Of a stretch of 64,000 nt of DNA, positions 1-64,000 are shown piece by piece; positions within the stretch are counted from its first letter, which is position 1, and the number at the start of each line of letters is the position of its first letter. Source of the stretch: Isoetes taiwanensis (taxonomy: Eukaryota > Streptophyta > Lycopodiopsida > Isoetales > Isoetaceae); contig JAJEKV010000028.1 of NCBI GenBank assembly GCA_021234155.1, forward strand, positions 16,248,469-16,312,468, given 5' to 3'. The notes under the pieces were generated by a model. The model was not told the DNA's origin, did no database searches, and saw only the letters and a list, made by a program, of their open reading frames with translations. Both the position numbers and the translations under genes were made by a program.

Positions 1-480
1 ACTTTGCAATCTCTCTGGGTCTCCTTTCATCAGCCTCGTGATCTACTTATTCATATCTTTCATATCGCTGAGAAAATATCATAACATAAGCACCTAACAT
101 ATGGGAAATGTCTGCAAGGAGAGCTTCAGAGAAAATACCTTTCTATCTTCTGAGCCAGCAGTAAGCTGTTTCAACTCTGCCTTAGAAGATCATCTCCGTC
201 TTTGCCTACGATTAGTGCACTTTAAACCTAGATATTTCAAAGCAAAAGCGTCAGATGCAATATGCTGCCAGACCCTGAAAAGATTTAGAAGAAATATATG
301 AAAGGAAGGAACGAACTGGCGATGTCTGCTAGAACTATAACCCTGAAATTTTTTACAGGAAATATATAAAAAGAAAGAACGAACTTGGTATGTTTGTTTC
401 GGATGTTAAGCAGAACTTGATGCTCCATTTGAAAAAAGTGGTGCGCAGGAGCAGAGTCGGATTCGTCTGCTGCTATTGAT
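1..480. other. Intergenic, no gene recognised
   Basis: No coding frame resembles a known family. The only structure I see is a diverged direct repeat of about 35 bp (near 288-325 and 357-396), both copies containing GAAATATAT followed by GAACGAACT. The short ORFs here look like chance. Confidence 0.5.
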
Positions 481-716
481 CGCGGAGAGAAGGGCATGGA
501 ATAAGGCTACAACCTCCGGCCATGAGTTTTCTGGGCGGGAAGGATCCGGAAGGCTCAAAAATTAGGGCGGGAGGGCTTCCGTGAGTCTGCCACATAGGCC
601 GGATATTTGGCCAGGTTGGACGGCAGGGGAACACTCTCCCGGGGAACTTCCCCAACGTAGGAGACGATGTTCAAGGAGCATCGGAGCGTCATTGTCAAAG
701 CAGTACGGTCAGGACA

Positions 717-2704
717 ATGGCGGGAGAGAATATTGCGCACGGGGTCCAGGCTGAGAAATGGGATCATAGTACAGGAAGCTCTAACAATCATGCAACGACA
801 AGGATTACACAGGGAACTAGCCAAAGCCAGGGAACTGAATCAGGCAGGAATACAGGCAGGGGTCAAGAATGGCAAGGTGTTCCTACACAAAAGGACACGA
901 GAATTCGCAGGGCCGGGACAAGGACAGAAGGAGGGGATATCGGAACCAGGGAAAGCGACGGATGTGGGAAAAGAGAACATCAATCCACTGAGGATACTAA
1001 CACAAGGGCAGGAAAACAGGACATCAGGAGGGGCAGCAACAGCAATAGCTCTCGAGGTGAGCCAACACAGAGAGGGAGAATGAAACGAAAAAGGGGAAGG
1101 CGTAAACCGAGGACCCTCAGGCGGGAGCATGGGCACAACCCCGGCCGCAAGGACCAGGGGACGACCGAGAAGAATGGTGAACGAGGCAGAACAAACAGAA
1201 ACCCCGAGAGGGCAACCTCGAGGGAGGAGACGCTGAAGATATGGTACTGGAATTGCACTGGATACCCATGGGATGACGGAGAGAGGCTTGAGGGAGCACA
1301 CAGCTGTGACATAATATGCCTAGTGGAAACATGGGAACACAACATAAAGAGGCTACTGGAGGAGGAGGGCTATCAGCTATTCACCTGTTGGAAAGATAAG
1401 AATTTTAAAGTAGGAAGAGGGAGTGCAGGCCTAGCCTGCTATGTCAAGGAAAATGTAGCAAATGGTACATGTATTTTACATTCGGATGTCAATAAGAGAT
1501 ACATGGTACTTAGTATTCAATTACAAAATAAAAAAGATCTAATATTGATCATAGCGTATTACCCACCGAGTAGTGACAAACTAGAACTGTTAGAATTAGG
1601 GGAGACCATGATGAAGTGGAAGGAACAGGGACCAATGATACTAATAGGGGATCTAAATGCCAGGACAGGCCAGGAGCAAGCGCAATATACAAGCATAGAT
1701 GAAACAAATGGACAATGGATTCAAACAGCAAGATCACAAGAATGGAACAGACGAACTGGGACAAGGCAGAAATCAATGCTAGGGGGGAACTGCTGCTCGA
1801 GGTGTGCACGGCCATAGGGGCCATCATAGCCAATGGGGTACAGAGGTGGACAGGATCGGGGGAGTTCACGAGCCAGAACGCACATGGGAGAAGTATAGTA
1901 GATTACGTAATACTGAATGAGCATGCAACAGACACAGTATCAGAAATTGTGGCCCTAGAATGGCCAATTGGGAGGAGGGAAAGTCACAGGCCCATGCAGC
2001 TGACAATTACAGTGGGGGAACAACCGAAAAATGAAAAGCAGCAGAGAAAGGAGAGAGACAGGGGAAAGCTGAAAATACATTTCCAGAACAAACACGCAGA
2101 CACGTTTGCACAATCAATCAGAGAAGAAATGGGAAAATGGAAGTGGGATGAGCACAGGGCAGATGAGAATGGAGATGTGCTCAATGACATAACAGTGAAA
2201 GTGGCATTAGAAATTTTCGGGAAAAGAAGGAAGGGAAAGGAAAACAATGCCTTCAAGGCCTCAATCTGGTACGACGATGAATGCAGGGAACAGAAAAGGA
2301 AAGTCAAGGCACTCAGAGGCAAGGAAACATATCAGAATGAAAGAGCGACATATCTGAAGTTACTGAAAGCAAAGAGAAATAAGAATCTGATGCAACACCA
2401 ATGGGGACTGGCCAAGCTAATCAAAAAACAACCCCGCAAATTCTGGGGTGGATTTAAAGAAAAAAAACAAGAGAATAGGGGAAGTGAAAACACCCAAGGT
2501 AACATTGGAACAGCCGGATGGGAGAATTATCTTGAAAAATTATATAAGACAGGGGCATCTCCAGCACCAATACCTGAACTGCAGATGATGGACCGACCGT
2601 GTTTCAATGTACAGGAAGTAATGATAGCGCTGAATGGGATGGCCAATAACAAAGCCCCAGACCTATATGGATTAACTGTGGAAGTACTAAAATGTGCAAG
2701 GTAG
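717..2704 (+). pseudogene. LINE ORF, N-terminal region and endonuclease (frameshifted)
   Basis: The frame opens at ATG 717 with about 170 residues of very polar, Arg/Gly/Thr-rich sequence, then an endonuclease/exonuclease/phosphatase fold. The fold starts at LKIWYWNCTGY (about 1233) and includes the acidic LVETWE motif and the GDLNARTG motif (about 1650). The frame shifts near 1740-1770, and the rest of the endonuclease continues in the next frame (SIVDYVILNE about 1890, then a degenerate SHRPM near 1985). A linker with basic helices follows. A second shift near 2700 leads into the reverse transcriptase. In intact LINEs this domain nicks target DNA to prime reverse transcription. The two shifts mean this copy cannot make an intact protein. 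Confidence 0.85.
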
Positions 2705-4461
2705 GGAAACAAGTGACAGATATATTCAATGGTATAATACACACAGGGCTCCCGGACAGATGGGCGTACAACAGGGTCATACCCCTACACAAAGGGGGGA
2801 GTAAACAGGAACCTAGAAACTACAGGACAATAATGGTAAGCTCCATTTTCGCAAAGTGGTACGGGAAGGTCCTAGACAATAAATTAAAGCAATGGGCAGA
2901 GGCAGGGAATTTGAGAGCACAGGGGCAGGCAGGCTTCAGACCAGAACACTCAACAACAGACCATCTAGTAACCATCCGGATACTAATAGAGCATAATAGA
3001 GGCCACGGAAAGAAAGTGATATGCTGTTTTGTGGACTTCAGAAAAGCTTTTGACATGGTACCAAGGGAAAAGCTCATACAGAGGCTCATAGACATGCAGG
3101 CACCGAGAGACATGGTAGGGGCAATTGCAAGATTATACTATAATGTATATGCAAAAATAGAAGAAGAAGGAAAGGCAATAAACTGCGACACGGGAGTCAA
3201 ACAGGGATGTCCTTTATCCCCAACATTGTTTGGAATATACATAGATGCCCTATAGGATTTCATAGCAGAACAGCAAGGGGACGTGGACGCCCCTATACTT
3301 GGGGGAACCAAGGTACCTATCATGTTATATGCCGATGATTTGGGTATGATGGCCACAAAGAACAAGGGAATGCACAGGTTGCTGAAACTACTAGAGATCT
3401 TCTGTGAAAAGACAGGGCTGACAGTGAATCTTACACAAACCAAAATAGTCTTTTTTGGTAACAGGAACAACCACAAGCCGTTCAAATATCTAGGGACAGA
3501 ATTAGAAGAAGCAACAGAGTACAAATACCTAGGGTATGATACACACGGCATAGGGAAATGGGCGAAAGGGGCATATGCTAGATTCCAAGCAGCCATAGGG
3601 AGCTACTACAACATGAAAAACTTCTGCAATAGAAACAAAATAATAGACTGGGAAATCAAATGCTACCTATTCAGCGCAGTAGTCGTCACAACGCAGCTAT
3701 ATGGGGCGGAAGCTTGGGGACTGGGGCTAACAGACAAGAAATGGGAAAAACAAGAAGGTATTTTCAGACAGCTGCATAAACAGGAATTCAAACTAAGAGC
3801 AAACGCACCACTGACAACCATAGTATACGAGACAGGTCAGAAACCTATGGAAGTGAGAGCATGGGAAAGGACCATCAGATACATCATAAGAAATAATGCA
3901 GGCGGGAAGTCAGAGAAGTTAGCGAGCATCGCAATCAACGAATCAGCAAAGTCACACATCGCCACGAGCAGCGGATGGTTTAGGGATGTAGCAATATGGA
4001 CCAGAGAAATGGGGATGAATCTGAGCGAACTGATCGATGAAGGCCAATGGAATGAGGATTGGGCAAGCAAAGCTACGCGAGCATGGTTGCAAAAGCACAC
4101 ATGACCTAAAACACTCTGGCTTATGACAGTCTTCAATCCAGAGCGGATGATAGGGGCTTGATGTACCAAGATAACATGCTTGAAAAACGGAGAAGAGACA
4201 TCTTAGCAAAATTTAGGATGGGGTGCCATGATCCGAGAATTGAAAAGGGCGGTGGAGGAAAATAGAAAAAAAAGGAGACCATTATGCGGAATCTGCGGAT
4301 GTAATGGAAGTGGAGGACGAAAACCACATGCTCAATGAGTGTCCAACATACAGAGACATCAGGGAAAAGTACAGAAAAGTAAGATGGGGACAACCAGTAC
4401 ATGCCATGATGGCAAGGACAGAAACAATGAGAGATCTGGCAGATGCAATATGAGAGATCTT
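2692..4461 (+). pseudogene. LINE reverse transcriptase and C-terminal zinc motif (broken)
   Basis: Reverse transcriptase motifs appear in order: VIPLHKGG (about 2776), GFRPEHSTTDH (about 2933), CFVDFRKAFDMV (about 3024), GVKQGCPLSPTLF (about 3195), and the catalytic YADD in MLYADDLGM (about 3322). The YADD aspartates are intact. An in-frame TAG at 3253-3255 separates the palm motif from YADD, and the frame is otherwise continuous to 4104. Beyond 4104, in shifted frames, a C-x2-C...H-x4-C motif (CGICG then HMLNEC, about 4280-4340) matches the zinc motif that ends many plant and animal LINE ORF2 proteins. Confidence 0.88.
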
Positions 4462-4766
4462 TGAGCGGACACCGGAAGCACCACGAACAAAAGGGCTTAC
4501 GATATGAGTCGCTCAAGAGGCGAAACACAGATGCCCATTAAATGTACAGCTTAAAGCTGTTTGATATAGATGCATACCTGCACGGCCTAGACGCCAGAAC
4601 AAAGTAGGGTGCCGGCATTAATAGAAAAAAGTGAGCCTTCAGAAAAGGCTACAATAAAACAGCGTGATGAGCTAGTAGCCCCCGTCAGGGAGCTCGCCCA
4701 TGCTACACAAGTCCAGGGGCCTCAGGGCACAAGGGACAATAATGTATTCTATTCTATTCTATTCTA

Positions 4767-5468
4767 AATACATCACATCTAAGCTCAAATCATGAAGTGG
4801 ATTCTTTTTGTCAAATCCGACATGCTCATATACTTTCATGTTCATAGGTGCAAAGTAACATTCTGCAATGTAAATCGTTGAATTATTAAAGCAAATTTGC
4901 AGCCACATAAATTGTTTACGTTCATGCTTTTTGAAAACTTGCATGAGTTGCTTGTATTCATGCCTGATGTATGCGGCTAAACCCCAAACCCCCTTCACGC
5001 ATTTGCTTGTTTAGATTCCAAACCCGAATCTATAAGGCAATACGCCAAATCAAAAGACGTGTTTGGTATCATCACGTGCGTGGCTTGGTTGGTGTGGCTG
5101 ATTTGGGCGGCGGTTGTGGATCTTTTCGGGGATTCAGACTGCAGCCCTCTCGATTCCAGCGACTTCGGTACAAGCTATTTCAAAGCTTTACGGTGTTCCC
5201 GGATTAGTAGAGCGGAAGTTTGCCATTTGGCGGAACTTCTTGGGTGTTGTAGATGGTGATGGTCGGTTTGTACAGCGATGGGAGTTCGCGGTTTTTACGT
5301 GAGTTTGTTGTGGAGTGTCGAGGTATCGCTGTCTCTTTGGGGCAGTTCTCCTTCTTCCTCACTTGCTTTGTAACATCAATATCAAGTCTGCTTTATTCCA
5401 CATCTCTTTTGCAGCCTGACTTTTCGCGTGGTTAATGCCATGAACGTTCCAATCAAGGCCAGAACTCC
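4767..5468. other. Spacer between two LINE remnants
   Basis: No recognised gene. Positions 5059-5259 hold a plus-strand frame beginning with a hydrophobic stretch (ITCVAWLVWLIWAAVVD) that could be a membrane anchor or the first exon of a gene, but nothing downstream supports it. No endonuclease or reverse transcriptase continues from the neighbouring minus-strand ORF1 remnant. Confidence 0.4.
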
Positions 5469-6192
5469 CTATTTTCTTAATCTCTTTGTAACCTCTGCCT
5501 TGCCATTTTGAACTAAATATGCCACAAAACCATTATCTCTAGCTTCCTTGACCTTAGTCCATTCTTTCTTCCTAGCTTCCAATTGTACAGGACTTAAGTC
5601 CAGATCAATCCATATTTTATGGCCTTTAAGGGAAGCCCTATTCTATAATACCTTATTTCTTGCTTCTTCATCCTCAAATTTGACAAGAATCGGCTTATTA
5701 TGATTGCCTAGTCTTCCAAGAGTTTTTGCAAACACAAATTTTGGAGCATAAAAGTGCATTACATCTTTGAAGAAATGTTCAATTACCTGCTCCATATTCT
5801 CCGATTCATGTTCTTCAATGCCAGATATTTTGAGATTACGAGCCCGAGATTTTTGATCCATGGACTCCGCTGAAATTTTCTTCTGGTGCATCTCCATTGC
5901 GAGTTTGATAGTATCTGCAACAAGCTCTGCCAATTTAATCTCCTGATTTGCAATGATATGCTGTAAATTCACATCATGAGTGGCATCCTCTCATTTAGAT
6001 TAGAGCTTCCTTTAATTCTACATTCTGGGCAGTCAAGGCTTTTTTCTGCGTAACAACCTCCTCTACTAGATTTCGCAATTGACTCATTTCGTCCTTCAAA
6101 TCCTGCATCAAAGCCACTAAACATATTGAATCCCTTTTATATTCAATGGGATCCCCTTTGATAGGGGTCCCAACTGTTTTTTTCTTCCCCAT
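5469..6192 (-). pseudogene. LINE ORF1-type RNA-binding protein remnant
   Basis: The start ATG is at 6192, on the minus strand. The first 65 residues are basic and then coiled-coil-like (MSQLRNLVEEVVTQKKALTA). The frame shifts between 5995 and 5972. It then continues with RARNLKISGIEEHE, an acidic helix and PILVKFEDEEARNKVL. This order (coiled coil, RRM-like fold, C-terminal region) is that of L1-type ORF1 proteins, which coat LINE RNA. A TAG at about 5640 interrupts the C-terminal region, which continues in frame (HKIWIDLDLSPVQ, then KEWTKVKEARDNGF) to the final TAG at 5469-5471. No matching endonuclease or RT lies downstream, so the copy is an isolated 5' portion. Confidence 0.7.
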
Positions 6193-6912
6193 TGAAGAGG
6201 GCCGAATTTGGAAAATCTATGTTATCTCCTTGAAAACGGAACCAAAATAGCTGAAATTATGCCTTACAAAATATCTATTCTATTCTATTCTTAAAAAAAA
6301 TAAGCCCAAGCGTAACGATCCACTCAATCTTAAAGATGGCAAGATATATATTATCCTTGGAAAAAAAAACTATACATAACTTCATCCAAGACCTATACCT
6401 ACCGGAGCGATCTGAAAATCATAAACTAATCCAGTATATCATCAAAATTTCGATTGTCTATATTCCATTAACAATATGCATGTAAGTGACAATCCTAAAA
6501 TTGAACAAATCAGCAAGCATTACCGAGGTAAAGCAATACTTTCAAAATGCCAATTTCTGTTATAAAACAATATTAACCCTTCATATACAACTTCCAAAGG
6601 TATTTTACAATTATATCAAGAAGGGAATGGACAAAGAAAAAAAGTCATTTACATCAAAACCAACAATAGTCACATTGACGAGCCAAACTATGAAAGATAT
6701 AAACCTCATGGAATAGAATCATCAGAATAGAATCATCATAATATACATGTATGGCCAACCCAATGGACCAATTTAGAAACAACGTAATACACGTTTGATT
6801 GAAATTACTAGAATTTTCTATTAGTTTTATATGATGTAAAAATGCGTCCGCCATCTATAAAGTGGCGCCGCTAAGTTTCTTCGTGTTTCTCCAGCATCTC
6901 TGGCCTCATGTG
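6193..6912. other. AT-rich spacer with an orphan (ATTCT)n tract
   Basis: No gene seen. A short ATTCT repeat at about 6271-6292 is followed by an A-rich stretch. It resembles the tail of the LINE ending at 4766 and may be the remains of a heavily 5'-truncated copy. Confidence 0.4.
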
Positions 6913-7045
6913 GATAGATAGATAGATAGATAGATAGATAGCATTTTTACGTCATGCCACATTGGCAGCGTCCATGAGGACATATGACGGACCCCCAGAG
7001 ACTTGAACACAAGATCTCTTAGTTGCTAACCCAATGGACTAGGCA
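6913..7045 (-). mobile_element. tRNA-derived SINE with (TATC)n tail
   Basis: Read on the minus strand, the element has an A-box-like sequence (7022-7041, containing CCATTGGGTTAGC) and a B-box-like GTGTTCAAGTCTC (6998-7010). A body follows, ending in TGACGTAAAAATGC, then a TATC repeat (seen on the plus strand as GATA repeats, 6913-6940). Internal RNA polymerase III boxes plus a short tandem tail define a tRNA-type SINE. A related but decayed copy lies at 16553-16624. Confidence 0.65.
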
Positions 7046-7737
7046 ATAAACCGAACAAGAAACCTCCCCAACATCCATTGTTTGCAAATATAGGTAGTGC
7101 CAAATCTGGAGATGTCATGTGGAGCGAATGGCGTCATGTAGAAATGTCACTTTTTTTACATCCTCTGTATATATGCCCATTCTAGAACATTCGTCAGAAC
7201 AGATCTGTGAGGCTGGGTCACTCCACCCGCATGTCTTCTATAGAGTGGGCGGGCAAATTTCTATTCGAAGCCAGAGGCTACTTTGCAAGGGAAAGCCATC
7301 TACCTCCGCCATCTACAAAATGGCGAAGAATCATAGCATCTCTGGACTTTTTCTTTTTAAATGCATGGTTAGAATAATGGCTTCGACTCTGTATTTTTTT
7401 TCTGTAGATGCTTGCCCATATCTCCAGCTCTGTATGTTTTCTGTAGATACCATGCCTAGATTAATGCAGAGAATGCTCCTACGGTGAAGAATCCATAGTT
7501 AGAAAGCATTCCATAACTAACCTAAGTGCTCTGCTCAAACCCTAAAATTTTCTTGGGATTTCATCAGACCATGCTTGAGCTCATGTATTTTTTTTAATAG
7601 ATTTGCCCAACTATGTAGCTTAGTTGCTTAAAGCATAGTGTATTCTTTCTGGAACAGAGCTCTGGCCGGCAGAACCTGCCGAAACATCTAGATGCCACAT
7701 GTAAAATTCTTAATGGACGTAATTTTACCCAACCTGT
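7046..7737. other. Spacer up to the copia element
   Basis: A frame at 7128-7487 has no recognisable similarity, and I see no splice or promoter support for it. The last five bases, CCTGT at 7733-7737, are the probable target-site copy on the left of the copia insertion. Confidence 0.4.
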
Positions 7738-8417
7738 TGATAAAGTATGATCATGTAATATTTCTGAAAGTCTTACAATATCTTGGGTGCCTCAGATGCT
7801 AAAGCACAACTGCAGAAGTTCATATTCATATTGCTTAAAGTGATGCAGAAGCTCATGGTAAGATCAAACTGTTGCATGTTGTACATTAGGGTCGAAGGGG
7901 AGACATGCTACGTTTGAATCCTTAGTGAATTTAAAACTATAGGGTTATTTACCTTATAGTGTATATGGTGCAAGGTTGAGCCATTAAAATTGTAATGGTG
8001 CTATTATGGAAACCTGTTTTAAGATAAGCATGACCATGTCGGTCAAATGAGAAAAGAGCAATGCATTGTTGCAGGAGATCGGTCCGGCTTGTCGGCCGGA
8101 CCCAAATGATAAACACAAGTAGAATTAACAGAGACGATGATAGCCTGAATGATTGTATCCGGAACCTGCTTATTGAATAATATACAGAGCTTGGGCTGTT
8201 GAAGGAAATTGAGTTTGTTGTGCTACAGTGTTTTCATCCTTCCCAAATGAACAGTGTTTTTCGATGCATTAAATCAATGGTTTGAATAAAATACAAGGTT
8301 AATTCATTAGTAGATGGTCACCATTGAAAGTCTATTGGTTACTTAACTAGAAACGAGAAGAAATTGTTCTTGATCATAAGTGTAGTTGTGAAGCATTTAT
8401 ATAGACAAATTCCTTCA
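7738..8417 (+). repeat. Copia 5' LTR
   Basis: It starts TGATAAAG and ends TTCA. The end sits one base before the primer-binding site, as usual in copia elements. A GC-rich hairpin (GGTCCGGC / GCCGGACC, 8081-8102) lies in its right third and recurs in the other LTR at about 13094. Confidence 0.9.
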
Positions 8418-8418
8418 T

Positions 8419-8431
8419 TGGTATCAGAGCC
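8419..8431 (+). promoter_or_regulatory. Primer-binding site (tRNA-Met type)
   Basis: TGGTATCAGAGCC is the standard plant copia and gypsy priming sequence, complementary to the 3' end of initiator tRNA-Met. It fixes the end of the 5' LTR. Confidence 0.9.
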
Positions 8432-8441
8432 AGATTAAATC

Positions 8442-10703
8442 ATGTCTACTAGATTTGGTGCACATTTGCTAACATCTATTGAGGTTTTTAAAGGAGAAGG
8501 CGGATTTCAGATATGGAAGCAAAGTATCAAACAGGTTCTTGAAGTTGAAAAACTGTGGCACTTAGTAGGAGAAGAAAGTGATAGAAAAACATCCATTGTG
8601 GTGAGATCCAGGAATTCTATTGCAGGGGAGACAAGTGAAGAGTCTGTTGAAGGAGGAAAAAAAGATCAGGCTGCAGATACAAGGGGAACAACTAGCTCAG
8701 AAATTGATGAAGAGTTCAAAATAATGGAAGCACAAGCAATCATAACTAGCAAGGTTGGCACTGCTATTAAGCTCAAGTTGAGAGGTATGAGCCCGAGAGA
8801 GATGTGGAAGTACTTGGTGAACCAATATGAGGTAAAATCTTCTTCCCAAATTGATGTGCTTGAGAAACAGCTAAGAAAACTTAAGTTGTTTGAGAAAGAC
8901 AATTTGACAGAATACTTGGAGAAGTTTGACTCCATAATAGCAGACTTGGAAGGAGTTGGAATTGTGCTCAATGATGAATATCAGATTTTGTCCCTGGCAA
9001 GATCAGTATCACATAATAATCAGTTGGCAAGGTATAAGGAACACGCCATACAAATGATTAGGACAGAATTTGAACAAAAGGCTGCTGTTTATGAAGAGGA
9101 TACATCTACAGAAGTGTTATACACAGGGAAACAAAAGAAAAAAACAAATCTGAACAAGGAAAGGTTGGGGCCTTGCTATAATTGCAATCAGTATGGTCAC
9201 TTGAAATCGGATTGCCCTAATGAAGAGAAAACAATTAGATGCTACAATTGTGAAGGGAAGGGACACATTGCTGTAAATTGTCCTAGTCCAAGAGGATCTT
9301 ATGGAAGGTCAAGAGGAAGAGGTAGGTCTGCAAGTTCAAGAGGAGGAGCTGGCAGAGGCAGGACTGGATTCAGAGGTAATCCATCAATAAATGTGGTCAA
9401 AGAAGGTGAGACAAATGAAGAAGAGGAAGATGATACTGCTGAGGTAAGAAAGATTGATAATATTTTGACTGTTTCAAAGAATATGCATAAAAGAGATAAC
9501 AATTTGTTGATCATAGATTCAGGAGCTGAGAAAACCGTGACATGTGATCAAGCTTTGTTGAAGGAGTGCAAGAAAAAAGATGGTGGCCATGTGCAGCTTG
9601 GAGATGGAGCATTGAAAAGAATTGAAGACACTGGCATATTGGAGATTTTTGACTTAGAAGGAAAAGCAGTTGAACTTAAAGATGTATTGCGTGTTAAAGG
9701 TCTTGTTAGGAATCTTATTTCAGTTTGCCAATTGGTGGATCTTGGATACAGAGTGTTGTTTGAGAAATTAGAATGTAAGATTTTTCTTGAAAATGAAATT
9801 AAGTTTGTTGGTAAAAGGGTTGGAAATTTGTTTGGACTCGATTGTATGCATATTCCAAGTTTAAATGTGGTTGAATATCCATCTTTGAGAACATGGCATA
9901 ACAGGATGTGCCATACAAACATGGAAAATATTAATATATTACTCAAAAAAGGGTTTATAGCAGCAAATGAAAAGGGAGACAGGAACATGTTATGTGCAGG
10001 TTGCTTACTTGGAAAGCAAACTAAATTGCCCTTCAGAAGATCATTAAAAAGAGCTAAAGGAATTTTGGATTTAATCCATACGGATTTGTGTGGCCCTATA
10101 AATGTGACAAGCATGGTTGGACACAAATACTTCATGACCTTTATAGATGATTTCAGCAGAAGAACGAAAAGTTACTGTTTAAAAACCAAAGATCAAGCAT
10201 ATGAGGCATTGAAACTCTACATTGCAGAAGTTGAACTGGAAACAGGGAGAAGAGTGAAGTGCATTCGATCTGACAGAGGAGATGAGTATCTTTCTCATGA
10301 ATTTAAGTGCTATTGTGCAAAAAGAGGCATTAAAAGGCAATTAACATGTAGATATTCTCCTCAGCAGAATGGAGTAGCTGAGAGGAAAAATAGAACATTG
10401 CTAAATGCAGTTAGATCAATGCTAAAATATTCAGGACTGCCAAACTATACTTGGAATGAAGCACTTGAAACTGCAGTGTACATTCAGAATATACTGCCAT
10501 CGGTTAGTACAGTACCAGAAATGCTATGGTCTGGAAAATTGCCTAGTTATGAGAATCTAAGAGCCTATGGATGTTTGGCATTTGCACATGTGCCTGAGCA
10601 ATTAAGAAGAAAACTTGATGACACGGCGTATATTACATACCTAGTGGGATATGACATGAATTCCAAAGCATACAGCTATATGACCCTGCCCAAAGGAAAA
10701 TAA
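8442..10703 (+). pseudogene. Copia gag-protease-integrase
   Basis: ATG 8442 opens 753 codons. The first 230 or so residues are the gag region (YLEKFDSIIADLEGVGIVL is the typical gag helix). Two CCHC zinc knuckles follow (CYNCNQYGHLKSDC and CYNCEGKGHIAVNC, about 9174-9285), then an Arg/Gly-rich tract. The aspartic protease follows with IIDSGAEKTVTC (about 9509). The integrase HHCC region includes TWHNRMCHTNMENI (about 9894), and the catalytic core has HTDLCGP, FIDDFSRR and IRSDRGDEY, with the glutamate in NGVAERKNRTL (about 10369). The frame ends early at 10701 because of a one-base shift a little upstream. The expected pol sequence continues in the next frame, so the polyprotein is interrupted between integrase and RT. 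Confidence 0.92.
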
Positions 10704-10717
10704 TTATAAGTCGAGAT

Positions 10718-11869
10718 GTGGTTTTTGATGAACATCAATTCTATAGAAAAATTCCAAGAGTAAATGAGATAGAAAAGAATAAAGGTGAGCAAAGCATAAA
10801 TGTGGAAGAAAATTCAGCAAGGTCAAACAAGAGAACAGATCAGGTTGAACAAAAGTGTGAAATGAATGACTTTGAAGATGAAGATGTTGTTAAAACAGTG
10901 GATCATAGCATAATGCAGGAAATAGTTGAAGAAGATTTGACTGCAGGGAATGAAGACTTGGCTGCAGGGATTGAGATGGAAAAGACAAGCTCACAGGTTG
11001 AACAAATTCCTGAAAAACAAAAGGGAAAAAGCAGAAGAACTGAGGCTCAGATATTAAAAGATGAAAATCAAGGCTTGATGGAGTTACATGGCAGAAACGA
11101 GTTGGGAAAAAGTAGAAGGTTACAGCACCATGAACCTGAAATGGAGAATATCTTTGACATTTTGATTCTAGAAGACTGTGACCTGCCAAAGAACTATGAT
11201 GAAGCAGTAAATGGATCACACTCTCAAGAATGGCTTAAGGCAATGCAAGAAGAAATGCATGCATTTAAAAGGACAGGTACATATGAGGTAGTTGACAAAC
11301 CAAAAGATAAAAATATCATTGGGAACAAATGGATTTTCAGAATCAAGCCTGGAGTAGATGGCAAAACAACAAAATTCAAAGCTAGGCTAGTGGCTCAAGG
11401 ATTCTCACAACAAAAGGGAAAGGACTTTGATGAAACTTTTTCTCCGTTGGTGAAAATAAATAGTTTAAGAATGTTACTTGCCATAGCAAATTCATGTGAC
11501 CTTGAAATTCATCACATGGATGTCAGCACAGCATTCTTGAATGCAAAATTGGAAGAAGAAGTTTATTTGAAACAAGCACCTGGATTTGAAGAAGAGGGAG
11601 AGAAGGTATGGAAACTGAAAAGAGCAGTGTATGGGTTAAGGCAATCTCCAAGAGAATGGTATAAGTGCATGGACAATTACTTGCAAGAACAAGGATTTCA
11701 AAAATTAAAATATGATGGAAATTTGTATAGGTTCAGAAATGGAGAAGAATGGTGCATTATAGCATTATATGTGGATGATAATATCATGGTGGCAAAGGGC
11801 ACAAAAACCTTGCTGAAATGCAAAGAGATTTTGAATAAAAGGTTTCAAATGTCTGACCTTGTGAGTTAA
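10718..11869 (+). pseudogene. Copia reverse transcriptase
   Basis: After an acidic and basic linker, the RT begins at LPKNYDEAVNGSHSQEW (about 11185). Canonical copia RT motifs follow: WIFRIKPGVDGK (about 11332), KARLVAQGFSQ, ETFSPLVKINS (about 11434), HHMDVSTAFLNA (about 11513), VYGLRQSPREWY (about 11628) and catalytic YVDDN (about 11767). Both YVDD aspartates are intact. The frame ends at a TAA at 11867, where a single missing base in what should be a Gly-Glu-Leu stretch shifts the reading. The product alone would be an RT fragment without RNase H. Confidence 0.92.
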
Positions 11870-11889
11870 AAAGGTTCCTGGGGATTGAA

Positions 11890-12763
11890 GTGTTCAGAAA
11901 TAGAGATAACGGAATTTTGGCTTTAAGCCAGCAAACTCATATCCAGAATATGTTGAGCAGATTTGGTATGATGGACTGCAATGTAGCAAGTACACCTATT
12001 GTACCTGGCCACAAGATTTCGAGGAAGATGTGTCCTCAAACAGTAGATGAGCAGAAACAAATGGAAAAAATACCATACAGATCATTAATAGGGTGTTTGT
12101 CTTATGTTGCAAATTGCACGAGACCTGACATTGCATTTGCTGTAAATCTTTTGAGTAGATACAATCATGACCCTGGCAGGGCACACTGGGTTGCAGCAAA
12201 AAGAATCTTGAGGTACTTAAAGGGTACAATGCATTATGGAATCATGTTCAATACATGTGAGTTAAATTTGAAAGCTTTTTGTGATGCTGACTGGGGTGGA
12301 GATCTTGATCAAAGAAGATCTACATCAGGATATGTGACAATACTAGGAGGTGCACCTATTGCTTGGAAGTGAACAAGGAAGTATTGCTTTATCAAGTGCT
12401 GAAGCAGAATACAATTCTGCCTCATTAGCAGTAAAGGAAATTGTATGGGAAAGACAACTCTTGAATGAACTTGGATTCAATTAGAAACTACCTACTGTGA
12501 TGTACTGTGACAGCATTAGTTGCATAGCCATGTCAAAAAATCCTGTCCTACATGAAAGATCTAAGCATATAGAGATGGAGATTCATTTCTTGAGAGATAT
12601 GGTGGAGAAGAATTATGTTCATTTGACATATATTAATACTAAAGAACAACAGGCTGATATATTCACCAAGGCGTTGCCAGTTGCAAGATTTGAGGAATTG
12701 AGAAAGTCATTGAACTGCTGCAACTCAGGAATATTACATGAAGGGGAGAATGATAAAGTATGA
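11890..12763 (+). pseudogene. Copia connection domain and RNase H
   Basis: Typical copia C-terminal blocks are visible: YRSLIGCLSYVANCTRPDIAF (split here as YRSLIGCLSY and NCTRPDIAFAVNLLSRY, about 12080-12160), AAKRILRYLKGT (about 12197), CDADWGGD with the first RNase H aspartates (about 12282), and STSGYVTILGG. The frame breaks at about 12370. The next frame resumes with the RNase H block SIALSSAEAEYNS and meets a TAG at 12482-12484. It continues with MYCDSISCIAMSKNP and ADIFTKALPVARFEELRKSL to 12763, just before the polypurine tract and the 3' LTR. Confidence 0.9.
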
Positions 12764-13412
12764 TCATGTAATATTTCTGAAAGTCTTACAATATCTTGGG
12801 TGCCTCAGATGCTAAAGCACAACTTGCAAAGTTCATATTCATATTGCTTAAAGTGATGCAGAAGCTCATGGTAAGATCAAACTGTTGCATGTTGTACATT
12901 AGGGTCGAAGGGGAGACATGCTACGTTTGAATCCTTAGTGAATTTAAAACTATAGGGTTATTTACCTTATAGTGTATATGGTGCAAGGTTGAGCCATTAA
13001 AATTGTAATGGTGCTATTATGGAAACCTGTTTTAAGATAAGCATGACCATGTCGGTCAAATGAGAAAAGAGCAATGCATTGTTGCAGGAGATCGGTCCGG
13101 CTTGTCGGCCGGACCCAAATGATAAACACAAGTAGAATTAACAGAGACGATGATAGCCTGAATGATTGTATCCGGAACCTGCTTATTGAATAATATACAG
13201 AGCTTGGGCTGTCGAAGGAAATTGAGTTTGTTGTGCTACAGTGTTTTCATCCTTCCCAAATGAACAGTGTTTTTCGATGCATTAAATCAATGGTTTGAAT
13301 AAAATACAAGGTTAATTCATTAGTAGATGGTCACCATTGAAAGTCTATTGGTTACTTAACTAGAAACGAGAAGAAATTGTTCTTGATCATAAGTGTAGTT
13401 GTGAAGCATTCA
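12751..13412 (+). repeat. Copia 3' LTR, short at its right end
   Basis: It matches the 5' LTR along 660 bp and then jumps directly to a final CA. The last 18 or so bases present in the 5' LTR (about 8398-8415) are missing. Most differences from the 5' copy are at about 7807-7813 (shifted GCAG/TGCA) and one T/C at about 8214. Confidence 0.85.
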
Positions 13413-13426
13413 CGTGTATTATGTTC

Positions 13427-13563
13427 GGTAATGCATGCTTCTCGAGATTCTGGCAATAATTTTCTCGGCGGCACACTCGTGGCTCCGCCGCTCGTGCGCC
13501 GCCTTGTTTGGCAGAGTCTCCTCGAAAATTATATACCGAAATCTCTTCGAAGCGTGCATTACC
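13427..13563. repeat. Large imperfect palindrome (foldback)
   Basis: The left arm starts GGTAATGCATGCTTC (13427) and the right arm ends GAAGCGTGCATTACC (13563). The arms stay complementary inward through ATAATTTTC / GAAAATTAT and into a GC-rich centre (GGCGGCAC... / ...GCGCCGCC). The whole 137 bp can fold into one long stem. It starts 14 bases beyond the copia 3' LTR. It could be a foldback transposon remnant or a small-RNA precursor. I see no coding potential. Confidence 0.6.
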
Positions 13564-14050
13564 TAGCACATAAACCATGCCAAAGAACTCATTCAAAGAA
13601 AATACAAAGACAATCTACATAGGCATATTATATCTTATTTGTAAAATATTGGTTTCCATGGTTTTAATCTAGCCTTAATAGATAGATGCCTATTTTAAAT
13701 ATTCCTTTAACTAGTAATTTGTGTAGTAAATATTATTCTCTGCGATGGCGGCGAACCCCCTGCCCGCCTTGTTTAGGGAGCTTACAAATGTACTTTTGCT
13801 TATTCCTTTATGTACTTGTAAGAGGGCCAAGAATGACGCCTCAGGTAAGCAGATTCTTGATGTTTTTGGTGCTGCCTAGTTCGGTATTTAGTTCAATTCC
13901 CCAGGTGATATGATCATGTCCTGTATGTTGAGCGCAAAGCACTTTTTCTAGTAGATTTAAGTTGATTTCAAGTGGTCTGGCCCTTGGATGAAGCCGTCTA
14001 CAACTAGCTTGCTTGTTGTATATCTGCAATTGCATTTAGCCAGAGTAGAA
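13564..14050. other. Spacer with a possible first exon
   Basis: Positions 13745-13844 read MAANPLPALFRELTNVLLL and on to a near-consensus splice donor (CTCAG followed by GTAAGC at 13845). I recognise no family and found no convincing downstream exon, so this is only a candidate 5' coding exon. Confidence 0.3.
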
Positions 14051-14440
14051 GGCAGAGCATTCTTCTAAAATTTGGCATCAAATTGTGTCTTTTCTGTCTT
14101 TTGAACATTTAATTTCTAGAAAGCTTTTGCAGAATCGAATCGGCGGAAGACTTTCGGTTTACAGCCCCCCCTTCCAGAAAACACCACCAGAAAATTGCAG
14201 ATGAATAAAAAACAGAAAAAAAACGGCTAAAAAGCATCGGAAAGTGTTCAAAACAAGAAAAAAATTGCCAGGAAAAGCTGATCAATCGCCCCTGTCTTGT
14301 GTCTTTTCCTTCACCAGCACGACAGTTGTGTAACTATATTGTATTTAGGCAGAGCATTCTTCCAGAATTTGGCATCCAATTGCGTCTTTTTTGTCTTTTG
14401 AAATTTTGATTTCTATAAAGCTTTTGCAGAATCGGTTATG
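14051..14440. repeat. Diverged direct repeat of about 92 bp
   Basis: GCAGAGCATTCTTC starts both copies (about 14051 and 14350), and both run through AAGCTTTTGCAGAATCG (to about 14143 and 14434). The offset is about 299 bp. A second shared block, TGTGTAACTATATTGTA (about 14325), recurs diverged at about 14818, so the duplication is larger and partly eroded. Confidence 0.6.
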
Positions 14441-14463
14441 AGAGGGATAACACTTTGGAATGA

Positions 14464-14770
14464 GGGTGTTATGCCCCATTATAACAAACGACGGCCGGAG
14501 GCCCGAGCTTGTTATAGTAGGGCATAACACCCGAGTTCTAGGGTATTATCCGCCTTAACAACCTGGGCCCGAGAGTTTTATAGTAGTTTTGTAGTGGTTT
14601 TATGGTAGTTTTCATAACAAGCTAGATGTTTATAGCCATTTGGCATAATATACTAGGTGTTTATGCACTTTTTAATGTGTTACTGGTGGGTAACACTCTT
14701 GTAATCAACGGCTGAGATATGATCTCAGCCTTAAAACTTGACGGCCAGGTTGTTAAGGTTTCTTAGTTGA
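14464..14770. repeat. Nested inverted repeats, MITE-like
   Basis: One inverted repeat has 23-bp arms at 14464-14486 and 14510-14532 (GGGTGTTATGCCC... / ...GGGCATAACACCC). A second pair, CCTTAACAACCTGG (about 14553) and its complement ending GGTTGTTAAGG (about 14756), encloses about 200 bp of non-coding DNA. A small hairpin, GGCTGAGATATGATCTCAGCC split as GGCTGAGAT / ATCTCAGCC, sits at about 14710-14730. No ORF is present. This fits a miniature inverted-repeat element or foldback nest. Confidence 0.5.
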
Positions 14771-15680
14771 TCGATCGGTTCCGTCTTGCATTTTTGCCTT
14801 CACCATTACGGAGAGCTGTATAACTGTATTGTACTTTTTCCAGGCCAAATGTATATTTAGTTGATTGCCTAAGATTTGTAAGGCCCAAAATAATAGAACC
14901 ACATCAGCATTTGGTCTCGTCAAACGCTGGGTTTGAAGGCTTGGAATGCAGATTTTGGTATATTCTATGGAACATATCAGGATCTAATGGTTGTAGTACA
15001 ATGAGAGAAATATCTTCTCTTAGGGAGGAAAATGCGACGAGCAATTATCAGAAAGGGTTAACAAAGGCAACCATCTATTATAAAAAGAGAACTACCTTTT
15101 ATGGACAGATGCTACAGACTCACGACTGAACAGCTCTACGGCCAAGCATTCAGGAAGAAATAAACTAGGGACTTGCTTCCAAATAAAGCTGGCTAGATAT
15201 TATCTCTCTGAAGATGAATACCTCTGATTATTTGCTAGTGCTCCTAGCCCATTATCAGTTCTTCTGTAACAGAATACTTAAAGAATCCAGAGATACATTT
15301 ATGGAGCGGTCCATTGATCCTTACTCTGTAGGATAGCTTGTTTGATGATATTGTAGCAGAAACTTCCTATTCCTAAGACATTGTTGTGAATTCCCTTGAT
15401 TGGAGACTGCGGACTTGCAGTGATGATCAATAGCTAGATAAGCAAATGTTTAGCTTTGCTAGTATAACCTTTCGAAGGTGGCTTTGATTAAGCATAACAA
15501 TTGTTTGTGTATGATCCAGATTATCCAATGTTTACTGTAATATGTAGCAAAATAACGGGGGGTTCCAGGGGGATTTGATATCGATGTAAAAATAACAATT
15601 CCTGAAACCATAGACTATATATCCATAAAACAATTGAATAGTTGGTTATAAAAAAAACATAGATTCAAGATAAAAAATAA
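14771..15680. other. Spacer, no gene recognised
   Basis: Short frames only. 14911-15129 is open on the plus strand but has no recognisable motif and no supported splice sites. Confidence 0.4.
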
Positions 15681-15686
15681 TCAAAT

Positions 15687-15760
15687 TAGCTCAATTGGTA
15701 CATTGGTTAAAGTAGTCTTACTAGGACATTGAGTTATTTTGGTAGACGTTCGAACCTCCG
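15687..15760 (+). mobile_element. tRNA-like SINE head
   Basis: TAGCTCAATTGG (15687-15698) resembles a polymerase III A box and GTTCGAACCTC (15748-15758) a B box, at about the spacing found in tRNAs. The segment does not close into a tRNA acceptor stem, so I call it a SINE head rather than a tRNA gene. Its 3' limit is unclear. Confidence 0.45.
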
Positions 15761-16552
15761 TATTTCATATCATAAAATCTTAGGCAAAGTCATATAGAGG
15801 TTTAATATTCCCTCAAAACCTTAGGCGAAACCGTATTTCATATTTCAAAATCATAGGCGCCTTCAATCATAAATGACTATAAGTGAAACGAGAGGTGCTT
15901 AAAGGCCCCAACATACGATCTGGGTCGTAGGATCGACGAATCCGACGACTGTGGTAGTCCAGGGTCCAAATTTCTTAAAGCAATATCAGGATTCTGGAGC
16001 ATAGAATCCTCCTTGAGCATGGAATCCCTTTGTAGAAATCCCTCAAGGATCGCAACAGTTCAGGGTAAAACTATCTCGCCCCCTAAGATGAAGGTTAGAG
16101 GCAGAGAATTTGTGTCCTCCAGCCTTCTAGCATCAATAACATGACTAACAAAATGGGAAAAAAAATCCAAGTCTTTAAAGGCTCAAACATCGATCTACAA
16201 ATTTCTATTTCGGCTTTCTTTAATATACACATAACTTCTAAATGTATTATTGAGGAAAGACAGCTCTTGTAGAAGTCAATAAAAGATGCAAATGCTTGAT
16301 CTCTGAACAGAAGCATGATTTTGAGATCTTTCAGGCTTTGACGACATCAGAAATGAAAAAAAAAAAGAAAGCAAGAAAGATTGTTATACATACATATTTG
16401 TGTTTTAATGTCCATGCATAGTTTCAAACAAAGCCCTATGTTGGAATATACAAAGTCGTGGACAACATAGAGTCATGGAAAATATGACCTTTTACGAAAG
16501 ATTCATAAAACTAAGAGGTGTTTTAGTGTCATGGACAATATGACCTTTAGGT
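15761..16552. other. Spacer, no gene recognised
   Basis: AT-rich non-coding DNA. A CTTAGGC(A/G)AA motif recurs loosely at about 15780 and 15820. Nothing gene-like is visible. Confidence 0.4.
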
Positions 16553-16624
16553 AGATAGATAGTATTTTAATGTCACGCCACTAGGCAGCATCCAACTGGA
16601 CATGTGACCACACACCACACTCCT
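16553..16624 (-). mobile_element. Decayed SINE end, related to the copy at 6913
   Basis: On the plus strand a GATA tract is followed by TATTTTAATGTCACGCCAC, GGCAGCATCCA and GGACATGTGAC. This parallels 6913-6990 (GTCATGCCAC, GGCAGCGTCCA, GGACATATGAC). A poly(A) retroinsertion (16633-16878) landed directly beside or inside it. Confidence 0.55.
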
Positions 16625-16629
16625 ATGAG

Positions 16630-16667
<38 letters not shown>

Positions 16668-16890
16668 AAGAATATAGGAATATATTAAACCACTAGAATG
16701 CGATCAAGTACAATGATAAGTGTGGTGCTAAGAAATGAAGTGCCCATCATGATTCATAATCTGTAGGAATGTCGACCAAATTTCCTGCGTAACTGTGCCA
16801 GACAAGCTTGAGACTTGGTAAGCCTGCCACAACTTATGCCTCAAGATCAGAACCAACCGAAAAGGGCTAAGCACTGCAATGAGGAGTTTT
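16625..16890 (-). mobile_element. 5'-truncated poly(A) retroelement with target-site duplication
   Basis: A run of about 40 T at 16633-16672 is the poly(A) tail of a minus-strand insertion of about 245 bp. It is bounded by identical ATGAGGAGTTTT sequences at 16625-16636 and 16879-16890. That is the classic product of target-primed reverse transcription. The body is too short to identify. The long T run and the opening GAAGAATATAGG resemble the 3' end of the poly(A) LINE at 53880. Confidence 0.75.
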
Positions 16891-17878
16891 AGTGTCATCT
16901 ATAGTTCCAAGATCATAGACAATATGCAAATTAAAGTCACAATTTCTTTTAGTTTTTAGTTGATTATGCATCTTATGTTACAAGAGAACATGCACACAAA
17001 AATACCATTTGCCACATGGTTAAATGCCCAATTCCTCTTTTCAATTCTATATGATTGTTCCAACATCCTCGTCTTATTCGTTGGTAGCAGTGCCACTTGT
17101 GTTCTATACATGTGAGCATATGATCCATTAACAATTTTGAGGAGTTGGATAAAGACTAGAAAGTAAATAATAGTTCTTACACATTTTTATAATTCATCTC
17201 AACTAACAAACAATATTGTACTTTAAATGTGATGAATCTAAGGGCCAGATACCACTTTCAGAATTGGATAGGTATCAATTAATTGTGAACTAGCAACTGC
17301 TTTCTGATACGACACCTACTTTCTAACCGACACCCGCGCAAAGTCCTTGTAACTACTATTTTGCACTTATAATGTGGTATAAGTTAATGACTTTTGCTGC
17401 AATAAAGACACTCGTCCTTTGCTTGAGTTCTAAAGCACAATCATTAAGTTTACCCAATCCTTCTTGTATTGGAAAAGGGGCTCTCTCGCATGGTTTGGAC
17501 TATGATTTCGGTTATGTATAGTATGCGAAACCGTATGTTTTACAGGGTTAGAGCAGCTTATTTGCATTTAGTGGTCATGTTTCCTTTTTAGGTTTTTAGA
17601 ATGTGTTTTTTTTTGCAATGGTAAGGGGCCATTTTCTTAGGGCATAGATAAGAATGCACGCCCCTTTCTATTTTTAGAGCTCCGATGGAGCTGTGCTTCT
17701 GTTTTATTGTGTTAAAAACCATGAACAGGAGCTATGCTTCAGCCTCTGATGGGAACAATTTTCCTTATCATGGGTGGGGGTTGTTTCGTGTTTTTTTCTT
17801 GAGGTTTTTGTTTGATGGGCACTGCTGCTAGGATCGCACCTGTGGGCGATGGACATGCCAGATATGGTAGCTACAAGT
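16891..17878. other. Spacer, no gene recognised
   Basis: No coding frame or RNA gene seen on either strand. The region leads into a tandem duplication. Confidence 0.4.
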
Positions 17879-18650
17879 GGACCTGGAGTCTTCTAATATT
17901 GATTTTGCCAATGCTATCCTTTTTTTATTCCTGTGTATGAGCTTGCTGTTAGTGTTAGAGGATAATGCATCTGAGGAGAGAGGCGAGGCTGAGATTATTG
18001 GGCAGATTTATGAACGTATAGTTGCCGGTCTCGCCTTGGCCACTTAGTCTGCATCGAGTCGCTTAGAGTTTGCAAAGTGCTGGTGCTAAATGGAGGTTCG
18101 ATTCCTCCAGCTTGTTTGTTCCCACAGATCTATCCTGTTTCTTCCGACAGATCTATCTAGTTTGTTCCGCTAGATGGAGGGCGCAACTGTCTTTGCAGAT
18201 GCCCATACAAGGCTTCCAGTTCGTTGTTGCAGGAAGAGAAGCTGCAAAGGCTTTTATGCACAGGACCTGGAGTCTTCTAATATTGATTTTGCCAATGCTA
18301 TCCTTTTTTTATTCCTGTGTATGAGCTTGCTGTTAGTGTTAGAGGAGAATGCATCTGAGGAGAGAGGCGAGGCTGAGATTATTGGGCAGATTTATGAACG
18401 TATAGTTGCCAGTCTCGCCTTGGCCACTTAGTCTGCATCTAGTCGCTTAGAGTTTGCAAAGCACTGGTGCTAAATGGAGGTTCGATTCCTCCAGCTTGTT
18501 TGTTCCCACAGATCTATCCTTTTTCTTCCGACAGATCTATCTAGTTTGTTCCGCTAGATGGAGGGCGCAACTGTCTTTGCAGATGCCCATACAAGGCTTC
18601 CAGTTCGCTGTTGCAGGAAGAGAAGCTGCAAAGGCTTTTATGCACAGGAC
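17879..18650 (+). repeat. Tandem duplication, unit about 384 bp
   Basis: GGACCTGGAGTCTTC begins the first unit (17879) and the second (18263). Each ends with GCTTTTATGCACAGGAC. The copies are almost identical (for example GAGGATAATGC against GAGGAGAATGC). Each contains a T-arm-like GGAGGTTCGATTCCTCC (about 18092 and 18477). Each also has an open frame ending EIIGQIYERIVA-(G/S)-LALAT, which I cannot assign to a family. A recent local duplication explains the matching plus-strand ORFs at 18070-18324 and 18454-18771. Confidence 0.8.
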
Positions 18651-19392
18651 TAGCAGCAGAGGATTCCGAGAGTCTGCAGTGCTTGCTAGTTTTGCTACTG
18701 CTGTTTGCAATTTTTTTCTCCATAATTTTTTTGAACGGTACGTACACCACTGTGTACTTTTGCACCATTGAAAGTTGCACGGGGAACTCCGGTGGAAAAA
18801 TGCAGGGCCATTGATCTGGCACAATAGAGGGCATATTCGCTATATCAATGGTCCACAAAAGAAATTGCAAAACATCCCATAAAGTTTGATTGGGAGGGGA
18901 GTGATCCATCAAGACTTCACGCTATTTTACCACTAACATGCACACATGACTAAACAGATGACCTGCTTACCCTTTCGAGGGCTACTTATAATCTGCCTAT
19001 CATTTAGCTGCCACTTGGGCTGGCCTTGTGGACCTTTACCACATGGCATCCACATCACATGCATATAGCAGCTGGAGCCCCATGCCTCATATATACGTGC
19101 ATGCAATAAGAGGAATTCGTTAGTATCCACGCATGCACAAAAGAGTAAACATGCTGCAAATGTACACAATGGGCAAGGAACTACAGTCCCCATACTCGAC
19201 AAAGGTTCTCGCCATGGAACATTCATATCATCGTTGAAATATAAGAAATACAATAATTTGTTTTTGTCTATGAAATTTAGATTTCAAAAAGCACAGTGCC
19301 TACTCAAAAATTTAAGCTTTAGATAAGGCCAGTCTATCCAGCATATCTTACTTGAAATGGTGGTTAGTGGGAAGTTGTGTTCAAACATGATC
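18651..19392. other. Region downstream of the METTL5-like gene
   Basis: No gene recognised. The part nearest 19392 should hold the 3' UTR of the minus-strand METTL5-like gene. Confidence 0.4.
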
Positions 19393-21810
19393 TCAATTTT
19401 TAGTGAAGCGCCATAGGTCAACTGCAATGTCAATCTCCTGCTTCTTGTGGAACTTGTATAGGGCCCTAAGATCAAATCTTAGCTGAAGAAAAAGCGTAAG
19501 TATCATGTTACAATTACCTCGAAGGAGTTCAAAATACTTCAATGAGAGCATACTTCATATAATACGTCTGCACTTCTTGCACCAAAATCACGCAATGCAG
19601 TTCTCTTCACATGCTGATGAGACAAAACGTATATCATTATTTCTTCTCATGATCTGAATATTGAAAATAAAGGCAAGAAGCAAGCAAAACCACATATGTT
19701 AATTCATTAACACTTCATTTGGCATTTCAAGTGCCCAAATTCAGGCAGGTTTGCACAGAACAATCTTTCAAAATAATAAAAACCATCAAGCCAAATATAT
19801 TATAGTTTATGTCTTGGACATTTTAGACGAGTGCCATTGGGGGATTGATTGGTTCATTTTGTTGCTTAAACTCTTGATTGTGAACATCTTCACCTAGTTC
19901 AATGCTATGCTATGCCAAATCACAATTAAAAAAATGGAAAAAAGAAAAGGCTTGATCTATCACCTCCCTTGTTGAAGTCTTATGCAAAGAGTACACTGCA
20001 GTCCCTGCAATCTGTCAACAAACCCTGTTTCAAAATAGTGTGCAATGGAAAAGAAATACTTGAAAGCAGAGAATTTATCCATGATGCTCCAGAAGTTATG
20101 GACTACCCTAGTATAAATTGTTCAGACAGATGGGCACATCATTGGGAAAGATGTTAAAATACTCATCTAAAAAATATGTATTTCTGACCTAACAATGCAT
20201 CATAAGTCTGAGCAATGACTAAAAACTTTTCAAGTTCAGATAGCCATATGCATGTCATAAAGTGTTCATATACCTGAAGTGCAATTGACAAAAACTCCAT
20301 ATCGGCACCTTTCTTTCGAGTTCCAAATGGAGGATTCATCACAACTGTATCAATCATGCAACCTGATTCAAATTCATGGCTGTCAATTCGTGCCTTCCAG
20401 TAATAGAAATGTAACAACTCGCTTATTTCGACATTTCATATGTTAATGGCTTCTTATACTAAAGAGTAAAGAACATACCTCTTGAAGGTACATTTGTCAC
20501 GTCACATTGCACGAATTCCATTTCTGCCTGTAAAAATGCACATTACTAATGAAAAAGAAAACTTTTGATGCACTGAATACAACTGAACATCTCCAGACCA
20601 CCTCAAAATCCTGGGAGTTGCAAGATGCAATTTCCAAAGCAGCAGGATCAATGTCAAAACCAATGACAGATCTGCATGCAGTTCACACGGGCATTACCAG
20701 AAAGATAAAGGATCATCTCTCTTGATTATATTAACCTCATAAAGTGATTTTATAGGTCCATTCAAATAGCCCATCCCAAGTAAAACAGCACACGCAAACA
20801 GGCACTCAACCTCAAGGTTACTTTAGACCCAGAATGTAAGATGCCTTTGACGCAGAATAAAATGCATCGAAACAAACAAAGGGTTAGAGGCACATTCTTA
20901 CCCAGCATCTAACAATGAAGCTGCAATTCCCAATGTACCACAGCCACAGCCCAAGTCGGCCACAACCTTCCCACTAATGTCAGAGAAGCTGCTCTCACCC
21001 TGTATGACATAGACATGTTTCAAGCTGCATTCACTTTATAGCTTGAACAGGAAACTTGTTACCATGTACAGCATGCGTGATGCAATGTGCGGCCCTGTTG
21101 GATATTGCTCAAGCTCAATCTGGAAAAGCAGATAGTATGGAACAAACACAGCAGTCTTAGAAAGCATGTACCAAAATGGCATTACCCTACATAACAAAAA
21201 CTAGTTGTTACTATATAGACACCTCGCATAGGTGGCTATAAGACACGCATAGGAAGACTCTGTACAGCCTTATAACATCCGTAACCAGCAGGACTAAGCA
21301 ATGACTTCGAAGGCAACTTGGCAAACTTGATTATTTTTTTGAAAGCAAGACATTCAAAACGTTGACAAGTTTAGTGGCTGAAAAACATTTAAGAATGGCA
21401 GTCACCTGGAAGTAAATACTATCACCTCATGCCAACATTTGATGCCAAAGCTTTGCAGCTAGAAGTAACAAGCCTTCAAAGATATTAACCTATAACTTCC
21501 ATAGAAGGGCACGTTCTCCATCGACTTGAGAATTTTTCCTCTTCAAGTTAGGATCAAGTATCACAATGTCGAATGCTCCAAGAACATAACCATCATATAT
21601 TTTAAGACTACCTTCCGAGCAATTCTATGAAAACATACACATAACCCTACATTTTCTATAAGTAATAATAGTTTCTTCTCGTGTTCAGCCCTTCTGAGTA
21701 AAAATTCCCAGGGAAAATCAGCATTCGAACAACAAACGAGTTGGCCTTACCCTGGGAGATGTGAATTGTGTAAGACGGCCAAGATGAGACTCCAGTTGTT
21801 TTAGCTTCAT
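19393..21810 (-). CDS. METTL5: METTL5-like 18S rRNA N6-adenosine methyltransferase
   Basis: Nine exons can be traced on the minus strand: 21810-21751, 21119-21063, 20999-20902, 20671-20602, 20527-20479, 20362-20274, 20011-19964, 19613-19554 and 19482-19393. All introns are GT-AG, phases agree throughout, and the sum is 621 nt (206 aa), close to human METTL5 (209 aa). The N-terminus MKLKQLESHLGRLTQF and the block LEQYPTGPHIASRML are family hallmarks. The SAM-binding loop DLGCGCG is at residues 54-60, the acidic FDID at 77-80, and the catalytic NPPFG at 121-125, followed by TRKKGADMEFL. The C-terminus KFHKKQEIDIAVDLWRF is also typical. The family, with TRMT112, makes a single m6A in 18S rRNA. 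The gene appears intact. Confidence 0.93.
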
Positions 21811-22873
21811 GACGGGTTCTACAGCTCCGTTAAACCCTGAAGCGAATTAGGAATGCTTCTATGGTTTCCAATGGATAACGGGCTCATCAATAGACCCCTT
21901 TTTAGGGTACATCTATCCAACGTAAGGCGAAATCACACTTTCGCCAGCCCAAATAAATAAAAGTTACAAGAAATTTATCACGGCGGCCTTGCTGACTCCC
22001 TGCATTTGGAGAGGCGAGTTATTCATGGATGGCCAAGCAAACATTTCCCACTTATAGATTTGAATTATGGGTAGTAATAATCAGTTTAAGAATATACAGG
22101 TTTTAAACCTACAGTATTGCCTTGCCAAATGTTTTTGTTCAAAATATGAAAAATTCCACTTTTGAATGGTTGACGCGGCTCGCCGGGCCCGCACCCCGCG
22201 TAATGGCCTACCGAGGGACATTACCCCTACCACAAAATGTCTACCTCAATTGTGGAAGATGCCTTTAGCACTAGGGTCATTAAAAAGAAGAAAGTTGCAC
22301 GACCATTGACATAACCCAAAGGTTATCGGGGTTGAATATCGACCACTGTTGGCGTATATGGGGTTTAGATACATTCTGCTACTCGGCTATGGCGATGCCG
22401 TTCTCTCGTATGACGCATCGACTATTCTAAAGCTCTATAATATGAACACGTTGTGGCCTTTTCTGCTACCATCTTGTACCCTTTTCAGAAAATTTTGGTT
22501 GATTCTACTTGACCCTGCCTAAATCAAAGGTCTTGATGCCCTTAGCATATTATATAACAATACAACCATGGAATGTCACCCATCGCAGAACTAGAAAATT
22601 TAAACCGAGTTGTCTTTCTCTTACGGGGATACAAAGGCCTGCAACTCAAAACTCATCTATAGTTAGAAGCAGGAAGGAGCAATTTCTCAATGACAACTTA
22701 AACTATCCAGCTAGAATATCACTTACTTCCATGGTCAGTACCTTGATATGTTTAGCAAGTTCTATACCAGATTTATATTTTACCAATGCAAATTTTGCAC
22801 AAAAGAAGGAGTCTTAACTAAGCAAAAAGTTAAAAAAGGAGTCGTCCTAAGAAAAAAGTTGAAGGAAATTAAC
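21811..22873. other. Spacer between METTL5-like gene and LHCA2 pseudogene
   Basis: It probably contains the METTL5 5' UTR and promoter near 21811-21900. The rest shows no recognised gene. The plus-strand frame at 22509-22817 has no family motif. Confidence 0.4.
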
Positions 22874-24142
22874 CTGGAAGATGGTGGCATGGGATAAGAA
22901 AGATGAGCAATAAGGTTGTCAATGGGGCCAGTGCCAGTGTAGTAGAGGGATTGGAAGTGTAGTAGAGGGACTGGAAGGAGGCACCCAGAAAAGCCAACAT
23001 AGCCAATCTGCCATTCTTAATCTCCTTGGTTCTGAGCTCCTTAATCTTCTCTGCAGATCCAGAGCCCCATCCAAGAGGGTCAAACCGAAAACCACCGTGG
23101 TGGCCAACATCCATACACAGTAAGCTTGTTATTTGGGAAAATAGGATCTCAGATAACGAGCCCGGTTTGATAATGTCGACCCATCTTCTTGCTTCACCCC
23201 GTGCAAAAGTAATTATCTCTATTATAAACACGAGTTGTGGAATCATGAAATATTCTTGCTCCCCTGCGGTGAACCATATGGGGTGTTTAGGATTCCTAGC
23301 TTGGTCGAGCCTCGGGAATGAAAATTCCTGCTGACCCCTAACATTGCCCATCCGCAATGCACTATCTCTCGACCGCACTAGCCATTTCGGACTCTCCGGA
23401 GAGGAAGCATTCAAAATTGGGGGAATTCAAATGTCATTATTCCTGTTTATGTCAAAATTCTCTTTTATTATAGATCAGTTGCTAAGGGACTTACCCAGCC
23501 CAAGAGGATCAAATCCAAAATTTGCTGGTAAACTGCATCATTCAACAAAATCCATTTAGAATTCTTCAAAGTTCAAACAAAAGCTAGGTTCTCTTTTTTC
23601 TTGATTATACGATTTTGCATAACTTGACCGAACTCCCGTCGATAGGCCAATTTAATTATTACTGTAGTCAAGCCATTACGGTGGAGTGATTCCGGGAACC
23701 GAGAGGGGCCTCTCTGTGGTAGAAGCTACTGTAATAGCAAAAGAGCCCTTTGATTGAGCTTGAGGTGGAGCTTTATTGACCCGAATACCTCTTCCCTCAA
23801 GAAATGAACTCTTGGCGGATCCTACATCGCCATATCTCTTCTGAGAGCTGAACAGACACAAAAATTTACGTCAATTTATATCCAAGAAAGGGGCCAAGAA
23901 ACCTGCAAACGGAGATGAGTCTGTATATACAGAAATTTATAACTCCTCAACCTTCTGATCAATCGACATATACAGTGCATTCAACCAATCTTGATCAATC
24001 GATCAAAAGGATATAGATAATGCATTCAATTAAGGAAAAAGAAACTAGTAAATGGAGCTGGATCCGGCGATAAGTACCTGGAAGAAGAAGCCGGAGCAAC
24101 TGCGGCTGCTAAACCAAATGATGCACAAACTGCGGCTGCCAT
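22874..24142 (-). pseudogene. LHCA2: LHCA2-like photosystem I antenna protein pseudogene
   Basis: Exon 1 (24142-24078) encodes a transit peptide start, MAAAVCASFGLAAAVAPASS, with a good donor. Exon 2 (from 23848) gives KRYGDVGSAKSSFLEGRGIR and the ERPL...PGITPP motif, then a TAA where PPPWLDG is expected. NFGFDPLGLG with a GTAAGT donor lies at about 23490-23527. A later exon has WFTAGEQEYF, RRWVDIIKPG, FDPLGWGSGSAEKIKELR and KEIKNGRLAMLAFLGA, a trans-membrane helix with the chlorophyll-ligand motif. Several frameshifts break it: in the first helix region (about 23340), around PIFPNNKLT (about 23130), and at a 20-bp tandem duplication (about 22940-22979). Retained introns show a gene duplicate rather than a retrocopy. 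Confidence 0.88.
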
Positions 24143-27057
24143 AGCTTGCTCTCCTTACTGGATTAGCAAGGCAGCCCCCTGAGCTATGCACAAACCATAA
24201 AGCACCATAGCTGTGTGGTGTGGTTAAACTGCACCACACAGTGTGCCGCTGTTGTATGAAGTGATAGCTGCCCAATCCGTGTGGCTTCTATTATTCTGCT
24301 TGATCCGAAGCCATAGCTAGAGCTCAACTGGGCCTTTTCTTGCCCACCACATATCTAAGCTCCAGACCAGCCATCCCCAGTTCGTAGGCGAAGCAGCTGT
24401 CGCCGTTGAAGCTCTTCTTCTGATTTAAATTCCAGGTGTCACTTTGTTATCATTTTAGATTACGGCTCAGGAATGCGAACAAAAATTTTAAACTGCATTA
24501 CATAAGAAGGATAAATCATATTATAACAAGTTATAAGCTCTTGAGTTCTTCAAAATTTGAGAAATGAAAAATCTCATAACTTGAGATTGTGGTCTTAGAA
24601 TTGAATGATCTTATGCTTGTTGAAAAGATCTCAGCTCAAACTACAATTTATCTGAAGGGCACATTCGCATTCAGATCATTGGAAAAACGTTATTGCCAAT
24701 TTTCCCAAAATACCACTGGGTTTAGTGGCATTTTGGTAATTTTGGCAAACTTTGTAATTTTTCCAAAAATAAACAACGTAGAGTTGCCTTCCAGTGCCCC
24801 GAGGGTTTGGTTTTCTTTTTCTTTTTTTTTTTAAGAAAAATTTATATGGTTAAACATTCAACCATAGCATTTATCCCTATATAATATCAATAAAAATTAG
24901 AGCATCTATGCATTTTGTGTGAATGTGTCAACCATTGATCATTAAGTTAAGAACTACAACCTCCATAACTCAACACATTTCCACATGTATACAAAATTTG
25001 TCAAGCCTATAACCTTCTAACACATAATTTGAATTGCGTGATGACCATTCAATTTATCTGTATAATTCCAACAAGGAGATGGGCTAGTTATACCTTTCTG
25101 CAGAATGTCTGCCATAGTATTGTTAGATGCACGAAAAGTCTATGCATTGCATGTACTAGCACCGCAGCACCACCAGTCTGTCGTATGTCCATCATGTGTG
25201 CAAGCTCTCGTCGACTTGAGTTCTGTTGTAGGGGATCGGCATACAAGAAGATCCCTTTCAACTTAACCGCCTGACGGAGTATGGTACCGCTCGTAGTTGC
25301 ATTTCACAAGATCTGGTTGCTTAATTAAAAACGATTTTTTGGCTAAGATTTTGCAGATATGCAACAAATCCCATGATAAATGTATGATGATAATGTTGAA
25401 ATTGCACCACTTCCTCCGTTCCATAGGCCCATCAAAAATTTTATTTGAGCATTATAATCTACATAGGATTAGGCCTTTAACTAAAATTGCTAGTTTGGTA
25501 GATAAAACTTCTCATCCTACAGTCCTTTTGATAGATATGATGAATTTGCATCCATATTAAGCTTAAACACATATATTTACTCGAATCATGTTTTCTATCA
25601 TGACTACTGTTGAAGCACAATGTTATGCTTCATAAAGCAAAAATGGAGTTACATGATTGGATGCCATATCCACATGTGCTTGAGATTAGGCCAGGCCTAG
25701 AAGCATGAACTGTGCATTAGTCTGCGAGGGGAAACCACATTACTCTGATACTTGAAGGTTATGATTATAATATAAGATTCACTATTGTTCTTAGCTCATA
25801 ATTCAATTTTGTAGAATCTTAGTATAAAGCTATTTTTTACAACCAGCAAGAAACTCATAATTAGACTTTTGCTTGCCCCCTGTGGAACTATTTTATCTTT
25901 CTTTAAGGGGCTTCAATGTTTAATATTTTGCTGAATGCAAAAGCACCGCATATAAGGGCATAGATCTGTTTTTTGGTATCATGATTCCACTGAAGCGATA
26001 GAGGAGGTATATCATTAATTACATGTTTATGGGTTTGTGTTTGCAATGTTTTCCTTTGTCAATATTTGAATTTGTAGAAAACTGGGTGGACTTGATTTTA
26101 CGTGTCTTTTAGTTGCATTAGCTAGATGGGCCTCTAAGAGGTCCGGAGCATCTTGCTTCCCCTGAAGGTCTTGCCACAACCGCTCTTCTGAGGTAAATCA
26201 CCACTTTGCATCTTGCTGGCGAATGCCAAACTAATATGGTAGTATACATAATGGTTGCACTGATGTAAGTTCTTGCAAGGAATTTACCTGCAATGTGGGT
26301 ATTTATATTGGATCCATTCGTTATTTACAGAAGTTACAAAGCTTAAATAGGCAATGACTTCATTTTCATACGGAATGCCAAGTGCCTGGTAAGCAGAATG
26401 CGGGAATAACAATAACTATTGTGCGCTGAAATTTTTGAAACATTTGTTGAAACTGTAATGAACATGTTAATAGACAGGGATCATGTTATTGAGACTCTGA
26501 AATGGGAGATACTTCTAGAATGTGAATGTCTAAGGAGAAGGACGTGATTAGATCTAGATCGTACATTACAACATTCATATCAGTCTGCTCAACTTTTGGT
26601 TAATGTTACAGTGACTGAAAGCCCAAATGCGATGCCATGATAATGTGTTAGGAGCATGAAAGGTCATCTTGGAGAGGACCATTGTCTAGATCTTCTTTGC
26701 GAGATCCTCATGCGCATCCTCTTTGGACCACCACATTGTGGCACTTGCGCTTCTGTACCTGTTGCTCTTTAAACGATTCCCAATATCATCTTTCCTGAGT
26801 TTAGCAATTGGTCTAGTTGAGGGATTTGGAGGTCTTAATGTTTTTTTACTTGAAAGGATGTATTGCCTAGCCGAGTTGGACACTTCTTTGACTTCTTTTC
26901 ATAGGCAGTGGTTGCAGTGTCAACATTAGTCTTCGACGCTTGAAGCTGGGAGCTTCACTCATGGTGCTTCAAAGTATGTCTCTCCTTTTGCCGCATGCAA
27001 TAGTGCAAACTACTCATAAACATCGACACGAAGCCCATTACCTTATAAAAACTAGGT
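24143..27057. other. Long non-coding stretch
   Basis: AT-rich DNA with no recognised gene, transposon terminus or RNA gene. At 25080-25260 a minus-strand frame reads VKLKGIFLYADPLQQNSS, then MDIRQTGGAAVLVHAM. It looks protein-like but matches no family I know, and it may be a decayed transposon fragment. It carries a T8+ run (about 24820) of no clear meaning. Confidence 0.35.
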
Positions 27058-27425
27058 GTCTTCCAGTTCTCACATAGCATGTGCCGATTGGAGGAGCTTT
27101 CCTCCAACCTGAGAAGCCCGGAATCCATGTCGGTATTGGCAAAATTTGCCTTATCCAAGCATTGATCTTGTCTTACCGGGTTGGAAGAAGTTGCATTTGA
27201 ATACCAGTGGAAGTTGTATGAACCGCTCATTGGATCAATGGCTTCTAGTTCTCGCATAGCAAGGTCTCGTGGATGAGCTTTTTTCCAACCTTAGCAGCCT
27301 AAAGCCCATGTCGATATCCTTGGCAAAACTTGTCTTACCTAAGCATTGATCCTGTCCTGCAGGGTCTGAAGAAGCTATGCATTTGAATACCAGTTGAAGT
27401 TGTATGAACTGCTCATTGGATCTTG
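27058..27425 (-). repeat. Diverged tandem duplication in a possible coding region
   Basis: Two units of about 185 bp (27058-27240 and 27241-27425) share CAAGCATTGATC, TGCATTTGAATACCAGT and GAA(G)TTGTATGAAC. On the minus strand both translate to related peptides (NPVRQDQCLDKANFA against DPAGQDQCLGKTSFA, each followed by a LLRLE-(E/K)-SSS block). This suggests a repeated domain in a plant gene I cannot name. The minus frame continues to the left terminus of the large transposon. Confidence 0.5.
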
Positions 27426-27521
27426 ATAACCATCTCAACACTGTATGGAGTTGTGCAAGTCTTCCTAATTTCTTGCTCAAAGCGTTCCCGAGTCTGAAAC
27501 ATGGTGTCCAGCTATTTATTG
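27426..27521 (-). pseudogene. Unrecognised gene fragment cut by the large transposon
   Basis: The minus-strand frame (NSWTPCFRLGNALSKK, then LAQLHTVLRWLSRSNEQ) runs into the transposon end at 27522. On the other side of the element (39673-39867, minus) is another protein-like frame (LSLHAGGTYRVFTPTSLKKW, then SMELLALNLHSLNETR). These may be parts of one gene split by the insertion. Family unknown. Confidence 0.4.
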
Positions 27522-27777
27522 GGGTGAAAACATGTTGTAGTGGAACAAAAACGTGCATTTTAGCACCACATTTTTGGGTGCTAAGTGTGGTGGGAACTAC
27601 CGAATTTGTAGTGGGAGAGGCAGTTATTTTTTCAAATATACACATGATTACTTATTCAAAATTTTGTCTTTTCTGAATTACATGATGCCTGTTTTCATTT
27701 TCCCTCAAAAACTCTGATCCCGCTCCCTTAATCCGGCAAGACCATTTCTGATTTCTGGCAAGAAGATCGATCACGAA

Positions 27778-28258
27778 ATGGCTCTGATCATACCGGACTT
27801 GAATGCCACGATACACCTACAAGGAAATGTACAGGCAAGAAAAGCATTACTCCACACAAGAAGAAATCGAGTCTGTTTGGGGACCGAAAGTATTAGGAAA
27901 ATCTACTTACAGGTGGGTTGCATTCTAGATTCGGGGATGCCCATGATTCTCTGTTGTTTAAAATATTGTTTTGTTTCATCATGCAGGTTGAAGAATCTGA
28001 GCAAGGAGAGGTATAATGAATATATGTCCCTTTACAGAAAAATCACACAAAGGAAGTGTGCCTGGGGAGGCATGGCCTCACAGACTATGGCTGTTGCGTA
28101 TTACCTTCACACAAAAGGAAAAGAAATAAACTAGTTGAGTTTCTGGCAACAGTTAAGAGAAAAAGGGTCTGAAGCCTCTCCGTCCCAACGTAAGAGGAAG
28201 CATGAAGCTGTAAGAAGAATCTCGGGGAAAATCACTGAAAAAATAGGTACTTTTCAAC
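27778..28258 (+). pseudogene. 5' exons of the transposon's left gene
   Basis: ATG 27778 reads MALIIPDLNATIHLQGNVQA and continues to a GTGGGT donor (27912) after 44 codons. An acceptor at about 27986 leads into a frame with LSKERYNEYMSLYRKI and WGGMASQTMAVAYYLHTKGK, then an in-frame TAG (28132). It continues through RKRKHEAVRRISGKITEKI to a GTACTT donor near 28250. The Lys/Arg-rich end could be a nuclear signal. These exons probably belong to the same gene as the Ulp1-like domain downstream. I recognise no named domain in them. Confidence 0.45.
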
Positions 28259-28499
28259 CCTCTTCTTCTGGAACCACCATATGATGCAATTTAATATTGG
28301 AATCTGTTATTTTCCAGCAAGGTCTAGCAAGCTTGAACAATCAGGTACACCACTTACTTCTTCATTTGGGTGTGTTGCAAGTTATGTGTAGGAAATTTGT
28401 GCTGCTAGTTTCGAGTTGTGGTGGATAATTTCAGTTCACAGTAGTATGTAGCTCCAAATGTGTTACAGGACAGTCATATGGTGCCAATTATATGTTAAT

Positions 28500-29020
28500 A
28501 ATATAGTTTGTAGCATATGTAGTGTCACATATAGTACCAAACGTGGTACCTTATCTGAATAGTGAATTGGCTTCCATATGTTTCTATACTTAGTGTCATA
28601 TGTGATGTTAGATATGGTGATACTTGTGAATGGTGGATTGTCTGCCATATGTGGTGCCAACTGCTGCGCTAAATATTGCACCACGCTATCTGCCACATAT
28701 GGGGTGGTGGATGCCTGCCGGATGTGGTGCCTTCTGTGCATTGTGGTGCCGCATGTGGTGTCTAATGTGGCACCACTATGGATCCACATTTTGCACCACA
28801 TGTGATGTCTTTGATGCCATTTGTGGTGCGAAGTAATGGATTGCCATATGTGGTGCTTTGGGTGCATTGTGGTGCCATATGTGGTGTGGCATGTGGCACC
28901 AGGTTTGGTGCCACATGCCACACCACATGTGGTGAATATGACGCCATTTGTGGTGCAAAGTTTGTCATGATCGAATTTGTGGTGTGTAAAGTGGTGCCTG
29001 TTGTGTCATGTGGTACTAAC
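28500..29020 (+). repeat. Left TGTGGTG array, with a 23-bp-arm hairpin
   Basis: Within this intron-like stretch TGTGGTG or TGTGGTGC occurs more than ten times, often as CATATGTGGTGCC. A perfect inverted repeat with 23-bp arms and a 4-base loop (GGTT) lies at 28879-28929. The array is the likely cause of the many overlapping spurious ORFs here. Confidence 0.75.
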
Positions 29021-29049
29021 CTTGGATTACTTTCCTGTTGAATTCAACA

Positions 29050-31145
29050 GGACACTGGGATAATGGATCAACTCTACAAGATCAGAAGTGATTCAGTGTA
29101 AGGCAAGGTTGCAAACTTGTGATCAAAGCCTGCAGGTGCTACAAATGAAGGTTCAGCACCTTGAGTTCCGGGCATCGAAGATGAATAAAGATTTAAAAAA
29201 ATGGGAAGGAATGATTAAGGATAAACCAAGTCGTGCAGACGGTATTCGGGCTATATGCCAAGATACAGAGGCTGAGCTGAAGGAACTATTACCAAAACTT
29301 GAGCAGACAAAAATCGAGGAGCTTAATCTGCTGTCAGCCAGGGAAGCAGACACAACAGCATTGAAAGTGCTGGAACCAAGGTTAGAGCCTGTTTCTGTCT
29401 TGCAAGGACCGTCTTCCTTTATTTGTCTTGGATCCACTACTTCCAGACCTTGATAAGGCTGAAGATTAAGGTAGTGGCTGTCCATTCTGTGGCAAGATCC
29501 TCCAGTGGATGGGGAAACCACTACCAACTTTGATTGCTGAATGCAGTCACCAATACCATCTTCCATGTCTGCTCAGCCTCTTGAGGTACTTCATAACAAA
29601 ATTCCTGAAGTGCTTAGTATAATTGCATTCTCATTGACAAATTTGCGTTCACTTTGCAGGATTTGTAATCACTGTTGCATTGAGAATTGCTGTCATGAAT
29701 TTTCTACAGCATGGGTACAAGCCTTAGGTGTGAGTAGGGAGGATCAAAAGCAACTTCAAGCTACTGAGGCACTTATAGGTGAGCGCCCTTGTCATATTGA
29801 GATGCCAAAGCATAGTTACAATCAATTGTGATTCAATTCCAGGTTTGCAGAGCATGGTGCCGTTTACTAATTCAGGTCTAACTGTTCATACTGGTGGCAA
29901 TGACTTTGTGAGTCCATATAGCACACCAAAAAGGGAATTATTTTCTACCCTCAAAGGTAACCAAGTCTTGTTTGATGCAATTGGGATATGTAGCTTACTT
30001 CTTCATCCCTACTTTGTAGATATAGAGATACAATGTGGTCAGCTAGGGGGACAAGACACTCACACCCCTTCAAAAGCATTAGACACAGATAGAAACTCGG
30101 GAAAATCAGAAGATGCATCGGGTTCAGAACTCTGGGACAAATCGGTTAGATGTCAACAGATCGAGGTGTATCAAGTCAAGCTCCAACTGGACAACAATCT
30201 GCCAGATCAGCAGATGCATTAAGTCATGCTCCACACCAATCTGCCAAATCAGCAGATGCATCAGGTTATGATCTGAACAAATCATTAGGTGAATGTAAGT
30301 CACAAGGTAACTTCCAACCTTTTGTGCCCCGTCTTCTTTTTAATTTGACCCATATAGTTCTACGAGAATCCGCTAAATTTTTGCAGGTGGAAGTGTCTCG
30401 GAGAAAAAAGCAAGAGCGTAATTCCAAGCAAAAGACACCTCAAGACATGCTTTGAAGCGTAAGTTTCCAGCCCCACGAAGAGGTCTTTGAAGCGTAAGTT
30501 TCCAGCCCCGCACCAAGAAATGTTTGAAGCGAAGTTTCCAGCCCTCGCACCAACTCGTCCCATGCGAAAGACTACAAGGTTAAGCCCAATCCTGCTTGTT
30601 TTTTACTACAATGGAGTTTTGGGTAGAAGCTATGACAAGAGTAAAAAAATACCCACTGCCAAAGAAGATGGTGTTACCATGGTCACACTTAACAGATCCA
30701 AGTGGGTAGTAACTAGACCAGACTGGGCCGAGTTCTTAGATTGGTGCGGTCGAGGCCTTTTCATATAGCACTTTGGTCCAGCCTGCAGGCTCAAAACTTG
30801 AGAATGATAGTTAAGGGAGCATTGATGAAATACAAGGACAAATTCAAGTTCATATGGAATCAGGATCAGTGTACCAACACAAATTTATATAACAGTGGAA
30901 AGCCAATTTTTTGAAGCACCTCAAAAGGTCTACTTACCAATTTCCGTGGTTTGAACGTGCTTCTCATTGATGACAGCAGATACAAAGGGTACCTCAATGA
31001 GCCAAACACCATGATCTGTCCAAACAGCTGGAGCCCTGACATAGTAGATGGCAATTTCCTCATGAATGATCTAAAGGTTTGGCTTCAGGGGTTGCTGAAG
31101 GCAGGGAATGTGCAAAGTTATGTCGAAAAGCAACAAAATCTTTGA
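29050..31145 (+). pseudogene. Middle exons of the transposon's left gene (coiled coil)
   Basis: The clearest exon (29088-29385) encodes a heptad-rich segment: LQVLQMKVQHLEFRASKMN, then DLKKWEGMIKDK and TEAELKELLPKLEQTK. It is predicted coiled coil. Later plausible exons are at about 29655-29780 (CNHCCIENCCHEF, Cys-rich) and 30570-30768 (FYYNGVLGRSYDKSKK, TLNRSKWVVTRPDWAEF). Another is at 30951-31145 (DDSRYKGYLNEPNTM, LMNDLKVWLQGLLKAG). I cannot fix all splice sites. Their order suggests a long multidomain protein ending in the Ulp1-like protease. Confidence 0.4.
30445..30545 (+). repeat. Three short tandem repeats with splice-like core
   Basis: TTTGAAGCG(TA)AGTTTCCAGCC occurs three times (about 30451, 30486 and 30521). 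The first two copies contain GTAAGT and TTTCCAG back to back, so each looks like a splice donor fused to an acceptor. Confidence 0.6.
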
Positions 31146-31339
31146 ATATGTTTGACACTGAGAGTCAAATTTGTATTAATATGATGAAAAAACATAGAAC
31201 TAAAACCTAGAAATAGTATTATTGTGTATATGATGTAACCTCTCTTGACTTTTTAATATAAACAAAGTTTTACTTCAATTGTTCATTTCTTGGCTATTTC
31301 AATGTTCCTCAAGGTTTTCAATGATCTTCCATTTGCTGA

Positions 31340-32285
31340 ATGTAAACTTACACCACCAGCACGAGGACTGCAGTGTTAAGAGCGCACATCCGACCAGAAC
31401 ACTTGCCACTTGAAGTGTTTAAAGGACAGCAGGAGCCTCTTGTGCTTGATCAAGATTCAATCAGAATATTGGAGAAAAGTAGGATTGGTTCAGTGACAGG
31501 ATAGTCCATTTCTTCATGAGGTTAGTAATTTAATATAAACAACTCAGATTTGAAGTTTTCTGTTGTTTCTTAAATCATCTTGTTTTACCAGACCTTGGAC
31601 TTTGGCAGGTGTATGCACCAATTGCATCAAGCATGACATGGAACAGAGGTTCCATTTCATGGATCCGCTCATTTACACATTACTGTCGAACGAGCATGCT
31701 TCAAAGGACAAACTGTTGAACCCTCAACTTGTAATTTTGGAATGTACCATTCTGCCAGCATGTTATCAGCAGCACTGGACAGTGTATGTCATTGTAGGTC
31801 TTGGAGGTCAGCCAGTTAAATGTCAGCCAGGTGTGTACCATTTTGACAGCCTAGAAATGTACAAGGGCTCCGAGCCTGTCATGAGTTTTGTTGAGGATGC
31901 AAACACAAAATTCCCAAGCACCATAAAGCTGCACCACAAGAAAATTACAAGTTCCCCCACTCAGTCTGATTGCTGGTCGTGTGGTCCTGCTATATATTCT
32001 TTGTAAAGAAAGTTGTGGCTGCAGTAATGCGAGACTTGGACATACTATCCCAATGCAAGGTGAGTTCGTAAATTTGAAGGTATTACTCATCCAATGTGAG
32101 GCCTGATATGTTTGTTGTAGGGTGTACCAATTTCTAGTGGCGAGCTGTTGGACACGCGCAGAATGATGATTGATGTTGTGAAGCACAGTTGCTCTAGTAA
32201 TGAAGCTGAGATCTTTACTTGTAATCACATGTTTGTACATTATTGTAACCAAAGAGGTTATTCTTGTAACCTATTCTTTCATTGA
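31340..32285 (+). pseudogene. Ulp1/SENP-like cysteine protease (C48) of the transposon
   Basis: The protease begins with LVLDQDSIRILEKSRIG (about 31440) and a following VHFFMR, the substrate-entry helix of Ulp1 enzymes. The main exon (31563 to about 32059) has RFHFMDPLIYTLL, the catalytic His in QQHWTVYVIVG (about 31771), Asp in YHFDSL (about 31840), and the oxyanion Gln and Cys in QSDCWSCGPAIY (about 31961). A one-base shift near 32005 moves the frame. It then reads VVAAVMRDLDILSQCK to a GTGAGT donor (32060). The last exon (32121-32285) gives GVPISSGELLDTRRMM and ends at TGA. Ulp1 enzymes remove SUMO. Large plant and algal DNA transposons often carry such genes. Confidence 0.8.
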
Positions 32286-32394
32286 CACTCTAATGTACAT
32301 TGTTGTATACTATTGTATACAATAGACTTTTCTGGCTGACCAGAGCAACACTCTGGTGGAGTTCAAATCTCCAGAAGAAATTGATGTATCCAAA

Positions 32395-32570
32395 GATTCA
32401 TGACAATGTGGTGATACATGTCGTGATAGATGTGGTGATGCAAATGGTGCATGTGGTGAATCATGTGGTGCATGTGGTGAATCATGTGGTGAATACTGTG
32501 GTTATACTGTGGTGATGCAAATGGTACATATGGTGAATCATGTGGTGACATGTGGTGGGTGGCTCGGCTC
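32395..32570 (+). repeat. Second TGTGGTG cluster
   Basis: About ten TGTGGTG-like motifs, several as ATCATGTGGTGAATC or CATGTGGTGAATC in tandem, lie between the end of the Ulp1-like gene and the start of the next plus-strand gene. They may be transposase-binding or promoter sequences. Confidence 0.7.
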
Positions 32571-32772
32571 CCGAGGTGTGCAATCATATGCATGCAAACG
32601 TCCCTTTCCTCTTCTGCCTCATTCCCAAAATCGTATGCATGCCTACGATTTTGCATCCCTTTTATTCCCAAAATTCTGCCCTGCAGCTTCATTCCGTCCA
32701 TTCCGTCCCCATCGTTTATTCTGCCATCTCCTTCACTCCTTCCCCATTCCGTCCATCTCCTTCACTTCCGTC

Positions 32773-33099
32773 ATGGCCAAGTTCAAGACTACACTGCGCA
32801 GGAATACTATCCCGGCCATTGTGCCTGCTCCTTCGCAGCCAGCACGGTCAGAATCCATGTCTTCCTGCGGAGGATCCATGTCTTCCTCCCCCTCCTCCGG
32901 AGGCCGCCCGATTACAATGGTGGCCATGTTCACTCCACCAGAGGTGGAGAAGCTCATCATGGATGCACAGGCTGTCGCTTCGATGCGGGTGCTCGAGTAA
33001 GTGCATGCAGGTTACCCCGACGAGGAGCGACTCCTCGAAATGAAGATGTATGCCATGGAGGACGACCTCCATATAGAGCTCAAGATGGCCCCCGCCTGA
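32773..33099 (+). pseudogene. Small Ser/Pro-rich gene of the transposon, with in-frame stop
   Basis: ATG 32773 opens MAKFKTTLRRNTIPAIVPAP and a Ser/Gly-rich stretch, then FTPPEVEKLIMDAQAVASMR and a TAA at 32998-33000. The same frame continues after the stop (YPDEERLLEMKMYAMEDDLH) and ends at TGA 33097. Total length would be 108 codons. It lies downstream of a TGTGGTG cluster and a pyrimidine-rich leader (32620-32770) that looks like a plant 5' UTR. Function unknown. Helical segments at the C-terminus could be a dimerisation region. Confidence 0.45.
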
Positions 33100-33639
33100 T
33101 TAGTTTAGATTTGTATTGTAATCCCTGGTTTCAATTGTTTTGGCAATAGTCCTTGTGACTTCTTTGTAAAGGCTTTTCATTAATGACAGAACTTGTTTTG
33201 CAATAATCCTTGTTTTGCAATAGAACTTGTTTTGCTTTAACTGTTCTCTGAGTTTCCACTGTTCTTTCAGTTAGCTGAACTGTTCAGTTAGCTGAACTTT
33301 TTGTCATTAATTATAAAATGCAAACAAGGGATTTGAAGGTGCAGAATCTATGATCTGCACACTAACAAAATATGGTAACCAGCTCAGCAAATAGGAAAAT
33401 ATGAGATGGGTGGCTTGGGTTCAAAAGAAATAGAGTTCAAAAGAAACTGAAAAGAAAAACACAGAATTCCTTGAAGCAAAAGTTAGTGGCCTTGCAAGAA
33501 TCTTTGCACAAAGCAGAGCTTAATGAATTTTGGCCTAATTTGGGATCCATATATTGCCGTCACCAAAATCAGTCAAGATACTATCAGGAATCTGAGAGCC
33601 ATTCCATTTTCTGACCGGGTCAAAAAATGGTCAATGCCC

Positions 33640-33720
33640 CTGTCTGATTATGGTGAAATCTGTGGTGAAAGCTGTGGTGAAAATGTGGTGAAAACTGTGG
33701 TGAAGCTGTGGTGATGTAAA
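33640..33720 (+). repeat. Third TGTGGTG cluster (TGTGGTGAAA tandem)
   Basis: Five TGTGGTGAA-type units in about 65 bp, located between convergent genes near the centre of the transposon. Confidence 0.7.
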
Positions 33721-33818
33721 CGTTATTTTTATATTTCAAATAATAAAAATACATATGGAAATCTACCATACCCGGTAGAATAGTTCATACTTCTTATGAA
33801 AAGTATGATGACATACAG

Positions 33819-34463
33819 TTACTGGGCCTCAATCAGATCCTGCATTGTGAGATCTGTAACTCTTCTTCCAAGTATGTTCAAGATGAGATCAAGTTTTTCT
33901 GCTGAATAGTTGGTGAAATCCAGCAACACTAAAACATGAGCTTCTCGTTTCTGCTCCCACTTATGATACAGATTCATAAAGTATTGTCTCAGGTTGTTGT
34001 GTCTCCATGCATCTGGCCTGTTGAGCACTTTTTTAATGGCTGAAGCATGGATCATTTCCTGCTTTAGTTGGATGAACATATCCTCTTCCTCAATCGGGGA
34101 GAGAGCTGCGAACTCATCCTCAGAATCATACGCCACCCCTAGATCCCTGTCGGCTGCACCAGCTCTGTTAAGTCTCCTGACTGCATCTGTGTAAAATAAC
34201 ATCATTAGTAATATAGAAATCACATTCTACTACAAAGAAAGGCAACCGCCTATCACTGCCTTGGCTTCTAATTCTTTAAGCCTATCAGGAATTAACCTCT
34301 GTTTCAAGCCTAGAATACCTCGGAATTCATGGGTTCTCCGCTCCTCTAATACCCGCCTCTGTTCCTGGTTTATTTGCTCCAGTATAGGTCCTACTAGATG
34401 CGACTGCATTTGAACTGGCGAAATTGTTTGTGCTCGTGTTCTCCTTCTGTTTTCTTCCGCCAT
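33819..34463 (-). CDS. Transposon gene of unknown function (two exons)
   Basis: Exon 1 starts at ATG 34463 (MAEENRRRTRAQTISPVQMQ) and runs through a helical, Gln/Glu/Arg-rich stretch (ILEQINQEQRRVLEERR, RLIPDRLKELEAKAVIG). A weak donor, G then GTTGCC near 34238, and an acceptor TTTTACACAG at about 34187 keep the frame. Exon 2 continues DAVRRLNRAGAADRD, an acidic EDEFAALSPIEEEDMF, then a folded-looking end (YFMNLYHKWEQKREAH, LDLILNILGRRVTDL). It stops at 33819. An upstream ATG at 34493 is also in frame. I recognise no family. The transposon context suggests an accessory protein. An exon-scale intact reading frame makes expression possible. Confidence 0.5.
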
Positions 34464-34810
34464 AGCTGGATTGCGATAAGCCAATGTCTGCATGCAAAAC
34501 TAGATTTAGGGTTTCTGTCCAATGCTTCCTGCACAGCCAGCTTTTGAATGATTGACCTTGCATTTGATGTGACAGATTTCCAATGGTGGGTTTCATCATG
34601 TGTTTCTCTGTCCCATTATGTTCATCCTTAATGTAATTTTTCTATGTGTCACTTTCACCCTGTCAATTAAACAGTGAGAGATTGAAGAGTGAAGATTTAT
34701 GTTAAACATATAAAATGATTACATAAGGTTACATTTCAGATTACAAGCGAGGATTTCTATTAAACATTTCAGATTACATGAGAAACAAAATTTTTTATAT
34801 GCACTTGCTT

Positions 34811-35654
34811 TCATTCCTGTGGGTCTATCAAAAAGAGATCTGGGTCCAGCTCCTCCTCGTCATCTTCTATGATCACCAGATCAGTGGCCACCGGGTCAGC
34901 TTGCCAGCCTATTTCATCCCATTCTGGAGGGAAAGCAAAAAACCATAATGGTGCAGTATTACCAAACAGAATAGCAGCTTCTCCATTTGCATCCTGCAAG
35001 CCCTTGTGATGGTAGAACATATCCCTGAATTAAAGGAATTGGTCCTCTGTAAATAACCTATCATAACAAAAGCAGAACCTGTCTAGCGTAAAGGCTTGGT
35101 AGCCATTAAGCAAAAAAGGTTTCAACCTTTGCAGATCCTGGTCAATAGTATGAGGAACAGGCCAAAGATGCTGGTGTGTAAAAATTTCAGTGGCAGCAGA
35201 GTAAGTTGAGAGGTCTGGGAGGTTCGGTGTACAATTCATCCTCCTGGTGAGAGCTTTCAGCATTTTTGTGGTCATATTCTCATCCGGTGAATAGAGAAAT
35301 TTCTGTTGTTCGAGGATGTCCATCCATTCTCGCATGGGTGAAAATCGGACAGACGCGCCTAGGTATTATGGGCTCTTCTTCTCTCGGGTCACATTGTCTC
35401 ATTCCCAAGCACTCCATCGCTTTGCAAAGATCCAAGAGGTGAAGTTGGCCATGTCTCACCGAAGTAGTCACGTAGTAAGTAAACCGTAAACCGCTTCCCA
35501 CCCAACCAGAACCGTAAACCGCTTCCCAAGTACCTGCAGAACCGTAAGTCGCTCCCCCGAACCGTTGTAATAAACCAGTAAACTCGGGGTCCGGGAGCAA
35601 GAAGAATGGCACCTCGGGCCTTTTGGGTTGCCCGAGGTCATTAATTTTCGCCAT
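34811..35654 (-). pseudogene. Transposon gene of unknown function (shifted, one stop)
   Basis: ATG 35654 reads MAKINDLGQPKRPEVPFFLL, then LRFTYYVTTSVRHGQLHLLD and an acidic end. Near 35345 the frame moves to a second one (FSPMREWMDILEQQKFLY, then TLDRFCFCYDRLFTEDQFL). This meets a TAA at about 35033, then continues in frame as FRDMFYHHKGLQDANGEAA to LFLIDPQE at 34811. The C-terminus is acidic (IIEDDEEELDPDLF). About 280 residues in total if rejoined. The 35470-35530 stretch contains a small internal repeat (GTAAACCGCTTCCCA twice). No family recognised. Confidence 0.5.
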
Positions 35655-35789
35655 CCCATAATGATTTTTTGGGTGCGGCCCGTCGAAAGAATGATGAGGG
35701 GAATTGATGGGACCGAGAATTTAAGGAAAAGGAAAGCATTTCAAAGGAAAAGTCGTTTCGAAGGATCTATCCGTCTTGGGGAAGAGACG

Positions 35790-35850
35790 AAAAGTGGAGC
35801 AGTGGTGAAACATGTGATGAAACACATGTGGTGAAACATGTGGTGAACTC
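35790..35850 (+). repeat. Fourth TGTGGTG cluster
   Basis: AGTGGTGAAACATGTGATG and two copies of CATGTGGTGAA in about 55 bp, just upstream (on the minus strand) of the 35654 gene. Confidence 0.6.
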
Positions 35851-36099
35851 GGGCGATGTTACATCGGGGACATCAAAATACAATTACATATTACATCAAA
35901 AGCAAACATATTACATTGAAACAAGGGACATCAAAATACAATTGAGCATGGAATTGAGTTTCTTATATTATTCCCAAACAAGGCAAGACACAACAACATA
36001 TATTCAAAATTTCTCAATCATTTCCTAACCTTTGTAAGAATGTGTTCAACTATTCTTCATCGGACATGCTATCTTCATCGATAAAAAACCTCGGGCAAG

Positions 36100-39000
36100 T
36101 TTTCTAGAATCTTTTCCTCATCCGCCTGGTCTAGCTCGTAAACAGCCTTCGAGCACCTTTCTTGATCTGGCTTTGATGGGAACTCGAATAGCACAAATTT
36201 GAGTAGAGAATACAAGTGACTTTGGCTCGTTTGTCAACAACTCATACATCATCTTTGACCGAGGCTTCTTTCTATAGTAAATGCCCTCCACAACGGTTTT
36301 CACCTCTCATAAACAAGTTTCCGCTCTCATTGAAGTCATTTTCAACTTCAAATTTTGGCTTGGTGCATAGCAACATCCAAAATACGTAATCCTCCTCATT
36401 CCCTTTAGGTGCGACAAAGAATCGCAAAGTCGTCTCCTTCTCTAAGTACTTCTGCAAGTACATTTGCCAAGGTTGAGTATAGTGGCCTGGTAGACTTGCG
36501 GGTCTCTTCCACATCCGCATGAACATTGGAGGATGGTTTAACGACTACAAGGTTCCATTCATCTACATACAATTTGTTCTCACACATGTCCCATTTTCCA
36601 TCCAAACAATTGCTTTTGCAAAAAACATGATAGCTTTTCTCGGTATGTAGTCGTGTTGGATTTCCGTAATGAATCCATGGACCGAATGAATTTGCCCGGT
36701 TTTACGAATTGTCTCCCCGCACCCCAAGCCTTTTTCCCCGTTGATATCCTCGTGTTTTATTTCCCGAAGTATCTCCTAACTTTTCTTCCATTTTCAGTCC
36801 ACTCAGATGTACCACATTGAAATTGTTTCTCTGCAATTTTCACCACATCATGGGCATTATCTAGTTTAATGTCAGGATGTTTAAGCTATAGACCTCGTAT
36901 CCATCTTTTCAATTCTCGCGCCTTCCCATCATGTTCACCTTTTTCATGGTTTGATCCAAAGAAGTTCCACATCATGTTGACCTCGTATCACAACCGTACC
37001 TTCCAACAAAATAAAATGATCCGGGTCGCTTTGAATTGTGATGCGCATTACCATCTGAAAATACATAGTGCTTTGTTTGGGGACATTGCCTTTTCGCTTT
37101 AAGTACTCAAAATGTTTCATAAAACAATGTTGAACAAAAAGTGTGTCATGTTCCCTATCATCCGACACATAGTAGTGTGTTTCCTTCTCAATGGTGTCTG
37201 TCTGTGGATCAACCTGATAGGTTATTTGAACAAATATAGTTATCTGGTTGTTGACCCAGCGCATGGACTGAACTTCATTCTGCTCCTTAAAAGTATAATT
37301 CTCTGCGAAGTCAACCACGGATAGGTAAGCATCTCCAGGCAAGTTATCAAGGAGTCCTTTGTACTGGCCTGCCTGCCACTTATATCTGAAGTTGTGTAAA
37401 GGAAATTTTGGAAGCTTCTCCAACATTTTGTTCACCAGTGGAAGACTTGCAGTTTCATTGTGTTGGTGAACGAGCTTAGACTTCTTGCTGCCATCTCTGA
37501 ATACAGTTTTTTCATAGTCTAGGTATTCCCACTTCACCATGCCACTATCACTAGATTGTTCATGTGGGCAGATAGGGAACTTCTTAATCCCACACTCTTT
37601 ACACTCACCCAGAATGCATTCCCTCTTATGGTAAGGTTGGAAGCTAGTTTTCTCACATAAAATTCCCTGCCACAGACTTCTTGTGCTACTTATTTTGTAT
37701 TCAGACGCCCTGCATTCGCCATATATGTCTGACCTTCAAAGCTGACAAGTGCAGCTGCAGCTTTTTGGGTGCTTAATTCCCATACTATTGAAGCCATCTA
37801 TTAGCATCTGCATTCTAACATGGTATATACAGCAGCAACTATTGAAGTCCTTTAATTTTACAACAAATCATGGTTTCAGCTTTTCAAACATCCTCTGTTT
37901 GATCATAACACTAGGATGTTCCATCTTGAATTTCCTGAACAATTGCAATTGCAAGGAAGATAACAAGGTGATCAGCATATTTATTGCACAATACATTTTC
38001 CACCACACTAGGCACCACATAGCATATATTACAGACATTCACCTTACACCTCGTTATTCACCACACTAGGCACCACAAGGCATATAATATATAATTTATT
38101 GTACATCATATTTTTCACCACACCAGGCACCACATAGCATATATTACAGCATTTATTTTACACCATATTTTTTACCACTAGGCACCACATAGAATATATT
38201 ACAACATTTATTTTACACCATGTTATTCACCACACTAGGCACCACATAGCATATATTACAAAGATTTATTTTACACCATGTTATTCACCACACTAGGCAC
38301 CACAAAGCGTATATTTAGAGCATTTATTTTTCACCATATTTTTCACCACACTAGGCACCACATAGCATATATTACAGCATGTATTTTACACCATGTTATT
38401 CACCACACTAGGCACCAAGCATACATTTACAGCATTTATTTTACACCACGTGCCTCACCACACTAGGCAACACATATCATATATCACAGCATTAATAGGC
38501 ACCACACACCACGAGCAATCACTAACCACACCAACCACATATCACAAGCAATCACTAACCACATACCACATACCACATTAACAATAAAAAATGTGGTGAA
38601 GATGAAGAAATGAAATAACCTGTGATTCTTCCAGATAGTGAGTGGCATGATCCTCTCTTACATTTCGTTCCAATCTTCTGAACTTAACATCCTTTGCATT
38701 TGGAGAGACCCTACTGTTTTCGGTCCAAAATTGCTGCACAAGTTCTATGACAGAATTGGGAATTGCATCTGCTCTTCTAACTCTTTTGTACAAAACCCAT
38801 TTTCCCCCTTTGCAATCTATCTCTTCCCTCTTCAATTTTGCTTTGGTAGGATTCCTAGGATGAACACCCAGCAGTTTACCAAAACCCCGAGCACTGACAG
38901 GATTAGCACTTTCGGTAATGCTTCCTCTTACGGCCATAGCAAGGCAACTCTTGTTGGTCGCTAAACCTGTCATTGTTTGTTAGACTTCTTCACAAGTTGA

Positions 39001-39416
39001 ATGGAAGCCCTAAGGTTGCTGACCACAATGCTCTTGGCTTGCAAATCTTTCAGCTCTTCACCAAGTACGCTGTCCATTGTGTCATCTTCCAGAAAATATC
39101 GTAAAACCTCTTTCTTATCACTGTCAGCCAAGCCTTTAGTGGTGCTATGAAATGAAGATAATAATTTCAATACCATCCGACGCCTAGTAGAGGCCGTTCT
39201 GGTGGATTCTCCCTCTGCTGATGCAATTTTTGCTAATTCTTCTTTAACTTCCCTTTTTCCTTTCCTTTGGCGTCTTTTATGATCCCGATCTTGTTCTGGA
39301 GTTCTCTTTCTCTTACCTGTGCTCCGGTTTGAGATTTTAGGCAGATTTGCTTCCAAATTAAATGATTCAAAGTATGAACCGGATTGATCCACAACCGGAT
39401 TAAGCGCCATAGCCAT
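36100..39416 (-). pseudogene. DDE-type transposase relic of the TIR element
   Basis: ATG 39416 opens a basic N-terminus (KRKRTPEQDRDHKRRQRKGK, a nuclear signal). A one-base shift at about 38970 leads to a domain with FGKLLGVHPRNPTKAKLKR. The exon ends at a donor near 38619, after which an array-bearing intron runs to about 37935. The second exon has EHPSVMIKQRMFEKLKP followed by TGA where Trp is expected, then a Cys-rich zinc-like region (CCCIYHV, CSCTC, CKECG, FPICPHE). The catalytic core follows: VVDFAENYTFKEQNEVQS (first Asp, about 37310), YYVSDDREHDTLFVQHC, then in shifted frames SDG (about 37055) and FFGSNHEKGEHDG (about 36945). C-terminal blocks continue to about 36100. I know this core from uncharacterised plant and invertebrate proteins but cannot name the superfamily. 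Confidence 0.72.
37982..38600 (-). repeat. Minisatellite of about 57 bp, nine units, in the transposase intron
   Basis: Nine units of 55-58 bp, each built as TTTATTTTACACCATGTTAT, then CACCACACTAGGCACCAC, then ATAGCATATATTACAGCA. After 38490 it degrades to shorter CACCACA/ACCACAT repeats. It holds most of the right-hand CACCACA motifs. Confidence 0.85.
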
Positions 39417-39643
39417 GTGCTTCAGGAAAGGCGCGGGTGGGTCGTGGGTTTAGGAATCGGTTAGGTGGAGATTGGAATGGGACGGGTGGCGTAGGAAATT
39501 GGAATGGGACGGGTGGCGTAGGAATCGGGAATGATTGAATCCGGGCAGTTATGCACTAGGCGCCAAACAAACATTTAAAATCGCACCACAAATTTGATAT
39601 CTCCCACCACATTTTTAGGGGGGACAGGGGGGACACCCAGGAT
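39417..39643 (-). promoter_or_regulatory. Probable promoter region of the transposase gene
   Basis: Between the transposase ATG and the right terminal repeat lie a 24-bp tandem repeat (GGAATGGGACGGGTGGCGTA twice, about 39476-39523) and two CACCACA motifs (39580-39612). No TATA box is obvious. Confidence 0.4.
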
Positions 39644-39668
39644 GTTCCACTACAACATGCTTTCACCC

Positions 39669-40786
39669 ATTGTCATGGTTGTATCAACCAGAAGCTCCGC
39701 AATGTTTGATCTATTCTGGTCTCATTCAAACTATGCAAATTCAAAGCGAGCAGTTCCATGCTAGAAATGCATTGCTTCTTTGTGGTCAGCCACTTTTTCA
39801 GTGATGTGGGGGTGAAGACTCTATATGTTCCACCAGCGTGCAAGCTTAGCTTCAAGGCCTTTAGCATCTGTCTGGACTTGCTTCAAAGACTCCTCGGATG
39901 GTCAATTCCAAGTAGCTTACGAGCAGCTTTCCACCAGGTTTAAGTGCCTGCTATAGGCTTTCTTAACTAGGCATGTTGTTTGTGTCTTTGCCCTCGTGTC
40001 CTTCCTCAGAGCAGGTTGTGACATCTTGCATGATCTGTCCTGTGTATTGGGATGGAGTCTATTATATTATATGGATGCAACAAGCTTATCAAGGAGCCCA
40101 AATTAGCCAAATTTGACATTGGAATCAAGAGTTATGAGCAAACAACCGGGCTGAAACCCTAGGTGCCATCACCAGTGCCGTTTAGCCAAAAATCCCAAAA
40201 GTGAAAAACTACACGTTATTTCTAGCCAATATAACCCAAACTCATAACATCACAATCGTCAACCATCAACCGTTGATTCCCTTTTTTTTTTCCTCTTCCA
40301 TAGTTCAAGATCTTGGTAGATCCAATTGAAGTAATCTTTGGAGTTGTTCAAGTGTCTGTTTGGCGGTATGGGATGATTATTTGCTTCAAAATTTTTGGAA
40401 ATAAGCGGGTGAATATTGGCTTTGGCGACGATGGATGCTCGAAATGTTATTCACTTATATTGAACCATTACCGTAAAGCTAAAATCCAATCATAATTGAA
40501 GAAAATCTAGCTAGGAATTGGAAGAATAAATTGAAGGGTCTTTGTGGCCAAAAGTAAATACCCAAACAAAAACGAAGATTTCGATAGAGGATCACTTCTT
40601 GTTTGTTAGAGAAAAACCGTAGCAAAGAGAAAACAATTGTGATGATGAAGCTTACAGGGATGATAAGCTTCAAAAAATGGGTATTTCTTAAAATGTCCCT
40701 GGGTAATGATACACTAGCCCAAAAAGAATATGTCCCAGGTTTAAGGCGAGTCATACTCAATGTAATGTGATTAGAGACTAGACACA
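39669..40786. other. Right flank of the transposon, no complete gene
   Basis: 39673-39867 on the minus strand is protein-like (see the fragment at 27426). The rest, to 40786, has no recognised gene. Confidence 0.4.
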
Positions 40787-40830
40787 ATGAATTGAATTGA
40801 ATTGAATTGGTTTTTAACGTCCTCATTCTA
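40787..40830 (-). repeat. (AATTC)n tail plus retroelement 3' end
   Basis: A pentamer repeat (40787-40809) is followed on the plus strand by TTTTTAACGTCCTCATTC. Read on the minus strand this is GAGGACGTTAAAAACC followed by the tail, the same 3' end design as other elements in the window. Confidence 0.6.
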
Positions 40831-40990
40831 TGGGATACAATACAATATGTAGTAATAAATACCAAATAGTAGGGTGTGGTATATGCATTATGTCTAATCG
40901 CATGCTCCCAATGTTGCATGACCTAAAAATTGCTTATTTTTCCTAGTTTCTTTTTTCTTTTTTTATTTTTTCTTTTTAATTGACAGGGAA

Positions 40991-41190
40991 GAAGATAAGA
41001 TAAGATAAGATAAGATAAGATAAGATAAGATAAGATAAGATAAGATAAGATAAGATAAGATAAGATAAGATAAGATAAGATAAGATAAGATGAATTTTTA
41101 CGTCCACGGGAACCCAACGGGTTATGGGACGGCACATGCAAGGGCAACAGCCCATCTAAAACCTGGGGACTAGGCCCCATCACCAAACAC
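40991..41190 (-). mobile_element. LINE 3' end with (TTATC)n tail
   Basis: About twenty GATAA pentamers (40991-41091) are the tail of a minus-strand element. Its last unique bases are GGGTTCCCGTGGACGTAAAA. The preceding 100 bp (41100-41190) include CCCCAGGTTTTAGATGGGC and a GGGGCCTAGTCCCC hairpin. This tail probably belongs with the ORF1 at 41396-41971. Confidence 0.75.
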
Positions 41191-41395
41191 AATAACCAAA
41201 TATTAAAAGACTACCAAGAATAAGATAAGATAATGCTAATGCTAGTGGTAAATTTATGCTTCTAAAATTATCTAGACATAGCCACCCAAGGACCGAAGGC
41301 CATTGATCTAGAATAATTCTTTGCTCCTCCCATTAATTTGCCCATTTCTTTTTTTGCAGCGGGCTGCCCTCACCTTGCGTGAGCCCTCCTTACGG

Positions 41396-41971
41396 TTACA
41401 CAATTGAAGAGGGGAGAGGTCCTCCTGCATCTTGAAAGTAGTCCCTCCGAGATGGTTTCCATCTTTGAAGAATATGTAAGCGGCTAAGAGTGTCTTGAAA
41501 CCGAACCAAAAGATGGCGAGGACGATCGTGTCTTGCCGCTCCCACCCTAGCAAATGAGACAACTCCACCAGCCTTCACATGCATGACATCAGTGAAAAAA
41601 TGCAAAGCAGCATCCATATCAGAAAGGGCATCATCTTCTGCCTCTGCAACCCCTATAATACGCAAGTTCAGGCTCCTAGTAACAGAAGATATTGAGGTAG
41701 CCTGCTCCTGTCTGCTAGTGCGGAACTGCGACTCCTGGTCCCCTTGGGATTGTGGAGATGTCTGTACGCCCACCTCAACATGTTCTCTTTCCAATGTCTG
41801 CACTTCCGCTTCAACACAATGTTTCTTCTGTGGCTGTAATTCTGTATTTAGTGTCTGTACTGAGGCATCACTTGTGCCCACATACTGGGCTTTAGGGTCT
41901 GGAACGAAGGCATGCATTAACTGTAATAAGTGTGTCCATCTCTCAATAGACACGATCATAGATGTGGCCAT
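41396..41971 (-). pseudogene. LINE ORF1-type protein
   Basis: 191 codons from ATG 41971. The N-terminal half is Gln/Glu-rich with repeated VQT motifs (ASVQTLN, EVQTLERE, GVQTSPQ), likely a coiled coil. The C-terminal half is LNLRIIGVAEAEDDALSD, then FFTDVMHVKAGGVVSFARVG and RHLLVRFQDTLSRLHIL. It is the same fold order as the ORF1 at 5469-6192 (compare FFKDVMHFYAPKFVFAKTLG). No endonuclease or RT separates it from the tail at 40991-41091, so the element has a large internal deletion. Confidence 0.7.
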
Positions 41972-42498
41972 CGGAGTTAGAGGTCCAATGTTGCTAGGCT
42001 GAATTGGATATACTTATCATCGTGCAGGAACTCAAGAACATTCCTCATAACCCACTCTAACTCAAAAAAAATAACACTCAAGCAACAGATGTACACTAGA
42101 AAACCACTCCAAAATAACATTCTGTTAACATAGCAGCATTGGAACAATTCCAATACATGTTCCCAAAAAAAACATGCTAGGAATATATTAGAATATTCAA
42201 ACTCCCAAATGTCCCTACAAAGTACGCAATAAAATAGGGGAGTTCCTGCCATAAAAATCTGTCCACTTCTGTTAAATTTCGGTCATCCTAAAAAAATTTA
42301 AGTAATTTTGTGGCAAGAAACTAAAAAATTCCCGACAAAATACACTAGAAAATGCACTTATATTTTTTTCAGTAGCGTCAAATACCAAGCGACCTTTTTA
42401 TTCATTAGACATACTGCTATTTTGAGCATTTACCCACTAACATAACAAAATACATGTGAACTTAATTTTATAAAATTCGTTCCATTACTAAGCCCTTT
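41972..42498. other. Spacer, no gene recognised
   Basis: Could contain the leader of the LINE relic (41972-42020). The rest is AT-rich, with no gene seen. Confidence 0.4.
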
Positions 42499-42825
42499 TT
42501 CCATGGTAGTCTTATTTCTAAAAGTCACATATTTTATCAAGTGGTGTTTGATCATCTATTGTCCTAAAAGAAAATGAATTTTCCAATATAAATCTTAATT
42601 TAGATTCGAAATACGTTTGGATACCATTTTTAATGTAAATAGAGTCTTAGACTCTTTTTCCATGGTAGTCTTATTTCTAAAAGTCAAATATTTTATCAAA
42701 TAATATTTGTCCACCTATTGTTTAAAAGAAAATCACTTTTCCACTATGAAAATAAGAAATGTCGTATTTAGGTTCGGATTAGGTTTGGATACCAGTTTTA
42801 ATGTAAATGGAGCCTTATTTTATTC
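42499..42825 (+). repeat. Diverged tandem duplication of about 160 bp
   Basis: TCCATGGTAGTCTTATTTCT starts both units (about 42499 and 42659). GTTTGGATACCA and TTTTAATGTAAAT end both. Non-coding. Confidence 0.7.
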
Positions 42826-45671
42826 TGGGGCATTTTTCCTGCCGTAAAATAAGACACCTAGTTTTATTTGAATATCTACACATATATAATTGATTTACCA
42901 AAGATTCGATTCCTTTATGCTTTGATATTTTGATGACACATGTGCTACTTTTTTATAGGTACAAGTTTTGGATAAAATTTGCCGATGATGTTTTTGCATG
43001 AGATTGCGCACGACTCAGGTTTTTTCTATTTGGGATTGGGGACAGGAAACAACACATGCCAACAGATTTGCTGACCAAAAAATGACGGTAGCAAAAGTGC
43101 TTCTTTCTTGATCGAATAGCCCAAGACTAATTTGACAATGTTATTGCAAAAGAAAACCATTTGCAAATTCGAGAAAAGCAGCATTGCAGGATCCATGCTG
43201 CTGGGTATTTTCACCTACCGGCCAAATTGGGTCTGTCAAATGCAAGCCTCAATCTAGAATGTGCACCACTCCACCATTCCATTATTGCAGCAATTGAGCT
43301 GGATGAATTCAATATGTTCTCAATAAGCTTATACTAATCGCCATGCCTGCAATACTTATTGAGAGGCATTGTTGAAATCGAAGTACCACTTGCAAAGTGG
43401 AGCTAAGGGCTGGTGTGATGAAATTACAATGGATTGAAGCAGAACCAGATTAATGAGTCGATTGGGCGGATAAAGTTAAGGCTGATGGGGCGGATGATAG
43501 GCTAAGACAACGAAAAATGGACGGATTTGGGAATGGGAGAGGAGAGCAGAGACATAACATCCATACAGTCAATCCAATTCGTTTTACTAGTGCCCTGCCA
43601 GTTGGTTTTCTGATGAACCTTGCTTCTGCCTTCCTCCTCGCGATCTTCTTCTGTAATTGCCTACAGATGCAAAAGTGCTAGAAGTGTTTTATCATTCTGC
43701 CTACTGCAAAATTATTTCGGCAGCCCAGCTCCCTCCTGATGGTTTACCCCGTCGTTGATGGATAACCCCCACTTATAGGGTGCTAACATATTTACTGGGG
43801 ACGATTTTGAGCACAAGCTTTTCTGATATTTAAAACGAAACATAGAATTTCTATGCAAACAATCTAAAATAAAAATAAAGTTCCTACAGTACTTTTTGCT
43901 TTTCCACAATAACTTACTAAACATATCAAACCCTCAACATGTCAAATCCTCACTATTCGACAATTGAAATTTGATTTGTATTATTGCGAATAAGAGAGCA
44001 AGTACAAAATGTAAGGGCAAAACATAAGTAGCTAGAGGATATTCACACTGCACTGGGCAGAGTTCAATAGCAACTCAACCCCTAATGACCTCTGAACCAT
44101 TGTAGTTGCATGTTGATTCGCTTAAATTTTGGGCACAATCTGAAATTGTGTTCTAAAGAGCCTAGTAGTGCTAGCCAAAATTAGGTCCATTTTAAGGTGT
44201 ATTTGTGCAAGTATGCAAACTTTAATATTATATGGAGTTTGATATTCTCAAGATTTAGTGTAGGTTATGATGCCTACAAAGCACATAAGATTTACACAGT
44301 AAATAAAAAAATGATGCATTATATATTTTCAATCTATTTTAGTTATTAAACAAACCACTAATTGATGATCAAGGGAGGCATTCTTTTCGTGATGTGAGAG
44401 TTTAGCTTGTGAGAGATAATTGAATGTATAATGAAATTGGGTCATTGTAGTTGTTAGTACATTGTAGTGGGACGTGGTTGAGGTCTTTTTTCTTGAAGGG
44501 AAATACTTGCGATGGCCTTGCTACCGCGATAAATTTCTTGTATAACTAAAAATAAGACGCCTTATTTTTTCATAGTTTTCCACTAGTGTTTTAGTGATAT
44601 GACTACCATGCAATAGAAAAGCAAGTTTAAACTTGTGTGTCTTATTTTTATCCCTAGAGTCACAAATGGTGTCATCCACAAAGCTAAATAGCCTCTGCAC
44701 GTTAGAGAATGTGCAAGGACAGGTATTTTTGCCTAGCTCAGACCTTTGGCTCCCCCTAACGGGCTTGTCAAGCCCTTACCAGGCGAAATTGCCTGGAAAA
44801 TCAAGAGATGAAGTAATTATGCAATGCATAAGGTCAACCCAATAGCACAACATCCCGCGATAAATTTTCTTCGGTTGGTGGGGGCAACTTCAATGGAAAG
44901 AGGACAGACCAACCCCCAATAGGAAAGAGGAAAGCGTCGACCAGTTCGCTCCAATAGCAGTACATCTTTAAGATCATTTCTCTAGTGATAGTGGGTACCC
45001 ATATAGAATTTCGTTTTGCCGTTGCTTCATCGATACACATTGGTTAGAAGGGATTTGTCCTTATTTTTCAAATTTCAGATTTGCTCATTTCAGATTCGCT
45101 CATCACTTATGAGGGTCTCCTAAAGCTAGCTTGATGGTACATCCGGTCTTACAAATGATACATCGTGTGTTCTCGCTTTCTCGCTTAAGACGGAGTCTTT
45201 CTAATCATACTTGGTTCTCATTGTGCAAAAGACTCATTGAAAACGTCAAGAAACATATATAAGGCGTCCATTGTTGTATGCAAGTTCAATTTGGTATTGC
45301 AGGTGTGGCTAACAAGCAAACACTTGAAATGGGTATAGATATGGATGGCAAGGACCCAATACAGGGTCAACAAATCTGCACGCCTTCACAAGATATTGGG
45401 CGTGGTCTTGCAACGACATCTACATCTCTCGGCAAGGACAAAAAACTGGGGTTTTGTTTACACTGGAAAGTTCTCCATAGAGACAATCCTGGTTCGCAAA
45501 GGTTGAATAAGTATCACTAATGTTCTTTATGGCAACTTATTAGATTAGATGGAACATGACTTCTGCTCATCTCTACATCCTCTACACTGGCAGACCATAT
45601 TCCCGGGTGGGTATCGATTATGAAGGTTTGAACTATTAACAAGCTGGGTTTTGCAGGTTCAAGGTAGAGGA
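42826..45671. other. Long AT-rich intergenic region
   Basis: No recognised gene on either strand. The part nearest 45671 should hold the 3' UTR of the CPL3-like gene. Short frames at 44633-44845 and 45278-45520 have no motif. Small hairpins occur (GGGCTTGTCAAGCCC and CAGGCGAAATTGCCTG near 44760-44790). Confidence 0.4.
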
Positions 45672-48600
45672 TCAAGGAGGGACAGGATAGTCTCGTTCAT
45701 TTGCTCGTCGGTACAAAATTGTTGATGCCTCCAGCCTGATACAATTAATATAGAAAAGTAAGCCCAACAAGAAATTGCCATTTACACGAGAATTTCCACT
45801 TACCATGCTGGCCTAACAACAAATCTGCCTGTCGCTAGTGCCCAATTAACCTGTAACATATCAAGCTTTGAGTTATCCTCATAAAGAGGAATGTGGCAAA
45901 AACAGGCTCCTGAGAGTGTACCTTGTCAGTACCCAGAGATATTGCAACAACATGAGTCACCTCTTCATCAACCCTTGTGGTGCAAACTGCACCAAACTGT
46001 TCAGCCATCCTCCATAAGGGGTGAAGATGTGGCTGCACTTCTCCTACTGGAAAAATTCTACTGAACAGTATTATACAACCATGAAGCACTTTATGTTGCA
46101 CGGAAGAAAGAATAACTCTGACATCTACATCCCCCAGGTGTTCATGTGCAAAAAAGTTCTGATGGATCCTGTCAATTACCTAATATAGCACAACGAAACA
46201 AGTTATTCACTGAAAACATTCATCATTCTTATTCACCTGTGGAGTTCCTTTCTCCAGGATTAAATTGCTTCATACCCCTAATATTGAAGATAGCATTCCA
46301 TCTGCCTCCCTTTCATCATGACCTACTTCCAAAAGTGAAGGCCCAGGAAGGCCAAATTGCCGCCTGCTGCAAGGAAAATACATGTACCTACAAAACAACT
46401 TTCCTCATACTTCTAACTCTCCATATATTTGTGAAAGCAAAAAAATTACAATATATACCGCTCGACAACAATGAGGTTTTCTCGGTGGTGGGGCCAAACA
46501 CGAACAGAGTCATCAATTATTACTACAGCAGATTCCATTCCCAGAACACCATCTAAATCCTTGCTTTTTGGTATTCTTTCCTCACCATCGAGACTGTCAA
46601 GGTCGTCTCCTTTAGAAATAACACGACCTGCAAATAATGTTCCAGTTGGATCTAATAACTTTGCCATTTCTGTTGCATAGGCCTTATTGCCCATGGTGTA
46701 AACATGCAGCTCATAAAGCTGGCTTGCCTGCATTTGTAGCAAACCAAAATTAGCTTCTCAAAATCTTACAAACATTTTGACTCAGTTAAATGCACTGACC
46801 CTAGCAAGAAATCTCCATATTCCAGGACGCAGTTTTGTCCACATGCCCATGTGAGGAAAACGATACAGCTCCCTTCGTGGAACACCCTCCCGCCCATCTC
46901 TACATTTTTCTGCAGCCTCGGCTGCTCGCAACCTTGTTTCCCATTCTGGTTCCACCTCTAAGAACTGGAAAATGAGCAAATGAAACAATTAGGATAATGC
47001 ACAAGATGCTACAAAGCAGGTATATATTTCCATCTACCTTGGCTGAATTAAGTAGTGTATGATCAAGATCTAATACAAGACAAAGCTTTCTTGCACTCAA
47101 CATTCTCTCCTGCTCTTCCATTCTCCGCGATCTTTCCTGCTGAAATGCAAGACGTTCACTCTCACTCAAATCCTTAAGCATGTTTTCCAATTCAGGATGA
47201 AGTTCACTGGTTATGACAGGCTCAAGGGCCAGTCTTTCTTTATCAGTAGGCAATGATTGAGAAATATCTTGATTGGCAGAGTTGTTTGACATTGAAAGAA
47301 CATCATGTGAATCTGGTGCAAGCTGTTCCAAAAACTTGCTTCCGACCAGTTGTGTGTCGGCAATAGGAGCTGCAGTTAGCAAGGGAATTGTCTCTGTAAT
47401 ACTCTTTGAGCTCCCAACCATTTTAACAAGACTTGCAAGTTTACTCATCAGGTGTGGTGGAATATTAGGCGCCTGTACCGGTGTCTCCATATTTGTTATG
47501 GGTTGCTCGTTTTTACTGGTGGTTTCTAAAAGAATCCGACGTGGATCGCGAGGTTTCATTCGAAGAGCAAGCCCATCTTCTATCTGTAAAATTTGCATTT
47601 TTGTCAGAGACCAATCGCAAATGTATGAGGATCATAAAACAATTTTATCTTTTACCAGAGCTTGCTGTGTTGATGCCTCACTTGTGGGGTTGGAAGCTGC
47701 ATCTTTTGCATTAAGTGAAAAGTCCAACCCGCTCTCTTGTTCCCCAATAGGGTTTATTACAGCTGAACATGTTGTTTGCAGCTCATCAGAAAAGTGACTA
47801 GTACAGCTCATTTTATCATCTTCTAAGCTCACAGGAGCACTATTATCTACTTCCATCTCTGATGGCATTTCAACATCAGGATCAAGCCATCCACCAGTTC
47901 CTAATGTGGCAGTTGAAATTACTGCTGATGACTTGCCAACTTCTAGATCTGCTTGATGCCGTTTACACTCCCTATCATCTAAAAAGCTCAGCTCACCAGC
48001 ATCCCTTTTCCTTGTTCCTACGTATTTGTTTTCTGGCGTTTTTTCTAAAAGGCTCACAAGCTGCCTTCTTGGATCTCTACTATTTAATACCTTGGAGGGT
48101 CCTTTTCTCGATATCTCTAGGTCCTTTCCATGTGAAAGGGGACATGAGGCCATAGGATTCTCCTTATCTTCACAATTTTTAATCACACTGTTTGTACTAT
48201 TCAAAGGCTGGTCAGTGCTGCTAGTTGAATCAGAAATGGAAACTGCATTTCCAACATCCTCAGGTGCAAGACCCCTAGTATATCTGGCTGATGTATCTTC
48301 TTCTGAAGGAGTCGGACTTGGCAAGTCACTCATGAACACAGAGCTTGTGGTATAATTCTTAAAAGGGGCAACAGGTTCCTGGACGGCAGAATGAGATAGA
48401 TTATGCATGAGATTTATAGCTGGTCCGTAACATACAGGTGGTCTAGTCACATCCCCAACAGGTTTAGAATTGCAACTACTTAACTGCCAGGTAGAGGCTA
48501 GAGGCTCTGTGAGAACAGATACAGAATTTCCAAAATACTGAACAGGAGGCATCGCAGAAATAGTCCTGAGATCCCTAATTGGTGGGAACTGCCAGGAAGA

Positions 48601-50273
48601 AGAATTTGGCCCTGATGTGGTCCCTCTACCAGAAACATCTATACCATATGATTGAGTTTCCAAGCCTGTATTAGGTCTCTGCATAGGCAATCCTCCGCTA
48701 CTCTGTTCCATAGTCAAAAACCTAGAGGTTGGAGGAGGCACAGCTGAATTTCCATCAAGTTGACCAATTAGAGAATTGTTTCCAGATTGCAAAGTACTCT
48801 TCATATTTTGGCTCTGCACATCATTGCCATTAGTTCCATTTAGTTCTCTCTTGACCCTCCATGCTATTTGGCTTGGAACTGTTTGCATCATAGAATCAAG
48901 CTGCAGAGAGTAATACAATAATGTTAGCCTTGTGCATTCCCCACATTATGTGGTTATCAATTGGGTTAAAAGAAATTACCTCCTTTATCTGATCTGCTGT
49001 AAAAAGTTTTCGACAGTGTGTGGTGGCAAGACCCATCAATCTAAAAGTTATAGAGCATCAGTTAAGTTTTTAACCTAAATACTTATAACAACAGCCATAA
49101 GAGTAACAATTTTACCTTGGAAAGGTTGCCTTATCATATTCTTGTTCCCTGGCTAATCCAGTGCTGCGAGCCTGCAAAAGTTAAGTACAAACTAAACTTT
49201 GTAACCTCTGAAAGTAATGCACAGAGCATCTGCAAAAGGAAAGCATACAGCATTGACAGCACGTAGTCCATCAAACATTTTCTGTTGTACATCACGGAGA
49301 AGATCATGGGGAACATCTGTGCTTTGCCCAAATATTGGTACCAGGATCTTCAGGGCACTTTGAAGTGTCTCACAAACATCAGCAAGTGACCTGCAGTGAA
49401 AAGATAGAAATATCTCCTTGTCAAGGGTGAGCTTTTAACCAATTTTTTTTCTGATCGTCAGTTAGGAAATCACCTCTGAGCATCTCTGATTGAAACATTT
49501 CTAAGTAAATTTTCTGCCATAGTAATTACGTTCATGCATTCAGCATGTGATTGTCGCTGTTCACTTGATCCTGGGATTGTTTGGGCCTTTCTAATTTGTG
49601 AATTTTGTTCTAAAGAGCTGCCAATTTCACTTAGCTTTTCTGCAGAAGATGGATGTTCTTTCATAAATTTGAGCTCAATCTCCCCTTCCTCTATCTCTCC
49701 TTCTTCAAGTCGAATATCATGAATAGAGCTTCCTATTACTTTACGACCATGTTTGCTATCTGACATCTCCAACATTTGACAAGCCTGACCCTCACTTTTT
49801 TTGTCTCGGAGGAGGCCATTGTTTTCTACTTTAATCCTACTTTGTTCTGAACAAACTTCTGCTAAGGTTTTCTGAGGCTCATAACCCTTTTCGACCCCAC
49901 TCCTACCAAATCCTGAGATTTCTTGTGAATATATCTGCTTTGAAGAATCTGGCCGGTTTTGCACAGCTTGTGCCCAGGCTAGACTATACTTATCATGCGA
50001 ATATCCTGGCCCTGCACTTGTTCCAGGGCTCCTTCTCCAGGTATCTTCTCCCCCCCATCCAACAGATTTGTCAGAATCAGTGAATTTGGTTACTTGGCTC
50101 TGCAATGCTTCTTCAGAATTTGGCAGTCTAACAGAGGTAAAGTTCCAAAGTGGCAGGCTTGAAACAGCTTCTAGTGGCTCGTAAAATTCTTCATCTTTCC
50201 ATCCACCATTGTCATCAGAGATCTCCCCTTCTTCATAATCTTCTATTGATCTGGAAAACTCTTGAGCCATCAT
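45672..50273 (-). CDS. CPL3: CPL3-like RNA polymerase II CTD phosphatase
   Basis: Twelve exons fit GT-AG and phase: 50273-49474, 49390-49249, 49171-49116, 49040-48980, 48900-47656, 47583-47038, 46964-46800, 46727-46459, 46387-46276, 46179-45922, 45850-45804 and 45735-45672. Total 3765 nt, 1254 aa, close to Arabidopsis CPL3 (about 1240). The N-terminus is acidic (IEDYEEGEISDD), followed by a long low-complexity region. The FCP1 phosphatase domain begins with KLCLVLDLDHTLLNSAK, the DxDxT catalytic motif at residues 940-944. It continues with FPHMGMWTKLRPGIW, YELHVYTMGNKAYATEMAKL and VVIIDDSVRVWP. A C-terminal BRCT domain follows (FSRIFPVGEVQPHLHPLW, FGAVCTTRVDEEVTHVV). The family dephosphorylates Pol II CTD serines in the nucleus. 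No break seen. Confidence 0.94.
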
Positions 50274-51309
50274 GGATCTTATCTTCAACCAAAACAAACT
50301 AACATTAAGTGATTTTATGGGGTTGCGTCTGTTTTAAATCACCATGCAGAGATCAAAATCTTCACACAAACTTCAGATGTGAACTTAATACTTTTTTATT
50401 TTATGGTGGCTTGACGAGGCCATGAAGTAACCCTAGGCACTAGGATTAACGGCGCGCTCCAAGGAGGAACTGGTCAAGATATCTCAAGATGATCTCATGG
50501 AACATTTGTATGTAAAAATCTCTCAATCTTCTTTTGGATCAAACCCCACAAGGCTAAATCCTGGTATCCCCAACACCAGGTTACTGAACTCCCATCATCT
50601 ATAAACAGAATACGTCAGAACGTTTCATATGATTGATCAAAGACTCGCTTACGTCCAACCCACTTCAGAACAAACAAGTTTTGGCTGCCAAAGCTGCCCT
50701 TCCATGCCAAAAACCTTTGATAAACCAACACTAACCCTTACACCCTTTCGATGGTAAAGGCCATATCTTTACAAAAATTGCCTCAAAACTCAGGCAAAAG
50801 AACCTTCTTTCTGATTTGACCTAAGGAAAGAGGAAATCGTCCAGATCACTTCAAATTCAACAGTTTAAATAAGCAAAACAGGGATCAATATAGCCTTTGT
50901 TGAGATAACAAAAACCTAAGGATGATCCCATAAAACTAGAGTATTAGGGTGGTAGACAGAGCATCGGACACCACGATTCTCCTCCGTTTCCTCGTCGCTC
51001 ATGAAGGAGGGGAAAAACAGAGGCGCCCCCTTTTAAAATATGTATGATTTGTTGGACGGCCTTTACACAGCGGACATTTAAAAGCAGTTTTACCCGATGG
51101 ATAACTTCGTGCATTTGCCATACTACACACATGTCGAACCTTTGGAAAAATTATTAGACTTTTGTGCATGTGCAATATCGTCCTTCCTAATCTAGAGAAA
51201 GTTGAGGGCATTGCATTTTGTAACATATGGACATAAGTCTATCTTGGGGACTTGAAGCTAGCAACTAAGGGAGGCTTGCCTTCTTTTGCACACTTAAGGT
51301 TTTAGTGGC
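50274..51309. other. Upstream of the CPL3-like gene
   Basis: Probable 5' UTR, possible 5' UTR intron and promoter of the minus-strand CPL3-like gene. No other gene recognised. Confidence 0.4.
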
Positions 51310-52100
51310 TAAATTAGGGTGTATGCATCGGCGAATTCTGCCAATAACATGACCATCGGATTTCTAGGGATCTGGACAATCCAGTGGTGTCCTTTTCTTG
51401 GCCAAAAATCAAGCCCTTGATCTATCAAATGCCTTCGAAACAATGGGAGGTCTACGAGCCCCTTCCATGGATCCATGCAGCCGCCACTGTGGCCAACAGT
51501 CAATACATCAATACAATAATACATCAACAATCAACAGAGCTCCTATCCAGGCTCAGACTCGTGGGGAAGTCGATTGACAGCTGGGGTCTCAAGATATAAC
51601 AGACCGAGTTATGGCAATGACTTGGGCCAGCAATAGATTGTGCATACTTTGTAGATGGCCTAAATCAGGCTATGTCGTAACTGTAACCTGCCGGAGAAGC
51701 AGTCCCATGGTAGCACCCAACGAGACTACTCCAGATTGCATCTTCCCTGTCCGATGAGGTAGGAAGGGTTGCATCTCCCCGTCTCGGGGTCCAATGGCTC
51801 CATGGACAGCTAGAGGACGATGGCGACACACGTCCTTTTCGAACCAAACTCTCCAAAACATGAGCCAGGCCAACACCTGCAACTCTTGAGAGTCAGGGCG
51901 ACACCATTGTAGGAAGTGTCGGACTCATGCCTGTTCCTCACTAAGTGACTGACTATAAGCATAGCCTGCTATATGGGTCCCCATCAGGGACCTCCATCCA
52001 CTTTGCCATTGACCTCATTGTATGGTGCTTAGTCACCTTATAACCTCCATAGCCTGGTGGGCTCTATGCACAAGCCGCATATAATAGGAACTAAGGGGTC
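51310..52100 (-). mobile_element. Diverged LTR relic related to the gypsy LTR at 56157
   Basis: On the minus strand, GAGTCTGAGCCT (about 51550), AAGT(A/G)TGCACA (about 51640), GCATCTCCCC / GGGGAGATGCAACCC (about 51780) and CTCCGGCAGGTTACAGT (about 51690) each have a counterpart in the LTR at 56157-57716. The order of the blocks differs in places or I cannot align it fully by eye, so it is a distant relative and its borders are approximate. Confidence 0.45.
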
Positions 52101-52829
52101 TAAACTAGGAGCATCATCTAAATAATGGCTATTAGATCTCCATCCCGCTTCCCATTATACAATAGGTGCAAACATGAGATCAACCAACATCATATATCAA
52201 TATAGCATGATAAAATAACAAGAATAATATCTAATCCTAATCACATGCATCTAACTTACAGTTAGGGTTCATTGATTAGGGTTCATGATTAGAACTATGG
52301 GTTCTAGAATGGCTGTACTAGAGATACAAGATACTAACTCATCTAGAATGCTAACTTTCAGATGATCTACTTAATAATCTACTATATCTAATGCTCTCAA
52401 GCATTTCTTATTTAGGCTGCCAAAAATTTCTGTACATGCATAGCATATTTCACATCATTGGAAATTGGACCATTAAATGGACTCCTCCCTCCCTCCCCCA
52501 ATCCCTGTTGTTTTAATGCATATTCGTATGGAGCGTCCAATGGTTCGTGACATGCAATCTTTCCACCACGGAAAACTTTACAATATCCCCGCATTGTGCA
52601 CTATCAGTTAAATGAAACTTTCTATACCTTGAAAGGTGGCTACCAGCCATAAGCCCCTGCCACATGGAAATTCCGTGCGCTTGATTATTTTTCTCTTTCT
52701 TCTCCTTGATGATCAGAAGTTCAGAGGTAAAACTCACCGATATTTGTTTTCTTGCAGGCGCTGGGTGCCATTTTTTGCTTTTGAGGTTTTTTTTGTGTAA
52801 ATGTTTACCTTGTCCATGTGTTTTTGGTT
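52101..52829. other. Spacer, no gene recognised
   Basis: Short frames only. Nothing recognised up to the LINE 3' part that starts near 52830. Confidence 0.4.
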
Positions 52830-53547
52830 TGTTTTTCATATAATGTGCAGGAGCACAGGTGCATACATGTGCAAACAGAGGCAGATCGCCATAGCTTGAG
52901 GCAATATCTTGACGCTTGCTTCCTCAGCAAGCTTTGGGATGCCAATGCCCTTGAACATGTCAAGACAGCACACTATCAGCGCCACATAAATCCCACATTG
53001 GAACGAGGCCCGCAATGCTACCTGCATACCCACTTGCCCATGAAAAGGCGCAGACTCATTGCCTCCATTCGCACAGGGGCACATCATCTTCGAATTGAGG
53101 CGGCGGATGGATTGGTGAGCCACGCCGGACGGCAGGCTCTGTCAATCTTTGCCAAATGGGAGTCATTGAGGATGAATCTCATACTCTTCAAAGTTGCCCA
53201 AAGATATGATCAAATTCCGGGGCGCTATCTTTGAGTTGGTCGGGCCGGCCACCGTTACATGTGACATTGAGCACGATCCGATGCAGTCTTTGGGATCATA
53301 CCTTCAGGAGGTTATGGACATGCGAGATCCGCTATGTCCTCGGGCACACACTTGACATGTATATGTACATTGATGTATACTTGTACAGTTTGACAGCATT
53401 TTTATTACTGCCACGGTTTTTCCCTCGAAAACCCTTCGGGGCGGGGGTTTTTTAACCCGGACAGTAATAAGTTTGCTGCGCTCCTTGTGGGTCCCATAGG
53501 CCGATTGGCCTCAGTGGACGATAAAAAATCATTCTCATTCTCATTCT
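52830..53547 (+). mobile_element. 5'-truncated LINE, 3' part, with (CATTCT)n tail
   Basis: The coding remnant (about 52851-53231) contains HLPMKRRRLIASIRTGAHHL, a segment found just before the C-terminal zinc motif of LINE ORF2. It continues in other frames (DPMQSLGSYLQEVMDMRDPL to about 53355). The 3' region includes the hairpin CCCTTCGGGGCGGGGG (about 53430). It ends GTGGACGATAAAAAATCATT, with CATTCT hexamers to 53547. No endonuclease or RT is present, so the copy is 5'-truncated. Confidence 0.65.
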
Positions 53548-53876
53548 AATGCCTTATCTTTTTCTAGGTTTAGAGCACTCTTTACATTGTACAAGTTTCT
53601 GTTGGACGAGTAACATAAAAGCTTTTGACGAGTTTCTGGACGAGTGAGGATTCTCTGGACGAGTAATTCTTTCTGGACAAGTGACAAAAATTGCTTGGAA
53701 TCTACTAGTTAGGCTTTCTTGTGAAGTATGCCCTCATACTTATGAAGATCTATATGATACTTAAGAAACGTTGAAGATTTTTGCAACATTTCCAATATTC
53801 TGAGATATATTCTTGCATGCATTCATTTTTTATTTTGTTTCTTGACATAATAGTATTTTGTATATTTGTCTTGCAG

Positions 53877-53879
<3 letters not shown>
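53548..53879. other. Spacer between two LINE relics
   Basis: No gene. A short motif GGACGAGT recurs four times (53600-53680: TTGGACGAGTAAC, CTGGACGAGTGAG and similar), a small degenerate tandem repeat. Confidence 0.5.
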
Positions 53880-53907
<28 letters not shown>

Positions 53908-55890
53908 GAAGGATGTGAAACTTTATTCAATATCCCAAGAAAGTACATGTATACTTGCAGAGGCAAGAGTAAAATCTCTGCAGACAAAGATAATCCACTG
54001 AGTGGAGCAACCCGCCTATGCAAAAGATGATATACCCAAAAATTCCTCAAAAATTAAGCGTTTCTTCTCAGGAGCAAGCTGCGAACATAGGTATACCTTT
54101 ACTAATCTATCTTGTGCCTCATGAAGAACTTGGTCAGCAGTACTTATTAGACCTTTGAAGAAACACCACCACCACCTTTTCCATATAGACCACACCAGCC
54201 TATTCCAAGTGGAGAGATAGATAGTAAGAAGCACACGCTGGCTAGTCACGACCACATGAAAGAGAGATAGCAACTGGCTGAACTTGATCGTAGAGAAAAA
54301 AAACAATGCTCGAGAGTCTCAGGTTAAAATACTGGGAGCAAACTTATGGACCAGCACATTAACCCGTAGACACCTATGAAGGATCTGCCACTACAAGGTA
54401 GAAACTTTGGGACGAAGCAATTTATTCCAAGCCCAGGATCATATTTGCTTCCGCTGAGGAGGGGGAGATGAAGCTGCCAACCAACTCGAAGGGGGACAAT
54501 GCCAATGTCCTAGAGCTTCTGATATAAAGAATGCACAAGACGTTGGACATATCGGCTGGTTGGGAGGGAGTGACTGGCAGAATATTATCCACCTCTTGCC
54601 AAATAGCTTTGTCCCATCGAGAAAGCATGAACTTAGTCTGAAAAGCATCCCACGGCAACAAGTGACTAGCCTCATACAAAGCATCAATTGTGAGAATGCC
54701 AGCAAGCCTCCAACGCCACTGAGTCAATGGATGTATCATAGCATACAGAGTGATTATTGAGAAGAATCCACTATTATGGAACGCTTAATTGTACGCAAGC
54801 ATCAGGATTGATTTGAAACAAGGCTCAAACTGCCTCCCAAGAATAAGTAGATCCTTTAGGAAGGGGGAAGCATTAGAATATGGGCGAAACTGAATAAAGA
54901 GACACCAAGGAAGAACAGCCTTCAGTGCTGGTTTCCCAAAAGAAGCACACTGCCCAAGTGCTTGCATAACCAGCCTCATTCTAGGTGAATGGACCATGCC
55001 CACCAGGTAGCCGGCCTCTACTTTCTTGAGCCTTCTTACGTCCCCACTGCTTAACAAAGGATTTAACAGTTGTCAAAGCAGCAGCAACACCAGACATACC
55101 TCGGATATGACAAAATGTAGAGGACCAAGCACGCCTGCACCCAGCACTAAACTCAAGGTCTGACAGATAGTGGGTGTTAAGTTTGAAATAAGTTTTTGCT
55201 GCTCGTCTCTGCATTGGCACTGTATCAGAAATCCATTGTGGATTGTGATCAGATATAAAACTATCAAGCATATTGTCCTTCGTAAATTGCCTAGCAAGCC
55301 AACAGCTATTACATTATAATAGCTGCAATCGTGTCGAGCATAAGCTCTACTTGGTCCAGTCCAGCCATTACACCATGTAAAGGATTCGTCTCCATCAATC
55401 TCTACAAGCCTGCAATCCAGCACAAACTGCCTCCACTGCTCACGTTCGAATCCCTGAACAACTTATGTGCCTCTGCTACATCTATCAGGTTCAAGCTCAA
55501 CCATATTAAAATCACCAACTAATAGCCATATTACATTATGTCCAATTCGTAGAATCTTAGTCCGTAAGATGGCCCTCAAAAGAACCTCGTTGACCTGGCT
55601 GATTAGATGTGTACACATTCACGATCCCCCATTCTTGCCCATTGTCCATCCATTTGACTATTATCCAATGTCAGGGAAGGCTTCCAAGCAGTGAGGACAC
55701 CAACTTAGCCGAATTAGCAATAGCAACCAGAACATTGTAATTAGAACCTAGAATGGCAGTCAACTTCTGCACACCACCAATACAACATTTATGCTCCTGA
55801 AGACAACAAAAATCCATTGGAAACTTGAAAAGATAATTAGATAGTCTGCTCCTTTTACATGGGGATGAAGCCACTTCCCTCATGTTCCAA
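53880..55890 (-). mobile_element. Poly(A) L1-type LINE with the RT deleted
   Basis: A T run at 53880-53906 is the poly(A) tail on the minus strand. Moving 5' (to higher coordinates), the C-terminal ORF2 region is at 54422-55057 (RLAGILTIDALYEASHLLP; LVMQALGQCASFGKPALKAV) and the endonuclease at 54981-55883. No reverse transcriptase motif lies between them, so the element lost its centre. It is a second LINE lineage, with poly(A) rather than short-repeat tails. Confidence 0.75.
54981..55883 (-). pseudogene. L1-type endonuclease remnant
   Basis: The frame from 55883 begins MREVASSPCKRSRLSNYLF and has the conserved FCCLQEHK (about 55800). In shifted frames come GIVNVYTSNQPGQR (about 55600), then ESFTWCNGW-(T)-GPSRAYARHD (about 55370) and ISDHNPQWI (about 55260), the SDH motif of the endonuclease. 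At least three frame changes and several stops separate the blocks. Confidence 0.7.
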
Positions 55891-56156
55891 TGACAATAGG
55901 TTCATCAGAAAGTATGAAGGTGTTTTACATCCATTTCAGCAGCATCATCTTCTAGGATCTCCAGTGGAAGATCTACCCACTGTGTTTTGGAAAATGGTAA
56001 GGGGAGCCTCCTTTCTGTTCCATCCTTCCATTGAGTATAATATCTGGCAAAGGAGAGCCTCCGCTCTATTCATCCCTCCCAATGGGAGCACGTGGTGTGT
56101 CAATGCTCTATGTACGTTGATCCACATGTGATAAGGGAGAGCCTCCGCTCTGCTCA
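55891..56156. other. Left flank of the gypsy element
   Basis: No gene. GAGAGCCTCCGCTCT occurs twice (about 56054 and 56137), and a related GGGGAGCCTCCTTTCTG at about 55998. GCTCA at 56152-56156 is the candidate target-site sequence next to the LTR. Confidence 0.5.
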
Positions 56157-57716
56157 TGTGACGTTCCAGCACAGTATACGGTCCTAGGACGTATACTGTA
56201 CTGCCTCGTCACGCCTACACGCCACCCCGACTGATGCGTACGCCGACGTGTAGCCAAGCGGGTAGCCCCTAGGGGGGCAACTTGCAAGGTGTGTGCATCT
56301 ATTAATGTGCACATTTACCAAGGTGCACATTTATCTAGGTGCACATTTTCCCATGTGGACCCTTATGCCACTTCATAAAGGCAAGTGGGCCACACCAATT
56401 ATCCCACATGCTAAAAGGGGTAATTGGAAACCCTAGCCCTAAACCCTTGTCTATTTAGGTAAGAGAAACCCTAACTTGCTATTTTCGTTCATGCCATTTT
56501 AGGGCTCTGTTTTGCTTGCTCCAGGAGTCAAAACCGCCTCCCAGACTCTGTCTGAGCGAATTAGCTCGTTAGTTTCCCCTTCTAGCTTCATCTTCTAGCA
56601 GTTCAGCACGATGGTCGAGTTCAGGGCAGGAGGAGCGAGCCAAGGATCAGGTATTTAGTCAATTTAATAGCCTAAACCGTCTTTCAGTCATTGAATCAGT
56701 AGGTTTAGCCTATTAAATTGCCCATAGCAGCCATCTAGATGCCTAGATACTAAGCTTTAACTAAAGAACCTAACTCTATGATATAGATTAGATCTAGTTC
56801 TTTAGTTCTTCTGTGATGTATATGGATGATGTATCTCTGTGAACTCATTGTATTGGGAAGGGGGGTAGAGACCCTAAGGCCTAGTAGTTGATACTCCGAG
56901 CTAGCCTCTTTAGCACACTGTAAATTCGGCCTGTGTACAAGAACCACACCTGGTTGTGGGTGAAGGGGCCAGACTGGCTCATAAGGAGGTTCGTGTTCTG
57001 ACTCTTGAACGATCCCCATGGTGTGTAAAGTCTACCGGGGATCACTGTGGACTAGGTCTAATGGCTTGCCACTGAGTGAGGGCAAGGCAGACTCGACACC
57101 CGTGGAGTGATGCGTCACTCTCCAGTGGGTTCAAGTCGAATAAGGGCAGTGGCCCTCTAGTCACCTCGAGTCAGCATGTAGATCTCTGGAGGGAGTGATC
57201 CCTACCTGCCCCATCGGAACTGGGGAGATGCAACCCAGGAATAGCCCCTTTGGCTATGCATCCGGCGGGCTACAGTCAGGTCCCAACACTTTTCAACCTA
57301 CTTTGTAAAGTGTGCACAGGAGGGGCGGATGGAGTGGACTACCCTAAGCCATGTTCTCATGCCAGCCAAATCCATTGCCATGAATTCTGTCTGCAATGAA
57401 CTCTGGAGACCCAGGCCGTCAGTCATCCCCCTTGAGTCTGAGCCTTGGGTAGGACTCCCACATGTGATGTGCTGATCTTGTCTATGCAGATATGTGGTGA
57501 GCCATCCTTCGAGATGGTCATGTGATGTTGTTGTTGTATACTGACATGTAGGCCCTGAAGGGAGACAGGGTAAAATGACCCCTTCATTCTTCCCACTGGA
57601 ACTCATCAAGATTGCAGTGACACGTGGAGGGCCCTGTATCAGTATGGAGCTGGTATGGGGGATGAACTCTTGTTCGTATACGGTGAGTGCACCGTATATG
57701 AGTAGGGGACGTCACA
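56157..57716 (+). repeat. Gypsy 5' LTR, 1560 bp
   Basis: It starts TGTGACGT and ends ACGTCACA, a short terminal inverted repeat. The end is one base before the priming site. Hairpins mark both ends: AGTATACGGTCC / GGACGTATACT (about 56174-56199) and TATACGGTG / CACCGTATA (57678-57699). A TCTATTTAGG at about 56450 is the most TATA-like sequence. The 3' LTR is outside the window, so the start cannot be checked against it. Confidence 0.75.
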
Positions 57717-57717
57717 G

Positions 57718-57730
57718 TGGTATCAGAGCT
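57718..57730 (+). promoter_or_regulatory. Primer-binding site of the gypsy element
   Basis: TGGTATCAGAGCT matches the tRNA-Met-type primer site over 12 bases, one base after the LTR end. Confidence 0.9.
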
Positions 57731-57919
57731 ATGTTCTTGGAGACCAAGAGCAAAGCACTGGCCATGTTCCCAGTAGTATTAACTTGATAGGATCCTCAAA
57801 CCTCGAAAAGTGGGAAATTTTTTTCTCATTTTTGTAGTATATGCTAAGCTAGTAAAGTTAAGCAAATTGGAACATAAAAAGACTAAAAACAGTGAGCCAA
57901 ATCTTTCTAAGGCAAGAAG

Positions 57920-57986
57920 GTCTCACACATCGCGCCAGAGCAAAAACCAAGACTCTAGGTTTTGCCCTGGGCGCAACGTGTGAGAC
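57920..57986 (+). repeat. Palindromic leader repeat, copy 1
   Basis: A 67-bp unit opening GTCTCACACATCGCGCC and closing GGGCGCAACGTGTGAGAC. The ends are complementary and the centre reads AAGACTCTAGG. It recurs three more times in the element (58134, 59858, 60058). Confidence 0.9.
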
Positions 57987-58133
57987 ATTAGGCCATAAAC
58001 ACCTTAATACTTGATGAATTTCAGAAAAGTAACATGCTAGATCGAGTTTTAAGATAAGAATTAGCTAGATTGGTATATTACACCCCTAGAAATATGCCTA
58101 GAAATCATATAATTTAGCATAAAAATCCACAAT

Positions 58134-58200
58134 GTCTCACACGTCGCGCCAGAGCAAAAACCAAGACTCTAGATCTTGCCCTGGGCGCAACGCGCGAGAC
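58134..58200 (+). repeat. Palindromic leader repeat, copy 2
   Basis: Same 67-bp unit, 214 bp after copy 1. The right end reads CGCGCGAGAC, probably the undeaminated form of CGTGTGAGAC. Confidence 0.9.
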
Positions 58201-58302
58201 CAATGGATTAGAAAAGTCTAAATTAAGCCCATGTAATAGGCTAATAAGTGTCTTGGCTCATCCAATAGAGTAACTTGAATTTTGACCTAAAAATTGCCCA
58301 AG

Positions 58303-58312
58303 CTATAAATAG
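58303..58312 (+). promoter_or_regulatory. TATA box of the H3-like ORF
   Basis: CTATAAATAG stands 103 bp before ATG 58415, in a spacing typical of plant Pol II promoters. The identical 10-mer precedes the next ORF. Confidence 0.65.
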
Positions 58313-58414
58313 ATCTAGACCCCCCTCATTTGTACGTTTCCTCCTTAGAAAATCTGCTCCCGCTCCCTAAGGCGATTTTTGGGCGCCCGACCTCGGATTG
58401 ACGGACCGTAAGAC

Positions 58415-59715
58415 ATGGCTAGAACCAAACAGACCGCTCGAGTTCGCCGACCTGGTGGATCGACCAGCGCCCAAGATCCGAGCCTGATACAGCGGATGCT
58501 TCAGGAGCGCCTTCTTAACAGAAAAGACCAGTCTTCATCGAGCGAGGGAACAACTTCAGATGAACACCAAAGGGAAGGATCCCAGCAGGAGGGAGCACAT
58601 GACGAGGAGATAGACCACTCAGATGCAGGTACAGAAGTGCTCGAGGATGAGGCAGCAGAGCGAGAGCGGAGAACCAAGGCTCGCGAAGAGCAGAGGCAGC
58701 TGACTCCCGAGCCGACCGAGGAGGAGCAGCTCGAGGCCTGGATTCGAGAGGAGGAGGCAAAGGAGCAAGAAGAACAGAGGGAGCCGACGCTCGAGCCAAC
58801 CGAAGAAGAAGAGCTCGCCGCGTGGATCAAGAAACAGGAAGCAAAAAAACGCCGTCGAGAGAGGAAGAGGGCAGAGAAGAAGAGGAAGATGGAGGAGCAG
58901 GAAGCCAAAGAGGCCGAGGAACTGAAGCAGAAGAACGGAAAATTCGTGGAGGCGGGCCAAAGGAAAATCAAGAAGGTTCCACGAACAAAGACCCCAACCC
59001 CAAGGTCGCCATCACCAACGGCCACCGTCCCCCCAAGCTTTACTTCGAAGACGAGGACTTCAACCCTAACATAGGAGGTGGAAGTTCTTCGAAGCCCCCA
59101 GGGGATGAGCAGGGAGCACAGGTAGATCAAGAGCAGGCGGACCCGATCGACCAAGTGCAGAAGCCCCCACCATACCCGACTTGGGATAGGAATAAACAGC
59201 CACGACCTGCCCGAGAATCTTATGTGATAGACCCTATCAAGGTCTATCAGAGGAAGCTGAGGGAGCATAACGCATACATGAGGAAGTGGGAGGCTTACAA
59301 CTCCTATTACAAAGAGAACAGGGTCAGAATTATCAAAGGCGGGCGTCCATCGAAGAAGCAGACCTTAAGGCCGCCACCAGAGAAGCCCAAGCCCCCCAAG
59401 AAGCCAGCGAAAAGGAAAGCCAACAGAAAAGAGAGCGAGAGGCGAGCACTACGAGAGATCAGGCACTTCCAGCGCAGCTTCGTTTTCCTAATCCCCCGTG
59501 CACCGTTCGCCCGATTAGTCAGAGAAGTAATACAGGAATACAACACCGGCATGAGGGTGACGGATGAAATGTTGCTGGCACTACAGGAAGCAACCGAGCA
59601 GAAGCTGGTGCAGCACTTTGAAGATTCCACAGCCTGCACCGTGCATGCCAAGCAAGTAACCTTAATGAAGAAGGATATGCACTTGGCCAGTGTAATTAAG
59701 GGAGAGCCCTATTAA
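58415..59715 (+). CDS. Histone H3-like protein encoded by a retrotransposon
   Basis: ATG 58415 begins MARTKQTARVRRPGGSTSA. The first nine residues equal the histone H3 N-terminus. About 300 residues of Glu/Lys/Arg/Pro-rich linker follow. The last 90 residues (59446-59712) start ALREIRHFQRS and align with the H3 fold without a gap to the final GE-x-x. Shared blocks are RLVRE, ALQEA, FED, HAK, VT, M-x-KD and LA; I count about 44 identities in 93. H3 C110, H113, K115 and K122 are kept, while K56 is Arg and K79 is Asn. Loop 1 has normal H3 length, unlike CENH3. Tail and core are in different frames (220 codons from 58415; core frame open from 58822), needing a -1 shift between 58822 and 59070. 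That could be a mutation, or recoding at A7 (58843-58849). Confidence 0.85.
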
Positions 59716-59857
59716 TTTTTGTAAATAAAAAATTTTGTTGAATACAAAGTGTTTTGTTGAAAGTTATAAGTGGACTATTCATGTTAATTAGGTTGAACTA
59801 GCAACATTCGGCTTTTGTTTTAGTTAAATTAGACATTTTAGAGCAAGTAGTGAGGAT
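59716..59857. other. 3' region of the H3-like ORF
   Basis: AT-rich, with AATAAAAAATTT at 59724-59736 as a possible plant polyadenylation signal. Confidence 0.35.
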
Positions 59858-59924
59858 GTCTCACACGTCGCGCCAGAAGCAAAACCAAGACTCTAGGTCT
59901 TGACCTGGGCGCAACGTGTGAGAC
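59858..59924 (+). repeat. Palindromic leader repeat, copy 3
   Basis: Same unit as 57920, now between the H3-like ORF and the second ORF. It opens GTCTCACACGTCGCGCC and closes GGGCGCAACGTGTGAGAC. Confidence 0.9.
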
Positions 59925-60057
59925 CATATCCAAACTAGACCAAAACACCTCCAAATCGACCAAGTAAGGGGTCAATCTTACCTAACTCGATGAGTCTAGC
60001 ATGATTTGACCCTTAGATTACCCAATTTGGACAAGTTTTGACCAAGATAGGGCAGAT

Positions 60058-60124
60058 GTCTCACACGTCGCGCCAAGAGCAAAATCAAGACTCTAGGTCT
60101 TGACCTGGGCGCAACGTGCGAGAC
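60058..60124 (+). repeat. Palindromic leader repeat, copy 4
   Basis: Same unit, exactly 200 bp after copy 3. The right end is CGTGCGAGAC. Confidence 0.9.
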
Positions 60125-60316
60125 CTCCTAGCATTTTCTCAACCATGCCATGTCCAATTGACCTCTAGTTTGTTGCAATAGGTTCATTATATAATCCCAG
60201 TCATGTTCAAACCCTCAAATTAGCCTTCCAATTCCCATTTGAACCTCAACATAGCCTAGAATTGGCCAACCCCAAGAGTTTTCCAAGTCACCCAAAAATT
60301 AGGGTTTTCCCCTAGT

Positions 60317-60326
60317 CTATAAATAG
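60317..60326 (+). promoter_or_regulatory. TATA box of the second ORF
   Basis: CTATAAATAG again, 113 bp before ATG 60439. The following TTTGCTCC...AGGCGATTTTT resembles TCTGCTCC...AGGCGATTTTT after the first TATA box, so both promoter and transcript leader are duplicated. Confidence 0.65.
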
Positions 60327-60438
60327 GCTCCCATTTCTCACTTACCATTCTACAAGTTTGCTCCAGACCCTCTAGGCGATTTTTCAGCTCCCTGAGGCGC
60401 TTTTTCATCCGTTTGTTAGTCCCATCTTCCCTAGATCC

Positions 60439-61966
60439 ATGGCAACTGCTGACTTCAGGCGATGGTACAGCGCCAGTGCCCATGCAGCTGAGACCGATGT
60501 CAATACCATATTCCAACTTCCAGAAAGAAATAGATGTCCAAGCCACTCTGCACGCAACCCCAGCATATAGACAAGTTTTGGCCGAGTTCCAAGCTAGGGT
60601 AGGACAGTCCCTAGTGCAGCTCCCCCCTTGTACAGGATATTTTGTTCCCCGGCCATCCCTTCAAGCAGCCTTGGGTGATGTTCCAAACATTGCCAAATAT
60701 CTGACTAACAAGGCCCAGAGGTTGCCAGATTACATGGTCTTGACAGTCGACAGGACCAAGTATTTCTCCTACAACGCCGCCTTAGCAATCTTCCTTTCCC
60801 ACCGTGCTGAAAACCCCATGGGAAAAACCTCTATCCCTCCCATGGAGGTGGACCCCATAGCCTCCTCAGCAGCAGACCAGCTCCTTTTGCAGTACCAACA
60901 GGAGCAAGAAGGAAGAGCAGAAGACGAGGAATCGGAAGACGAGGACTACGTCGAGCTCGACCCAGCAGAAGAGCAGCAGCTAGCAGAACAGGAGTTACGC
61001 AACTTTGAACGAAACCGGCAGACCCTCAGGATCGCTCCCCCACTTGGGCTAGGTATCACAAGCCTAGCCCCCATCATCATCGACGGCGAGGAGTACCTGG
61101 TCCTCAGCGACATCCAGAACCTCCATGAATGCAGAGAGAGGGAGTACCGACTCGACGAGTTGCTACACCAACTGCGGCAACAACCAGATCTGGATGATTT
61201 CATCGTCCGGGGAGTTTCAGATTTCCCGCTTCAGGTAAGAGAAGCCGACACCTATACAGGGGAGTCGACTTCAGACATCTAAGCCTACAACAACATCAGG
61301 CAAATAATGGAAGCTCAGGACATGCCATTTGATGAGGAGTTCTATGCCATCCAAGAACGGATGGGGATCCGTGGCAAGACCACGAACATTTTGATGTCGA
61401 GCTCTTCGACACCAGCCCCCACAGAGAGAAGAGGCGGAATCGACATCAGGCGAGTTTCATCGACAATCAGGGATTACAGAGAATTCACCGAGGTGGAGAT
61501 CGATGAATATGCCGGAAGACATAGAGCTGGCGGCCGAGGGGGCGACGAATCAACAACGTCGCACAACGACAGGTCGCTGAGATACTATCTCCCCCTGCTG
61601 CTGGACGGGAGAATAGCGGTAATACACCGCAAATTCAGCCCTAGGGGCGAAGAAGGAGCGTTCATGCTCATCGCACTCTCAGGCTTTGGCATGCATGCTC
61701 GGCTGGCTTCAAACACTGACTATGCCGTCTTAGTCAAGAGAGCGATGGCACTTGACATCTTCGACTTTGCTGTGCCCTACCGACGGCAGGGAAGACTGGC
61801 AGTGACCGCGGCCTACATGCCCGACCGTAGAGTAGAAGACTTGGTGCAAGCCTTGCAGGGCGGGACGTCAACCAACATCCTCAGGAACTTGGGACACTCG
61901 GTAGGAACGACCCAAGTTAAGAAGTTTCTTGAGGATAACCCATCCTACCGGCGATTTCAAGAATAG
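60439..61966 (+). CDS. Unknown second ORF of the gypsy element, with internal TAA
   Basis: ATG 60439 (context CCATGG) reads MATADFRRWYSASAHAAETD and needs a one-base shift by about 60530 to enter the long frame (EIDVQATLHATPAYRQVLAE). That frame has an acidic middle (EDEESEDEDYVELDPAEEQQ) and stops at TAA 61280-61282. It continues in the same frame with AYNNIRQIMEAQDMPFDEEF to 61966. Later blocks are RYYLPLLLDGRIAVIHRKF, DYAVLVKRAMALDIFDFAVP and NLGHSVGTTQVKKFLEDNP. It would be about 510 residues if read through. It matches no gag, polymerase or histone family that I can recognise. Its own leader suggests separate expression. Confidence 0.6.
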
Positions 61967-62217
61967 TTACTCTTGATCCCGGAGGCTTTGTATTAAGATA
62001 TTATATAATATAAATATAATTTCTTTTGCACTTTAAATGTTTTTTTGATGTAACATATAATGCAAGAGAACAAATAAAACTGACCGTAAGGCCATGATCG
62101 ACTTGTGTATGCAGCTAGAGGCCCAGGCTCAGGGGAGCAACAAGGCGAGACCGTAGGGAAGAACGGACTCCGCCCGGGCCACACCCGGCAAGGAACCTAT
62201 ATGAGGCGTTTGGTGCC
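61967..62217. other. Leader of gag
   Basis: AT-rich to about 62090, with no palindromic repeat or CTATAAATAG box. Gag therefore does not share the promoter module of the two preceding ORFs. Confidence 0.5.
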
Positions 62218-64000
62218 ATGACTCCCGAGGAAGAAATGTCTCAGATGAGAACGGACCTTGAGCAAATAAAGACCTTCTTGGCAGCCCAAGGAGGAGTTGT
62301 TCCAGATGGCAGTGTCCAGTTGCCCGAAGCACCACCTCAGAATACGAAGAAGGACAAGAGGAAGAGCAAGAGAAGGAGGTCCCCCAGTACGGAATCCTCC
62401 GACTCAAGCTCGGATTCGGACTCCGACTCCGAAGAAGAGGAAGAGCAGGTGCAGAACCAAAGGGACGACAGACACAAGGACACGAGGACCTCAAACTATC
62501 AGAAGAAGGTAGACTCAGCATTGGGGAATGTATGGAAGGCCAGGAAGCTCGAGCAATTCTCAGGCGAGAACAGGTCAGGCATGGAAGCAGAGGCTTGGCT
62601 CGATGAGATGAGTGAGTATGGTAACGCCTATGGTATGAAGGACAAGGACAAAGGCAGGGTGGCAACAGCCAACCTTAAAGGAGCAGCACGCATTTGGTGG
62701 AAGGGTTATGCCAAGGCCCATGGCTTAAGCAGGGATGGTTGCAGGTTCAAAATGTTTGCCAAGGCTTTCAAGCGCCATTACGTCCCAAGGGAACACAAGT
62801 CCAACATGATGCAGCAGTTCTACAGGTTGCAGCAAGGAAACAAATCAGTCCAGAAATATACAGAGGAATTCATGAGACTAAGGCTTTATGTGCCGAAGTT
62901 GAGTGAAAAGCACGCAGTGGAGAGCTATATTGAAGGATTGAATGAGGAGATCCGCAAGCTTGTAAGGGCAATAAACCCTAAGACGGTATCAGACGCAGAG
63001 TCCAAGGCAATAAGCTTGCAAGGAATGGGGCCTCAGAACAGCGGACAGAGGCAGCAGTATTACCAAGATAAAGGCAAGGCAACAGGGAGTTATAGCCCTA
63101 GAGCAGCAAGTCCAGGTCCAGCTAAAGCCCCATATAGTGGCAACCATGGGAAGCAGCAGGAGAGGAAGCAGATGTCCTTCAAGGACAAGCAGGAGGGGTC
63201 AAATTACTCCAAAGCAGTGCGGTCCTTCTTGCAAGCAATGCCCAAGAAGAAGAGACAGGAGTGCATAGAGAGACAGCTTTGCTTCAGGTGCTTCCAGCCA
63301 GGCCACAGGACAGCGAACTGCCCCTTCGTCATGAGCGCAGCGCTAGCGGAGTTAGGTGGATGGGACACTCCGTCTGACGACGACGTCGAGGCAGCACGCG
63401 ACTATATTCAGGGTGAGTGTCACATTTTTGCTGCCATAGATACAGAACAAGCAGATAATCAGTATAAGGTAATTTCCACAGTAGGGAAGGCCAAGGCCAA
63501 GTCTTTCATAGTCCTGATAGACTCGGGAAGTAGCCACAACTTTGCATCCCCAAGAATGGTTGAGATGTTGAAGTTGAAACCATTGAAGTCAAAGCCGAGG
63601 CCCGTAGTCTTAGCAAGTGGAGCAGTAAGGCAAACGGGAGGCAAGAGAATAAACTTCGACATCGACTTGCCAGGAATTAATATCCAGATGGGGGCAAAAG
63701 TAATGGGTATCGGCAAGTACGACTTGATCATAGGAATGGAGTATCTTGGACTAGCAGGGGCCATCATTGATTGTGGAAAGCGGAAGGTGACCCTCACAAC
63801 GCCCGACGGCAAGATCATTGAGATCATAGGTAAAGAAGTTGTTCCCATCATGCAGTGTATGTCTAGTAAACGGCTGCTCAAGTGCATCAAGAGCGAGCAG
63901 ATAGCATATATCTTCAAGCTTGAGATCGAGGAGGCCGAATCAGAAGAAAGCAAGGAAGATAAGGTGCTCAGCAAGTTGCCCAAGCAAATAGCTAAGTTGA
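62218..64000 (+). CDS. Gypsy gag-protease polyprotein (continues past the window)
   Basis: ATG 62218 opens a frame of at least 594 codons with no stop before the edge. An acidic/Ser-rich stretch precedes the gag (capsid-like) domain: WKARKLEQFSGENRSG, AEAWLDEMSEYGNAYG, LKGAARIWWKGYAK, FKRHYVP, QKYTEEFMRLRLYVP and VESYIEGLNEEIRKLVR. These match the Retrotrans_gag pattern. A CCHC knuckle, CFRCFQPGHRTANC, starts at residue 355. The retropepsin motif IVLIDSGSSHNF has its Asp at residue 435 and a following DLIIGMEYL, the second protease block. In the parent family this polyprotein forms the virus-like particle and matures itself. Frame and motifs are intact. Confidence 0.92.
   Translation, partial: MTPEEEMSQMRTDLEQIKTFLAAQGGVVPDGSVQLPEAPPQNTKKDKRKSKRRRSPSTESSDSSSDSDSDSEEEEEQVQNQRDDRHKDTRTSNYQKKVDSALGNVWKARKLEQFSGENRSGMEAEAWLDEMSEYGNAYGMKDKDKGRVATANLKGAARIWWKGYAKAHGLSRDGCRFKMFAKAFKRHYVPREHKSNMMQQFYRLQQGNKSVQKYTEEFMRLRLYVPKLSEKHAVESYIEGLNEEIRKLVRAINPKTVSDAESKAISLQGMGPQNSGQRQQYYQDKGKATGSYSPRAASPGPAKAPYSGNHGKQQERKQMSFKDKQEGSNYSKAVRSFLQAMPKKKRQECIERQLCFRCFQPGHRTANCPFVMSAALAELGGWDTPSDDDVEAARDYIQGECHIFAAIDTEQADNQYKVISTVGKAKAKSFIVLIDSGSSHNFASPRMVEMLKLKPLKSKPRPVVLASGAVRQTGGKRINFDIDLPGINIQMGAKVMGIGKYDLIIGMEYLGLAGAIIDCGKRKVTLTTPDGKIIEIIGKEVVPIMQCMSSKRLLKCIKSEQIAYIFKLEIEEAESEESKEDKVLSKLPKQIAKL

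Follow-up and report, generated by a model that had tools for sequence, protein, structure and literature searches.

A Ty3/gypsy chromovirus clade of Isoetes taiwanensis carries a histone H3-type gene ahead of gag

The DNA analysed here, called the window throughout, is a stretch of 64,000 nucleotides from the lycophyte Isoetes taiwanensis (assembly GCA_021234155.1, contig JAJEKV010000028.1, positions 16,248,469 to 16,312,468). Its downstream part holds a Ty3/gypsy chromovirus insertion in which two additional genes precede gag. The rest of the element lies in the stretch downstream of the window (L049). The features are listed below, in window coordinates unless a locus is named.

56157..57716, plus strand: 5' LTR, starting TGTGACGT and ending ACGTCACA (ends and flanks read directly)
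57718..57729, plus strand: PBS, TGGTATCAGAGC (from sequence; motif also in L050-L054, L064, and L066)
57917-57989, ~58131-58201, ~59858-59924, and ~60056-60135, no strand assigned: four related units of ~70 bases, GTCTCACACGTCGCGCC... (repeat search)
58304..58312, plus strand: TATAAATAG, candidate internal promoter, 111 bases ahead of the histone ATG
58415..59074, plus strand: histone region, first frame, with MARTKQTAR start, charged linker, and early stop (ORF reading)
58822..59715, plus strand: histone region, second frame, with linker and H3 fold (59440-59712; Pfam, phmmer)
60318..60326, plus strand: TATAAATAG ahead of ORF2 (sequence reading)
60413..61966, plus strand: ORF2, a protein without known family, in two open pieces (60413-61282 and 61307-61966)
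62218..64000, plus strand: start of gag-pol, with Retrotrans_gag, aspartyl protease (RVP_2), and a CCHC motif (Pfam)
L049:7353-8920: 3' LTR beyond the window's end, starting TGTGACGT and ending ACGTCACA

Assignment to the Ty3/gypsy chromoviruses follows from the LTR pair, the target duplication, the PBS, the purine-rich tract, the order of gag-pol, and the chromodomain. The two LTRs share 95.8% identity (blastn, 1586 aligned columns), and the 5-bp duplication GCTCA, read directly in the flanks, stands at both ends of the element. The 3' LTR lies about 9.0 kb downstream of the gag start and is preceded by the purine-rich tract; by LTR coordinates, the element is about 16.6 kb long. We take the PBS to be of the initiator-Met-tRNA type. 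Past the window, gag-pol continues with RT, RNase H, and a chromodomain-bearing integrase end, pol being spread over several frames. Pfam domains appear in the order Retrotrans_gag, RVP_2, RVT_1, and RT_RNaseH_2, followed downstream by SH3_Tf2-1, Integrase_p58_C, and Chromo, the integrase being represented by its C-terminal end domains (SH3_Tf2-1, Integrase_p58_C) and not by its core. The zinc knuckle match of the CCHC motif (Pfam E 0.019) is below the cut-off; the chromodomain at the integrase C-terminus is over the curated cut-off both here (Pfam Chromo E 2.9e-10, L049) and in a second element type (E 2.7e-8, L067).

A preliminary description of this locus had placed a histone-like ORF within an LTR element, between the 5' LTR and gag, and that position is confirmed. 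The objection that the LTR and gag might belong to different insertions fails, and flanks derived from separate insertions are ruled out by the 3' LTR in L049 together with GCTCA at both ends. About 4.3 kb (L049:3057-7340) separate the end of pol from the 3' LTR, against about 0.5 kb in the type-B copy (L065); this stretch may represent a nested insertion or else a long non-coding tail. Elsewhere in the window, long plus-strand frames at 585-4101 resemble, by eye, a non-LTR (LINE-type) reverse transcriptase, and plus-strand frames at 8439-11866 likewise resemble a Ty1/copia element.

The histone region had been described as a single ORF that opens with the H3 tail and closes with the H3 fold. 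Both ends of this description stand. MARTKQTAR begins at 58415, and the C-terminal fold matches the Pfam Histone profile at E 8.1e-24 and solved H3 chains at a best E of 2.1e-24 (phmmer), with 53% identity to host H3.3 over the fold; the earlier objection that a significant histone-profile hit might be lacking fails accordingly. The single frame holds for other copies but not for the window copy, where the tail's reading frame ends at 59074 and a different one (58822-59715) encodes the fold. The break is read as a lesion specific to the window copy because other copies carry one uninterrupted frame, which also rules out a programmed frameshift as the usual state. A canonical full N-terminal H3 tail is absent throughout: about the first 10 residues are present in the window family (type A), and only M-A-x-T-K in a second group made up of types B and C. 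C110, H113, K115, R116, T118, D123, R69, R72, and R83 (H3 numbering) are retained in most aligned copies, with Q at position 116 in the window copy. Histone H4-interface residues are mostly retained among the aligned copies, as judged from sequence. An AlphaFold prediction of the window fold alone from a single sequence was of low confidence (pLDDT 51). Taken as a whole, the region almost certainly encodes a retroelement-borne H3 homologue.

The promoter-like leader noted earlier is also present, its promoter role being putative. TATAAATA lies at -108 to -119 from the histone ATG in all six window-family copies examined, and again 122 bases ahead of ORF2 in the window. In B/C copies, a TATA-like site occurs near -240 only, in two of four copies examined. 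The ~70-base units are imperfect palindromes where tested, with arms 75-76% complementary, and are placed in pairs, two ahead of the histone region and two ahead of ORF2. Their motif recurs in 3/5 other type-A stretches and in 0/4 B/C stretches. An enhancer, an insulator, or a protein-binding site is a possible role.

ORF2 is mostly one frame in another copy (L052:6139-7563), and relatives of part of it occur in all three element types (in a type C copy at L067:328-1700), with 25% identity between the window type and type C. No known domain over a Pfam cut-off was found for ORF2, PHROGs gave nothing below E 0.05 (weak matches only, E 0.057 and up), and sequences of solved structures gave nothing below E 0.9. 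The predicted structure of its end has a pLDDT of 33.

The histone region is not confined to one copy. In the 1,658,258,908 bases searched (1110 sequences), all 150 fold places scored out of 8794 first-look candidates, the window's own place included, had E < 1e-43. The N-part search yielded 170 matches among the 150 candidates scored out of 4084. The window-family fold was also searched for by an exact degenerate signature, which occurs at 878 genome places, and one for the second group occurs at 660, with no match to either reversed control; the window copy falls outside its own family's signature, and these totals count occurrences of the signature, not individually verified elements. A frame of 400 codons or more is present in each of twenty type A loci (L029-L048); these were picked for long frames, as were the B/C loci L058-L063, and neither set is a fair sample of intact copies. 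An H3-like start, M-x-x-TKQT, is present in 19 of the 20 (L048 starts internally), and the frames of L030 and L032 end within the fold.

Position within the element recurs as well. An LTR end and a PBS lie 0.6-0.7 kb ahead of the histone ATG in 5/5 stretches chosen by their histone (L050-L054). L050 and L052 show the full order of LTR end, PBS, histone ORF, ORF2, gag, and pol. L051 has ORF2 and pol, with no gag frame of 140 codons, and ORF2 and gag frames are absent from the stretches read of L053 and L054. For a sample blind to the histone, every eighth of the 150 listed gag matches between ranks 4 and 116 was taken, 15 in all, and one kilobase was read at the expected upstream distance. Ten of these 15 loci gave a histone-protein match at the expected place; the kilobase of L084 held ORF2 instead, and no histone match was present in the kilobase read for L076, L079, L082, and L087. 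Among the ten with a match, only L075 and L078 have a complete fold free of stops and gaps, and most of these copies are now decayed. The association of LTR, histone region, and gag is thus a recurrent one. Gag places are also dispersed, with 12 of the 150 listed spread from 3.5 to 51.8 Mb across the 53-Mb scaffold C907.

A search with canonical H3 revealed the second group. The 150 places scored of 9031 candidates divide into 15 full-length host-type places (97-99% identical) and 135 at 72-87%. Six of the latter with long frames (L058-L063) have a fold 85-88% identical to host H3, preceded in all six copies read by an N-part of about 300 residues that replaces the H3 tail. Five are of type B and one (L061) is of type C; L062 and L061 are related through the whole protein at 47% identity. 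The representative proteins are as follows.

L062:299-1537 and L061:265-1509: B/C protein with a conserved N-part, which has no Pfam match over cut-off, and an H3 fold

Scans of three of these proteins (L061-L063) found no known domain over the Pfam cut-off in the N-part. The H3 tail beyond M-A-x-T-K is missing in 6/6 B/C copies. M-A-x-T-K itself begins 20 of the 21 copies with a readable histone start, across types, and is read as a probable relic of the H3 start.

Both flanks were read for one locus each of types B and C. The type C element (L066, L067) contains an LTR end, a PBS as in the window element, the histone ORF, an ORF2 relative, gag, protease, RT, and a chromodomain (Pfam), in a stretch read up to the chromodomain and ending short of the 3' LTR. 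The type B element (L064, L065) has a PBS, ORF2 pieces, RNase H, and an integrase end 69-87% identical to those of the other two types, and its LTR pair is 95.6% alike over 1630 columns; among the frames listed, no gag frame of 130 codons was present. The window type and type C share 73% identity in RT and 75% in the integrase end, and types B and C are 87-88% alike in the RT/integrase-end comparison.

The fold is under strong purifying selection in both groups. All dN/dS ratios given here are approximate, as Nei-Gojobori estimates close to saturation. In the window family, ten copies gave 0.11 for the first 15 columns, 0.19 for the linker, and 0.079 for the fold; adding L033, L038, L039, L040, and L044, which have local frame changes or odd ends, gave 0.08, 0.20, and 0.089 for 15 copies. 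Five type B copies gave 0.19 for the N-part and 0.043 for the fold. Among gag-chosen loci, 7 of the 10 with a histone match gave a fold value of 0.090, with L077, L083, and L086 left out for gaps and stop codons skipped. Since the low value also appears in these loci, it is not a product of picking intact frames. Silent sites of the element fold are saturated against host H3, and the uptake is therefore old. Despite this saturation, the folds of the B/C copies read have kept their 85-88% identity to host H3.

The preliminary label of H3 requires a partial revision. The fold is indeed that of histone H3, but the window family appears to stand closer to CENH3 than to canonical H3. A tree built from 89 columns and 29 rows (leaving out L010, L033, L038, L039, L040, and L044; reference proteins, including CENH3, entered by hand) places it with plant CENH3 at a support of 96/92, or 97/92 once the two longest rows are dropped. 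A single clade holding all element types is not rejected by the data (p 0.11 and 0.14). Two separate uptakes are possible, as is one uptake followed by strong change. Majority residues of the window family match CENH3 and not H3 at 12 positions, H3 and not CENH3 at 5, and neither at 25; the corresponding counts for types B/C are 3, 16, and 10. CENH3 has a longer loop 1. In the window-family fold, loop 1 has the canonical H3 length, without the CENH3 insertion. A host CENH3 was not found in two genome searches with 150 candidates scored each, nor in seven small stretches read; L073 is an intron-bearing host H3 exon.

Core histones are among the most guarded of host proteins, and transposon silencing works through histone tails. 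The chromovirus clade almost certainly encodes, soon after the PBS, an H3 variant that combines an H3- or CENH3-type fold with an H3 tail start and a private N-terminal part of about 300 residues, as homology, recurrent position, lasting purifying selection, and copy number show. We propose that this protein would pair with host H4, enter host nucleosomes with the help of host chaperones, and display its own N-part instead of the host tail. Incorporation into nucleosomes is likely, given the conserved fold. The element may benefit by escaping silencing, since the residues for K9/K27 silencing marks are mostly or all missing. The explanation as a whole, in which the variant enters host nucleosomes to the element's advantage and most likely counters silencing, is moderately favoured. 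Anti-silencing as the main benefit is a narrower claim to which we give somewhat less than even chances. It draws on the B/C copies, whose lack of the tail bearing silencing marks favours such an escape. The window family keeps K4, and K9 in 14 of the 15 copies with an H3-like start (V in the window copy), a pattern that would fit a decoy or a reader target better than a simple loss of silencing sites. Such a tail could likewise act as a decoy, or as a landing mark recognised by the integrase of the element. In its broadest form, the proposal is tentative and rather doubtful: whichever of the more than 1,500 copies are intact would express H3s, of which some have a CENH3-type fold and others an entirely new N-terminal domain, and these would be built into host chromatin and give the parasite control of silencing, integration targets, or centromere identity.

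The main rival to anti-silencing is an integration tether, which we regard as unlikely, if less so than the other alternatives. The fold would anchor in nucleosomes while the N-part (in the window family, perhaps the tail) recruits the integration complex, perhaps through the integrase chromodomain, and new copies would land where old copies had marked chromatin. The chromodomain at the integrase end (E 2.9e-10 and 2.7e-8) and the long conserved private N-part, with a dN/dS of about 0.19, agree with this, and chromodomains are reported to steer integration by histone marks (PMC9289625, PMC2864245). The element's chromodomain, however, seems by eye to lack most of the aromatic cage of known chromodomain structures, the tail it would read is missing in the six B/C copies, and copies are dispersed, as the 12 listed gag places on C907 illustrate. 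That dispersal also weighs against a centromere mimic, in which the window family would use its CENH3-type fold and the corresponding loading route to favour insertion or transmission at centromeres. The grouping with plant CENH3 (96/92 and 97/92) and the 12 CENH3-type changes, against 5 of H3 type and 25 of neither, argue for it. Yet the loop-1 insertion is absent, the tree uses hand-entered CENH3 references over 89 columns and does not reject an all-element clade (p 0.11 and 0.14), and no host CENH3 appeared among the 150 candidates scored per search. We consider such mimicry improbable.

An equally improbable reading assigns the protein a structural role, packing element cDNA or genomic RNA within the particle. 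A charged linker joined to a histone fold would suit this task, and the separate encoding of Gag leaves room for an accessory nucleic-acid protein; however, the H3-specific conservation of the fold, strongest in B/C, exceeds what a mere basic protein would need. The frame change that breaks the window copy might, in turn, suggest a host H3 fragment joined to or inserted in a single element copy by chance. Many copies, a recurring position, three element types, and purifying selection leave this a negligible probability, and the earlier objection that the ORF might be peculiar to one copy fails with it. A chance match or single-copy fusion is ruled out by the 150 places at E < 1e-43, the signature counts, and the gag-chosen loci. 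Entry into host nucleosomes, with escape from silencing as the leading benefit, remains the preferred explanation.

The H3-type gene of this chromovirus clade is real, selected, and abundant, and defines a new variant of LTR retrotransposon whose histone has a putative function. If the proposal is true, a clade that has kept and diversified its own H3 for long enough to saturate silent sites would amount to a direct counter-move by the parasite, made at the nucleosome itself. The H3-fold coding sequences of this genome would then lie mostly in transposons (1,538 signature matches against at least 15 full-length host-type places), with consequences for histone annotation, H3-tail antibodies, and silencing studies in lycophytes.

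Among the matches listed from the open-licence literature, no paper on a retroelement-encoded histone was found, which is not proof of absence. The word "histone" is absent from the main text of the genome papers of I. taiwanensis (PMC8566536) and I. sinensis (PMC10541799), and "retrotransposon", "retrovir", and "retroelement" have 0 occurrences in the main text of a review of viral histones (PMC9145170). In IMG/VR, two stretches fit the window-type pattern, with none confirmed; for type B, one of four was confirmed, an H3-type stretch at L090:1054-1338 that shares 37% identity with the type-B fold and may be the histone of a DNA virus.

Comparison with known systems places the element between several partial parallels. 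Plant CENH3 shares with the window family the fold grouping, the LIP-A pattern, and R-x-T-x-E-x-L ahead of ALQEA. The family differs in its lack of a loop-1 insertion, in its MARTKQTARK start and charged linker of about 300 residues, and in being transposon-encoded. Among retrotransposons, Phalaenopsis Ty3/gypsy elements carry an ORF for an AlkB-like 2-ODD (m6A demethylase); this is an RNA-acting enzyme and not a histone, and the elements are compared there with Ogre and not with chromoviruses (PMC9289625). H3-type folds with divergent or extended tails, the feature shared with the present elements, are described for giant and other DNA viruses, namely marseillevirus, medusavirus, and xenomavirus (PMC9145170). 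A functional parallel concerns bracovirus H4 (CpBV-H4/CvBV-H4), which becomes part of host nucleosomes and, by way of its altered tail, affects gene expression (PMC5423620, PMC9145170). In both cases a parasite encodes a core histone whose N-terminal tail is altered, nucleosome entry being presumed in ours. The bracovirus protein is an H4 from a wasp polydnavirus, whereas the present one is of H3 type and belongs to a plant LTR retrotransposon, and its N-part exceeds several-fold the 38-residue segment deleted in the bracovirus study (PMC5423620). The bracovirus case is a precedent for a parasite histone that enters host nucleosomes and exerts its effect through an altered tail, as the chromovirus H3 variant may do.
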